From: a virus
Virus record (IMG/VR): IMGVR_UViG_3300025815_002358
Span: 1-38,122 of that record
Length of the DNA: 38,122 nucleotides
Reading direction: 5' to 3' (one strand)
The notes beneath the pieces were generated by a model. It searched no databases. It had not been told where the DNA came from and saw only the letters and a list, made by a program, of their open reading frames with translations. How positions within the stretch are numbered: position 1 is the first letter of the stretch; each line of letters opens with the position of its first letter. Position numbers and translations under genes: made by a program. This document shows, piece after piece, positions 1 through 38,122 of this stretch.

Positions 1-188
1 TAGAAGAATATGGAGTATAGGCCATACAGGGCCAGACCGTAGAGCACTATGTGACGGATCCTTATGCAGGTGGGACACATGGGCAACGGATCCAGGAACG
101 GTGCACGCCAACGCGGGTGATGATCTGGCTTGATCTCTGGCTGTTCTACGGGCCTATTGTACTGATCGAACTCTGATTCGGTTGGCAT
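1..188 (-). CDS. partial membrane protein, 5' end only
   Basis: An open frame on the minus strand starts at the ATG complementary to 186-188 and runs off the left edge, giving 62 codons. The visible part is a Pro- and charge-rich stretch of about 35 residues (MPTESEFDQYNRP...), then a CPTC dicysteine motif near residue 40, then a hydrophobic segment (IVLYGLALYGLYSIFF) that looks like the start of a transmembrane helix. No family is recognised. The CPTC pair facing a membrane segment could bind a metal or form a disulfide, which is inference. There is no Shine-Dalgarno sequence; a weak box TAAGTA lies 5 bp upstream of the ATG. It is incomplete because the window ends, not because it is broken. 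Confidence 0.5.
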   Translation of the reverse strand, partial: MPTESEFDQYNRPVEQPEIKPDHHPRWRAPFLDPLPMCPTCIRIRHIVLYGLALYGLYSIFF

Positions 189-516
189 ACTGGTACTTAT
201 CGCTAGGTGGTTTATGGCCATGGAGCATTTGAACTATGCCTGCCATCCTTAGGAATTCTTTACCAAAATAGATTGCTTCGCTCGTAATAATTAGGCCGTA
301 CGCTGGAAACGAAGCGAACGCGGGGTGAGGGTGGCCGGATCTGACCCCACCGTGTCATATGGTAGGCGGAGCCCGAGTCTGCGAACATTATACCATGCGG
401 TCGGTGTCGGTGGCACATCGGCCCTCCGGGCCTCCTCCCATACGGTCTATTATATCTACTGTTATGTCTCGTATACTGTCCAGATTCTTTGGCTCGTTTG
501 GTTTGGTTGTCGCGGA

Positions 517-778
517 TGGTAAGGCATGGTAATGTCTGCAGGCCACCGGGGATCCGCGACGCCATCCTGGCCTTACCAATCCCTACCAGAATCTTCGCTC
601 ACTGAGCGGATCCCATTGGCTGTTTTGGTTTGGTCCGCCTCGGGCTTACCAACTGTTACCACGACCTTGCGTGTGCCGGACGACGCTTTTTGGTTGGTCT
701 GGTCGCGGTTACCATCGCTTACCATGCCTCCGATCTGGGTCGCGACCTACCGTGCGTGACCTTTACCAATCATTACCA
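517..778. repeat. five paired TTACCA motifs, 10-bp spacing
   Basis: Pairs of TTACCA (one half-site is CTACCA) have starts exactly 10 bp apart: 517/527 (inverted, seen as TGGTAA), 573/583, 646/656, 709/719 and 763/773. The pairs recur every 54-73 bp. TTTGG/TTGGT-rich tracts at about 497-508, 623-634 and 687-703 precede three of the pairs and could form short TTGGT/ACCAA stems with them. A looser inverted copy lies at 988-1002, with 9-bp spacing. One-turn spacing suggests a DNA-binding protein that uses same-face half-sites, as in iterons or operator arrays. This reading is inference. Confidence 0.6.
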
Positions 779-829
779 CCGCGACGACACAACTCACATT
801 GACATACACTTAGTGGCCAGCATCCGGCA

Positions 830-850
830 CCAGGCCACATGATGGCCTGG
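830..850. other. 8-bp perfect hairpin
   Basis: Arms CCAGGCCA (830-837) and TGGCCTGG (843-850) flank the 5-nt loop CATGA. No T-run follows on either strand, so this is not a standard intrinsic terminator. It could be a structured RNA element or a protein site in the non-coding region. Confidence 0.5.
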
Positions 851-1150
851 GTGACACAGGGTTATAACTGTAGATAACGGTGCGGAACCGTACACACACT
901 CAAGGAGGGTCACACGGTGGGTGGTCGGTACGGAAATGAAAATCTTTTTTGAATCAGGCCGGTCGGCATGCTTTTTTGAACCCATGGTGGTAAAACTGGT
1001 AGGGCAATGATAAAATACCCGGGGTAAAGAAAAAACGCACAGCGGTACAAACACCCCCTATACCAGGTCTGGGCCAAAAGCACCGTACGGGCCAGTTCCT
1101 CAGATCTGAAAAATTTGCACAGCACCCACATTAGACCCCGTATGCCCAGG

Positions 1151-1179
1151 TTGGCGACTGCGCCTTTACAGTGTATAAT
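1151..1179 (+). promoter_or_regulatory. sigma70-like promoter, leaderless layout
   Basis: TTGGCG (1151-1156), 17-bp spacer, TATAAT (1174-1179), then 7 nt to the ATG at 1187. The expected transcription start falls at or next to the start codon, and there is no Shine-Dalgarno sequence, so the transcript is predicted to be leaderless. Confidence 0.65.
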
Positions 1180-1186
1180 AACCTGT

Positions 1187-1378
1187 ATGTCAAAGCCACA
1201 GTACTACTACGTCATGTGTGAGAAGGGCACTCTAATACATCGTTGCTATGTGCGGATGGATCCTGCTTCCGCTGACATACTACACGACTCATTGGAGTCT
1301 CGCTACGATCTGGTGCAAGTGTGTGATGTCAAACAGTCAGAAGTGGACCCTGCGCTCTTGATCACTCCCGCCCCTTAA
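1187..1378 (+). CDS. small hypothetical protein, 63 aa
   Basis: The ATG at 1187 is chosen because a consensus promoter ends 7 nt before it; the longer frame starting at 1115 would begin upstream of that promoter. The 63-residue product begins MSKPQYYYVMCEKG and has a CYVRMDP segment and a short hydrophobic C-terminus (LLITPAP). No family is recognised. It is followed after 8 nt by another small gene, with which it probably forms an early transcript. Function unknown. Confidence 0.5.
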   Translation: MSKPQYYYVMCEKGTLIHRCYVRMDPASADILHDSLESRYDLVQVCDVKQSEVDPALLITPAP

Positions 1379-1386
1379 ATAACAGT

Positions 1387-1650
1387 ATGCTCTTGCGTAC
1401 TGCATTACTATACATGATCATGACTGTGTGTGCTTTTGGCTTCCATGACAACACGTTCGCCGTGTTCGACCTCAAGGAGCAGTTGCAGTGGCTACAGATC
1501 AACCTCTGGGAACTCTTACACCAACTGGAGTACGTGGAACCGCACCAGCGTGTGATAGTGTACGAGGAGATCCAGCACATACGCGCGGAGATACAGCGCG
1601 TGGTGGATCAATTGATAGCACACGATCGGGCACAGCATCCGCTACCGTAG
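1387..1650 (+). CDS. small secreted or membrane-anchored protein, 87 aa
   Basis: The product has a hydrophobic N-terminus (residues 1-20, MLLRTALLYMIMTVCAFGF) that looks like a signal peptide or a single membrane anchor. It is followed by about 60 residues predicted to be helical and rich in Gln, Leu, Glu and Ile, probably a coiled coil (LKEQLQWLQINLWELLHQLE). The ATG lies 8 nt after the preceding stop; there is no clear ribosome binding site, but a TAAATA box ends 5 nt before the ATG. Function unknown. A periplasmic helical protein is consistent with the sequence; a role at the envelope is inference. Confidence 0.5.
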   Translation: MLLRTALLYMIMTVCAFGFHDNTFAVFDLKEQLQWLQINLWELLHQLEYVEPHQRVIVYEEIQHIRAEIQRVVDQLIAHDRAQHPLP

Positions 1651-1872
1651 ATTGTAAATTTTTACGCACAATTTTTTTTTTGGTCTAGCATGCCGCCTGG
1701 CAGTGTGCTATAATCACACTGTATCGGATGCATGGCAACTGTGGGATCCTAGGATGCGAGAGTGGAAAGGATCCCAACGCCATGGTGCATATGTGCTATG
1801 TCAATATAGCAGTAGCGTTTTGACCCGCAACATGATAAAATAGTAGCAAAAACAAAGGAACACACCAAACCA
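1651..1872. other. intergenic region with promoter, hairpin and SD
   Basis: After a T-rich tract (1669-1682) there is a TATAAT box at 1709-1714 with a poor -35 (TAGCAT, 17 bp upstream). A possible 31-codon frame follows (1728-1823) without a ribosome binding site, too weak to call a gene. Inside it, GGGATCCT and AGGATCCC (around 1743-1780) could form an 8-bp stem. ATGATAAAATA occurs at 1832-1842, identical to 1007-1017. AAGGAA at about 1855-1860 serves the next gene. Confidence 0.4.
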
Positions 1873-2049
1873 ATGATACCATACACAGATCAAGAGAATG
1901 AATACCTGAGCTCGGGCTCATATCGCAAGTCAAACACCAACAAGCAACGCAAGGTCAAGCAGGGGCCGGACCTACGCAAACACGACTGGGCCATACGCAC
2001 CACCATAGAGGTGGACGGTCGCACGTACATAGTGCCAGTGCAGGTCTAA
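1873..2049 (+). CDS. small basic hypothetical protein, 58 aa
   Basis: The ATG at 1873 is preceded by AAGGAA about 13 nt upstream. The 58-residue product has a polar, lysine/arginine-rich middle (KSNTNKQRKVKQGPDLRKHD) and ends in a beta-like stretch (IEVDGRTYIVPVQV). No family is recognised. It ends 1 nt before the ATG of the next small gene, so the two are probably co-translated. A nucleic-acid-binding role would fit the charge but is not shown. Confidence 0.5.
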   Translation: MIPYTDQENEYLSSGSYRKSNTNKQRKVKQGPDLRKHDWAIRTTIEVDGRTYIVPVQV

Positions 2050-2050
2050 C

Positions 2051-2149
2051 ATGAGTGAACAGCGTTATAACAGCATAGAACGGAACAGAGTGGACACCTG
2101 GGTTTTCCTGGGTTTTTTCTGCGCCATGTTCATCATCGCACACATATAG
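2051..2149 (+). CDS. single-span mini membrane protein, 32 aa
   Basis: Frame of 32 residues starting 1 nt after the previous stop. The first 16 residues are polar and charged (MSEQRYNSIERNRVDT); the rest is one hydrophobic helix (WVFLGFFCAMFIIAHI). The pattern is typical of small phage inner-membrane proteins. Function unknown. The clpP promoter starts immediately after its stop codon. Confidence 0.45.
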   Translation: MSEQRYNSIERNRVDTWVFLGFFCAMFIIAHI

Positions 2150-2150
2150 G

Positions 2151-2179
2151 TTGACCTGATCTGGTTTATAGTGTACTAT
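2151..2179 (+). promoter_or_regulatory. sigma70-like promoter of clpP, leaderless layout
   Basis: TTGACC (2151-2156), 17-bp spacer, TACTAT (2174-2179), then 6 nt to the ATG at 2186. The predicted transcript starts at the A of the start codon. This also argues against the upstream GTG at 2171, which lies inside the promoter. Confidence 0.7.
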
Positions 2180-2185
2180 AACACT

Positions 2186-2788
2186 ATGCCACTTACACCA
2201 ATAGTGATAGAACAGACATCCAAGGGCGAGAGATCCTACGACATTTTCAGTAGGTTGCTCAGGGACAGGATAATCATGTTGGAAGGACCGATAGGGGAGA
2301 ACACCGCTTCAGTGCTGTGTGCCCAGTTGTTGTTCCTGGAATCACAGGACGCCCAGAAGGATATCACACTGTATATCAATTCACCGGGCGGTCTGGTAAC
2401 GGCGGGCATGGCGATCTATGACACCATGCAGTATGTGAGATCAGACATACAGACCATAGTTGTGGGCCAGGCATGTAGCATGGGCTCACTCCTAGCGAGT
2501 GCGGGTACGAAGGGCAAGAGACTGATGTTGCCACACGCTAGACACATGATACACCAACCACTGGGTGGTGCGAGCGGACAAGCCACCGATGTCGAGATAC
2601 GTGCGAACGAACTGTTGCGTTGGAAGAAAGAGCTCACGGAGATCTACCAACAGACAACCGGACAGCCACTCGACAGGTTGAAGGCGGACATGGAGCGTGA
2701 CAAGTTCATGACACCCACGGAGGCGGTGGAGTACGGTCTGGCGGACAGGATAATCACGTCACGTGCCGAGGACGACCAAGGCCAATAG
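2186..2788 (+). CDS. clpP: ClpP-family serine protease, 200 aa
   Basis: A cytoplasmic ATP-dependent Clp protease proteolytic subunit, close to the usual bacterial length. The catalytic triad is visible: Ser98 in QACSMGS, His123 in MIHQPLGG and Asp172 in ERDKFMT. The substrate-strand motif NSPGG is at about residues 65-69. The start at 2186 is chosen over GTG 2171 because the promoter -10 box ends 6 nt before it. No Clp ATPase gene is present in the window, so the phage enzyme would have to work with host ClpX or ClpA, or act as a prohead or regulatory protease; that is inference. It stands between small early genes and the iron permease. AGG arginine codons are frequent here, matching the phage tRNA-Arg(CCT). 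Confidence 0.92.
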
Positions 2789-2827
2789 TCACATCACAAA
2801 ACAGATTACCAAGCACCGATTAAATAG

Positions 2828-2856
2828 TTGCGAATAGTTAGCATTCGCAATACAAT
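2828..2856 (+). promoter_or_regulatory. promoter with 23-bp palindrome, iron permease gene
   Basis: TTGCGA (2828-2833), 17-bp spacer, TACAAT (2851-2856). The ATG at 2863 is 6 nt after the -10 box. A perfect inverted repeat TTGCGAAT-N7-ATTCGCAA (2828-2850) covers the -35 box and the whole spacer, the place where a repressor would block RNA polymerase. Because the gene is an iron permease, a Fur/Mur-like metal regulator is a natural candidate, but that is inference. Confidence 0.65.
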
Positions 2857-2862
2857 ATGAGC

Positions 2863-3447
2863 ATGACGGGTTTGACAGCAAGTACATTCATCTGGTTCAG
2901 GGAAGGCCTGGAGGCCTATCTGATCGTGCAGATGGCATGGTTGATGGCACAGAACCACACACAGCGATTGACTGTGTTAGGAAGCACAGCACTTGCCCTG
3001 GTGGCGAGCGCCGCGCTGGGCTACTTCGCGATGGACTACATCACTGACGATTTCGATAAAGTGGAAGCCTGGACCGCCCTGGCGGCCTCTGCCCTGTTGT
3101 TCTGGACAGCATGGTTCTGTCATGGAGCCGCACAGCACATGAAAGATATAAAGTCAAACATGGACGGTAGCATGATCGCACTGGCGACCATAGTGTTCCT
3201 TACTGTGTTCAGGGAAGGTGCGGAGGTCGTGGCGTTCCTCAGCGGGTTATGGGTCGCGGGTACGTCACTGCGTGACATAGGCACCGGTGCTCTATTGGGC
3301 ATAGGCGCCCTGGCCATCGTATGCCATGTGTTCAGCAACAGGATCAAACAGATACCCATAGGCAAGATATTCCGCGCCAGCAGATGGGTGTTCACGGCAC
3401 TGGCCATCTATTTCCTCTATTACGGCATACACGAACTACTGGAATAA
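2863..3447 (+). CDS. FTR1-type iron permease, 194 aa
   Basis: Integral inner-membrane protein with about six hydrophobic segments and the two hallmark RExxE motifs of the FTR1/EfeU family: REGLE at residues 13-17 in the first helix and REGAE at 117-121 in a later helix. In this family these glutamates bind ferric iron for import. It is shorter than E. coli EfeU (about 276 aa), mainly in loops. The ATG at 2863 is preferred over 2857 because the -10 box ends at 2856 and the predicted transcript begins at 2863. No EfeO/EfeB partner is nearby. Own promoter with a palindromic operator-like sequence. Known in bacteria; a phage copy would be an auxiliary metabolic gene. Confidence 0.85.
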   Translation: MTGLTASTFIWFREGLEAYLIVQMAWLMAQNHTQRLTVLGSTALALVASAALGYFAMDYITDDFDKVEAWTALAASALLFWTAWFCHGAAQHMKDIKSNMDGSMIALATIVFLTVFREGAEVVAFLSGLWVAGTSLRDIGTGALLGIGALAIVCHVFSNRIKQIPIGKIFRASRWVFTALAIYFLYYGIHELLE

Positions 3448-3488
3448 TCACAGCATAGAACTACGCGCTCTCGAGTGTAAGTACTTTT

Positions 3489-3734
3489 ATGTACACTCTT
3501 GAGAAGCGCAAGATGATCTACATAATGACCCGCAAGCCGGTGTGGTACCACACGCACTGCATAACACCATGGCGGGGAACGCCACTCTGGTATGACCCCA
3601 GCTGGGTCATAGGCGACTGTGAACTGTGTCGCATGGACATAGAAGGTCAGGACTGGTGGAACGGCAGTTCCTACCGAAACTCACAGAAGAGATTGTTTGA
3701 CAATATAGAATTGAACAAGAAGTATTGGTACTGA
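3489..3734 (+). CDS. hypothetical protein, 81 aa
   Basis: Frame beginning with ATG at 3489 and rich in aromatic residues (WYHTHC, WRGTPLWYDPSW, GQDWWNGSSYR). It has one CxxC-type pair (CELC, about residue 46) and a preceding HTHC, which together could bind a metal. No family is recognised and no ribosome binding site is seen; a TAAGTA box lies 5 nt upstream. The stop is next to the end of the opposing 52-aa gene. Downstream starts (for example the ATG of MIYIMTR) are possible. Confidence 0.5.
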   Translation: MYTLEKRKMIYIMTRKPVWYHTHCITPWRGTPLWYDPSWVIGDCELCRMDIEGQDWWNGSSYRNSQKRLFDNIELNKKYWY

Positions 3735-3893
3735 TTATTTTTCGTATCTTGTTCGAGGTACGGGACCTTTGCTGAACTGTTTCTTCTTGATGTACTTCTT
3801 GGTACCTATCTTATAGACGATGGGTGACACGTCATACTGTTCCAGTGTGAATCGCTCATATCGTTTGTACAACTTCTTGATCCATTCAAGCAT
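3735..3893 (-). CDS. small basic hypothetical protein, 52 aa
   Basis: Minus-strand frame with ATG complementary to 3891-3893 and a strong ribosome binding site (GGAGGG, 6-8 nt upstream). The product, MLEWIKKLYKRYERF..., is strongly basic, with a lysine-rich C-terminal half (GTKKYIKKKQFSKG). No family is recognised. It follows a 36-aa membrane protein gene on the same strand, so the two are likely an operon. The good SD contrasts with the leaderless genes around it. Confidence 0.55.
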   Translation of the reverse strand: MLEWIKKLYKRYERFTLEQYDVSPIVYKIGTKKYIKKKQFSKGPVPRTRYEK

Positions 3894-3915
3894 CGGTCAC
3901 CCTCCGTCATTGTGA

Positions 3916-4026
3916 TTACTTCTTCCAGAACATCAGTTTCTTGCTGATCTCCGCTAGGTCCTCGAACTTCTCGTTCACGTACCATCCGGCCACGAAACCG
4001 ATTAAAAATCCAATTGTTAAAAACAT
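3916..4026 (-). CDS. single-span mini membrane protein, 36 aa
   Basis: Minus-strand frame with ATG complementary to 4024-4026 and SD sequence GAGGAG 5 nt upstream. The N-terminus is a hydrophobic glycine-containing helix (LTIGFLIGFVAGWYV), followed by an amphipathic charged tail ending FWKK. It resembles small phage membrane proteins. An AATAAATA sequence, like a late promoter, lies at 4052-4059 upstream. Function unknown. Confidence 0.5.
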   Translation of the reverse strand: MFLTIGFLIGFVAGWYVNEKFEDLAEISKKLMFWKK

Positions 4027-4058
4027 AGTGTCTCCTCGTTATTGGTGATTGTATTTAT

Positions 4059-4087
4059 TTTAGATCACTACGGCCAAGATGTATAAC
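4059..4087 (+). promoter_or_regulatory. sigma70-like promoter, leaderless layout
   Basis: TTTAGA (4059-4064), 17-bp spacer, TATAAC (4082-4087), then 7 nt to the lipoprotein ATG at 4095. The -35 box matches only partly. On the opposite strand 4052-4059 reads AATAAATA, facing the 36-aa gene, so this 68-bp gap is a divergent control region. Confidence 0.5.
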
Positions 4088-4094
4088 TATTAAC

Positions 4095-4292
4095 ATGAAA
4101 ACAACTATCGTAATAGCATTATCTCTTTTGTTGACAGGTTGTGCCATACCTTCCAATCCAAAACTGTCATTCGGTAAGAAATGTCATGTTGCGGATGACA
4201 ACATCACATACTCATACGTCTGGCTCTTTGACAAAGAAGAAGGGCTCGAGGCCACCGAGGCCCAGTGTGTGCATCTGCCTAAAAAAGATTAA
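4095..4292 (+). CDS. small lipoprotein, 65 aa
   Basis: Type II signal peptide: MKTTIVIALSLLLTGC, with lipobox LLTGC and the lipidated Cys at residue 16. The mature part is about 50 residues and contains two more cysteines (KKCHVAD and AQCVHLP) that could form a disulfide in the periplasm. Phage lipoproteins of this size are often superinfection-exclusion or spanin-type proteins; neither can be claimed here. A lipoprotein gene on the other strand ends just downstream (convergent). Confidence 0.65.
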   Translation: MKTTIVIALSLLLTGCAIPSNPKLSFGKKCHVADDNITYSYVWLFDKEEGLEATEAQCVHLPKKD

Positions 4293-4303
4293 TTAAAAAA
4301 ATT

Positions 4304-4600
4304 TTATTCGGATTTAGATTTCTCTATTTCCTTGTCAAGATTATCGAAGTCCTCGTTGACTTCCTTGATGTACTCTTCCTGTGTCTGGTGAGGTTTCTTC
4401 TCATCCTTGATTCGCTGACACTCCTTGTTCCATGGAGCAAATACACAGCCTATGGCCTTGCCTGCCTTGCCCATGTTTCCTATGGTTTCGATCAGCGTTG
4501 GCTGTTTGGCCTCATCCAACACTTTTGGTTTGGCACAGGATGCCAGACCCAGCAGTAAAACCAGTAACAGTATGATTGTAAGGTCTTCGATTTTCTTCAT
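4304..4600 (-). CDS. lipoprotein with charged C-terminus, 98 aa
   Basis: The N-terminus is MKKIEDLTIILLLVLLLGLASC, with lipobox GLASC (Cys22). The mature protein has a short segment with two cysteines (GCVFAPWNKEC) and a long, highly charged, probably helical tail (EEYIKEVNEDFDNLDKEIEK). Membrane lipidation with a periplasmic helix is expected. There is no SD; a TGTAAATA box ends 6 nt before the ATG inside a short palindrome. An outer-membrane spanin subunit is one possibility but is unsupported, because no partner inner-membrane spanin is seen. Confidence 0.65.
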   Translation of the reverse strand: MKKIEDLTIILLLVLLLGLASCAKPKVLDEAKQPTLIETIGNMGKAGKAIGCVFAPWNKECQRIKDEKKPHQTQEEYIKEVNEDFDNLDKEIEKSKSE

Positions 4601-4619
4601 TCTGGTTATTTACACCAGA
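4601..4619 (-). promoter_or_regulatory. late-type TGTAAATA box within a palindrome
   Basis: Arms TCTGGT and ACCAGA (4601-4606 and 4614-4619) flank a 7-nt centre. Read on the minus strand, TGTAAATA (4607-4614) ends 6 nt before the lipoprotein ATG. This is the same spacing as the sigma70-type leaderless promoters in the window. Confidence 0.45.
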
Positions 4620-4650
4620 TAAGGATTTTTGTATTTGGTGTTGATACAGA

Positions 4651-4830
4651 CTATTGGAACGTGTCTTTAAGTGCGACTTTGCCGGCGTTCTCACCGTTCT
4701 TGATCACATAGTCTCTTGTGCCATTGGCACCCACGTTCACTTCCTTGCGTAGGTTCCTGAAGAGCAGTTTCTCTTTGCTCTCACGCACGAACTTGCTGAT
4801 ATGTGATGTTATTGTTTTTGTGTCTCTCAT
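4651..4830 (-). CDS. small basic hypothetical protein, 59 aa
   Basis: Minus-strand frame with ATG complementary to 4828-4830, placed 6 nt after a full-consensus sigma70 -10 box and without an SD. The product is basic, starting MRDTKTITSHISKFVRES and continuing KEKLLFRNLRKEVNVGANG with a conserved-looking glycine region. No family is recognised. The very strong promoter suggests an early, highly expressed gene, perhaps a host-takeover protein (inference). Confidence 0.6.
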   Translation of the reverse strand: MRDTKTITSHISKFVRESKEKLLFRNLRKEVNVGANGTRDYVIKNGENAGKVALKDTFQ

Positions 4831-4836
4831 AGTTTT

Positions 4837-4864
4837 ATTATATAGATTATTTATGCGTTGTCAA
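4837..4864 (-). promoter_or_regulatory. full-consensus sigma70 promoter, leaderless layout
   Basis: On the minus strand TTGACA (4859-4864), 16-bp spacer, TATAAT (4837-4842), then 6 nt to the ATG ending at 4830. Both hexamers are perfect. The expected transcription start is the A of the ATG. Confidence 0.75.
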
Positions 4865-4976
4865 CAGGTCAGATATGCTATTATTACATACTCACCTTTA
4901 TGTGCACCTATTAAGGTTAGATATACAACTTATCCTAGATTGCTTTTACCATGCGTGTACAGGCGTCTGTGTGCGT

Positions 4977-5006
4977 TTAACAGGTAGACTAGACGTGGTT
5001 TATAGT
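4977..5006 (+). promoter_or_regulatory. promoter of the tRNA cluster
   Basis: TTAACA (4977-4982), 18-bp spacer, TATAGT (5001-5006), ending 19 nt before the first tRNA. It shares GTGGTTTATAGTGTA-like sequence with the clpP promoter region (2163-2175), so both may derive from one promoter type. Confidence 0.5.
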
Positions 5007-5025
5007 GTAGTATTTTAACTGTGAC

Positions 5026-5101
5026 GCCGCTTTAGCTCAGCCGGTAGAGCAACTGATTTGTAATCAGTAGGTCCGCGGTTCGAATCCGTGAAGCGGCACC
5101 A
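5026..5101 (+). tRNA. tRNA-Thr (TGT)
   Basis: Complete cloverleaf of 76 nt. Acceptor GCCGCTT/AAGCGGC, D arm GCTC...GAGC, anticodon loop TTTGTAA with anticodon TGT reading ACA, T loop TTCGAAT, discriminator A and encoded CCA. First of five tRNA genes. Confidence 0.95.
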
Positions 5102-5173
5102 CAAGAACCAATTATGCCAGAATTACCATATACACCAAAGAAGTCAATGGTCTCGCATGTGATTGGTCTTTTT

Positions 5174-5247
5174 GGGGGATTGGTGAAACGGGATCACGCA
5201 TCCATGGCATGGATGAGTCAAGGGTTCGATTCCCTTATCCTCCACCA
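5174..5247 (+). tRNA. tRNA-Ala (GGC)
   Basis: 74 nt with encoded CCA. Acceptor GGGGGAT/ATCCTCC contains the G3:U70 wobble pair, the identity mark of alanine tRNA. Anticodon loop ATGGCAT gives anticodon GGC, reading GCC and GCU. D stem GTGA/TCAC, T arm AAGGG-TTCGATT-CCCTT. Confidence 0.88.
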
Positions 5248-5249
5248 GA

Positions 5250-5324
5250 GGTCCCTTCGTCTATCGGTTAGGACACGTGGTTTTCATCCTCGAAAGAGGG
5301 GTTCGATTCCCCTAGGGACCGCCA
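5250..5324 (+). tRNA. tRNA-Glu (TTC)
   Basis: 75 nt with encoded CCA. Acceptor GGTCCCT/AGGGACC, D arm typical of Glu tRNA (TCGTCTA...TAGGACA), anticodon loop TTTTCAT with anticodon TTC. The anticodon stem CGTGG/CCTCG has a central T-T mismatch, which is unusual. Discriminator G as in bacterial Glu tRNA. Confidence 0.88.
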
Positions 5325-5333
5325 ACAAAATAT

Positions 5334-5410
5334 GTGCCCGTAGTTCAGTTGGATAGAATACGAGTTTCCTAAACTTGGGGTCGCAGGTTCGAATCCTGCC
5401 GGGCACGCCA
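5334..5410 (+). tRNA. tRNA-Arg (CCT)
   Basis: 77 nt with encoded CCA. Acceptor GTGCCCG/CGGGCAC, A20 in the D loop (arginine identity), anticodon loop TTCCTAA with anticodon CCT reading AGG. AGG is common in phage genes such as clpP but rare in many bacteria. Confidence 0.92.
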
Positions 5411-5413
5411 AAA

Positions 5414-5490
5414 GGACCTGTAGCTCAGTTGGATAGAGTGTTGGTTTGCGGAACCAGAGGTCACAGGTTCGAATCCTGTCAGGTCCACCA
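5414..5490 (+). tRNA. tRNA-Arg (GCG)
   Basis: 77 nt with encoded CCA. Acceptor GGACCTG/CAGGTCC, A20 in the D loop, anticodon stem TTGGT/ACCAG and loop TTGCGGA give anticodon GCG, reading CGC and CGU. Most bacteria use an ACG (inosine) tRNA for these codons, so GCG is uncommon. It ends 1 nt before the stop of the next, opposing gene. Confidence 0.85.
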
Positions 5491-5491
5491 T

Positions 5492-6334
5492 TTACTTGTG
5501 ATTGTTATAAATGTATTCTAATGCCTTGTTGATATGGACATTACCTTTGCCAAGTTCCCGGGCCATGAAAAATATAGGCAATGGACGCATACGACAGAGC
5601 CTGCAGATGTGATCATAATGTTCACCGTACTTCTTCCACATGTAATCTAGATCATGCTGTTGCAGATAGTTCAGACCGATTTCGATGAGTGTTCTAGGTA
5701 CGATGTTTTTATTGTTTTGTATAGACACAGCGTCATGGATGTGCTCCTTGCTCAACCTGATTCCGATTCTGTTCTTTGACAGACTGAAAGGTTTGCTGAG
5801 ACTGGTTGCCACGGTCTTGATGCAAGGAGAAGAAAGGTCCACGCTGAGTCCTTTACTGATAGGCCACCATGCCATGTCCAAGTGCAATGAGCAGTGTCTT
5901 TTTTCTGCTATCTCTGTTACGGTCTCTAGTAAGCCAGGCACGTCACAACTGTGTGCCTGTGGGACACTTACCAACAGGTGACTGTTGTTGGGTATGTCCT
6001 CCGCGGAGATCTGATTGTTGTGTCCTAGGCTTTTGTGATAACTGAATTCGTTCTCAAACACAAAAAAATTGTTCGGATGACTTTGATACAAGTTGTCGAT
6101 GTATTGTGTGCAACCTATCACTGTTTGCACGTCCTTGAAAAGTTCTAGTCCGATCAAGCGGCTCAACGGGTACGCAACCAACTTTTCTAAAAATAATTTT
6201 TCAAACTCTTTTTTAACCTCAGAATACTGCTTATTTCCAAAATCGGATAGTTCTGTTTTGTTGTGTATGTCCTCTTCGCTCCACGACTCTGCAGGAGTGT
6301 TGTCAATCAGTTGTTTGATTAGTTGTCTTGACAT
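5492..6334 (-). CDS. PLP-dependent (aminotransferase-fold) enzyme-like protein
   Basis: 280 aa, shorter than the 380-400 typical of fold-type I aminotransferases. The large-domain signature is visible in order: a glycine turn (GCTQYIDNLY, about 74-83), an aromatic strand region, Asp153 in LHLDMAWW (would pair with the PLP ring nitrogen), and Lys181 in SLSKPFSLSKNRIGIRL (would form the Schiff base), followed by Arg residues of the phosphate site. The N-terminal arm and much of the small domain are reduced. The fold assignment rests on motif spacing; the substrate is unknown. It ends against the tRNA cluster and is divergent from the oxygenase gene at 6375. A sugar aminotransferase role would fit the glycan genes but is inference. 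Confidence 0.55.
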   Translation of the reverse strand: MSRQLIKQLIDNTPAESWSEEDIHNKTELSDFGNKQYSEVKKEFEKLFLEKLVAYPLSRLIGLELFKDVQTVIGCTQYIDNLYQSHPNNFFVFENEFSYHKSLGHNNQISAEDIPNNSHLLVSVPQAHSCDVPGLLETVTEIAEKRHCSLHLDMAWWPISKGLSVDLSSPCIKTVATSLSKPFSLSKNRIGIRLSKEHIHDAVSIQNNKNIVPRTLIEIGLNYLQQHDLDYMWKKYGEHYDHICRLCRMRPLPIFFMARELGKGNVHINKALEYIYNNHK

Positions 6335-6359
6335 GTTTTTTTAAGGCAAATTATTTAAC

Positions 6360-6367
6360 GGTAAATA
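6360..6367 (+). promoter_or_regulatory. late-type box GGTAAATA
   Basis: GGTAAATA ends 7 nt before the GTG at 6375, the same spacing as other candidate leaderless starts. Just upstream, on the other strand, GTTAAATA faces the gene starting at 6334. Confidence 0.35.
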
Positions 6368-6374
6368 TTTTGCA

Positions 6375-6977
6375 GTGGAATATTTTTTTTCAAAGAGTGA
6401 CGTGTTGTCTAAGAAAGCGGTGGATGGATTGGAACATACACTAGAAAAGTTTATAGCAACCAAAAAACCAACAGAGCACATCTTACCAGATTTACAGTAC
6501 GGCATAGAATACGAACACATCAGAAACATAGTGAGTGACAGTGTAGAAAAATTGATAGGTCCTCACAGATCTCCTGGATGTTTCTTGCAGAGGAGTTTCA
6601 AACCACTTCCTATACATTCAGATTGGCCCAACAATCAAGATGCAGACGATGACCACGAACCCTATTGTGCTGTGCTTTTTCCGTTACGCTTCGACGGCCC
6701 GTGCTCCACTGTGGTGTTCCCGGAGACATCAAAAACCAAGCACCTGGACGAAAACGCACAAAAGAAAAACCACCAATATAGTACACAAGAACAAAAGATG
6801 CTGGGACACATAAGACCCGAATACCTAAACAGGGTGAGTAAACCAAAAAGCATCAAATGGAACGTGGGCGATGCCATTGTGTGGCGCCGAGAGCATCTAC
6901 ACTGTTCAGACAACTTTCCAGACTATGGAACAACATTCAAAGACAGTTTAGTGTTATTCACTACAAAAGCAAAATGA
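6375..6977 (+). CDS. Fe(II)/2-oxoglutarate-type oxygenase, 200 aa
   Basis: A double-stranded beta-helix (cupin-like) oxygenase. The metal triad appears as His81-x-Asp83 in PIHSDW and a distal His (174 or 176) in REHLHCSDN. A basic residue suited to bind 2-oxoglutarate follows (Lys189 in FKDSLVLF). Enzymes of this type hydroxylate proteins, sugars or small molecules; the substrate is not deducible. The GTG start is taken because a TAAATA box ends 7 nt before it and no in-frame ATG lies nearby. The stop overlaps the next ATG (ATGA), starting a three-gene coupled operon. Confidence 0.65.
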   Translation: MEYFFSKSDVLSKKAVDGLEHTLEKFIATKKPTEHILPDLQYGIEYEHIRNIVSDSVEKLIGPHRSPGCFLQRSFKPLPIHSDWPNNQDADDDHEPYCAVLFPLRFDGPCSTVVFPETSKTKHLDENAQKKNHQYSTQEQKMLGHIRPEYLNRVSKPKSIKWNVGDAIVWRREHLHCSDNFPDYGTTFKDSLVLFTTKAK

Positions 6978-7276
6978 AACGATTTTATTCCATAAGGCTT
7001 AAACACTACCGAGAGTTCATACCCACAGCAGTGGCACAGCAGATGCTCAAAGAGGAATCCCCAATGATCCGATATCTTAACAACAACGGTGCTCTAGAGT
7101 TCAAATTCATCAAGTCACGCAACAGGCTAGACCTCTACGCGGACGAGAAGTATCTCATGCTGGCCAAGATGAAGTACAAGGACGTGTTTGAGAACCGTGC
7201 CAGGATGGGATTCATGGAACTGTACATCAGTAGGTTGATCAAGAAGAAGTTGTCATTAGCAAGAGGTAGCTCATGA
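6974..7276 (+). CDS. hypothetical basic protein, 100 aa
   Basis: ATG at 6974 overlaps the preceding stop (ATGA), and its own stop overlaps the next ATG at 7273 the same way. This decides the start; the longer upstream frame is a shadow of the oxygenase. The protein begins MKRFYSIRLKHYREF and is rich in Lys and Arg, with a predicted helical C-terminus (YISRLIKKKLSLARG). No family is recognised. Tight coupling suggests a role with the oxygenase and the SGNH protein. Confidence 0.65.
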   Translation: MKRFYSIRLKHYREFIPTAVAQQMLKEESPMIRYLNNNGALEFKFIKSRNRLDLYADEKYLMLAKMKYKDVFENRARMGFMELYISRLIKKKLSLARGSS

Positions 7277-7959
7277 AGTACGGTTTGTATTCTGACAACG
7301 ATCTAAAAACCTTTGAGCAATGGCCGTTCCGTTGTCCATCGTGGGATCCGATGCCGGATGGCAAGAAGAACGTGGTGATACTGGGTTGTTCACACACCTG
7401 GGGGGTGGGACTGGAACCCAACGAGACCTGGGCACACCATGTGAGCCAACACAACACAGATAGGTTGAGATACTGGAATCTTGGACAGCCCGGCGCTGGC
7501 CCGGAGACAGTGGTCCGGATACTTTACTCATGCGAGAAGGTCATAAACCCTAGTATAATAATAGTGATGTGGCCCGAGATGAGTCGTAGGGAACGACTCG
7601 AAGACTTAGCTCTCAACCTCCTAGGTACCGATGAGAAACTGCGTTATGAAAATCACAAGACCGACCTCAACAACTTCCTCAAGAGTGTTTTCTTTCTGGA
7701 GAAGTATGCAGAAAAAAATCAGTGCAAGACCTTCCATTGTTTCGCTGACCACTACCATGATTTCCGTACTCCAGGGAACGCACCTGCGTTACTGGAAGAC
7801 TACACCCTGAAGAACTGCTGGCCACACTGGGATAGTTTCGAAGCAAGGGAGAGATTTGATAAGCCGAGCCGTGCGCGTGATGGTCAGCACTATGGCATGG
7901 AACACCACGAGAGGTTCGCCCGACTGTTCCTGGGTAAGTTCGGTCAGAAGTTGAGATAA
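7273..7959 (+). CDS. SGNH/GDSL-hydrolase-like protein, 228 aa
   Basis: Block I of the SGNH fold appears as VVILGCSHTWG with the nucleophile Ser40. A glycine block follows (NLGQPGAGPET), then a long helical middle, and a C-terminal block V-like DGQHYGMEHH with Asp203 and His206 as the remaining catalytic residues. The family includes esterases and carbohydrate O-acetyl-hydrolases or transferases. Removing or adding acyl groups on a surface glycan would match the neighbouring genes, but that is inference. It is the last gene of a coupled plus-strand operon; its 3' end overlaps the convergent radical SAM gene by 16 nt. Confidence 0.6.
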   Translation: MKYGLYSDNDLKTFEQWPFRCPSWDPMPDGKKNVVILGCSHTWGVGLEPNETWAHHVSQHNTDRLRYWNLGQPGAGPETVVRILYSCEKVINPSIIIVMWPEMSRRERLEDLALNLLGTDEKLRYENHKTDLNNFLKSVFFLEKYAEKNQCKTFHCFADHYHDFRTPGNAPALLEDYTLKNCWPHWDSFEARERFDKPSRARDGQHYGMEHHERFARLFLGKFGQKLR

Positions 7960-8930
7960 TCTTTTATATCTATTCCGCGCAAGGAGTCCTGTCGACTGAT
8001 AAATTCGTTCAGTTGTTGTGTGTTGTCCTCGTCTACTGCAATTTCATCGGGGGATATCTGTTTGGCCGTTAGTGTAAACTGATTTGTGTAACGCACATTT
8101 AATACACTTGGACTGTGCAAGAAAGCCCAGTCGTGTGGTATGCCCTTGTTCTTGGCGAAGTTTATTATGTCAGGTAACGTCTTTACATTGAAACAACTCA
8201 CCGTTGTCCACATATCTATTTGTAGCAGTCTGTAGGTCTTCTGTAGTTGTTGATATGCCTCGACTGTTTTTTTATAGTCATGCCACTTGATCGGCCACCT
8301 TGTGTAGTCATGGACATCACCTATGCCGTCCAGACTCATGGTCACGATGACCATGATGCCTTTCTTTAGAACATCCTCTATTTCGGTAATCATCCTGGAG
8401 CCATTCGTGTTCATCCTCACAATCTTAACATTGTCTGGTAACTCCCGCAACATCTTTTTATAGTTCCTACTAGCGGTCGGCTCTCCTCCGTTGACATCTA
8501 TTTCTAATATCCTCTGTTGTGGGAATGTTTTTAGAACCCCATAATTATCTACTCGGGGATATTGTTTTGATGAAAGGCTTCCGATCTTCGTGCTCAATCC
8601 AGCATTGCACGATTGGCATGCGCTGTTACACACATTGTCCAGCACTCCGCCTATTATGAGATAATCGTCTCTTATGGGTCTTAACAGGGTGTGTCTTTTG
8701 ACACTGTTGGTCCTTATACTTTCACCTTTTGTCTCCTCGGACTGCTTACATCTCAGACACTCCCGGGGCCATTGTCCATTAGACATTTTGTCTTCTATAT
8801 TTTTTAACCAATCACTATTTTCCATTTCTTCGTAACTTTTAAAACCTCTGTCAGTGATCATGTGCCCACACTTGCCCACTGTGCCGTTTTGATTCAGTCT
8901 GGCAAAGTGTCTCAGCCTAGGACAGAACAT
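7944..8930 (-). CDS. radical SAM protein, N-terminal cysteine cluster
   Basis: 328 aa from the ATG at 8930, chosen over 8948 because AGGAG lies 8 nt upstream of it. The radical SAM iron-sulfur motif CNSACQSC uses Cys101, 105 and 108. The GGEP-type SAM motif is VNGGEPT, and NTNGS and SLDGIGDVHDY strands follow. Extra cysteines before the core (Cys3, 21, 58, 61) resemble a twitch/SPASM auxiliary cluster, but placed N-terminally instead of C-terminally. Such proteins modify peptides or small molecules by radical chemistry; the substrate is unknown. It is the last gene of a minus operon with a sulfotransferase-like protein and an SDR. Confidence 0.8.
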   Translation of the reverse strand: MFCPRLRHFARLNQNGTVGKCGHMITDRGFKSYEEMENSDWLKNIEDKMSNGQWPRECLRCKQSEETKGESIRTNSVKRHTLLRPIRDDYLIIGGVLDNVCNSACQSCNAGLSTKIGSLSSKQYPRVDNYGVLKTFPQQRILEIDVNGGEPTASRNYKKMLRELPDNVKIVRMNTNGSRMITEIEDVLKKGIMVIVTMSLDGIGDVHDYTRWPIKWHDYKKTVEAYQQLQKTYRLLQIDMWTTVSCFNVKTLPDIINFAKNKGIPHDWAFLHSPSVLNVRYTNQFTLTAKQISPDEIAVDEDNTQQLNEFISRQDSLRGIDIKDYLNF

Positions 8931-9441
8931 TTTTGTATCTCCTGACAAGGTCGGGCAAGGATAGAGTTTGACCTAGGTGTTTGATCAGTTTGTAATCAAC
9001 ATCAACGAATGTTGCGCACACAGGCACCTTTATCTTACTTTTACTTTTGTTCTGATGGACGTTGGTTATTTTCTTTATGTGCGTAAACGGACGTAATGTA
9101 ATTTCGCCCCTGTAATATCTGCTCAGGTGAAGAAGCCAGATGTATTGTGGTGCAAAGTGCCTATCGACTAGCTCGCCTGCAGAGATTGCCTGTGATACTT
9201 TGTGAACGTCGAGGCTATTTTCTACACAGTATTGATTTACCCCAGACACAAAACGCTGTTCCGGATCTCTGATCATGACATCTATGTGTCTACACTTTTT
9301 TATCTCGCCATTGATAAATGTGGTGTCACACACTGCGGTGAGAGTGCTCCACCCAACCCTGAATATGGGGTAGACAGTGTGCACCCCGGTCTTGACAACC
9401 AAGCAATCTGTGTTCAACAGTTTGTTCCAGTGTGTCAGCAT
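8917..9441 (-). CDS. small sulfotransferase-like protein, 174 aa
   Basis: Segments in order match the sulfotransferase-2 pattern loosely: an N-terminal VYPIFRVGWSTL where the PAPS-phosphate loop would be, then VMIRDPEQRFVSGVNQY, which resembles the 3'-phosphate-binding R-D/N-P-x-x-R-x-x-S block, and a later DRHFAPQYIWL. The length is short and the first loop lacks the usual lysine/glycine pattern, so activity is uncertain. The ATG directly follows the stop of the SDR gene, and the stop overlaps the radical SAM gene, so all three are coupled. A second, clearer sulfotransferase lies at 25806-26591. Confidence 0.5.
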   Translation of the reverse strand: MLTHWNKLLNTDCLVVKTGVHTVYPIFRVGWSTLTAVCDTTFINGEIKKCRHIDVMIRDPEQRFVSGVNQYCVENSLDVHKVSQAISAGELVDRHFAPQYIWLLHLSRYYRGEITLRPFTHIKKITNVHQNKSKSKIKVPVCATFVDVDYKLIKHLGQTLSLPDLVRRYKNVLS

Positions 9442-9978
9442 TTAGTTCCCTGCAGAGTCTAGTAAAAGTTCTTGTATGTTCTGTTCCATCAACACACCCC
9501 TGACATAGTCCTCGGCAGATATACTGTCGGGATCACTGAATGTCTGGGTGTTTACCTGGCCCGGGCGTATGAGAGTCATTTTTATGTTACTTGGCTGTGA
9601 GTTGAGTTGGTCGTGCGCCAGTTCCAGTGCCATTTTTTGGTTGCGGTACTGCATCGACTCGCGCATGGTCAGTCCGTTGATTGGTTTATCTTCTGTCCAC
9701 TCACAGAGCTGTGTCGAGATGTTCCAGATATGGTGAATTCCTTTGGAGTGTTGCCACCGGTGCCACACCTCGAACAGCAGTTCTGTCTGTGCGTACATGC
9801 TGATCGCGTTGTTGATAAACATGTCGCAAGGTTCTATCAAGGACGCCGTGTGCACCGTCCTTCTGATGTTCTCCCCGTCACTTCGGGATATGCCAACAAT
9901 GTCATGACCTAGATCTTTCAACTGTCTGTGAAATTCTTGTCCGATACCTCTCTTGTGTCCAGTAATGGCTATTTTCAT
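9442..9978 (-). CDS. short-chain dehydrogenase/reductase, 178 aa
   Basis: Classical SDR features: TGHKRGIG near the N-terminus (Gly7, Gly11, Gly13 of the NAD(P) loop), NNA at 56-58, Ser88, the catalytic YxxxK as Tyr111 and Lys115, and RPGQVNT after it. It is shorter than the usual 240-260 aa, with a reduced C-terminal substrate region. It reduces or oxidises a hydroxyl or keto group; the substrate is unknown. First gene of the minus operon that also carries the sulfotransferase-like and radical SAM genes. The 25-bp gap to the divergent oxygenase gene holds a palindromic TATTTAAATA. Confidence 0.8.
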   Translation of the reverse strand: MKIAITGHKRGIGQEFHRQLKDLGHDIVGISRSDGENIRRTVHTASLIEPCDMFINNAISMYAQTELLFEVWHRWQHSKGIHHIWNISTQLCEWTEDKPINGLTMRESMQYRNQKMALELAHDQLNSQPSNIKMTLIRPGQVNTQTFSDPDSISAEDYVRGVLMEQNIQELLLDSAGN

Positions 9979-9987
9979 ATGGAACAG

Positions 9988-9997
9988 TATTTAAATA
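9988..9997. promoter_or_regulatory. bidirectional late-type box TATTTAAATA
   Basis: The palindrome TATTTAAATA presents TTTAAATA on both strands. On the plus strand it ends 6 nt before the ATG at 10004; on the minus strand it ends 9 nt before the ATG at 9978. It could serve both divergent genes. Confidence 0.45.
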
Positions 9998-10003
9998 GGT
10001 ATA

Positions 10004-10486
10004 ATGAAGTCATATCACATACTGGATTGCGACAAACAGCAGAAGATAGCAGACAGTCTTTACGGCTTTTATGTAGGTATAACGGCCAACAGAGAGATCA
10101 AGGACTTCTGGAATCCTCTGTCCAGGGAGGAGATACAACTCTATTTTTCAATACCAAACAATCCCACCAAGCAATGGTTTGACAGTCTAGGACTCAAGGT
10201 CAGGGACATGAGTTTCACCATATGCAATGAGTATATAGGTACCGACATACACAAGGATGAACCTCCTGTCGTGGCCAAAATAAATTTTCCCGTGCTGAAC
10301 ACAGAAGACACCTATAATGTTTGGTTTGATGAATATGCCAATGAGATTGACAGGGTGGAATGTGATAGGCCCATCGTTCTACGCTCAGATATCTTGCACA
10401 CGGTCGAGATAGGCAAAGACTCCAGGTTTCCTAGGATACAATTTAGTTTCTGTTTCTATAACGAACCGCTTCACTTATTAAAGTAG
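10004..10486 (+). CDS. Fe(II)/2-oxoglutarate-type oxygenase-like, 160 aa
   Basis: Compact double-stranded beta-helix pattern: His83-x-Asp85 in DIHKDEPP, then INFPVLN, a distal His132 in SDILHTVE and Arg144 in PRIQFSFCFYN, spaced as iron ligands and a 2-oxoglutarate anchor. There is no obvious SD; the late-type box TTTAAATA ends 6 nt upstream. It is convergent with the radical SAM gene and overlaps it by 44 nt. It differs in sequence from the oxygenase at 6375, so this is not a simple duplication. Substrate unknown. Confidence 0.62.
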   Translation: MKSYHILDCDKQQKIADSLYGFYVGITANREIKDFWNPLSREEIQLYFSIPNNPTKQWFDSLGLKVRDMSFTICNEYIGTDIHKDEPPVVAKINFPVLNTEDTYNVWFDEYANEIDRVECDRPIVLRSDILHTVEIGKDSRFPRIQFSFCFYNEPLHLLK

Positions 10487-11480
10487 GGCATTCGATGAAC
10501 CTATCATCGCGTTTGTGTATACGTGCGATTAGGTTAGACAGGTGCTCCTGATATCCCGGAGTGTCCCAAATGTTCTGCGCACTGAAGTCCGCCATGGTGC
10601 CCCAATCCTCGATCTTGTTCAGCCATACCCTGTCGGCACCGTACTGTTCTCCCAAGTCGACGATGGCATCCATCTCATGGTAATTGTCTCGTTGTACGAC
10701 GAAGTGTAATATGAATCGGAAGCCATGCTTGTGTTTCTGTTCCGCCATACATTCCAATCCTTCGAGTACCTTTTCCCAACGACCGCCGAGTCTCAACTTT
10801 TCATATGTGTGCTTGGTGGCTCCGTCTATGCTGACACCCAACTCTTTTAGGTTACCGATCACATAAGGAACTCGGGCATAGAACTCCTTGAACATCAGTC
10901 CGTTGGTCAGGATGCTGTACTTGATGTTGTCTCGTCGGGGTGTCTGTTCCATGAAGTGCCTGTACACGTGTGATGCGAAAGGATCGCCATCGGATCCCAT
11001 GTGTACCTGTATGGGATGGTCATGGTTGTGTAACCAACCATTTATCCGGTCAGCGAGTCGGATGCCCAGGTCGTACGTCGAACCTTCCTTGTGGAATCGC
11101 ATGCCAGTCCTACAACTGGGACACCTAAGATTGCAACTGTCATCTATAGCGAGCCTCAGGTGCTGTATGCGTTCCGGATGGCCATCCAACACGGCACCTG
11201 ACCTGATGTAAGAACATTGATGTTCGTTGCAGTAACGATACGTGCCGTCCCTGATGCTACCCTGTAGGTGTTGGTGCATAGAACCACCGATGATCTCATC
11301 CAGTGATTTTATCTGTAGGTTGCCTATGCTCTGTGGCAACCATGACTGGCACTCACAGGCAAAACACGATCCCTGCTTGTCTACCAGCACGGTGTCGAAC
11401 GGTCTGGGACACCTGTTGTTTATCCTTAAGTCCTTGGCTGTGTCTATATGGTAATTCTTGAACAGTCGCTGGTTTATCAT
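10443..11480 (-). CDS. radical SAM protein with N-terminal SPASM-like cysteines
   Basis: 345 aa. The radical SAM motif CNLRCPSC uses Cys116, 120 and 123; MGSDGDPF stands where the GGEP motif normally is. SILTNG and LGVSIDGATKHTYE follow in the usual order. The N-terminus has six further cysteines (24, 39, 42, 44, 84, 89) in a pattern like a SPASM domain (CPRPFDTVLVDKQGSCFACEC) placed before the core. Likely a peptide- or sugar-modifying enzyme. The start overlaps the stop of the 55-aa gene upstream (ATGA). Related in architecture to the protein at 7944-8930 but clearly diverged. Confidence 0.8.
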   Translation of the reverse strand: MINQRLFKNYHIDTAKDLRINNRCPRPFDTVLVDKQGSCFACECQSWLPQSIGNLQIKSLDEIIGGSMHQHLQGSIRDGTYRYCNEHQCSYIRSGAVLDGHPERIQHLRLAIDDSCNLRCPSCRTGMRFHKEGSTYDLGIRLADRINGWLHNHDHPIQVHMGSDGDPFASHVYRHFMEQTPRRDNIKYSILTNGLMFKEFYARVPYVIGNLKELGVSIDGATKHTYEKLRLGGRWEKVLEGLECMAEQKHKHGFRFILHFVVQRDNYHEMDAIVDLGEQYGADRVWLNKIEDWGTMADFSAQNIWDTPGYQEHLSNLIARIHKRDDRFIECPTLISEAVRYRNRN

Positions 11481-11644
11481 TTGTTGGGATCTGTGATCAT
11501 GTCCAGGGTGAGCGGTCTGGACTCGTCGGGTTTCTGTGTGGGCATCTGATGAGACTTCCTACGTCGCCTGCGCTGTTCCCGTTCCTGTTGCTTCTGCATC
11601 TTCTTGGCACCTCGAGTGCTCTTGTAGTCGTAGTGTATGCCCAT
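11477..11644 (-). CDS. small basic hypothetical protein, 55 aa
   Basis: Minus-strand frame with ATG at 11644 and a strong SD (GGAGGTGAC). The stop overlaps the start of the radical SAM gene (ATGA), so the two are coupled. The product has a Lys/Gln/Arg-rich core (KKMQKQQEREQRRRRRKS) and a polar C-terminus. A gene this small just before a radical SAM enzyme could encode its peptide substrate, but the sequence lacks the usual Cys- or Gly-rich core of known ribosomal natural product precursors. Function open. Confidence 0.6.
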   Translation of the reverse strand: MGIHYDYKSTRGAKKMQKQQEREQRRRRRKSHQMPTQKPDESRPLTLDMITDPNK

Positions 11645-11664
11645 GATGTCACCTCCGTTCGTTG

Positions 11665-11692
11665 TAATTATTCGTCTGGTACCTCGTGTAAA
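11665..11692 (-). promoter_or_regulatory. possible promoter of the 55-aa/radical SAM operon
   Basis: On the minus strand TTTACA (11687-11692), 16-bp spacer, TAATTA (11665-11670), 20 nt before the ATG at 11644. This leaves a normal leader with an SD. The -10 match is moderate. Confidence 0.4.
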
Positions 11693-11719
11693 AAGTTTAC
11701 CAAATGCAACGATTAAGTG

Positions 11720-11776
11720 TTGCTATTATGATAAATATGCCTTACAATCCAGAGCGATCGCTAGGCCAGTGATCGC
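11720..11776 (+). promoter_or_regulatory. porin promoter and 5' leader hairpin
   Basis: TTGCTA (11720-11725), 17-bp spacer, TACAAT (11743-11748). The predicted leader of about 60 nt starts with a hairpin, GCGATCGCT (11754-11762) and AGTGATCGC (11768-11776), a 9-bp stem with one G-U pair and a 5-nt loop. ATTTTAAT follows, then AAAGGAG at about 11797-11803. The hairpin may stabilise the mRNA or act as an attenuator. Confidence 0.55.
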
Positions 11777-11814
11777 ATTTTAATCATATAGGAATAAAAG
11801 GAGATCAATCTATA

Positions 11815-12753
11815 ATGAAAATCACAAAGAAGAAGACGGCTATAGGTGCGGCGATTATTATCGCACTGATAGTGATCGGTTTCATAATGAAACCCAAGCC
11901 GGCGGAAGCGGCTGACATGGAAGTGTACGGTTCACTTAACTACATGCTTTCCAACAACGAAGATGCCAATGGCGTGTCAACGTCAAAGGCCGAGAACAAT
12001 GGTTCCTCGATAGGAGCGAACTTCTCGCAGAACATCTCAGAGGGCGTTGACGGATTCGCAAAACTGGAAGTGGACATCGACGCGGATGACTCGGGATCGA
12101 ACCCATTTGACTCAAAACTGGCGTTTGCCGGTGTGAACATGGGCACAGCTGGAATCATATCAGCGGGTAGACAGAACTCAGTGTTCAAGGGCGCAGTAAC
12201 ATCTAAGACAGATGTGTTCCCAGAATATGGAAACGGTGCCGCACAGAAACTGTTCAGCAGGGACTCACACACAGTGATCTACTCTAACACTTTTGGTGCG
12301 ATACAGTTAGACAACTTGATCAAAGTGGACGGAACGACCGGTAAGTCAGGTGTTGACGTGTACGAGACAGCGGCCAGCATGGACATCAATGACGCCATGA
12401 ACGTGGGTGTTGCTTACACAGATGACAAGGTCAATGAAGTGACCTACACAGGTGCGGGTTTAACGTATGCTGTGTCGGATGCGACAACAGTGGGTTACAC
12501 GCACACAATCAAGGATGCGGAAACCACCAACCTTACCACAACCGCAAACGAGGTAGTCGCAAGTCACCTAGTGGACGACACGACATACTCGGTAGGTTAC
12601 GGTAAAGTCGAGGACGGTGCCGCGTACACCACAGTTGGAGCCGAGAAGAAGATCGGTGAGAACTTCAGCATGTACGGTGCTTTCGAGATGACTGACCCAG
12701 CGTCTGGCGTAGACACGCAGGATGCCGCGGTTGGAATCAAGTTCACGTTCTAG
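11815..12753 (+). CDS. Gram-negative outer-membrane porin, 312 aa
   Basis: The N-terminus has a lysine-rich n-region (KITKKK), a hydrophobic core (AAIIIALIVIGFI) and a likely signal peptidase site after PAEA (about residue 32). The mature protein opens with MEVYGSLNYMLSN, the first-strand signature of Gram-negative general porins, shows alternating beta-strand patterns with many Asp/Thr/Gly turns, and ends VGIKFTF with a C-terminal phenylalanine, the signal used for assembly into the outer membrane. Length is in the porin range. Strong promoter, structured leader and SD suggest high expression. Possible roles are nutrient entry during infection, receptor masking or replacement of a host porin; all are inference. 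Confidence 0.82.
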   Translation: MKITKKKTAIGAAIIIALIVIGFIMKPKPAEAADMEVYGSLNYMLSNNEDANGVSTSKAENNGSSIGANFSQNISEGVDGFAKLEVDIDADDSGSNPFDSKLAFAGVNMGTAGIISAGRQNSVFKGAVTSKTDVFPEYGNGAAQKLFSRDSHTVIYSNTFGAIQLDNLIKVDGTTGKSGVDVYETAASMDINDAMNVGVAYTDDKVNEVTYTGAGLTYAVSDATTVGYTHTIKDAETTNLTTTANEVVASHLVDDTTYSVGYGKVEDGAAYTTVGAEKKIGENFSMYGAFEMTDPASGVDTQDAAVGIKFTF

Positions 12754-12802
12754 TATAAGCATTGTGGAGCCGGCGGAGATCTGAGAAGGTCAAGGTCGGC
12801 TT

Positions 12803-12835
12803 TACGCTTTTTAACGCTTCGCGTTATTTTCTTTT
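12803..12835. terminator. convergent terminator region
   Basis: AACGC-TTC-GCGTT (12813-12825) makes a 5-bp stem with a 3-nt loop, flanked by T-runs on the plus side (ATTTTCTTTTT) and A-rich sequence on the minus side, so it can end transcription of the porin gene and of the opposing operon. TTTACGC recurs four times between 12801 and 12864, partly inside the opposing gene. Confidence 0.55.
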
Positions 12836-12853
12836 TACGCTATCTTTGGTAAT

Positions 12854-13519
12854 TTACGCTTTACGCCTTTTGGTAAAGACCACTTCCTTCTTACGTGATC
12901 TGCCGAATTCGCTGTAGCCTAGGCTGTCTAGGTATGATATGATTTGTTTGCCTTTGGTTCGCTGTGCCTCGTTCTTGTGTTCGATCTCAACGTTCAGCAC
13001 ACAATCGTTTTCGAATAACGTCTGTTCTGCTCCCAGCAGTATATCGTACTCACTGCCTTGTGTGTCTATCTTGATCAGTCCTACATCTTTGTACTCGTAA
13101 TCGTCCAGCCTTTTTATTTGCAACTGACTTTCTTCAACTTGATCCTCAAACACTTGGTCTCTGAAGAAACTGTGTCCACCTGATGTGGTCAAAGATTTGT
13201 AGAAAGTTTTTACCTCTTCCTTTGATCCCAGACCCACTTTGTGCAACACATAGTTCTGTTTGTCTGAAAGGTTAGCCTCCAAGCACTCTATGTTAGAGGT
13301 ATCCGGCTCAAAGACTATCACGTTCTCAAATCTGTCACAGAAGTCTCTGCTCCAGAAACCGATGTTACCACCAATGTCGATTGCTGTCCGGAAGTTTTTG
13401 ACTTGATTCAAAGCGTACTCTCTTTGTAGTCTTTGATATGTGGTTTCGTTATTGATATTCATCCATTCCTCGTAGTGCTTATCATAGTCTGGCAAGAACC
13501 AGCTGTGTACTTTTTTCAT
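12854..13519 (-). CDS. FkbM-family methyltransferase, 221 aa
   Basis: SAM-dependent methyltransferase of the FkbM type. Motif I is AIDIGGNIGFWS (about 46-57), the acidic ribose-binding strand is VIVFEPD (about 68-74), then LGSKEEVKTF, and the family's late motif LIKIDTQGSEYDILLGA (about 138-154). FkbM enzymes O-methylate sugars or polyketide hydroxyls. It directly follows gp41 (1-nt gap), an odd place for a glycan gene, and ends at the convergent terminator. A second FkbM protein is at 30979-31605. Confidence 0.85.
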   Translation of the reverse strand: MKKVHSWFLPDYDKHYEEWMNINNETTYQRLQREYALNQVKNFRTAIDIGGNIGFWSRDFCDRFENVIVFEPDTSNIECLEANLSDKQNYVLHKVGLGSKEEVKTFYKSLTTSGGHSFFRDQVFEDQVEESQLQIKRLDDYEYKDVGLIKIDTQGSEYDILLGAEQTLFENDCVLNVEIEHKNEAQRTKGKQIISYLDSLGYSEFGRSRKKEVVFTKRRKA

Positions 13520-13520
13520 A

Positions 13521-14963
13521 TTATTGTTCTTCGTCGGAATGTATTTCGTTTAAAAGTTGTCTTAGTTTTCCGCCCTCGACGGTGGCTTTAACCTTGACCC
13601 CTAGAGAATCACCTTTTCTAGGATCTAGTATTTCATCCCTAGCATCTGTCGGTGTATCATTTGATGTGACCTTGGAAGTCTGTTTCAATGAATTGTATAT
13701 TTTGTTCTTACCTTGTTGATTATAACTTTGTGAATCATCCTCATCTAGACTTCTGATCCTTAAACTGTCAACATCAAACTCTAGATCCACTTTCTGTCCC
13801 ACACCACTTGAACTCCTAGTCTTCATGAACTGTATTTGGTATCTTCCACGTTCTTTCATGGCTCTTGATGTGAATATACCTATCACGTTGTCTGCAGTCT
13901 GTATCTTTGACAGTCCGCCCGAGATATGACTGTGATCAAACTCGATCTCTTCTACTGACGCTCTATTCAATTGTGATGCTGTTGCTAACACGCACTGTTT
14001 CTCAACAACAAGGTTTCTCAACTCTTCCGAAACATATTTGTCTTTGATGAACAAGTCTGCTGGTGATATCTTCTTGCTCTTTGGCATCATGAGATCCAAG
14101 TAATCTATCAAGATACAATCGATCTTCTTTTTGGTTTTGAGTTCTAGTTCCTTGAGATATGTTCTCACGTCCAACACGTTGCTACCGCTTGGCAGGTATT
14201 TGATCTGTAGTAGTCCGGATTTCTTTGCCATCATCTTGACCTTCATCTCCACGTTGTCTATCTCCGGAAACACCTTACGTGTAGGTATGTTGGTCATCAT
14301 GGCATCCAGCCTCATGGCTGTAAGTTGTTCACTCAACTCGAAAGATATGTAACACACGTTCAGACCAGCAGTGGCCCAGTTCACCGCAAGATTCTGCAAG
14401 AACAAACTTTTACCTGCGCCTGATCCACCTGCAAATATGTTTAGTTCTCCACGGTTGAAACCGCCAAACAGTTTCTTGTCTAGGTTGGCCCAGCCAGTAC
14501 TGATCTGTCCGTTGTTGTCCTTGAGGGCTGTCAGTCTTCCCTTGGGATCCTCGAAATAGTCCGTGCCGAGGTCTCTGGTCAGTCCCACGCTGACTGCTTC
14601 CTTGACCATGTCCTCCACTGGGGCATAATCGCCTTTCTCTAGTAGGTCCGCTGATTGCAGAATCGCGTGTTCCAGTGCCTTGTGTCTTGAAAATGTTTCA
14701 AACTCGTCCAGCAACCAGTTGAAGTGGCTTGGATCCAGATCCTTGGCCGATTTCAGTTTGATGTCGTGCTTGGCGTTGACCTGTTCCACATCCGGCATGA
14801 CCTTGTATTCATCCATGTAGTCCTTGACGAACTTGGCTATGGGTTGCAGTTTACGATCAAACGACTCGGGTTTGAATATGTTCTGTGCCCTAGCGAATGA
14901 TTCCGCATCCGCGAGCAACATCTCTATATAAAGTTTCTGTACATCAAATGTGTATTCAGCCAT
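13521..14963 (-). CDS. 41: replicative DNA helicase, T4 gp41-like, 480 aa
   Basis: DnaB-family ring helicase that unwinds DNA at the phage fork and works with the gp61 primase. The N-terminal helical domain (about 1-140) is followed by the RecA-like ATPase: Walker A GGSGAGKS at 179-186, CYISFELSEQ, Walker B CILIDYLDLM near 285, TASQLNR and the SSGVGQKVDLEFD C-terminal strand. The length matches T4 gp41 (475 aa). It overlaps the primase gene by 8 nt, as expected for a coupled primosome pair. Confidence in the family is high. Confidence 0.92.
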   Translation of the reverse strand: MAEYTFDVQKLYIEMLLADAESFARAQNIFKPESFDRKLQPIAKFVKDYMDEYKVMPDVEQVNAKHDIKLKSAKDLDPSHFNWLLDEFETFSRHKALEHAILQSADLLEKGDYAPVEDMVKEAVSVGLTRDLGTDYFEDPKGRLTALKDNNGQISTGWANLDKKLFGGFNRGELNIFAGGSGAGKSLFLQNLAVNWATAGLNVCYISFELSEQLTAMRLDAMMTNIPTRKVFPEIDNVEMKVKMMAKKSGLLQIKYLPSGSNVLDVRTYLKELELKTKKKIDCILIDYLDLMMPKSKKISPADLFIKDKYVSEELRNLVVEKQCVLATASQLNRASVEEIEFDHSHISGGLSKIQTADNVIGIFTSRAMKERGRYQIQFMKTRSSSGVGQKVDLEFDVDSLRIRSLDEDDSQSYNQQGKNKIYNSLKQTSKVTSNDTPTDARDEILDPRKGDSLGVKVKATVEGGKLRQLLNEIHSDEEQ

Positions 14964-15969
14964 ACATCTTCCTTTTCAAATCTATCTTCAGTTTACTGGA
15001 TTCCGTGGTCTTCAGTATCGATTGTATAGTAAACAGTCTACCATATTTTAACACAGCATCCGCCACGTCGCCAACCGTTTTGTCCCATTCTGGGAACGCA
15101 ACACCCCAACCAAACTCAGTTGCCTGGTCTACTAACTTCTGTCCCGGAGCGTCCCTGTCAGGTACCACTATCACTTGCCTGCCTAACCCATCTATTAGTT
15201 CTTTCTGTGTTTCGTTGACTTCTGATCCTAAAATGCTCACACCGGAAACGGCGATGGCGTCAAACGGTCCTTCAGTGACTAACACGAACTTCCTGGTCCA
15301 GTCCTGTGCGTCCATGTTGAACACGTATCCCGGCCACACGTCTGTGTAGTACTTGACTGCTCTAGATTCCTCAAACACCCTGCCCGTGTATCCGACCACC
15401 TCTCCCCTCCAGTAGAACGGTATCAGCAGTCTTTGATATATGTCCCACGTTTTGTCCGGCGAGTACATGAAGTCATACCAGTCTGCACCTATTCCTCTAC
15501 CTTCGAGATATTTTAGTAAACCGTCGATCTTTTTCCATTGTGGTTCTGTGAGATCATTGGCCACATATTTCTCCAACCATACATCCAGTTTGTGTGTGTT
15601 CTTAGGTAGTGCTTTCTTTTTGAAAGTTACGAATTTCTTCTTTTCATATTTGATGTCACTCTCTTCTTCGCGCATGGCCTCTATGGCCAGTTTCTTTATG
15701 GTGTCTTCGGGTATTCCTATGTAGCTCATGAACTGCCTCATCTTGTAGGTCAACTTGCGTCCGATCACGTAACTGGTCTTGAAGCCACAGTTAAAACAGT
15801 GATAACTGATGGTTCCGTCTGCGCTGGTCATGATGCCGCCGCGTTTCTTCTTGTCCGCTGTCTCTCCGTTGTACACACAACAAGGTGCGTTGAAGCTGAT
15901 CCACCCGCTGGGCGTCTTCTTCTTATTCGCAGGTAGGCTAGTCAGAATTGTGTTCTGGATCAGGTTCAT
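14956..15969 (-). CDS. 61: DNA primase, T4 gp61-like, 337 aa
   Basis: DnaG-related primase that makes RNA primers for lagging-strand synthesis. The N-terminal zinc-binding part has Cys30/31 and Cys58-x-x-Cys61 (CFNCGF). The Toprim core shows VLVTEGPFDAIAVSG (catalytic Glu and the glycine turn) near 230 and VVPDRDAPG (the DxD motif) near 268. The length fits T4 gp61 (342 aa). It is encoded directly upstream of gp41 with an 8-nt overlap. Confidence 0.9.
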   Translation of the reverse strand: MNLIQNTILTSLPANKKKTPSGWISFNAPCCVYNGETADKKKRGGIMTSADGTISYHCFNCGFKTSYVIGRKLTYKMRQFMSYIGIPEDTIKKLAIEAMREEESDIKYEKKKFVTFKKKALPKNTHKLDVWLEKYVANDLTEPQWKKIDGLLKYLEGRGIGADWYDFMYSPDKTWDIYQRLLIPFYWRGEVVGYTGRVFEESRAVKYYTDVWPGYVFNMDAQDWTRKFVLVTEGPFDAIAVSGVSILGSEVNETQKELIDGLGRQVIVVPDRDAPGQKLVDQATEFGWGVAFPEWDKTVGDVADAVLKYGRLFTIQSILKTTESSKLKIDLKRKMYG

Positions 15970-15979
15970 AAACTATATT

Positions 15980-16822
15980 TTACTGTCTGTAGAGTATTTT
16001 GTCAATCAGGCCGGTATTACCTGTGTCGTTGTCCCAAGTAAATCTTACCTTTTGATATACACCAGTAAAGTTGTATGTGGTTACACTCGTCGAACCGGAA
16101 AAGGTATTAGTTGCGGAGGCCTCTCCGTCCATGGTAATGTTGAACCAATCATCTGGAGAAGTAGGACTTGTAGACATTGTACCTTGTACTTTGAAAGCAC
16201 CGGAAAAATTTTTTGTGTATACAGCGATTGTGTGTAACGCTTTGTTGTTGTTGATTCCTGGTCTAGCATCTATATGGCTTGAAAGTTTTGCCAATGATTT
16301 AGTATCTGCTGTTGCTGTAAAACTAGATATCGATTCGCTTGGTACAAATTCTGGATAGGCACCGTCTAGCAATTCTATAGTGCCGGCGGATGCATATCCT
16401 GTATCAGAATAGGTAACGACCCTGTAAGGGCTTCCGTTATCGTCCACTTTACGTTCTCTTATGGCAAAGTTATAAAACTTAGCATCTAAGGGTAGTAAGT
16501 CACCTTCTGTAATTGTACACGTGGCTTGTCCTTTAGTGCTGATTGTTGATCCGTCGTCTAATATCGACAAATTCTTGGTTAGTACAGATTTCTTTGATTC
16601 TGTGTCTATAATGTTTAATTCAAAGTAATTTCCACTTGCAACTGTTCTCGATGACACATCCTGTGCCTTCTGGTCCTCGTTCTTGAACGTGAAAGTGATG
16701 GGATTGTCCACACCCCTGTGTAATGTAAGGCGTCTATCGTACACTTTGGAGTTCCTCCCGTGATAACCATTTATGTAGGCTATTACCAATTGATCTAGTA
16801 AATACCTTGAGACTGTTTGCAT
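15980..16822 (-). CDS. putative virion (tail/baseplate-like) protein, 280 aa
   Basis: Beta-rich protein with Ser/Thr/Gly/Asp-rich strands throughout and few long helices. The N-terminus (YLLDQLVIAYINGYHGRNSKVYDRRL) is followed by an immunoglobulin- or lectin-like region and a C-terminal domain ending DNTGNTGLIDKILYRQ. No exact family is recognised. The style and an exact T4-type late promoter octamer TATAAATA 16 nt upstream support a structural or tail-associated role. It sits oddly between the primase gene and a small unknown gene, away from other structural genes. Confidence 0.5.
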   Translation of the reverse strand: MQTVSRYLLDQLVIAYINGYHGRNSKVYDRRLTLHRGVDNPITFTFKNEDQKAQDVSSRTVASGNYFELNIIDTESKKSVLTKNLSILDDGSTISTKGQATCTITEGDLLPLDAKFYNFAIRERKVDDNGSPYRVVTYSDTGYASAGTIELLDGAYPEFVPSESISSFTATADTKSLAKLSSHIDARPGINNNKALHTIAVYTKNFSGAFKVQGTMSTSPTSPDDWFNITMDGEASATNTFSGSTSVTTYNFTGVYQKVRFTWDNDTGNTGLIDKILYRQ

Positions 16823-16838
16823 AGTACATATTTAACAG

Positions 16839-16846
16839 TATTTATA
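16839..16846 (-). promoter_or_regulatory. exact T4-type late promoter TATAAATA
   Basis: The plus strand reads TATTTATA; on the minus strand this is TATAAATA, the T4 late promoter consensus, 16 nt upstream of the ATG at 16822. It implies a gp55-type late sigma factor elsewhere in the genome. Confidence 0.75.
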
Positions 16847-16854
16847 GATATAGA

Positions 16855-17229
16855 ATGAACGAAATTTTTAACACACTGAGGGACAAATTCCCCTTCCTAA
16901 GCCTTATCCGAAAGGGTGATCTTGAATACGTGGGCATAGTTCAGAATGAAGACATCAACGTTATCAGTTTCTATGATTATGGCAGATTGATGTTACCGCA
17001 AGACAAGATGAGATTCCTCAAATGTGGCGAGACCTGGTGGCATGAGTCTAATCGTAAACTACCCATAAACATATTCCTCAAAGGCGAGTTCAGGTATTTC
17101 AGGACCACACTGGTCACTTTGAATTCCAAGGATGTCGAGATAGTGCATGGACCAACGGTTAGATTATCTGATATCTCAAAGAAACGCGTCAAGCGTAGAA
17201 CTATCCAATTAGTAAGAAAACCAGTCTAA
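16855..17229 (+). CDS. hypothetical protein, 124 aa
   Basis: ATG at 16855 in the divergent gap with the virion-like gene; no SD, and a TATAGA box ends 6 nt before the ATG, but with no matching -35. The protein begins MNEIFNTLRDKFPFLSLIRKG and looks like a small mixed alpha/beta domain (EYVGIVQNEDINVISFYDYG) with a basic C-terminus (SKKRVKRRTIQLVRKPV). A charged tail of this kind suggests binding to nucleic acid or to an acidic partner (inference). No family recognised. Its stop overlaps the stop of the opposing 47-aa gene. Confidence 0.65.
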   Translation: MNEIFNTLRDKFPFLSLIRKGDLEYVGIVQNEDINVISFYDYGRLMLPQDKMRFLKCGETWWHESNRKLPINIFLKGEFRYFRTTLVTLNSKDVEIVHGPTVRLSDISKKRVKRRTIQLVRKPV

Positions 17230-17369
17230 ATTTTATCTTTTTCTATCAACTTTTTGAAGTACAATGTCAAAGGACTATTAGGCTGATACGAGTGATACTC
17301 GACACGATCGTTATCAATAATTTTTTTCTTCTTCTTTGGGAGTTTTCGTTTAGGTTTTTGATGTAGCAT
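17226..17369 (-). CDS. small lysine-rich protein, 47 aa
   Basis: ATG at 17369 lies inside the last codons of the DnaE-like gene (20-nt overlap), consistent with coupled translation. The product is strongly basic, with KPKRKLPKKKKKIIDNDR near the N-terminus and a hydrophobic-charged C-terminus (LTLYFKKLIEKDKI). It could bind DNA next to the polymerase-like partner, which is inference. No family recognised; there is only weak SD-like sequence. Confidence 0.5.
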   Translation of the reverse strand: MLHQKPKRKLPKKKKKIIDNDRVEYHSYQPNSPLTLYFKKLIEKDKI

Positions 17370-17940
17370 CAAAACTATATTTAGCTCTTGTGATCAAATT
17401 CATCTGTACCACTATGGCCTGTGCGTAGGCTATCGCGTGTGACTTCTTGAAGAAGTATGATCCGTCTATGGGCCTAGTCCATACCTCCTTCATTATGTCT
17501 TGCCAATCCTTGTACATCAACTGTCTCTTTGCAGGACGTATTATGGCCAACACAGCGGCCAGTTGTTCTATGTTCTTGGGTTCCAGTTTAGACACTATGT
17601 TGAAGTGTCCATTTAGGTGGAACAGGTTCTCCACGGTCTTTGGATCCTTCAGCATGTCCCAATCTGGTTCCTGTATCATCAGTTCCACAAGTTCCTGCTC
17701 TGACTTGACCTCTTTGTATATGTTCACGTTCAACATGTCTATCTTGAAGTATCCCCTGTCCTCGGCCTTCTTGTAATCTAAAGAAGAGTTCCTTGTAACA
17801 GGATGTTCAGGTACTGCATGGAAGTACACTCCGGTCTTGTGTTTTTCTGTCTTGCCGTCTTTGATCATTGATGCCGGCGTGTGTTTGAAAAGTTTCAGCA
17901 CCCCGTCCCGGTCAAAGAAATCTATGTCTACGTCAGGCAT
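17350..17940 (-). CDS. miniature DnaE-like (C-family polymerase) protein, 196 aa
   Basis: Colinear with the palm core of bacterial DNA polymerase III alpha. PDVDIDF at 2-8 matches the PDxDxDF motif (Asp3 and Asp5 for E. coli D401 and D403). HKTGVYFHAVP (34-44) resembles HAGGVVIAP. GYFKIDML (63-70) matches LVKFDFLG, giving Asp68 for D555. LAIIRPAK (131-138) matches LVALFRPG. FFKKSHAIAYA (163-173) matches FNKSHSAAYA. The PHP domain, most of the fingers and the clamp-binding tail are absent; the protein is one fifth of DnaE. The alignment is from memory. It starts by TAATG overlap with the upstream 77-aa gene. An active small polymerase, a primase partner or a polymerase relic with another job are all open. 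Confidence 0.7.
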   Translation of the reverse strand: MPDVDIDFFDRDGVLKLFKHTPASMIKDGKTEKHKTGVYFHAVPEHPVTRNSSLDYKKAEDRGYFKIDMLNVNIYKEVKSEQELVELMIQEPDWDMLKDPKTVENLFHLNGHFNIVSKLEPKNIEQLAAVLAIIRPAKRQLMYKDWQDIMKEVWTRPIDGSYFFKKSHAIAYAQAIVVQMNLITRAKYSFDATSKT

Positions 17941-18173
17941 TAGTGCATACTCCCTTTGCCTTTTTCGGCGTGTTGTATCATCTTGTCACGTGATCCCGGT
18001 TGTAATATTTCCAACACATCCAGCAGTTTTCTGTATCCCTCTGAATCAAGAACATTCCTGTTTATGTCTGGCATAATCACTCTTCCAATCGATCCATCCT
18101 CTTTTATTACCACGGCACAGTCCCCGTCTTCGAAATCCAAGTTATCGGCAATCTCTAGATCTATCTTAGACAA
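17940..18173 (-). CDS. acidic hypothetical protein, TTG start, 77 aa
   Basis: The start is TTG at 18173, supported by AAGGAGG 6 nt upstream and an 8-nt overlap with the preceding gene; the nearest in-frame ATG would cut off a third of the protein. The product is acidic at the N-terminus (LEIADNLDFEDGDCAVVIKE) with a small helical C-terminal half. The stop overlaps the ATG of the DnaE-like gene (TAATG), so the two proteins are made together and may interact. No family recognised. Confidence 0.65.
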   Translation of the reverse strand: MSKIDLEIADNLDFEDGDCAVVIKEDGSIGRVIMPDINRNVLDSEGYRKLLDVLEILQPGSRDKMIQHAEKGKGSMH

Positions 18174-18849
18174 TCTTGGCCTCCTTGGCTGTTTCTTTCA
18201 CCAGCATGAGGTCGGCCGGATAGCTCTTCAACTTGCTAGGCCAGAAACTTGGGTTTATGAATCTCTCTATCATCTGTAGTTGTTCGTCGTTGAATGATTT
18301 TAACATTTTCTTGCCTGCTCCGCAACCTAGCAACAGCCACGGACTGATGGCACCCTGTTGTATGTGTTGAACTGCTCTGTTGGTGTTGACCAACCTGAAA
18401 TAGTCCGACCATTGTGCGTGTTGTTCAGTTGCCCAGTCCATCATGGTGGCGATACTTCTTTGTAGTGCGGCCTCCACGGGTTCCGTCTTCAGTGTCTCGA
18501 TCAGGTACTCCTCGTACAGATCATCCCTGGCCCAGTGATCCAGTTTGATCTTAGATTTCAAAACGAAGTCTATGTACTTGTCTGGATACAATGGATTGAT
18601 GTGCATGATGTACCTACCAAACTTCACGAAAGCGTTGTAGTAAGGACTCTTGACGAAGTCATCATAGGTCTTGTCCTTGGCGTTGTGTTGGTGTATCTTG
18701 TAGAACCTCTGGAACACCATGAACGCGTTGACCACCCACTTCTCGTCTCGCTGTAGGTATCTACGTTTTGGTTCACAAAGGTGCACCTGTAAGGTCCTCT
18801 CCTTAGCGAACTCCTTGCCACAGTAGGTGCATTTATTTGTCGATGCCAT
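18166..18849 (-). CDS. C2H2-type zinc-finger protein, 227 aa
   Basis: The N-terminus carries a finger CTYCGKEFAKERTLQVHLC (Cys7, Cys10, His near 23 and Cys near 25; a CCHC or C2H2 variant) followed by KRRYLQRDEK. The rest is mostly helical and aromatic-rich, without recognised motifs. C2H2-like fingers are rare in bacteria but occur in T4-like marine phages. It probably binds DNA or a protein of the replication complex, since it lies in an operon with replication genes (inference). It overlaps both neighbours. Confidence 0.65.
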   Translation of the reverse strand: MASTNKCTYCGKEFAKERTLQVHLCEPKRRYLQRDEKWVVNAFMVFQRFYKIHQHNAKDKTYDDFVKSPYYNAFVKFGRYIMHINPLYPDKYIDFVLKSKIKLDHWARDDLYEEYLIETLKTEPVEAALQRSIATMMDWATEQHAQWSDYFRLVNTNRAVQHIQQGAISPWLLLGCGAGKKMLKSFNDEQLQMIERFINPSFWPSKLKSYPADLMLVKETAKEAKIV

Positions 18850-19291
18850 GTGCCTCTATCAGTTCCTCTAGTTCTCTGTCAGTGATCACTTTGTCCAGTG
18901 TCTCGAGATCGGTCTCTTTCCAAGTGGGATAGATCTCTTGTAATTTCTTTAAACTCTTGTTCGGCACACGCTTCATGGGTTTGATCCACGGATGGAACTG
19001 CTGTTGTAAGGTGCCACACATGGCAGTCAGTATCCATAGCAGTTTCTTGTGTTTGCCTAGAGTGAAGCAGTGCTTGTTCACACATTCGTTCACCATCTCA
19101 ACGTAGTGTTCAACGTAGAATTGGTCCTTCGACGAACAGCCCGACACATATCTCATCAGCATGTAAGGACTGTAAAGTGATTTCTCTTTGTCGTCTATCC
19201 TGTCATAGTAATCCTTGTTCCTGAAGTCCACGGCCTTGAGTCCGTTCCTGAGATCAAAGAATTTTTTCGTGTTACTTTTTTTTGCTGGCAT
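18833..19291 (-). CDS. possible gp62-like clamp-loader small subunit, 152 aa
   Basis: All-helical protein. A basic N-terminus (MPAKKSNTKKFF) precedes a D/E-rich segment with YSPYMLMRYVS, a helix of about 25 residues around ECVNKHCF, and a C-terminal TDRELEELIEAHGIDK. The YxPYMLxRYxS pattern and the short acidic C-terminal helix resemble T4-like phage gp62 proteins, which bind gp44 in the sliding-clamp loader. The resemblance is weak and neither gp44 nor gp45 is in the window. Treat as tentative; otherwise an unknown replication-operon protein. Confidence 0.4.
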   Translation of the reverse strand: MPAKKSNTKKFFDLRNGLKAVDFRNKDYYDRIDDKEKSLYSPYMLMRYVSGCSSKDQFYVEHYVEMVNECVNKHCFTLGKHKKLLWILTAMCGTLQQQFHPWIKPMKRVPNKSLKKLQEIYPTWKETDLETLDKVITDRELEELIEAHGIDK

Positions 19292-19505
19292 ATTTCAATC
19301 CAAACATAGTGCATTCTTTGGCATCTACGAAAGTTAATTTTATTTTCTTTTGTTGATGATTCATAGCCGAAATCTTGAATTTATTTTTCTTTAACCAATC
19401 AAAGAAATCTCTCATCCAATCCTCATCCATCCACACCGCGATCTTGTTACTGGTTATCATGACAGGTGCGTCTATGGTTATGGTGCGTCTACCAGACTGA
19501 GCCAT
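19272..19505 (-). CDS. hypothetical protein, 77 aa
   Basis: Starts by overlap with the end of the 167-aa gene and its stop overlaps the next start, so it belongs to the same coupled operon. The protein has beta-type (RRTITIDAPVMITSNKIAVWM) and helical (EDWMRDFFDWLKKNKFKI) halves and ends with a lysine-rich tail. No family recognised. The size and position next to UvsW suggest an accessory replication or recombination protein (inference). Confidence 0.6.
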   Translation of the reverse strand: MAQSGRRTITIDAPVMITSNKIAVWMDEDWMRDFFDWLKKNKFKISAMNHQQKKIKLTFVDAKECTMFGLKYASKKK

Positions 19506-19992
19506 AGTCCACCTGCTCGCACTGCCTTGATATGTCCTTTACGAAATAAGCACACATGGGCCTACGTCCGTTGGTCAATGGCACTGCCAACATCTGTCCT
19601 GATTTTATTTTTGGGAAGTACCATTTTACTTCAGTATAGATGTCAACCACATCTATGGGCATGAATTCGGGTTTGGTACTTGATAAAGGATTGAATGTGA
19701 ATGCATCAAACCCTCTATCATTTAGACTGGTTATGGGTAACACATGCATCTCTGATTGTCCAGCCTCTCCTATCAGCATCTTCCAGTCCAGTGGCATCTT
19801 GATCTTGTGATCTCCTATCTCCAACACCGCCGCTGGGGCATTGAAACTCTCTAGGAAAATAAGTGGTATGTAGAAGAAGTCTGGATTGGCTGGATCAGAA
19901 TTGTCCAACACGGCGAATCTTAATTTCTCATCCACCCATTCCGGTATCTTTTCCAGTTTGTAGGTCCTGTCATCAAGTGTAAGGATTTTCAT
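19489..19992 (-). CDS. hypothetical protein, 167 aa
   Basis: Overlaps UvsW by 20 nt at its start and the 77-aa gene at its end. The sequence is beta-rich with several proline turns (PLIFLESFNAPAAVLEIGD, MHVLPITSLNDRGFDAF) and ends with a polar tail (QCEQVDYGSVW). No motif is recognised. Because it is co-translated with UvsW it may act with that helicase, which is inference. Confidence 0.6.
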   Translation of the reverse strand: MKILTLDDRTYKLEKIPEWVDEKLRFAVLDNSDPANPDFFYIPLIFLESFNAPAAVLEIGDHKIKMPLDWKMLIGEAGQSEMHVLPITSLNDRGFDAFTFNPLSSTKPEFMPIDVVDIYTEVKWYFPKIKSGQMLAVPLTNGRRPMCAYFVKDISRQCEQVDYGSVW

Positions 19993-21436
19993 AATCTATC
20001 TTTTCTATATTATACGGGTAATTGGCCTCTTTGTAAAACTTTTTCCTTGCCCCCAGGTGTCTTTTCGCAAACTTGCAACTGCTGGTAATGTCCCAAATCT
20101 GCACACTGTCTTTGTCTTCCGCTTTCCTGATTCCACGTCCTATGCTCTGTATCACCCTCACGAACGACTTGCCCGGCTCTATGAGAACAAGATTAAAAAT
20201 CCTAGGAATATTAATGCCAACAGCGGCAACTCCATATGTGGCAATAATAACTTTATTTGTTGCAGTAGATATTTCATCGTATTGTTCCTTTCTATCTGTG
20301 TTTTTGGTTGCTCCAGACACGAACACCGCATCCTTAATTTTCTTCTCTAATATTTCTCCTGCGGATATCCTGTCTACTAGTATCAGTGTGTTCCCTGATG
20401 TGGCTATGCTTTGGATGGTCTGTGCCACCCATGTCATCCGTGTTTGATCTGTTGTGAGCCATTTAAGTTCCTCTCCATAGGTCTTGAACTGTGGATGATC
20501 TTGTGTCTGTAATACATTGACGTGGCAGTTTGCCAAAACTCCTTTGTCTTGTAGTTCACTGGCCTGTATCCTGTTGGCCACTTCACCTATGCTACATTTC
20601 AATCCCATGAATTCGTAGTCCGCCTTTGGTACGGTGCCTGTCAGTCCCCAGCGTATGCCACAGTGTGCGAATGGTCCTGTGAGCAATCTCTTCAACACGT
20701 CCGCCTTGGCCATGTGTACCTCGTCTATGATGATGGTGTTGATGCCCTGTATGGCCTCGAGGAATTCGGTCGTGTGTTCGTCTTTACTTTTCTTCTCCAA
20801 CACATTCAATGATTGCCACGTGGCTATGGTGTTGAACCTACCCAGTTCTTTCCTGTCTCCGTAGTACACACCAACGTCGAGATTACACGCCAAGAAGTCT
20901 TCTTCGGTCTGTGTCACAAGACTTTTGTTAGGCACGATGGTCAGTGTCCTGCCGTAGGGTTCCACCAGTTGACACAACGCCGCGGTTATTATTGTCTTAC
21001 CTGCACCGGTGGCAATCTCCTGTATGCACTGTGGATTCTCTATGAACTTGTTTATGGTCTCCACCTGATAGTCTCTCAACTGTATGGGTTGTCCCGCACA
21101 TGGATGGTTGTCGGGCCATGTGATGTGTGCCAGGTAGTCCTTGTCCACGGCCTTGAATTCATAGTTGTGTTGTTCTCTGTGATCCTCGAAGTCCACATAC
21201 ACTCCACCGTCTTCCAGTATGGGCAGTATTTGGTCTACGAGGTTCAGGTATGTGGTGCCTCCGAGTCCAAAGAAACTGACCTTGCCATCCCACCTACCCA
21301 GTTTAACTGCGGGCAAGTGCCTCGCGTATGGTATCTCGTATTTGAACTTGTTGGATAGTCTCTTCCTCCACTCGAGACTGAGGTTCTCGAACTTCACATT
21401 CACTTCGTCCTTGATTACTAGTTTACAACTGCTCAT
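19973..21436 (-). CDS. uvsW: UvsW-like SF2 DNA/RNA helicase, 487 aa
   Basis: Superfamily 2 helicase that unwinds recombination intermediates and R-loops in T4. The N-terminal domain (about 1-110) is followed by the Q-type motif QLRDYQVETI, Walker A ATGAGKT (about 143-149), the DEVH box in IIIDEVHMAKADVL (about 236-246), GLTGT motif III, and C-terminal motifs IIATYGVAAVGINIP and QSIGRGIRK (motif VI). The length is close to T4 UvsW (about 500 aa). It begins right after the stop of the upstream 444-aa gene. Confidence 0.93.
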   Translation of the reverse strand: MSSCKLVIKDEVNVKFENLSLEWRKRLSNKFKYEIPYARHLPAVKLGRWDGKVSFFGLGGTTYLNLVDQILPILEDGGVYVDFEDHREQHNYEFKAVDKDYLAHITWPDNHPCAGQPIQLRDYQVETINKFIENPQCIQEIATGAGKTIITAALCQLVEPYGRTLTIVPNKSLVTQTEEDFLACNLDVGVYYGDRKELGRFNTIATWQSLNVLEKKSKDEHTTEFLEAIQGINTIIIDEVHMAKADVLKRLLTGPFAHCGIRWGLTGTVPKADYEFMGLKCSIGEVANRIQASELQDKGVLANCHVNVLQTQDHPQFKTYGEELKWLTTDQTRMTWVAQTIQSIATSGNTLILVDRISAGEILEKKIKDAVFVSGATKNTDRKEQYDEISTATNKVIIATYGVAAVGINIPRIFNLVLIEPGKSFVRVIQSIGRGIRKAEDKDSVQIWDITSSCKFAKRHLGARKKFYKEANYPYNIEKIDYENPYT

Positions 21437-21437
21437 C

Positions 21438-22772
21438 CTATACCTGTTCTATCACGTGATCATGCCAATCCCAACTACTTGGTTGGTGATCACTATAATA
21501 CAACTTTTTTGGAAGATTTTCAAGCAGTCTTTTGAGATTGTCTGTACCGGTGGCATAGTATCCGCCTCCCAGTGCTATCAGGGAAGCTCGTGGTTTTACC
21601 TTGCTCTTGATCAAAGCACGTGGTATCCTGTTCCTGACGAAGATGATCTTCGTGGTCTCGTCTATGAACTTGAACTGTTTGCTCATCTGGTGTAGTTCGT
21701 AGAGATTCTCAAAGAACTCCCTCGGCTTCTTGTCATCTATAACGGTTGTCCTTGCACTGTAACCTCTGTCTTCTTTCCTGTATACAGGTTCCTTAAGATC
21801 AAACCCCCAGGCACACTGTTTCATCATGTCAATGCCGTGCGATTCGAAAATCTTCAACCAATCCCAGAATTCCCTTATCTCCTGTTCCTCATGAACGTCG
21901 CTGTGACAAGGCATCAGCAAAGGGAAGGCATCCAGTTCTACCAATGCTTGTACAACTTCCTTCTTGGTGTGGGCTAATGAGTTGATCCACAGTTTATGGT
22001 AGTCGTGGTGTGCTATGCGACCAGCCAATTTAGAATTTGAGGACACAGATATGCCCTTGGGTGAAATCGCAAAATTCTTCAGGCTGTCTACCTGTTGTAA
22101 TAAGGGTAGTCTTGAAATGTGTTCTGCCCAGTGTTCAGTCAATGACTCTGGAGCATTGTCTATTATTATCTCATCCTCTGTTTGTCTGGCGGTGGGTTGC
22201 CTATGTCCCACTATCTGTTTCCTCACGGTGTCGAAGTCGTCCAACAGTTCGGGTGTGACGAATTTGAAATCATAACGCACCGCTATCAGCGTGAGGTAGT
22301 ATGCGGTCACATCTGTGTGGATGAACGTCCACTTCTTGTCCTCTCCGGCGTAAAGGGCATACATGCCTGGCAGGTCACGTTTGTCCTTGAGGCAACGTAT
22401 CAGTTGTATTATCTTCTTGTCGTATGGGAATCTCAGTTCGATCTTGTCCACGCCATCCTCGTCTGTGTATTTCTCTATGCTCTTGTCAAAACTTATCACC
22501 CTGAAGTCATCCTCATAGACTGGATTGTCCAGCAAAGACTTGATATCCATATGGTGTGCCTGGAACTTGGAAAGGTAACGCTTAAGGATGACCACTGCCA
22601 AGCGTGCCTGTTTCTCCGTCCAAGCATACTGTGACTCCGCCAACGATCTTACTGTTTCCCTGTCCTTGGGGTGGGGGTTTATATGGGTCGCACGGTGATC
22701 TGGCCAGAAATAATCGTTATATGCTAGTATTTTAAGTGCTTCGTTTATGGTTTTTGGCAAATCTGACTGCAT
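21438..22772 (-). CDS. large conserved-type unknown protein, 444 aa
   Basis: First gene of the UvsW operon, behind a full-consensus promoter. Mixed alpha/beta protein with a helical N-terminus (INEALKILAYNDYFWPDHR), a middle part rich in charged residues, and a C-terminal GGGYYATGTDNLKRLLENL, where a glycine loop might bind a nucleotide or phosphate. No Walker B or other catalytic motif is evident. The family is not recognised. It is co-transcribed with UvsW and followed by it within 2 nt, so a replication or recombination role is plausible. Confidence 0.55.
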   Translation of the reverse strand: MQSDLPKTINEALKILAYNDYFWPDHRATHINPHPKDRETVRSLAESQYAWTEKQARLAVVILKRYLSKFQAHHMDIKSLLDNPVYEDDFRVISFDKSIEKYTDEDGVDKIELRFPYDKKIIQLIRCLKDKRDLPGMYALYAGEDKKWTFIHTDVTAYYLTLIAVRYDFKFVTPELLDDFDTVRKQIVGHRQPTARQTEDEIIIDNAPESLTEHWAEHISRLPLLQQVDSLKNFAISPKGISVSSNSKLAGRIAHHDYHKLWINSLAHTKKEVVQALVELDAFPLLMPCHSDVHEEQEIREFWDWLKIFESHGIDMMKQCAWGFDLKEPVYRKEDRGYSARTTVIDDKKPREFFENLYELHQMSKQFKFIDETTKIIFVRNRIPRALIKSKVKPRASLIALGGGYYATGTDNLKRLLENLPKKLYYSDHQPSSWDWHDHVIEQV

Positions 22773-22799
22773 TTTGATACCTGGTAATTTAGATAATTA

Positions 22800-22828
22800 T
22801 TAGTATATTATAGCACAATTGGTAATAC
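22800..22828 (+). promoter_or_regulatory. possible promoter of the SprT-like gene
   Basis: TTAGTA (22800-22805), 17-bp spacer, TAATAC (22823-22828), then 8 nt to the ATG at 22837. The boxes are weak and the spacing is 1-2 nt longer than in the other leaderless genes. It overlaps the strong opposing promoter. Confidence 0.35.
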
Positions 22829-22834
22829 TGTCAA
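22807..22834 (-). promoter_or_regulatory. full-consensus sigma70 promoter of the UvsW operon
   Basis: On the minus strand TTGACA (22829-22834), 16-bp spacer, TATAAT (22807-22812). The leader is about 30 nt long before the ATG at 22772, so this one is not leaderless. It would compete with the divergent promoter over the same bases. Confidence 0.7.
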
Positions 22835-22836
22835 CC

Positions 22837-23313
22837 ATGAAAAAAACGAAAAACAAAACCGTGAATGTGAGAAAACAACTAAAAATCAAGTTGGAAAACA
22901 CAATCACCAGATACAGGAACACCAAGGGGTTTAAGCCCACACAAGAGCAGTTGTATCACTGGTTCAGGATACTGAATCGTGGGTTGTTCAACAGTAGATT
23001 ACCATCCGTGCCGTTGCGTGTTCGCAAACTGCACAAGGATTGGGGCAGATGCGTGGCCAATTGGGACAACAGGAAAACACCAAAAGGCAAGTTCGATCAG
23101 AGGGTCATACCTTACCATATCGACGTGGACTTCTACATAGAACTACACTGTAAATTTCCCACCTGGAAAGATTTCGTTGAAACACTGGCACACGAGATGG
23201 TGCATTTATATCAGATGACTTGGTTGAAAGATCCTTACAGCAACCACAACAAAAACTTCTTCGCTTGGAAAAATAAATTTAAGTTCGCCGGTCTAGACCT
23301 ATCAAGGTGTTAG
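22837..23313 (+). CDS. SprT-like zinc metalloprotease, 158 aa
   Basis: Contains the zinc protease motif HEMVHLYQMTW (HExxH, about 121-125), preceded by a basic helical N-terminus and a YHWFRILNRGLF segment, and followed by an NHNKNFFAWKNKF helix typical of the SprT/Spartan fold. Members cleave proteins, often DNA-protein crosslinks. The ATG at 22837 is chosen over a TTG 18 nt upstream because the latter lies inside the promoter. The divergent position facing the UvsW operon fits a DNA-repair role, which is inference. It overlaps the convergent gene by 12 nt. Confidence 0.78.
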   Translation: MKKTKNKTVNVRKQLKIKLENTITRYRNTKGFKPTQEQLYHWFRILNRGLFNSRLPSVPLRVRKLHKDWGRCVANWDNRKTPKGKFDQRVIPYHIDVDFYIELHCKFPTWKDFVETLAHEMVHLYQMTWLKDPYSNHNKNFFAWKNKFKFAGLDLSRC

Positions 23314-24048
23314 AACCTTTTCAAACTCACTGTAACTTATAATCTTGCTGTTGCCTAGGTCCGTGCCTGTCTGTAGATTGTGTAGGAAACTGGGTGGATT
23401 GTCATGAACTATGGTGTAGTTCACATAAGGTCTCAGTTTCAACATCTTCCTGAAAGTGGACAACCAACCCTCGAATATGTCGTCGGAGTTCCTTTCACCA
23501 TAACAGTCTGTTCCTTGGTAGATGTTGTTCAATTCGCCCTTGCCGTATTCTCTGAAGTCATAGCCTATGAGATAGATGTTCCGATGTCCGTGAACTCCCG
23601 CCGTCCAGAAAGCGGCATTGCCTGATATCCAGTGTGGATTGTGTGGTATCAGGTGTAACATGCCCTTGTTCTGTTTCCTATTGACTTCCAGAGAAGGTGC
23701 GTAGTGTACAGTCTTTAGTCCCACGCCATCCTCACACATCTTGACTGTGATTTTTGTATCAACGGAGAATATGAAGTCTGGCAGGAAGTCTCTATACAAA
23801 GCATTACAGCCATAGGTCTGTCCTGTGGCTTTTAATTTGTTTAGATCAAATCCCTGTCGTGAAGGACCGTTACCTATGCAGTAAGCGTTGCCTCGCGGAA
23901 CTGCCTTCACTTTATCCTCGAAGAATCCGGTCTCTTGTATCTTTTTCCCTTGTCTCAATATGGTTCGCAAAATAACTGTTTCGCCTTGATAAGGTTTCCA
24001 TTCTATTGGCTGTATTTCGGTCCTCTTACCTATGTTCACTGTTTTCAT
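23302..24048 (-). CDS. DUF115/Maf-like glycan protein, 248 aa
   Basis: The start is the ATG at 24048, overlapping the stop of the upstream gene (ATGA); the longer frame reading from 24141 is discarded. Visible elements: NAYCIGNGPSRQGFD (the GNGPS motif of DUF115/Maf-type flagellin glycosyltransferases and 6-hydroxymethylpterin-like proteins), FIFSVDTKI, SGNAAFWTAGVHGH and IYLIGYDFREYG. These form a Rossmann-like nucleotide-sugar domain. Last gene of the minus glycan operon, convergent with the SprT-like gene. The transferred sugar is unknown. Confidence 0.55.
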   Translation of the reverse strand: MKTVNIGKRTEIQPIEWKPYQGETVILRTILRQGKKIQETGFFEDKVKAVPRGNAYCIGNGPSRQGFDLNKLKATGQTYGCNALYRDFLPDFIFSVDTKITVKMCEDGVGLKTVHYAPSLEVNRKQNKGMLHLIPHNPHWISGNAAFWTAGVHGHRNIYLIGYDFREYGKGELNNIYQGTDCYGERNSDDIFEGWLSTFRKMLKLRPYVNYTIVHDNPPSFLHNLQTGTDLGNSKIISYSEFEKVLTP

Positions 24049-24917
24049 TTGATATATTTCTCCTGTAATCTTTTCTTTATTCTTTTCCAAGGCAGTCCTG
24101 CTTCGATCTCGTCCTTGAACCATTCGGTGTAGGACAACCAATTGGTCCAGGTGATTCTGTTAGGCATGGCGGGTGTATTGATGTCTGCCAGACTCGTGTT
24201 GCCCACGTCGTGGCATAGACTTGATTCTGACACAAAGACCGGAACACCTCTGATCACCGCCTCCATGGCGGGGTTAGAACTGTGATTCACTACCGCCCAG
24301 GTCCTTTCTAGTGTTTTTTTGAAATCAGTGTCGTCGTAAGTCTTGTAGTCTCGTTTAGGCATTCGTACTTTTACGTTTTCGAAATCTTTTTCTGAGAAAT
24401 TGATTTGATTCCTTGGATGTGGACGAACCAATATCGGTCTTGTAGTATACTTTCTGATTTCTGTTATCTGTTGTGCTATCCAGTTCTGCATACGCGGCAA
24501 TCCTTTCCATTGTTCGGAAGCGTCATGCTGACCACAGATCACTATAATGTCTCCTGTAGGGTTCCAAGGACTAAGCTCGTGCTTGAACAATGACCATCTC
24601 TTGTCATCAAACTCCTGGTTGGCAAAGTCGGCGTCTCTATTAATACCGTTGATACCTATTTTGAAACTCTGGTTCCTCCTTAGTCCACCTACCTCTATCA
24701 CAATGACAGGTTTGTTATTTTTCCGATATTCGTTCCAGATTCTTTGATAGCTTTCCATCCTACCTCGCCATAACACGCTCCATATCACTGCCACGTCAGC
24801 GTTGGCCGACTTGTTTAGATACACGGTCTCTCCGGCATCCTTCAAACTTTTTATGAAAGCATCAAAGATAGGTTTTGAGTTTTGCGGTCCGTATTCTGTC
24901 CAAACTTCTAGTCTCAT
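24045..24917 (-). CDS. KpsC/KpsS-like GT-B protein, paralogue 1, 290 aa
   Basis: GT-B-like protein with PILVRPHPRN (the RPH loop of capsule transferases), WAVVNHSSNPAMEAVIRGVPVFV and then CHDVGNTSLADI. The NSS...A...G-PVF block matches the C-terminal donor-binding domain of KpsC/KpsS-type Kdo transferases and the proteins at 26584, 27560 and 30170. The N-terminal half differs among the four, so acceptors may differ. It overlaps the preceding gene by ATGA. A Kdo donor is not proven. Confidence 0.6.
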   Translation of the reverse strand: MRLEVWTEYGPQNSKPIFDAFIKSLKDAGETVYLNKSANADVAVIWSVLWRGRMESYQRIWNEYRKNNKPVIVIEVGGLRRNQSFKIGINGINRDADFANQEFDDKRWSLFKHELSPWNPTGDIIVICGQHDASEQWKGLPRMQNWIAQQITEIRKYTTRPILVRPHPRNQINFSEKDFENVKVRMPKRDYKTYDDTDFKKTLERTWAVVNHSSNPAMEAVIRGVPVFVSESSLCHDVGNTSLADINTPAMPNRITWTNWLSYTEWFKDEIEAGLPWKRIKKRLQEKYIK

Positions 24918-25816
24918 AGTGTGGGAGGTGCCTTCTTCCAGTAATCGATGGATCTTATGTCTGCTGGAGCATTTGAGTTGACACGCAAATCGTTCTTGGC
25001 CGATGTTCCCAACTTCTTCCTTTTGCCTTTGAGGTGATCCATGTAGAGTCCTAGTTCACTGTTAACGAATACGTGATGACCTTTGACCCCTTTCCAATAT
25101 CCTATGTCGTTGACTGTTATGCCTTTTTCTTTCCTGTAAATCTTTGACAGGTGCCAGAACACATAACTGTCGTGCCATTCTAGAAGTTTGAAGACTTCGT
25201 CTGTGATATAGAGTCTTTCCCAATCGTTTACAAAATTCTGTATTTCAGGGTGTCGCATGTTGTATCCCACGAAACCGCATTCGGGATACTTGCCCCCGTC
25301 GTTTAGGTTTGGATTCTCTCTACCTAGATAGGTCAACATTGTTTCCTTGGGTAATAGTTTCTCAAAGAAATATATTGGCACGGGTCTGAACGTGAAAGTA
25401 TCACCGTCTATCCATACCACATAGTCATATTCCTGTGAGTTCCTGACAGCATTGACCACACAGAAAACTTTGTTGGCGAATCTCACAGCGGCCCAAAGGA
25501 ATGAACCTTTGTTCTTGTCTGCACCACCTTTCACTTGTAATTCTGCAGGACGTCGCACACCTCCGGGTATTTCTTGTAGTTCACCGTTGGCAACAGGATC
25601 GTCTTTGTGTTTGTTCTTGAACTTGAAAAGTTCTGGTTCGGCCGTGTTCAGATCTATCCATTGTATCCTATCATAATCGCATTTAGGTTTAGGTTCCTCC
25701 GCATACACCACTATGTCTACTTCTTTTGGAAATTGTTCGGCCATAGACTCAATGCCTTTTTTACCGTACTGTTCCCAACAGCCGGGTTTGTATGATGTTA
25801 TGACTTTAATTTTCAT
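24914..25816 (-). CDS. GT-A-like glycosyltransferase, 300 aa
   Basis: The central strand VVWIDGDTFTFRPVP carries the DxD metal-binding motif of GT-A enzymes. Before it comes a nucleotide-sugar domain start (KIKVITSYKPGCWEQYG) and after it ECGFVGYNMRHPEIQNF and ITVNDIGYWKGVKGHHVF. It may act on host or virion glycans. Both ends overlap neighbours in the same operon, which also carries a sulfotransferase and GT-B proteins. The donor sugar is unknown. Confidence 0.65.
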   Translation of the reverse strand: MKIKVITSYKPGCWEQYGKKGIESMAEQFPKEVDIVVYAEEPKPKCDYDRIQWIDLNTAEPELFKFKNKHKDDPVANGELQEIPGGVRRPAELQVKGGADKNKGSFLWAAVRFANKVFCVVNAVRNSQEYDYVVWIDGDTFTFRPVPIYFFEKLLPKETMLTYLGRENPNLNDGGKYPECGFVGYNMRHPEIQNFVNDWERLYITDEVFKLLEWHDSYVFWHLSKIYRKEKGITVNDIGYWKGVKGHHVFVNSELGLYMDHLKGKRKKLGTSAKNDLRVNSNAPADIRSIDYWKKAPPTL

Positions 25817-26591
25817 TGATGCGTCTATTTAAATCTTTGTACCCAGGCCAATTCAATAAAACATCTTGTTGGTCTTTTGGTAATTCGTTTATGTAATTGC
25901 TTCCGCCCCTCCGATAAAATTTAAGTTCATCTGGAGCATCTGCCTTGTTTTTTTCCTGCATTTTAGTAAATGTGGTCTGTTCTTTTGCGTACAAGAATGC
26001 TTCCTTGTCCCAAGAGTCGGCGTATGTGCCGAATATGAATTCAATGAGTTTTTGCCATGGCATATCGTCTTTCTTGAGGTCCTCGTATCTTACAAATAGT
26101 TTTTTCCCTTTGTGTTGCTGATAGTGATCAATTTGGGCGTTCATAAAATTTATTATTATATCAAACCCCCATTGCTTGTCCTTTGCGAAGTCTATGATGT
26201 TATCGTGTGCCGGCGGAGTAAAGTTTTTGTATGGTATGCTTTTGAGATATGGCCAGTAACTGAACAGAACGTCCAATGGTTCTCTGAAAAGGTAAATGAT
26301 GTTTTGTTTCTTCATCTGCTCTTTAAATATGAATTCACATTTTTCCTGTATAGCAAAATATTCGTCCCAAGGAAGGTGTCCCGTGGTGCTCATGAAGTCA
26401 TGTCTAAACAATATTCTTGGTATGCCCGGCCTAGGCCTATCAACCCACTTGCTGAATTCAACCTTGTATTTTTTAGCGATGTAGTGTCCCAGTAAGTGCT
26501 TCATCCATGTACGTCCACACCTAGGAAAACTTAATATAAGATTAGGTATGTTTTCATATTGATGTGTTAAAACTCCTATCCTTCTATGCAT
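25806..26591 (-). CDS. PAPS-dependent sulfotransferase, 261 aa
   Basis: Sulfotransferase-domain protein. The 5'-phosphosulfate-binding loop is SFPRCGRTWM (about 21-30), the 3'-phosphate-binding motif is FREPLDVLFSYWP (about 102-114) with Arg and Ser in place, and the C-terminal RRGGSNYINELP resembles the RxGxxGDW loop. The usual lysine of the first loop is an arginine, and the catalytic His is probably in the RHDFMST region. It would add sulfate to a sugar or protein with PAPS from the host. Its neighbours are GT-A and GT-B glycosyltransferases. Confidence 0.85.
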   Translation of the reverse strand: MHRRIGVLTHQYENIPNLILSFPRCGRTWMKHLLGHYIAKKYKVEFSKWVDRPRPGIPRILFRHDFMSTTGHLPWDEYFAIQEKCEFIFKEQMKKQNIIYLFREPLDVLFSYWPYLKSIPYKNFTPPAHDNIIDFAKDKQWGFDIIINFMNAQIDHYQQHKGKKLFVRYEDLKKDDMPWQKLIEFIFGTYADSWDKEAFLYAKEQTTFTKMQEKNKADAPDELKFYRRGGSNYINELPKDQQDVLLNWPGYKDLNRRINEN

Positions 26592-27570
26592 ATCCTAGTT
26601 TCTCCTTGAATCTCTTGAACACAGTACCGTCACGTATCTCATCGGTAGTCCATTGTTTGTATCCGATATCATGTACCCACTGTGTCCTGTCTGGGTATTC
26701 TGGAGTTTCGATATTATTAAGATCTTTATTTGCTACAGGCCAACAAAGCGCAAGATCTGAAGTAACAAAAGTAGGGATTCCACGAACGCAAGAGTCGACA
26801 CTAGCAGTAGAATTGTGTGTAACGACAGCATGGCAATTAGTTATAACTTCCTGGAAGTTGAATCTGTAATATTTTTTTTCGTCACCAACAAAATGTGATT
26901 TGCCTTCCAACAATTCACAATCTTCGGGAAATTCATTTTTCCTTTTTATCATTTGGACCATGTGGTTAGGATGCGGCCTTATGAGGAACTTTCGGTCAGT
27001 GGCTGGTCTTATTTTCTCATAGACTCGCATGAACCAATCCACGGGATCCAGTTCGTCCATGCTCCAGTTATCCTTAGGTTGTAGCACAAACAGTATTGGG
27101 TCTTGTTGATTGGACTTCCGCCATGGTTCGTATTTTATATCCCACAACTTCTTCATCATTTCCCATCTGTCGGCTGGACTGTTGTCACTAAGGAAATCAC
27201 CATTATTCATGGGTGAATACAAACTCACCCGCCAGTGATGTTTAGGATGTGTGATCGTGTTTCCAAAACTAGACAGTATTCCGCCATCAAATGTGATAAT
27301 CGGTATTCCTTTCTTCTTGGCACGTTCTACAAGATCTCGTCTTCTTCCTTTGGTGTGGTGTGGTTGATTCTTTCCACCGTAACCGAACATGCATCCTATT
27401 GGTGCGTTTGGTTCCATCTCGTCCTTCCGCCATTCGCCTTCCATCTTTTCGTTGACCATTATGGGATTGTCACCACATGCTCTTATGCCTTCGGCCATAT
27501 GCTGTAGCAGTTGGAAACTGGCTCCACGCTTCCGGTCCTTCACTGTCCTTCGGAATATCTCAACGTCCAT
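26584..27570 (-). CDS. KpsC/KpsS-like GT-B protein, paralogue 2, 328 aa
   Basis: Longest of four paralogues. The donor-domain segment reads FLIRPHPNHMVQ and HAVVTHNSTASVDSCVRGIPTFV, followed by LALCWPVANKDLNNIETPEYPDR and WTTDEIRDGTVF. The IETPEYPDR/E-phase tail is shared with the 27560 and 30170 proteins, where it reads IETPRYEDPRP and IENPYYGGPEP. It probably transfers an acidic or neutral sugar to a surface acceptor. Overlaps both neighbours by 8-11 nt. Confidence 0.6.
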   Translation of the reverse strand: MDVEIFRRTVKDRKRGASFQLLQHMAEGIRACGDNPIMVNEKMEGEWRKDEMEPNAPIGCMFGYGGKNQPHHTKGRRRDLVERAKKKGIPIITFDGGILSSFGNTITHPKHHWRVSLYSPMNNGDFLSDNSPADRWEMMKKLWDIKYEPWRKSNQQDPILFVLQPKDNWSMDELDPVDWFMRVYEKIRPATDRKFLIRPHPNHMVQMIKRKNEFPEDCELLEGKSHFVGDEKKYYRFNFQEVITNCHAVVTHNSTASVDSCVRGIPTFVTSDLALCWPVANKDLNNIETPEYPDRTQWVHDIGYKQWTTDEIRDGTVFKRFKEKLGYA

Positions 27571-28375
27571 CGATCAACCTCTTTGCTGTTCCATCACTCA
27601 TCTCTTTGGCTGTGAATTGTCCGTAGGCCAGGCTGTAGAACAACGGTCTCGGGTCTTCGTACCTCGGCGTCTCTATCTTGGTCACATCGTGTTCCGCCAC
27701 CGGATAAGCACAGTTGTTTTCGTCTGTGAACACAGGCACTCCGTTGGCCAGTGCTTTTATAGTGATAGAACTGTTGAATGTCACCACAGCATGTATCTCA
27801 CGCCAGTCTATCTTTTCTTTAGGTGCGTTGGTGTTGTTCTCACCTGTGCGCATCTCGCCATTTACATCAATATAGGCTTCGGGATTATATGGTTTGTCCC
27901 TTACAATAATTTCCCTATCGGTGCTTTCCTTGAGTTTACTAATTGTGTTTGCTAACCAATCTTCACACTTGAAGAAAGTGCTGATGGAGGAAGTGGGAGG
28001 GCAAACCATTATCTTCTTACCCGATTTATGATAAGGTTTAACATCAAAAGGAAATGTTGCCTTGAAACGATCATCGGGTCTGTCTTCTATTGTGTTTTTC
28101 ACATGGCCATTCTTCACTACGCGTAGGAAGTATGGTTCTTGCCTGCTGATACCCCAGTAAGGTCTATCCATGTAGTAGAAATTTATATTATTCTTTACAC
28201 AGTGTTCATAGACCAAATTTGTCCCACGCAGTATGCCAAAAAGCCAAATTTCGTTGGCATCGTTAGATTTCAATATCTTATCGTATGGTAATATTTTAGA
28301 TCCTGGAATTCCTTTATGTGCGAACTTGATATATTTTTCCGTTAAATCTCGATGTGTTTTACTAAGGTAGATCAT
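27560..28375 (-). CDS. KpsC/KpsS-like GT-B protein, paralogue 3, 271 aa
   Basis: First gene of the minus glycan operon, 6 nt behind a sigma70-type promoter and without an SD. The donor-domain block is AVVTFNSSITIKALANGVPVFTD, then NNCAYPVAEHDVTKIETPRYEDPRP and FTAKEMSDGTAKRL. The N-terminal half (MIYLSKTHRDLTEKYIKF, then YMDRPYWGISRQE) resembles the plus-strand paralogue at 30170 (TDTPYFGRFD). The two probably arose by duplication. Donor and acceptor are unknown. Confidence 0.62.
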   Translation of the reverse strand: MIYLSKTHRDLTEKYIKFAHKGIPGSKILPYDKILKSNDANEIWLFGILRGTNLVYEHCVKNNINFYYMDRPYWGISRQEPYFLRVVKNGHVKNTIEDRPDDRFKATFPFDVKPYHKSGKKIMVCPPTSSISTFFKCEDWLANTISKLKESTDREIIVRDKPYNPEAYIDVNGEMRTGENNTNAPKEKIDWREIHAVVTFNSSITIKALANGVPVFTDENNCAYPVAEHDVTKIETPRYEDPRPLFYSLAYGQFTAKEMSDGTAKRLIDGR

Positions 28376-28381
28376 AGTATT

Positions 28382-28410
28382 ATTATAGTTTCTCTCAATC
28401 TATATGTCTA
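28382..28410 (-). promoter_or_regulatory. sigma70-like promoter, leaderless layout
   Basis: On the minus strand TAGACA (28405-28410), 17-bp spacer, TATAAT (28382-28387), then 6 nt to the ATG at 28375. The -35 box lies inside the last codons of the upstream GT61 gene, so the operon has its own internal promoter. Confidence 0.65.
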
Positions 28411-29474
28411 ATCAAATCACCGACGTTCACAGTTAGGTTTATGAGATCGCTTTTACGTTTGACTCCTTTTGGTTTTTTGCCCGGTATGGGAACAACAGTT
28501 CCTAGGTAAACTTCGTGTTTCAGTCCTAAGTGGTGAGAAAGCACAGGATAAACTTTTTTGTGTATTATACTGGGATCTTGTATTTCTATGACCTTTGTGC
28601 CAGGTTCGCACCAAAGCAAATTAGTCAATCCCGCACCGTGTGTTGAAATCACATGTGAGGCCTCAGCGAAGCATCGCACCTGTTCCGTTATTGGTAAGTC
28701 CTCTAGAGTTATGGTTTCCCATCCTTTGAGGGCCATCATGAGTTTCTCAGCATTAAGCAGTTTGCGTGTCTTGGCATCTTCCCTTGTAACGAATATTTTC
28801 CTTTTGCGATTTGAATTTACCTTTAGGATATTTTTTAATACCCTGGTCCATGGTGCCAAGTGTGGCGTGATTATCCCATCTTGGTGATTGCTCATACTGG
28901 GCACAATTAGATGTTTGAACTGCCATGTTTCGTTCTTTGGCATGACCATGTATTTGAGGTCTGTGAAGAATTCTTTTGATATCTTGTCTAGGTATCGGCT
29001 GGGATTTGGTAACACAAAAATATATTTCGAAAACATAGTTGCCCATCTCTTTTCAATTAACCTGAATTTTGATACCATGTCTATCCAAACGTGCCATGGG
29101 TTATTGGCGCTCTCCTCGTCGATAGGCAACCACACATATGTGTAGGTTTCGTTGAAGTATTTGGTCACTGGTGGTAACTCGATATCCACGTCACCTCCCC
29201 ATTTCTTCCAGAGGTTATGAGTCTTCTGAGGTTTGTGTTTGCGAAGGTGTGTGAGGCTCCAGACATGGTTTGTGATCATGTGACCCTCATTGGTTATCAA
29301 CAATGGGCAAGTGTGTGCGCGACAGTCAAAAAATTCGGCCACGAATGTGGGCAAAGAAGTAAAATTGGATTCAGCGTCCTTGTGGTACTTGACAGTATAG
29401 TCGTATCCACTGTCTATAGTGGGAAATCTATTCAGGAAGTACTGTACCGAATCTATATTCTTTACTGTTGGCAT
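28395..29474 (-). CDS. GT61-type (DUF563) glycosyltransferase, 359 aa
   Basis: The strand HVISTHGAGLTNLLWCEPGTKVIEIQ near residue 275 is the hallmark of DUF563/GT61 transferases (GAGLTN for donor binding). The N-terminal part carries WVWIPI-like strands and the KIFVTREDAKTRKLLN segment of the GT-B linker region. The family includes xylosyl- and O-GlcNAc-transferases; the donor cannot be read. The start is at 29474, divergent from the SGNH gene at 29503. Confidence 0.75.
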   Translation of the reverse strand: MPTVKNIDSVQYFLNRFPTIDSGYDYTVKYHKDAESNFTSLPTFVAEFFDCRAHTCPLLITNEGHMITNHVWSLTHLRKHKPQKTHNLWKKWGGDVDIELPPVTKYFNETYTYVWLPIDEESANNPWHVWIDMVSKFRLIEKRWATMFSKYIFVLPNPSRYLDKISKEFFTDLKYMVMPKNETWQFKHLIVPSMSNHQDGIITPHLAPWTRVLKNILKVNSNRKRKIFVTREDAKTRKLLNAEKLMMALKGWETITLEDLPITEQVRCFAEASHVISTHGAGLTNLLWCEPGTKVIEIQDPSIIHKKVYPVLSHHLGLKHEVYLGTVVPIPGKKPKGVKRKSDLINLTVNVGDLIRHID

Positions 29475-29496
29475 ACGGAAATAACTAGTATATAAT
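29468..29496 (+). promoter_or_regulatory. sigma70-like promoter, leaderless layout
   Basis: TTGGCA (29468-29473), 17-bp spacer, TATAAT (29491-29496), then 6 nt to the ATG at 29503. The 28-bp gap between divergent genes leaves no room for a leader; the -35 box lies in the start of the opposing GT61 gene. Confidence 0.75.
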
Positions 29497-29502
29497 TATC
29501 GT

Positions 29503-30195
29503 ATGGCTATTTCCAAGATGTTCATAAACGGTTGCTCGTTTCTCACTATGCGTCCACGTGATAATGTACGGACTCATTGTGGTATTGAACTTGCCAAACT
29601 CATGGACCTAGACATAGAAGTGAACCTTGCCAACGGTGGAAGGGGATCCAGGAGACTGATGTGGACTACAAGGGCATGGTGCGAAAAGTTTCCGGAAAAA
29701 GCCTCAGATTGTTTTTTCCTGATAGGATCTAGTGGCGGTAATAGATTTGACTATCCCACCAATGACGGCTACAAGGCACATAAATTTCCGTCTATGTTGA
29801 CCACGTGGAAGACATGGGATCCAAATAGAAACAATCAAACACAGGCTTTTATAAAATATTTGTTCACAACAGGCGCTGACCTAGAACAAATGACCCAGGT
29901 AGAATCTATCCTAGGACTCCTAGATCTGCAGGACTATTTTGAGAACAAGAAATATCCTTACGTGTTTTACAACACTTTATCCGATGCCACAATTACGAAT
30001 CCTGACGTTAAATTATTATTTGATACCATAAAAAAGAAAAGATTTTTTCGTCCAGAGACAAGTCATTTTGATTACACGGTTAAAAATAATCAACATTGTA
30101 AACCAGGAGATCCTCACCCTAACGCGGAAGGACACAAAGAATGGGCAACTCAATTAAAGGATTTTATAGATGCTAACGATCTACGCACCATTTAA
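29503..30195 (+). CDS. SGNH/GDSL-hydrolase-like protein, 230 aa
   Basis: Block I MFINGCSFLT gives the nucleophile Ser12; the C-terminal GDPHPNAEGHKEW gives the Asp203/His205 pair typical of SGNH block V. The middle part (LANGGRGSRRLM and FFLIGSSGG) contains the glycine and asparagine blocks. First gene of a plus-strand glycan operon, with its 3' end overlapping the next gene by 26 nt. The likely role is O-acetyl or related ester chemistry on a glycan (inference). A second SGNH-like protein is at 7273. Confidence 0.65.
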   Translation: MAISKMFINGCSFLTMRPRDNVRTHCGIELAKLMDLDIEVNLANGGRGSRRLMWTTRAWCEKFPEKASDCFFLIGSSGGNRFDYPTNDGYKAHKFPSMLTTWKTWDPNRNNQTQAFIKYLFTTGADLEQMTQVESILGLLDLQDYFENKKYPYVFYNTLSDATITNPDVKLLFDTIKKKRFFRPETSHFDYTVKNNQHCKPGDPHPNAEGHKEWATQLKDFIDANDLRTI

Positions 30196-30982
30196 TAATA
30201 AAAACAGTAAAGCATGGGAAGTGTTCAACGGCGTGGAGAAATCATGGCCTGATCAGATCACAAAGTTAGATAATGCTATAGAAACAGATCCAGTCAGCAA
30301 CAGCATGTTCTGGGGATTCGTTGGCAACAACAGGGAGATGGTCAAGAAGTTAGAAGCCCGGAACCATCAGTACTGGTTCACAGACACTCCATACTTTGGA
30401 AGATTTGACAACAGCAACCTAAAGCCAGACAACCACTACTGGCGCATCTGTAAGAATTCTATACACGTTCCTTACATCAAAGACTGCAAGCCAGATAGAT
30501 TTGAGAAGTTTGGCATCAAGATCAAAGCACCATCGTTCGCCGGCAAGTATGTGTTGGTGTGTCCTAGCTCAGCAGGGATAAACGCATACATAGACCAACC
30601 GAATTGGACAAACGAGACTATTGAACAGATCAAGAGATACACAGACAGACCCATCCGACTTCGACACAAGCCTAGGGGCAGGGGTACATCAGGTCCGAGC
30701 GAGGCCAAGGTACCCCTATCCGAGGATCTAAAGGAGGCCTGGTGCGTTGTTACTAGTTGTAGTATAGTGGCAGTGGAGGCCGTGTGTGAAGGCATACCTG
30801 TGTTTTGTCATGAAAAGAGTTTTGCCACCGATGTTGGCAACACAGAACTGTCTGATATTGAGAATCCCTACTACGGTGGTCCTGAACCCTGGTTGTACAG
30901 TTTGGCACACCAACAGTTCACACCGGAGGAATTTGAGAACGGGACCGCCGTGGAGATACTGATGGACAAGGGGTTGTTATGA
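30170..30982 (+). CDS. KpsC/KpsS-like GT-B protein, paralogue 4, 270 aa
   Basis: The block CVVTSCSIVAVEAVCEGIPVFC is followed by DVGNTELSDIENPYYGGPEP and FTPEEFENGTAV, matching the C-terminus of the three minus-strand paralogues; DVGNTxLxDI is shared exactly with paralogue 1. RLRHKPRGRG stands in place of the RPH loop. YWFTDTPYFG in the N-terminal half is like YMDRPYWG of paralogue 3. ATG at 30170; it overlaps the SGNH gene upstream and the FkbM gene downstream (ATGA). Confidence 0.62.
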   Translation: MLTIYAPFNNKNSKAWEVFNGVEKSWPDQITKLDNAIETDPVSNSMFWGFVGNNREMVKKLEARNHQYWFTDTPYFGRFDNSNLKPDNHYWRICKNSIHVPYIKDCKPDRFEKFGIKIKAPSFAGKYVLVCPSSAGINAYIDQPNWTNETIEQIKRYTDRPIRLRHKPRGRGTSGPSEAKVPLSEDLKEAWCVVTSCSIVAVEAVCEGIPVFCHEKSFATDVGNTELSDIENPYYGGPEPWLYSLAHQQFTPEEFENGTAVEILMDKGLL

Positions 30983-31605
30983 AGATAGAGAAAGTGAATG
31001 GATTCTGGGTGCCCAGTAACGACATACACATCAATGATTGGAAAGCGGGAAAACCTTTCACTCAAAACAAGTGTCTTATAAAGTTTTTAGATTATTGTAA
31101 AAGTCAAAACAAAAAATTTAAAAAAGTGATTGACGTTGGTGCCTGGTGTGGAACATGGGCAAAGTCGCTAGAACCTTTTGCTAAAAAAGTCATTGCTTTC
31201 GAACCTGATAGAATACACTTCGAATGTCTTCAAAAGAATTGTACGATAAATTGTGACTGTAGAAACGAAGCAGTGGGTGCCGTGTTGGGCAAGGTATCTT
31301 TGACGGAGGACAATTTTACACAGGCTAAGCGCGTGGACAGTGATGGTGACATAAGGATGGTGACCATAGACAGTTTTGATTACAAGGATGTTGACCTAAT
31401 CAAGATCGATGTTGAAGGGTATGAATTGGAAGTGCTCAAAGGGGCTAAGAAAACTTTACGAAACACACAATATCTAATGATCGAGTTGAATAACAACACC
31501 AAGAAATATGGTAGCAGTAACACTAAGGTTGAGAAATACATAAAAGATTTGGGATTCAAACTCTTGATTGACCACTGGCCTGACAAAGTTTTCTATCGTG
31601 TTTAA
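30979..31605 (+). CDS. FkbM-family methyltransferase, 208 aa
   Basis: Motif I VIDVGAWCGTWAKS (about 50-63), ribose strand VIAFEPDRIHFECL, then TIDSFDYKDVDLIKIDVEGYELEVLKGA, the family signature for SAM-dependent O-methylation. Similar in length and layout to the FkbM protein at 12854-13519, but only the family core is shared. Located between a glycosyltransferase and a sugar epimerase gene, so methylation of a glycan is likely. Start by ATGA overlap. Confidence 0.85.
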   Translation: MKIEKVNGFWVPSNDIHINDWKAGKPFTQNKCLIKFLDYCKSQNKKFKKVIDVGAWCGTWAKSLEPFAKKVIAFEPDRIHFECLQKNCTINCDCRNEAVGAVLGKVSLTEDNFTQAKRVDSDGDIRMVTIDSFDYKDVDLIKIDVEGYELEVLKGAKKTLRNTQYLMIELNNNTKKYGSSNTKVEKYIKDLGFKLLIDHWPDKVFYRV

Positions 31606-31610
31606 AACAA

Positions 31611-31618
31611 ATTAAATA
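31611..31618 (+). promoter_or_regulatory. late-type box ATTAAATA
   Basis: ATTAAATA ends 6 nt before the epimerase ATG at 31625. No SD is present; the -35 region is poor. Confidence 0.35.
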
Positions 31619-31624
31619 TAAAAA

Positions 31625-32629
31625 ATGAAAATCTTTATAACAGGAGTGGCAGGATTCTTAGGATCGCATTTGGCAGATCTGATGTTGTCACAAGGACACA
31701 GCGTTGCTGGTAATGACAACATGATAGGTGGTTACACAGACAACGTGCCACAGGATGTGGAGTTCCATCAAGTGGACTGCTGTGATTTAGAAAATCTCAC
31801 AAAAGCCATGGAAGGTTGCGACATCGTCTATCACACGGCCGCTACGGCTTACGAAGGACTATCTGTATTTTCTCCTGTGCTTGTAACAAGGAATATTTTT
31901 GAAGCATCAGTGACAACCATCACAGCGGCTATTAGGAATAAGGTCAAACGTATCGTCTACTGTTCAAGCATGGCGAGATATGGACATCATGATGAAATTC
32001 CCTACAAGGAAACTTACGAATGTAGACCGCAGGATCCATACGGTATAGCCAAAAAAGCCGGAGAAGATGTGCTGAGGAATCTATGTGAAACACACGGTAT
32101 AGAGTATGTCATAGCCGTGCCACACAACATTGTCGGACCTAGACAAAAATACGACGACCCGTTTAGGAATGTCATGTCCATAATGTTGAACAGGATGTTA
32201 CAGGGAAAGCAACCTATTGTGTATGGAGATGGTGAACAGAAACGTTGCTTTAGTTATATAGACGATTGTCTGTATTGTCTCAACGCCCTCGCATTCCAAA
32301 ACAATGTGGTGGGAGAGGTTATAAACATAGGACCAGACGAAGAACCAGTGACTATCAATGAACTAGCCGAAGCCTGTGCTAACGAAACAGGTGTTAATTT
32401 AGATCCAATACACCACAAAGATAGACCGAAAGAAGTGAAACTAGCAACCTGTTCGTCAGACAAGGCCAGGAAATTATTGGGATATAAGACCTCCACCAAC
32501 ATGAGGCAGGCGGTAAAGAAGACTGCCGAATACATCAGGACACGCGGTACTAAAAAATTTCAATATCACTTGCCTTTGGAAATCATAAACGAGCACACCC
32601 CTGAAACCTGGAAGAACAAATTGATATGA
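31625..32629 (+). CDS. NAD-dependent sugar epimerase/dehydratase, 334 aa
   Basis: Extended SDR. GVAGFLGSH (Gly7, Gly10, Gly13) is the NAD loop, VYHTAATAYEG the nucleotide-side strand, YCSSMARYG the catalytic Ser/Thr region and DPYGIAKKAGED the YxxxK motif (about Tyr139/Lys143); later motifs are VPHNIVGPRQ and GDGEQKRCFSYIDDC. The layout is as in UDP-glucose 4-epimerase (GalE) and UDP-sugar dehydratases. It would supply a modified nucleotide sugar to the neighbouring transferases. Specificity is unknown. Confidence 0.88.
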   Translation: MKIFITGVAGFLGSHLADLMLSQGHSVAGNDNMIGGYTDNVPQDVEFHQVDCCDLENLTKAMEGCDIVYHTAATAYEGLSVFSPVLVTRNIFEASVTTITAAIRNKVKRIVYCSSMARYGHHDEIPYKETYECRPQDPYGIAKKAGEDVLRNLCETHGIEYVIAVPHNIVGPRQKYDDPFRNVMSIMLNRMLQGKQPIVYGDGEQKRCFSYIDDCLYCLNALAFQNNVVGEVINIGPDEEPVTINELAEACANETGVNLDPIHHKDRPKEVKLATCSSDKARKLLGYKTSTNMRQAVKKTAEYIRTRGTKKFQYHLPLEIINEHTPETWKNKLI

Positions 32630-33336
32630 TATCATTCTGTTGTCCTTCTCGAGGAAGGCCAGAGTTGGCCAAACGTCTCATAGACACAGCCATGTCTAAT
32701 CAACAGCACAATACTGAATTTCTTTTCTATCTTAATGACGACGATGCTACATTAGAACAATACAAAGACATGCTAGACGAAAAGCATTACGTGGTAGGTC
32801 CGAATCAATCTACTTGCTACAGTTGGAATATCATGTGTGATCAGGCCAAAAACGACATAGTGATGCTAATGGGGGATGATGTGCAAGTTAATACCAAACA
32901 CTGGGATCAACTTATCGTAGAACAGTTTGAAAAATACAAAGATAGAATCCTAATGGTGGTGCCCACCGACGGAAGGAACAAAGGATCAAAAAATTTTGGA
33001 AGTGAGATCAAACTGTGGCCTGACAAACCTCTGCCGGCCGCACATTTTGCCGTGCATAAAAATTGGATAAAAACTTTAGGGTATCTCGCTCCTGTCTACT
33101 TTTGGCACTGGCATGTTGACTCCTACACACAAAAGGTTGCTAGGAAACTGAATAGGTGCCTATATCTTCCCACTGTAGAGTTCAAAGCAAAAAAAATAAT
33201 GAATGATAATGCCGGCAAGCAAATTAGAAAAAATTTAAATATTGCAGAAAGAGATCAATACGTATGGCAAAAGGTTAGGAATAGACATTTAGAAGCAGAC
33301 GTGCAGGCATTGAAATCATTTATTGAATCTTTCTAA
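32626..33336 (+). CDS. GT-A glycosyltransferase, 236 aa
   Basis: The N-terminus MISFCCPSRGRPELAKRLID is a GT2-type nucleotide-binding start. FLFYLNDDDATLEQY and VMLMGDDVQVNTKHW carry the D-x-D strand, and FWHWHVDSYTQKV is a later acidic region. The protein is a compact inverting- or retaining-type GT-A domain. ATG overlaps the epimerase stop. It ends by 21-nt overlap with the opposing 144-aa gene. Acceptor unknown. Confidence 0.68.
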   Translation: MISFCCPSRGRPELAKRLIDTAMSNQQHNTEFLFYLNDDDATLEQYKDMLDEKHYVVGPNQSTCYSWNIMCDQAKNDIVMLMGDDVQVNTKHWDQLIVEQFEKYKDRILMVVPTDGRNKGSKNFGSEIKLWPDKPLPAAHFAVHKNWIKTLGYLAPVYFWHWHVDSYTQKVARKLNRCLYLPTVEFKAKKIMNDNAGKQIRKNLNIAERDQYVWQKVRNRHLEADVQALKSFIESF

Positions 33337-33750
33337 TATACCTTGCCAGACAGCATTCGATAGGTCTAACTGTATGAAAGGTCTGCGTATGTATTCGTCC
33401 TTCTTATCAATGATTTTGATATCTTTGGATTTCGTTATTAAAAAACTATTTGGCTGATATTTGATCTTTTTATCTCTCAGTAGGATGTCCTCACCACCAC
33501 TCCGATCATTCCTGTCCTTGAAAAACCACACACATATTACCTCCCTGTTAGTATCTATATCTCTTATGTCATCGCATAATTGGAATCCTGTCTTGTATTT
33601 TTTGTCAAACTCTTGCCATACTTGGTGTGTTAGAATGTTTTGGTTCTCGTACAGTTTATCGTAATCCTTGATATCGTACACAGTTGATGTGTAAACGTGT
33701 TCCACGGGTTCTTTGAAAAAATGATTAGTTTTTAGTTTTTCCCAATTCAT
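33316..33750 (-). CDS. cupin-like protein, possibly degenerate oxygenase, 144 aa
   Basis: TAATG overlap with the upstream GT8-like gene. The strand pattern VICVWFFKDRN, SGGEDILLRDKKIKYQPNSFLITKSKDIKIIDKKDEY and RRPFIQLDLS resembles the core of a 2-oxoglutarate oxygenase, but the expected iron-binding His/Asp motif and distal His are not visible (KSKDIKII stands where the distal His should be). It is probably a catalytically dead or unrelated beta-helix protein. Function unknown; it may bind a sugar or act as a partner. Confidence 0.5.
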   Translation of the reverse strand: MNWEKLKTNHFFKEPVEHVYTSTVYDIKDYDKLYENQNILTHQVWQEFDKKYKTGFQLCDDIRDIDTNREVICVWFFKDRNDRSGGEDILLRDKKIKYQPNSFLITKSKDIKIIDKKDEYIRRPFIQLDLSNAVWQGILERFNK

Positions 33751-34427
33751 TATGCCGAGAATAAATTGATAACTTCTTTCTTCCAGTCGTCAGCATACTC
33801 ACAATCTCGGTAGCCATCGAACCAAGGACCTCCCTCGGTATAGTGGAGTATCTTAGGTTTGCCGTCTTTGGGTTCTTTGTACCAACCTACCAACCAGTTG
33901 TACTCGTGTGGTAATGATCCTATCTCTGAATCTTCTAACCATGAGAATCTGTGTAGGAACTTTGGTGTCTGTTTATTTAGAAACTCGGGAGTCAATATCT
34001 TGTTTTTCTCATGGGAACAATTCCACAACACCATACTAGACCAGTTCTTCCTAGGATATGCTGTCTGTATCTGACCGTCCATCTTTATTGATCCTTCTTC
34101 GGGTGTGTAGTCATGCTGTACACAGACCACTGCTTTTGAATCATCACAATATTTTTCTAATTCTTTGGCCGGCACTTTCCACAAAAAATCACAGTCACAG
34201 AATACCGCCCACCCTTTATAGTTGTTGAGATAAGGTACGAAAAATCTTGTAAATGTAAATTCTGTTGTTGCTAGTTTGTCTATGTCTCTGGTGTAGATAC
34301 CCTGTTGACGCATCTCGTTCTGTTTCAACGGATATACTTCTGATTGGGGATCTCTGCGTTTGATGGAATGTTCGCATACCTGATAAGATATGTCTTCCCT
34401 AGAATCCCAACCTACGTAAACTTTCAT
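33750..34427 (-). CDS. GT8-like glycosyltransferase, 225 aa
   Basis: The start is ATG at 34427, overlapping the HAD gene stop (ATGA); a longer frame from 34463 is discarded. Motifs: MKVYVGWDSREDISYQV at the start, AVFCDCDFLWKVP (the DxD of GT8-type enzymes), WSSMVLWNC and KILHYTEGGPWF near the end (the HxxGxxKPW-like block). The enzyme would use a UDP-sugar and metal. In a coupled chain with the HAD gene and the 144-aa gene. Confidence 0.72.
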   Translation of the reverse strand: MKVYVGWDSREDISYQVCEHSIKRRDPQSEVYPLKQNEMRQQGIYTRDIDKLATTEFTFTRFFVPYLNNYKGWAVFCDCDFLWKVPAKELEKYCDDSKAVVCVQHDYTPEEGSIKMDGQIQTAYPRKNWSSMVLWNCSHEKNKILTPEFLNKQTPKFLHRFSWLEDSEIGSLPHEYNWLVGWYKEPKDGKPKILHYTEGGPWFDGYRDCEYADDWKKEVINLFSA

Positions 34428-35050
34428 TTTTTTCCCGATAATATTTGGTGTATGTCTTTCCAATTACTTACACGTATAATGTCGGGATGATCAAAGTCTT
34501 GATTATATGGGTGGTCTATTAATATGGGTTTTAAACCGTATTTGAGCCCGGCTACAGCGTTGTGAGGCTTGTCCTCGACCCAATACAGTCCGGTGTTATG
34601 AAACTCCGCTAATGCTGAATCTTTGTCGGCACCCGTGCCTAGTATATGGTAATTTGTAAAAATATGCTCGCCAAAAAGTTCTCCTAGTCTTCTCTTACGT
34701 AACTGTTGTGCTGGTATATCAGATGTTTGTGATGTTATGGGTATGAAGGTCCATCCTTCCGCGGCCAATAGTTTTACCCACGTCTGTGATTCCGACATCG
34801 GTCTCTGTGTGCCCATCCAAGCACTCCTGTTGAATTCTCTTATGTGTTTTCTGATTTCATCTTTTGTGACTCCAAAACGTTCTGCCATTTCATATGTGTT
34901 CTGCTTGTCTGGTAGTAGTCTGTATGGATGATATCTAACCCCTTGCCCGTCAAACAATGTCTTCTGCAACATCCATTTTGTGAAATGGTGTTCCCATTCT
35001 AACAACACACCGTCTACGTCCGTAAGTATGATTCTATTTGATGTCGGCAT
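34424..35050 (-). CDS. HAD-superfamily phosphatase, 208 aa
   Basis: Motif I ILTDVDGVLLEWE has the two catalytic aspartates (Asp11 and Asp13). Motif II is ITSQTS, motif III the Lys/Arg of RKRRLG, and motif IV VEDKPHNAVAG (acidic pair). The cap region (LLPDKQNTYEMAERFG) is a small helical insertion. HAD phosphatases hydrolyse sugar phosphates or nucleotide 3'/5'-phosphates; sugar-phosphate handling suits the adjacent glycan genes, while a polynucleotide role suits the recombination genes. Coupled on both sides. Confidence 0.72.
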   Translation of the reverse strand: MPTSNRIILTDVDGVLLEWEHHFTKWMLQKTLFDGQGVRYHPYRLLPDKQNTYEMAERFGVTKDEIRKHIREFNRSAWMGTQRPMSESQTWVKLLAAEGWTFIPITSQTSDIPAQQLRKRRLGELFGEHIFTNYHILGTGADKDSALAEFHNTGLYWVEDKPHNAVAGLKYGLKPILIDHPYNQDFDHPDIIRVSNWKDIHQILSGKK

Positions 35051-35495
35051 CTTCCATTCCCGCCACTCTCAGTTTGACGATATTGGTTATCTGCCATTGC
35101 TTCTGATCCAGGCCTTTGGTTATACCGAGCCATTGGTTCCTTAGTAGTGCAAAGTCGTTCACTATTTTTGTGAGATCTACTACATCATCCTCACCATCCA
35201 CGTACTTCTCTGCGTCTCTGCTGGACAGTGCCCGATTGTAGTTCTCTAAGAATTTGCGGAATGTTTTTGATCTCAATCTTCTCAGTTCTATGTTTAAGTA
35301 TTCTAGTATCGCTTCTAATTGTTGTAGTTGGCTGAATCTCTCCTCTACGATACCTGGCAAGGACGCCGATGCTCGCTCTAGGTTGCCGTATATCTTGCAC
35401 TGCTTCCTGGCCTCTAAAAGTTCTTGATCAAAGTATGCCACACAGTCAGGAATCTTTGCTAGGCTCCTGCTTACTTCACTGTACCAGTTTATCAT
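35034..35495 (-). CDS. helical protein of the uvsX operon, 153 aa
   Basis: All-helical protein (RFSQLQQLEAILEYLNIELRRLRS, RKFLENYNRALSSRDAEKYVDG, QKQWQITNIVKLRVAG). It is encoded downstream of uvsX through the 81-aa gene with TAATG overlaps. In T4 the mediator UvsY works with UvsX and gp32; a UvsY-like role is conceivable from position, but the sequence does not show UvsY features clearly. It could be another recombination mediator. It also overlaps the HAD gene by 17 nt. Confidence 0.6.
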   Translation of the reverse strand: MINWYSEVSRSLAKIPDCVAYFDQELLEARKQCKIYGNLERASASLPGIVEERFSQLQQLEAILEYLNIELRRLRSKTFRKFLENYNRALSSRDAEKYVDGEDDVVDLTKIVNDFALLRNQWLGITKGLDQKQWQITNIVKLRVAGMEDADIK

Positions 35496-35740
35496 TAGTC
35501 CTCGCTGTAGCCGTCGTCGTATGACTCGTCTAGGTCTTCCTCTTCCTCGAACACCGTGTTGATCGCTTCCTCTAATTTGGGATCAAACTCACCAGATGCT
35601 TTTATTTCGTCGTGCTCGATGCCTATGTCGTCGAGACTCTTAATGAAATCGATTGCCGCGTCTAGTTTAGACCTTTCTGGTACGTAGTGAGATATGGAGT
35701 TCCATAAACGCTCGATGTCTTCGTGTGTGAAATCAATCAT
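35495..35740 (-). CDS. acidic hypothetical protein, 81 aa
   Basis: Starts and ends by TAATG overlaps with uvsX and the 153-aa gene. The N-terminus is helical (FTHEDIERLWNSISHYVPERSKLDAAIDF), and the C-terminus is an acidic tail (EEEEDLDESYDDGYSED) of DNA-mimic or protein-binding type. No family recognised. Its position directly after uvsX makes a role in regulating UvsX or gp32 plausible (inference). Confidence 0.65.
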   Translation of the reverse strand: MIDFTHEDIERLWNSISHYVPERSKLDAAIDFIKSLDDIGIEHDEIKASGEFDPKLEEAINTVFEEEEDLDESYDDGYSED

Positions 35741-36843
35741 TATTCTGCGTCGTCCTCTTCTATAATTTCTGTTTTCTTTGCTTTTGACTTTGGTGCTTCT
35801 TCCACACTTTCCACTTTCGCTTCAGTGCTTTCTTTGAAGTTCGCCATTATCATATCTAATTTATCACCTGTCCATGCTTTCCTGAAGTCTATGTGTTCTT
35901 TGCCCTGTGGGTCAACATATTTCAGCCTGTTTCCTGTCTGCACCAGTATTCCCTTCTTCTCGAATAGGTCCACCAGTCCGCTGTATGGATCCATGCCTGT
36001 GTCATAAGGGATCTTGACCTGTACACCCTCGAATGGTTTGGCATATCTGGTCTTCATGACCTTACAAGCCGCTCGGATACCCCTCACTTCGGATATCTTG
36101 TTGCCTTTCTCGTCTTCTTTTAATTTTAATTTCTTCATCGCTATCACGATAGAACTCGCGTAGATGAAACCCTGACCACCTGATATCTTGTCATCTGGAT
36201 CAAACATGTCCTGTGATGCGTAAGTGTGGTTAGTTGCTATCAGTCCCACGTTCCAACTTCCAAACATGTTCACACAGTTCCTAACCAGTGCTGTCAGTGC
36301 CTTGGGTTTCCTACCAAGATCGCCCTTCATGTCTCCCGCTTCAAATTGATTTACATCAGTTGGTGTCAGCATCATGCCCAAACTGTCTATCACGAAAAGA
36401 ACTTTTGGAGCACCTTCTTTATTATCAGCATGTTGTTCCTTGTAGCCTTTCATGAACTCCGATATGGTCTTTGCCACGTCGTCTACCATTGACATGCTTA
36501 ACTTCAGGAGTTTTTCTTCTGACGTGTCAACACCTAAGGCCTGTAGCCATGTCTCGTCAAGTGCGTTCTCTGTGTCTATCAAGATCACGAAGATTCCTTG
36601 TGCCTGAGCGTTCTTGATTATGTTTCCTGATGCTATGTATGATTTACCTGCCCCTGATTCTCCTGCGAGCACAGTCACTTTACCCAACGGAATTCCTTTG
36701 TTGAAATCACTGGTCATCAAATAGTTAAGAGCGTAGTTGCCTGTAGATATCCAGTCTGTTGGATCACTGAATCCTATTCCCAACCCTTGTATTGATTTTG
36801 TTATACTTTTCCTAAATTTTGTTGCGTCAAACACTTTTGTCAT
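35740..36843 (-). CDS. uvsX: UvsX, RecA-like recombinase, 367 aa
   Basis: Strand-exchange ATPase for recombination-dependent replication. Walker A GESGAGKS (61-68), Walker B VLFVIDSLG (about 143-151), MKTRYAKPFEG and a C-terminal acidic tail (EEAPKSKAKKTEIIEEDDAE) of the kind that controls RecA loading. The length is near T4 UvsX (about 390 aa). First of a coupled string uvsX, 81 aa, 153 aa, HAD, GT8, 144 aa. No good SD is seen. Confidence 0.93.
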   Translation of the reverse strand: MTKVFDATKFRKSITKSIQGLGIGFSDPTDWISTGNYALNYLMTSDFNKGIPLGKVTVLAGESGAGKSYIASGNIIKNAQAQGIFVILIDTENALDETWLQALGVDTSEEKLLKLSMSMVDDVAKTISEFMKGYKEQHADNKEGAPKVLFVIDSLGMMLTPTDVNQFEAGDMKGDLGRKPKALTALVRNCVNMFGSWNVGLIATNHTYASQDMFDPDDKISGGQGFIYASSIVIAMKKLKLKEDEKGNKISEVRGIRAACKVMKTRYAKPFEGVQVKIPYDTGMDPYSGLVDLFEKKGILVQTGNRLKYVDPQGKEHIDFRKAWTGDKLDMIMANFKESTEAKVESVEEAPKSKAKKTEIIEEDDAE

Positions 36844-36853
36844 TGTTGTAGTC

Positions 36854-36949
36854 CTATAGTAAGATCCAAATGATCACTAGCAATACCAGTATCCATGCCG
36901 GCACCTGTTTGTACAAGATCCATTCGATCGCTTTCTTAATGTTATTCAT
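36854..36949 (-). CDS. single-span mini membrane protein, 31 aa
   Basis: ATG complementary to 36947-36949, 6 nt after a sigma70 -10 box. MNNIKKAIEWILYKQVPAW then a hydrophobic helix (ILVLLVIIWILL). It lies between gp32 and uvsX and has its own promoter. A real, small inner-membrane peptide is likely; its function is unknown. Confidence 0.5.
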   Translation of the reverse strand: MNNIKKAIEWILYKQVPAWILVLLVIIWILL

Positions 36950-36955
36950 AGCCTT

Positions 36956-36984
36956 ATTATATTACACAAGGCCCACACAGTCAA
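36956..36984 (-). promoter_or_regulatory. sigma70-like promoter, leaderless layout
   Basis: On the minus strand TTGACT (36979-36984), 17-bp spacer, TATAAT (36956-36961), then 6 nt to the ATG at 36949. The -35 box lies in the loop of the hairpin that follows gp32. Confidence 0.75.
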
Positions 36985-36996
36985 TGCCTGGGCCTT
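36968..36996 (-). terminator. hairpin after gp32 overlapping the next promoter
   Basis: Arms AAGGCCCA and TGGGCCTT (36989-36996 and 36968-36975) form an 8-bp stem with a 13-nt loop, 15 nt after the gp32 stop codon. It lacks a T-run, so it is a weak terminator or a processing/stability element. The -35 box of the next promoter sits in the loop. Confidence 0.45.
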
Positions 36997-37010
36997 GGTA
37001 AAATGTCAGA

Positions 37011-37994
37011 TTATTTTGCTTGTCTTGATCTGATCAGTTTCAGTATGTCTTCTGCCCTCTTGGCACTGTCACCCGCGGGAGCCGCCGTTGCTGGGGCCGC
37101 CTCTGGTTGTGGTGCTGGTGCTGGTTGACTCACTGCTGGAGCAGGTTCAGATGCAGTTGCCGTTGTGGTCGCTGGTGCTTCCGCAACAGGTGTCTGTGGT
37201 TTATTGTAAGCCACGCCCGCTGGTCTGAAGTACTGTCCGTACTGTTCGAGATCATAAGCCTCACCTTCAACAGATTTCTCAAACAATTCCTTGATTATTT
37301 TTACCTCTGCCTCGGTTGGCTCTTTTGGTCTGAAGTCACCCAGGTTGTGTAACCCGTGTGTGTCGATCGCGGCTCTCTCGGCCTCGTCCAACGGTCTTTC
37401 TCTTCTTGACCATTTTGATGTTGAGTAATCAGCGTAACCACCTTTTGTGGTTTTGGTGATCCTGAAGTCCACGCCCTTCAAGTAGTCAGTTGGCATTTCT
37501 TCCATCTCTGGATCCATCAGTGCCCCTCTGATTATGTTGAAGATCTGAGGTCCGATGATGAATCTTCTGATCGGATTCTCAGGTGTCGTGTCTTCCGCTA
37601 ACGGATTCGTTGTGACAAATCCCTGGAAGATGTAACTTTTCTTTTTCCAGTATTTTCTGCCCATGTCTTCCATGCTCTTGTCTTTGAACCACGGTCTCAC
37701 TTCTGTGAGTACTGGACAAGTCTTCCCATACATCTCCATGCATGGTACTTGCACTGTCACTGGTCTAGAGTCAGTCTGACCTTTGATGCCCGCGAACGGT
37801 AACTTGATCATGTTCCTCTCGGTCCAGAAGAATGTGTTGGTCTCGTCCTTGTCTGGTAGGAATCTGACCACTGCTTCTGATCCTTCTGCTATGTTCCAGT
37901 GTGGGTAGATGGCGTTGTCTCCGCCTGTGTTGGAAGTGGAGCGATTCACTTCTTGAGATTTCAACTTCGCTCTTATTTCAGCCAATGATGCCAT
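37011..37994 (-). CDS. 32: gp32, single-stranded DNA-binding protein, 327 aa
   Basis: T4 gp32-type protein that coats ssDNA at forks and recombination sites. The N-terminal LAEIRAKLKSQ resembles the basic cooperativity region. The OB core includes FFWTERNMIKLPF, VQVPCMEMYGKTCPVL and RKYWKKKSYIFQGFVTTNP. Only two cysteines (Cys85, Cys93) remain in the zinc region, against His plus three Cys in T4 gp32. The C-terminus is a Pro/Ala/Gln/Thr-rich linker followed by SAKRAEDILKLIRSRQAK, which is basic rather than acidic. Good SD (GGAGG). The leader may carry structured sequence at 38047-38091. Confidence 0.88.
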   Translation of the reverse strand: MASLAEIRAKLKSQEVNRSTSNTGGDNAIYPHWNIAEGSEAVVRFLPDKDETNTFFWTERNMIKLPFAGIKGQTDSRPVTVQVPCMEMYGKTCPVLTEVRPWFKDKSMEDMGRKYWKKKSYIFQGFVTTNPLAEDTTPENPIRRFIIGPQIFNIIRGALMDPEMEEMPTDYLKGVDFRITKTTKGGYADYSTSKWSRRERPLDEAERAAIDTHGLHNLGDFRPKEPTEAEVKIIKELFEKSVEGEAYDLEQYGQYFRPAGVAYNKPQTPVAEAPATTTATASEPAPAVSQPAPAPQPEAAPATAAPAGDSAKRAEDILKLIRSRQAK

Positions 37995-38046
37995 AATGTA
38001 AGCCTCCTTTATTGTGCCTATGTTTGTTGTTTGCCTAAATGTATAT

Positions 38047-38091
38047 TAGACATATACTGAATAATATACAGTGTTATTTATCTAATGTCTA
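38047..38091 (-). promoter_or_regulatory. gp32 upstream palindrome and possible late box
   Basis: TAGACAT (38047-38053) and ATGTCTA (38085-38091) are inverted 7-bp arms, with an inner ACTG/CAGT pair. GATAAATA is readable on the minus strand just inside. About 50 nt lie between this and the ATG at 37994, so it could be part of the gp32 mRNA leader. T4 gp32 represses its own translation through leader structure; similar control here is inference. Confidence 0.4.
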
Positions 38092-38122
38092 CTACTATTA
38101 TTGGTAAATTGAGAGTTCTTTG

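Follow-up and report, generated by a model that had tools for sequence, protein, structure and literature searches.

A short FTR1-family permease gene of a T4-like phage behind a Fur-box-like operator

The stretch of viral DNA analyzed here (38,122 bases, referred to below as the window) carries a short gene of the FTR1 iron permease family. The palindromic operator over its promoter resembles the Fur boxes of SAR11 and other proteobacteria, and the protein is probably produced when the host cell runs low on iron. Its gene is carried by the phage itself, on a fragment of a T4-like phage: the window encodes T4-type replication and recombination proteins (a DnaB-like helicase, a primase, a UvsW-like helicase, a UvsY-like mediator, and a single-strand binding protein), a RecA-like protein that is closest to its counterparts in large T4-like Rhizobiales phages, and five tRNAs. 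The GC content of the window is 44%, that of the related viral records L005 to L007 is 33%, and from its relatives we infer an aquatic or marine origin of the samples. An earlier note on this DNA, which proposed iron import during infection under a metal regulator, proves right in outline, its reading now pointing to Fur.

Table 1. Coordinates of the features discussed (window positions unless a locus is named)
Feature	Position	Strand	Remarks
clpP, 199 aa from ATG 2189	2189..2788	+	Pfam CLP_protease, 4e-80; fixed upstream neighbor of the operator slot
Palindromic operator, TTGCGAAT-AGTTAGC-ATTCGCAA	2828..2850	.	arms 2828-2835 and 2843-2850, 100% complementary, 7-nt gap; Fur-box-like
Sigma70-like promoter	2828..2856	+	-35 TTGCGA 2828-2833, 17-bp spacer, -10 TACAAT 2851-2856; 9/12 consensus
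Best 7-1-7 Fur-type match, TGCGAAT-A-GTTAGCA	2829..2843	.	13/14 positions
Short FTR1-family permease, 194 aa from likely ATG 2863	2863..3447	+	PF03239; six predicted helices
First motif REGLE, residues 15-19, helix 1	2899..2913	+	R-E-G-x-E invariant in 26 viral sequences
Cys-His pair C88-H89 (C86-H87 counted from ATG 2863)	3118..3123	+	invariant in 26 viral sequences
Second motif REGAE, residues 119-123, helix 4	3211..3225	+	R-E-G-x-E invariant in 26 viral sequences
81-aa ORF	3489..3734	+	fixed downstream neighbor of the slot
48-aa small membrane-type protein	L128 2884-3027		behind an FTR1-type operator

The permease and its relatives

The window protein almost certainly belongs to the FTR1 family. 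Its score against the Pfam FTR1 model (PF03239) is 36.3 bits for a cutoff of 25.3, relatives reach 40.0 bits (L006) and 56.1 bits (L008), and the protein is predicted to be an all-helical membrane protein with one REXXE motif in each half, as FTR1/EfeU permeases have; the description of a complete membrane protein with both motifs in the earlier note is borne out. The open reading frame would yield 196 residues if started at ATG 2857 (2857-3447), but ATG 2863 is the likely start, since homologs begin with MTG and the -10 element of the relatives ends 6 nt before that codon. The canonical seven-helix form is what the evidence does not support. EfeU has 276 residues and seven transmembrane helices (PMC9174327), whereas the window protein has 194 to 196 residues and six long helices, ends in HELLE, and is without the seventh helix. 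The EfeU models match weakly over their first 200 positions (E 1e-13) and stay far under their cutoffs, with 51.6 versus 255 bits for NF041756 and 45.9 versus 303.8 bits for TIGR00145.

An AlphaFold model built with the 26 viral sequences had six long helices and a pLDDT of 78; one built with eight sequences only was poor (pLDDT 53). Besides the residues listed in Table 1, all 26 of these sequences share E68 and H92 (counted from ATG 2863), the latter (H94 in the longer numbering) being a possible extra metal ligand, and both REGXE motifs remain invariant even at 30% identity. The gene is under strong purifying selection, with a dN/dS of 0.085 to 0.087 between the window and L002/L003, values for which synonymous sites are near saturation. 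PHROGs gave no FTR1 match for the window protein, the PDB searched by sequence and by fold gave no FTR1 structure, and a viral fold library gave no significant match; the PDB fold matches obtained (e.g., MFS halves) were generic helical ones, none with a significant E-value, and were set aside.

The earlier note proposed to look for the gene in other phages, and it is indeed found there: eight further viral contigs carry the closest copies, 60 to 84% identical, and 30 more distant ones bring the wider profile search to 38 viral contigs, with identity down to 30%. Among cultured phages, the only FTR1 matches are in four unannotated "Listeria phage" records (OR848119.1, OR846728.1, OR848130.1, and OR846748.1), whose 27% identical FTR1 possibly represents host DNA.

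The cellular relatives were obtained by searching the class with profiles; a pattern search of genome contigs, with a pattern from the phage alignment, returned no FTR1. When 385 genomes sampled from the class of SAR11 were searched, short SAR11 FTR1 proteins came out on top with 104.5 and 101.5 bits, the next match scoring 58.2, and by this comparison the nearest cellular relatives found are the short SAR11 proteins. FTR1 is present in 7 of 117 genomes of the SAR11 order, in 6 of them as the short form. Based on this short form, a near-identical end point, and 32 to 36% identity, we place the phage protein in a six-helix short FTR1 class that it shares with SAR11, so that the FTR1-type assignment of the earlier note stands for the family and not for EfeU itself. 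Four SAR11 proteins (L203, L219, L221, and L222) also share the Cys-His pair and a Fur box upstream with the phage form; they differ from it in being cellular, in having 10 to 20 more residues, and in their canonical Fur cores, and one of them is followed by a DM13 gene (L219, 1068-1541, minus strand), whose product is a putative partner for FTR1 proteins of this class.

The operator and its likely reader

The inverted repeat over the -35 element and the spacer, described earlier as a perfect 8-7-8 palindrome, is exact and is unique in the 38 kb even with three mismatches allowed (chance expectation, 0.13). To call the promoter strong was an overstatement, given that 11 sites as good as its 9/12 occur in 4.5 kb versus 6.5 expected. 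We nevertheless consider it credible because its -35/17/-10 layout is conserved at the same place in L002 to L007 and is also found in L179 and in L268 and L269. L005 and L007 read TTGCGAAT-GCGTACT-ATTCGCAA followed by TATACT, and L006 and L002 to L004 carry variants. Throughout L002 to L007, which form three groups, exactly 6 nt separate the end of the -10 element from the ATG of the MTG start, a spacing that suggests a leaderless FTR1 mRNA. Between the arms, the window reads AGTTAGC and L002 to L004 read its reverse complement, GCTAACT, such as an inversion of the operator on the spot would leave. Rfam holds no family at the operator, and the site is absent upstream of FTR1 in L008/L009, in L223 to L227, and in most distant viral FTR1 genes. 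Elsewhere in the window, a minus-strand sigma70 promoter with 12/12 consensus (TTGACA-16-TATAAT, 4837-4864) precedes a lipoprotein-like ORF of 98 residues.

A Fur site consists of paired heptamers, TGATAAT-n-ATTATCA, and frequently of two such pairs that overlap with an offset of 6 bp, a description reportedly given by Baichoo and Helmann in 2002. The operator has this geometry of 7-1-7 heptamers, single or in two copies 6 bp apart, the 8-7-8 and 8-1-8 forms differing by 6 bp. Scoring used a GC-tolerant Fur consensus, TGMKAATNATTMKCA, that was written with the arms already known. Of 29 viral FTR1 upstream regions, 14, in seven partly related sequence groups, reach 12 to 13 of 14 positions within 110 bp of the start, compared with 1.1% of random 110-bp windows of the same loci reaching at least 12; the short FTR1 genes of SAR11 have 13 to 14 of 14 upstream. 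Furthermore, the site is shortened by exactly 6 bp to a single 7-1-7, TTGCGAAC-T-ATTCGCA, in L230, L233, and L236, and in L229 the palindrome is gone while its left heptamer, TAAGAAT, remains Fur-like, changes that would be unexpected for an RNA hairpin or for a dimer with a fixed wide spacing.

A scan of a genome collection of 257 billion bases for both arms with any 7-bp core links the palindrome to iron genes of plausible hosts. Many proteobacterial matches among those listed have the cores GAGAATC, AATTCTC, or GATAATC and are plain Fur boxes; TTGCGAAT-AATTCTC-ATTCGCAA, found in SAR11 and other proteobacteria, shares with the phage operator identical 8-bp arms, the 7-bp spacing, and a position on or beside the promoter of an iron-uptake gene. 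The phage cores AGTTAGC, GCGTACT, and AATAACT deviate from the GAGAATC-type cores of these boxes. At no fewer than four Pelagibacteraceae loci among the matches listed, identical arms stand 23 to 28 bp before a 342-aa protein; the three of these proteins that were scanned are periplasmic binding proteins, the fourth (L029) was assigned to them by its length and near-identical start, and the one checked for iron specificity is of the ferric-binding FutA type (best E 5e-90 against solved structures). In a hand-picked, nonrandom set of 30 proteobacterial loci with a close gene, 10 loci had a binding protein of this kind and 5 a TonB receptor. The Bacteroidetes matches (core ACACTGT/ACAGTGT), most of which fall within predicted ORFs, were discarded as something of another kind: a longer palindrome, TTGCGAATACA(C/G)TGTATTCGCAA, found in many Bacteroidetes genomes (L017, L022, L025, L032, L038, and other loci).

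Because SAR11 Fur boxes ahead of genes for iron-binding proteins have the same arms, Fur is the likeliest reader of the operator. This Fur would be the host's, because none of 18 viral records (the window and 17 related ones, possibly incomplete) has a Fur-family gene (PF01475). The earlier note allowed for a host or a phage metal regulator, of which the host regulator is retained and the phage one dropped, and the comparison with Fur sites that it called for gives identical arms and a 13/14 match, SAR11 being the source of comparison for operator and protein rather than a demonstrated host. A ClpP comparison assigns no host either, its best matches (∼62%) being spread across Pseudomonadota. 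We regard binding of the operator by host Fur as likely, bearing in mind a study of cyanophage Pho boxes in which predicting such host sites from phage sequence proved unreliable unless binding was tested (PMC10976474).

One operator, several cargos, and alternative readings

FTR1 is not the only gene behind this operator. The same palindrome, with the core AATAACT or AATTACT, precedes a 48-aa membrane-type protein (MSFLLHELMELG...) in L128, L143, L154, L155, L189, L195, and L197 and a 61-aa membrane-type protein in L179 (1279-1464). In L268 and L269, the 48-aa gene follows the layout seen at FTR1 loci, TTGCGA-17-TATACT. At several sister loci the palindrome lies between clpP and the 81-aa ORF, as it does in the window: clpP adjoins the operator in L128, L179, L189, and L257, and the 81-aa ORF, which has no match in Pfam or PHROGs, is found at the same position, there behind the 48-aa cargo, in L253 to L256 and L258. 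With the same palindrome before three different proteins, the operator appears constant and the cargo variable. Either the small proteins also act under iron starvation or the signal of the regulator is broader than iron. This variation is the weakest point of our reading and at the same time its most novel one. We tentatively suggest, as an idea that may well not hold, that in T4-like phages infecting aquatic proteobacteria a constant slot beside clpP, controlled by host Fur, accommodates swappable membrane cargos, all of them induced by iron starvation of the host. Two further genes beside the operator may be mentioned, namely, a phage gene for ribosomal protein L7/L12 that immediately precedes the FTR1 operator in L006 (7555-7926, plus strand; Pfam 3.6e-25) and a 414-aa ORF of L179 (1468-2712, minus strand) that looks isocitrate lyase-like by eye.

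The noncanonical core and the unrelated small membrane proteins behind the same operator would also be explained if the palindrome were read by another host regulator (Mur, Zur, Irr, or some other member of the Fur family, or else a dimeric repressor outside it) and if expression from the slot were not tied to iron starvation; a few arm matches before genes for other metals or without relation to iron, such as a ZIP transporter (L113) and regulators (L103 and L108), go in the same direction. This seems rather unlikely given that identical arms with canonical Fur cores precede SAR11 iron-binding proteins, that the site contracts by exactly 6 bp, and that FTR1 is the commonest annotated cargo, with Fur boxes at the SAR11 FTR1 genes. 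It is quite improbable that the palindrome acts instead as an RNA hairpin near the 5' end of phage mRNAs, controlling stability or translation. In the L128 group it does stand directly before the ribosome site, is preceded by an ATAAGTA element, and folds well as RNA, but folding is unsupported in L002 (z +1.4), the palindrome is broken in L229 and L228, its length shifts by exactly 6 bp with no compensating changes, and at FTR1 loci it overlaps the -35 element and spacer and hence would lie upstream of the transcript. The hairpin was disfavored after folding and a search for compensating changes.

As for the protein, an FTR1 fold that serves another phage need (e.g., a membrane change or superinfection exclusion) without importing iron is unlikely: the missing helix 7, the missing partner genes, and the small membrane proteins among the other cargos would suit it, yet both REGXE motifs are invariant in viral copies as distant as 30% identity, and the same short form is maintained in SAR11 cells, with Fur boxes before it. 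Iron import during infection appears likely. FTR1 systems usually act with periplasmic partners (PMC9174327). In agreement with the earlier note, we found no gene for P19, an M75/EfeO-type protein, or DM13 in the window or the 17 related viral records, which are possibly fragments, and two SAR11 FTR1 loci had no obvious partner in the short stretch examined. The phage protein may work alone or with host partners.

Our working model is that the phage carries its short FTR1-family permease as an auxiliary metabolic gene, behind a host sigma70-type promoter overlapped by an operator that iron-loaded host Fur would bind. In an iron-replete cell, Fur-Fe would block the promoter; in a cell that is starved of iron, or whose free iron is drained by infection, Fur would release it and a leaderless mRNA would be made. 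Once made, the six-helix permease, whose REGXE motifs lie in helices 1 and 4, would supply iron-dependent enzymes with iron brought in through the inner membrane in the course of infection. Radical-SAM proteins need iron-sulfur clusters, and two of them are encoded in the window (7944-8948 and 10443-11480, both on the minus strand); two neighboring ORFs (6375-6977 and 10004-10486) appear 2-oxoglutarate/Fe(II) oxygenase-like by eye and have no Pfam match, and a porin-like gene is located at 11815-12753 on the plus strand (Pfam Porin_1, 1.6e-8). During infection by a pelagiphage, host afuABC and further iron genes are upregulated, and the authors of that work proposed that replication demands iron (PMC12753301). 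A permease freed from Fur when cell iron falls would fit both this induction and the two phage radical-SAM proteins.

For the whole chain, that is, a phage FTR1 gated by host Fur and importing iron, we estimate a probability of about 0.62, the parts supporting each other. Counting against it are the core, noncanonical for Fur, together with a consensus chosen in knowledge of the arms; the occurrence of the operator before 48- and 61-aa proteins without known iron role; and a protein with one helix fewer than EfeU for which no partner gene was found.

Relation to known systems and implications

The closest parallel is cyanophage pstS, which, with other phage genes, is run by the host PhoBR system (PMC10976474). 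In both cases a phage nutrient-uptake gene would be placed under the starvation regulator of the host; they differ in that the nutrient here is iron and not phosphate and that the regulator would be a repressor and not an activator. In the literature searched, most subscription journals lying outside it, we found no report of a phage-borne FTR1 permease or of a phage gene controlled through a host Fur box.

Iron is a growth-limiting nutrient for microbes in large parts of the ocean. If our reading is true, the iron status of the host would directly gate a phage gene; if the more tentative idea of a swappable slot also holds, the 48- and 61-aa proteins behind the same operator would be new phage iron-response factors. 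A further implication of our reading would be that six-helix FTR1 on its own, which is what some SAR11 use, can suffice.

Follow-up and report, generated by a model that had tools for sequence, protein, structure and literature searches.

The window, i.e., the whole stretch of DNA that was analysed, comprises the 38,122 nucleotides of IMG/VR record IMGVR_UViG_3300025815_002358. On its minus strand, an open reading frame that starts with ATG runs from 17940 to 17350 and encodes a protein of 196 aa, while the plus strand across the same interval contains many stops. The protein matches PHROG 11778 (E 2.5e-65, residues 3-187), shares 35-53% identity with copies in cultured phages, and homologs of it were found in 63 phage records as well as in at least 570 viral contigs; given this match, these counts and the low dN/dS reported below, the ORF is far above chance. 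By homology, it belongs to the split minimal DNA polymerase III (Pol III) alpha as its C-terminal unit, here called the C-half, the N-terminal unit being the N-half. The genes relevant to its setting are the following:

13521..14963, minus strand: gp41-like DnaB replicative helicase
14956..15969, minus strand: gp61-like DNA primase
16855..17229, plus strand: opposite-strand neighbour of 124 aa, PHROG 11637
17350..17940, minus strand: C-half of the split minimal DNA Pol III alpha, 196 aa, PHROG 11778 (C-terminal, metal- and sugar-binding)
17940..18173, minus strand: ORF of 77 aa directly upstream, abutting the C-half start codon, with no family match
18166..18849, minus strand: conserved neighbour of 227 aa, PHROG 11058, whose N-terminus weakly matches a C2H2-like zinc finger in Pfam
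19973..21436, minus strand: UvsW-like helicase
35740..36843, minus strand: UvsX-like recombinase
37011..37994, minus strand: gp32-like single-strand DNA-binding protein

The replication operon mentioned in the initial annotation is a T4-type cluster, with genes for gp32-like SSB, UvsX, UvsW, gp61-like primase and gp41-like helicase in the window. A recurring gene order was observed around the C-half, namely uvsW, small ORFs, C-half, the opposite-strand gene, a gene annotated as structural, gp61 primase and gp41 helicase, which was seen in Agrobacterium and Sinorhizobium phages, RaK2, 121Q, Paride, Vibrio 2.275.O, SCTP-2 and the window; variants of this neighbourhood occur in XacN1, RAS14 and Slicko01. 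The position and orientation of the PHROG 11637 gene, which runs against the direction of its neighbours, recur in most relatives, including distant jumbo phages. Elsewhere in the window, a 312-aa ORF on the opposite strand (11815-12753, plus; Pfam Porin_1, E 1.6e-8), located downstream of the gp41-methyltransferase genes, may encode a phage-borne Gram-negative-type porin. Two PHROG 8156 methyltransferase genes are found at 12854-13519 (minus) and 30979-31605 (plus), the latter adjoining sugar-epimerase and glycosyltransferase genes (31625-33336), and five tRNA genes (Thr, Ala, Glu, Arg-cct and Arg-gcg) lie at 5026-5490 (plus).

The 196-aa protein contains the motifs PDVDIDF, HKTGV, FKID, AIIRPAK and KKSHAIAYA, corresponding to every element initially listed (PDxDxDF, HxxGV, FKxD, AIxRPAK and KKSHAxAYA). 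In the alignment to E. coli DnaE, with the reference sequence taken from the MG1655 record, the residues correctly numbered from the outset as Asp3, Asp5 and Asp68 align with D401, D403 and D555, which are catalytic throughout the C-family, and a further aspartate falls on the D405 position, which is conserved in DnaE types and is Asn in PolC (PMC3919608). His168 aligns with H760, a proposed steric gate against ribonucleotides in E. coli DnaE (PMC8485763). The corresponding codons, assigned by alignment, are:

17932..17934, minus strand: Asp3, equivalent to E. coli DnaE D401, catalytic (triad, PMC3919608)
17926..17928, minus strand: Asp5, equivalent to D403, catalytic (triad, PMC3919608)
17920..17922, minus strand: Asp7, equivalent to D405, DnaE-type (PMC3919608)
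17743..17745, minus strand: invariant Lys66 of FKxD (KFD in DnaE)
17737..17739, minus strand: Asp68, equivalent to D555, third catalytic Asp (PMC3919608)
17437..17439, minus strand: invariant His168 of KKSHA, equivalent to H760, proposed steric gate (PMC8485763)

Residues D68, H34, K66, W94, K138 and H168 show no variation across 224 aligned C-half sequences, D3, D5 and D7 being part of the pattern by which these 224 were selected. The 11 loci excluded by this pattern were read by eye, and the aspartates are kept in all those reaching the N-terminus, L216 being cut by the contig end. Altogether, every C-half read that is not truncated (~230) has its catalytic residues, and no catalytically dead variant was found among them. 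The median dN/dS of the C-half within the window clade is 0.047, a value indicative of strong purifying selection. One copy (L183:5001-5543) displays a single in-frame stop past the strand of the third catalytic Asp (LLNVNLY*GIK), which could reflect a sequencing error or a broken copy.

Sequence comparison by itself would tie the 196-aa protein to Pol III alpha weakly: Pfam PF17657 gave an E-value of 0.005, short of the cut-off, and the best match in a PDB profile search using the C-half family profile had an E-value of 0.01. This family profile was required, as a solved-structure search with a single C-half sequence returned chance matches to triosephosphate isomerase only. The HMM-HMM comparison with DnaE suggested in the initial annotation did yield a match (hhalign against the E. 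coli DnaE sequence, E 2.5e-4), albeit a weak one. A scan of GTDB genomes with peptide patterns of the window protein revealed no cellular copy of the mini-protein; the one weak match, on a MAG contig, is to the palm region of a DnaE-like ORF of greater length. As judged from the predicted fold, it is the structural match that settles the kinship. The AlphaFold2 model of the C-half, built with 82 relatives as input, reached a pLDDT of 93.3, and in VIA-align each of its top 15 rows was a Pol III alpha or PolC chain (Z 6.2-9.6 over 183-194 aligned residues), the best having Z 9.6 over 193 residues at 4.0 A and the row after these 15 having Z 3.3. The model covers E. coli DnaE from 399/400 to 816, beginning with C-half residue 1, and its palm strands comprise residues 4-8, which hold D5 with D3 just ahead, and 67-71, which hold D68. 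The structure prediction thus gave the palm and fingers of Pol III alpha, not a fold unlike the Pol-beta-type palm, and together with the alignment it agrees with the original description of a compact C-family (DnaE-type) core that has kept its catalytic residues.

Relative to DnaE, the chain extends from E. coli residue 399 to about 816 and lacks ~220 residues in between, corresponding to the stretch from the DxD strand to the HxxGV strand and to the middle of the fingers. In DnaE structures, the thumb sits between these two strands. Alignment and length indicate that the C-half has no thumb, PHP domain, HhH, clamp-binding or OB regions. In the alignment, the GRGS triphosphate-binding palm segment, found just ahead of E. 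coli 399, is also absent from the 196 aa, and thus this chain has no triphosphate grip.

This segment was found in a second phage gene. A PF07733 scan of 11 phage records gave one above-cut-off match in each of the 11, an ORF of ~170-200 aa holding the GRGS part only. This N-half (~175 aa, PHROG 11127, PF07733) matches E. coli DnaE by hhalign with an E-value of 1.4e-7. In phage Paride its C-terminus reads ...GVGRGSSVASYVLFLIGVHKVDSLKYNLDIKEFLK and matches E. coli DnaE up to residue 393, where it stops. Likewise, the AlphaFold2 model of a marine N-half (pLDDT 86) covers E. coli DnaE 279-393 up to its last residue, 173, with Z 7.7-12.4 against the Pol III alpha and PolC chains listed. Since the N-half stops at E. 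coli 393 and the C-half starts at 399, the halves cover the DnaE palm end to end, separated by a seam of ~5 residues. No PHP or thumb match was obtained in the N-half; with the thumb and most of the fingers missing from both halves, templated synthesis is uncertain. ORF lengths range from 184 to 216 aa for the C-half (n=223) and from 169 to 188 aa for the N-half (n=149), and no fused ORF was found in either set. The motif GRGSS is invariant in the 149 N-half sequences, GRGS itself being part of the selection filter.

Both halves co-occur. All 11 phages scanned in full carry an N-half and a C-half, always as separate genes, together with a family-B polymerase (gp43). In the phage collection, the C-half matches 63 records, and so does the RaK2 N-half by tblastn; among the matches listed, 60 N-half records correspond to C-half carriers, 3 of them paired by host counts. 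The remaining C-half records are Slicko01, whose N-half was found by the PF07733 scan, its near twin Slickus01, and a 109-kb Klebsiella phage record, far smaller than its relatives. Outside the window clade, 13 of 17 large viral contigs, which may be fragments, carry an N-half. A family-B polymerase is also found in 5 large contigs. A scan with the Phosso sequence as the N-half query gave no match.

These results bear on the main reading of the initial annotation, according to which the 196-aa protein would be active alone as a mini polymerase. The invariance of the Asp triad, the FKxD lysine and the steric-gate histidine is consistent with such activity, as is the high-confidence fold predicted for the single chain; however, the protein has neither a GRGS element nor a thumb, a separate GRGS gene accompanies it in all 11 relatives checked in full, and the record sets of both genes are nearly identical. 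We therefore regard self-sufficiency as extremely unlikely. With the GRGS part being supplied by a second phage gene, the C-half probably corresponds to one subunit of a split enzyme.

The same body of evidence was considered for a catalytically silent derivative, which would have a structural role in the replisome, act as a regulator or serve as a decoy against host Pol III. That these phages already own a family-B polymerase, and that the protein has none of the DnaE parts known to bind the clamp and the proofreader, would fit such a role. Conversely, no full-length member read has lost a catalytic aspartate, the estimated purifying selection is strong (dN/dS ~0.05), the GRGS motif of the partner is invariant in its 149 sequences, and a decoy would need neither metal ligands nor a separately encoded triphosphate site, all of which make a silent protein very unlikely.

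Regarding its genomic location, in the annotated genomes examined the N-half has GroES close by, together with the gp44 clamp loader or, in its place, an AAA ATPase; a location in the late structural module was considered and rejected, as the gene lies close to the clamp loader in these genomes. With the C-half between uvsW and gp61/gp41 and the N-half by the clamp loader, both halves lie among replication genes. In Slicko01 (141 kb; L089:5598-8579 and L250), both lie within ~11 kb, separated by the clamp loader (RFC small subunit), and its N-half is the most divergent among the annotated copies.

In the window's own clade, the partner was not found in physical linkage with the C-half because the available contigs are fragments. 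Profile searches found no N-half in the window, itself a 38-kb fragment, nor in ~40 other window-clade contigs of up to 91 kb, all of them fragments, and the sole N-half profile matches in the latter fall within an intact DnaE of 563 aa, encoded by a variable gene of its own. Similarly, no family-B polymerase was found in the window or in its 61-91 kb relatives, which are fragments. A likely partner cluster displays the order N-half, PHROG 14844, GroES, UvdE endonuclease and gp44; 30 contigs carrying it contain no C-half, and comparing the synteny of the likely N-half contigs with that of the 61-91 kb clade contigs yielded no usable overlap. This N-half cluster (74 loci) shares 22 of 65 samples with window-clade C-halves, compared with 5 of 47 for a control N-half cluster (Fisher p 0.007), a test that is based on the matches listed, with items that are not independent of each other. 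Such sample sharing is only suggestive of this cluster as the window-clade partner. We infer that the window's own phage encodes an N-half.

The 563-aa gene is a PHP-less DnaE-like polymerase (L276:1459-3147; PF07733 8e-43 and PF17657 1.6e-14). Among the window's close relatives, about a dozen have it downstream of their gp41 helicase gene, these being L276, L067:14124-15812, L037, L077, L010, L027 and L219, and, with partial copies, L078, L024, L151, L013 and L229; just its last ~23-25 codons are left in L018, L019 and L011, and the window is without the gene. As a replacement for the N-half it was rejected, being missing from many clade members, including the window.

Considering the predicted fold, the conserved residues, the complementary coverage of the DnaE palm, the co-occurrence and the replication-gene locations, we regard it as probable that the 196-aa protein is the C-terminal one of two subunits in a split DnaE-type polymerase core without a thumb, sharing its active site with the N-half and having a limited synthesis job. 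We infer the physical assembly of the halves, their catalysis and the task of the enzyme as follows. The C-half would bring the three aspartates that bind metal, the lysine of FKxD and the finger helix bearing the steric-gate histidine, and the N-half the triphosphate-binding GRGS part of the palm. Upon association, the two chains, of ~370 residues in all, would form one shared active site. The predicted pair would work beside the family-B polymerase, clamp loader, primase and helicase of the phage, performing limited synthesis such as gap filling, repair or primer extension.

A different activity may be considered for the same pair, namely that of a non-templated nucleotidyltransferase, e.g., a terminal transferase, an end-modifying one or an enzyme filling gaps of one nucleotide. 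The dNTP site would be complete across the two chains while the thumb and most template-contacting fingers are absent, and the marine likely partner cluster places the N-half by the UvdE repair endonuclease and the clamp loader. Nonetheless, the steric-gate helix (KSH, H760) is kept, which fits template-guided selection of dNTPs, and in DnaE this KSH helix with H760 contacts the incoming deoxyribose (PMC8485763); we thus consider a non-templated transferase unlikely. As for the broader formulation of the polymerase reading, i.e., a two-chain, single-site DNA polymerase with the triphosphate grip on one chain and the metals and sugar gate on the other, without a thumb, working in large T4-like phages throughout the ocean with a family-B replicase at its side, we judge its chances to be about even. 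If true, this two-chain enzyme would be among the smallest C-family enzymes, and clade members with the intact 563-aa DnaE core would hold two kinds of C-family enzyme. Should the pair be active, the nucleotide-joining site of the bacterial replicase would be reducible to ~370 residues, split exactly at the boundary between triphosphate and metal binding, and the proposal that the pieces resemble an ancestral Pol III (PMC7824862) would become directly testable with two small proteins. The question is also raised as to why T4-like phages with a family-B replicase retain a second, very different polymerase core under strong selection.

Compared with the DnaE of E. coli and T. aquaticus, the C-half shares the palm strands with D401/D403/D555, D405, the FKxD lysine, the RP motif helix and the KSH steric-gate helix, with a fold match of Z 9.0-9.6. 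It differs in its length (196 versus 1160 residues) and in being without PHP, a GRGS palm part on the same chain, thumb, complete fingers, and HhH, clamp-binding, OB and C-terminal domains. The 563-aa DnaE-like polymerase of related marine phages is likewise a C-family core without PHP, found in the same clade a few kb from the C-half; in contrast, it holds the GRGS-like, DxD and finger motifs in one chain and is a variable gene.

The closest known system is that of the group 2.2 jumbo phages, which carry a family-B polymerase together with a phage-specific minimal Pol III alpha split in two proteins (Iyer et al. 2021, PMC7824862); hence the C-family piece beside a B-family polymerase, initially regarded as unexpected, belongs to a pairing already described. 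The two units, an N-terminal NTP-binding one and a C-terminal Mg2+/template-binding one, are encoded at distant loci and probably reconstitute one enzyme (PMC7824862). The N part had been recorded earlier as a truncated alpha subunit in a genome paper (PMC5259590), and the Atu_ph07 genome paper reported Pol III alpha and epsilon subunits (PMC6102473); a literature search on the split minimal Pol III found no biochemical study. The window protein resembles the C-terminal unit of that system in its family (PHROG 11778, E 2.5e-65) and neighbourhood. There, the N unit is encoded apart with a family-B polymerase alongside, whereas the window phage is known from an uncultured marine fragment, with a putative partner gene, and members also occur in the 141-kb Slicko01, under jumbo size. 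As the idea was published in 2021, the value of the present analysis lies in a sharper anatomy and in the breadth of the family rather than in discovery: it places the seam exactly, shows that the steric gate is retained, finds no dead variants and adds hundreds of marine members.
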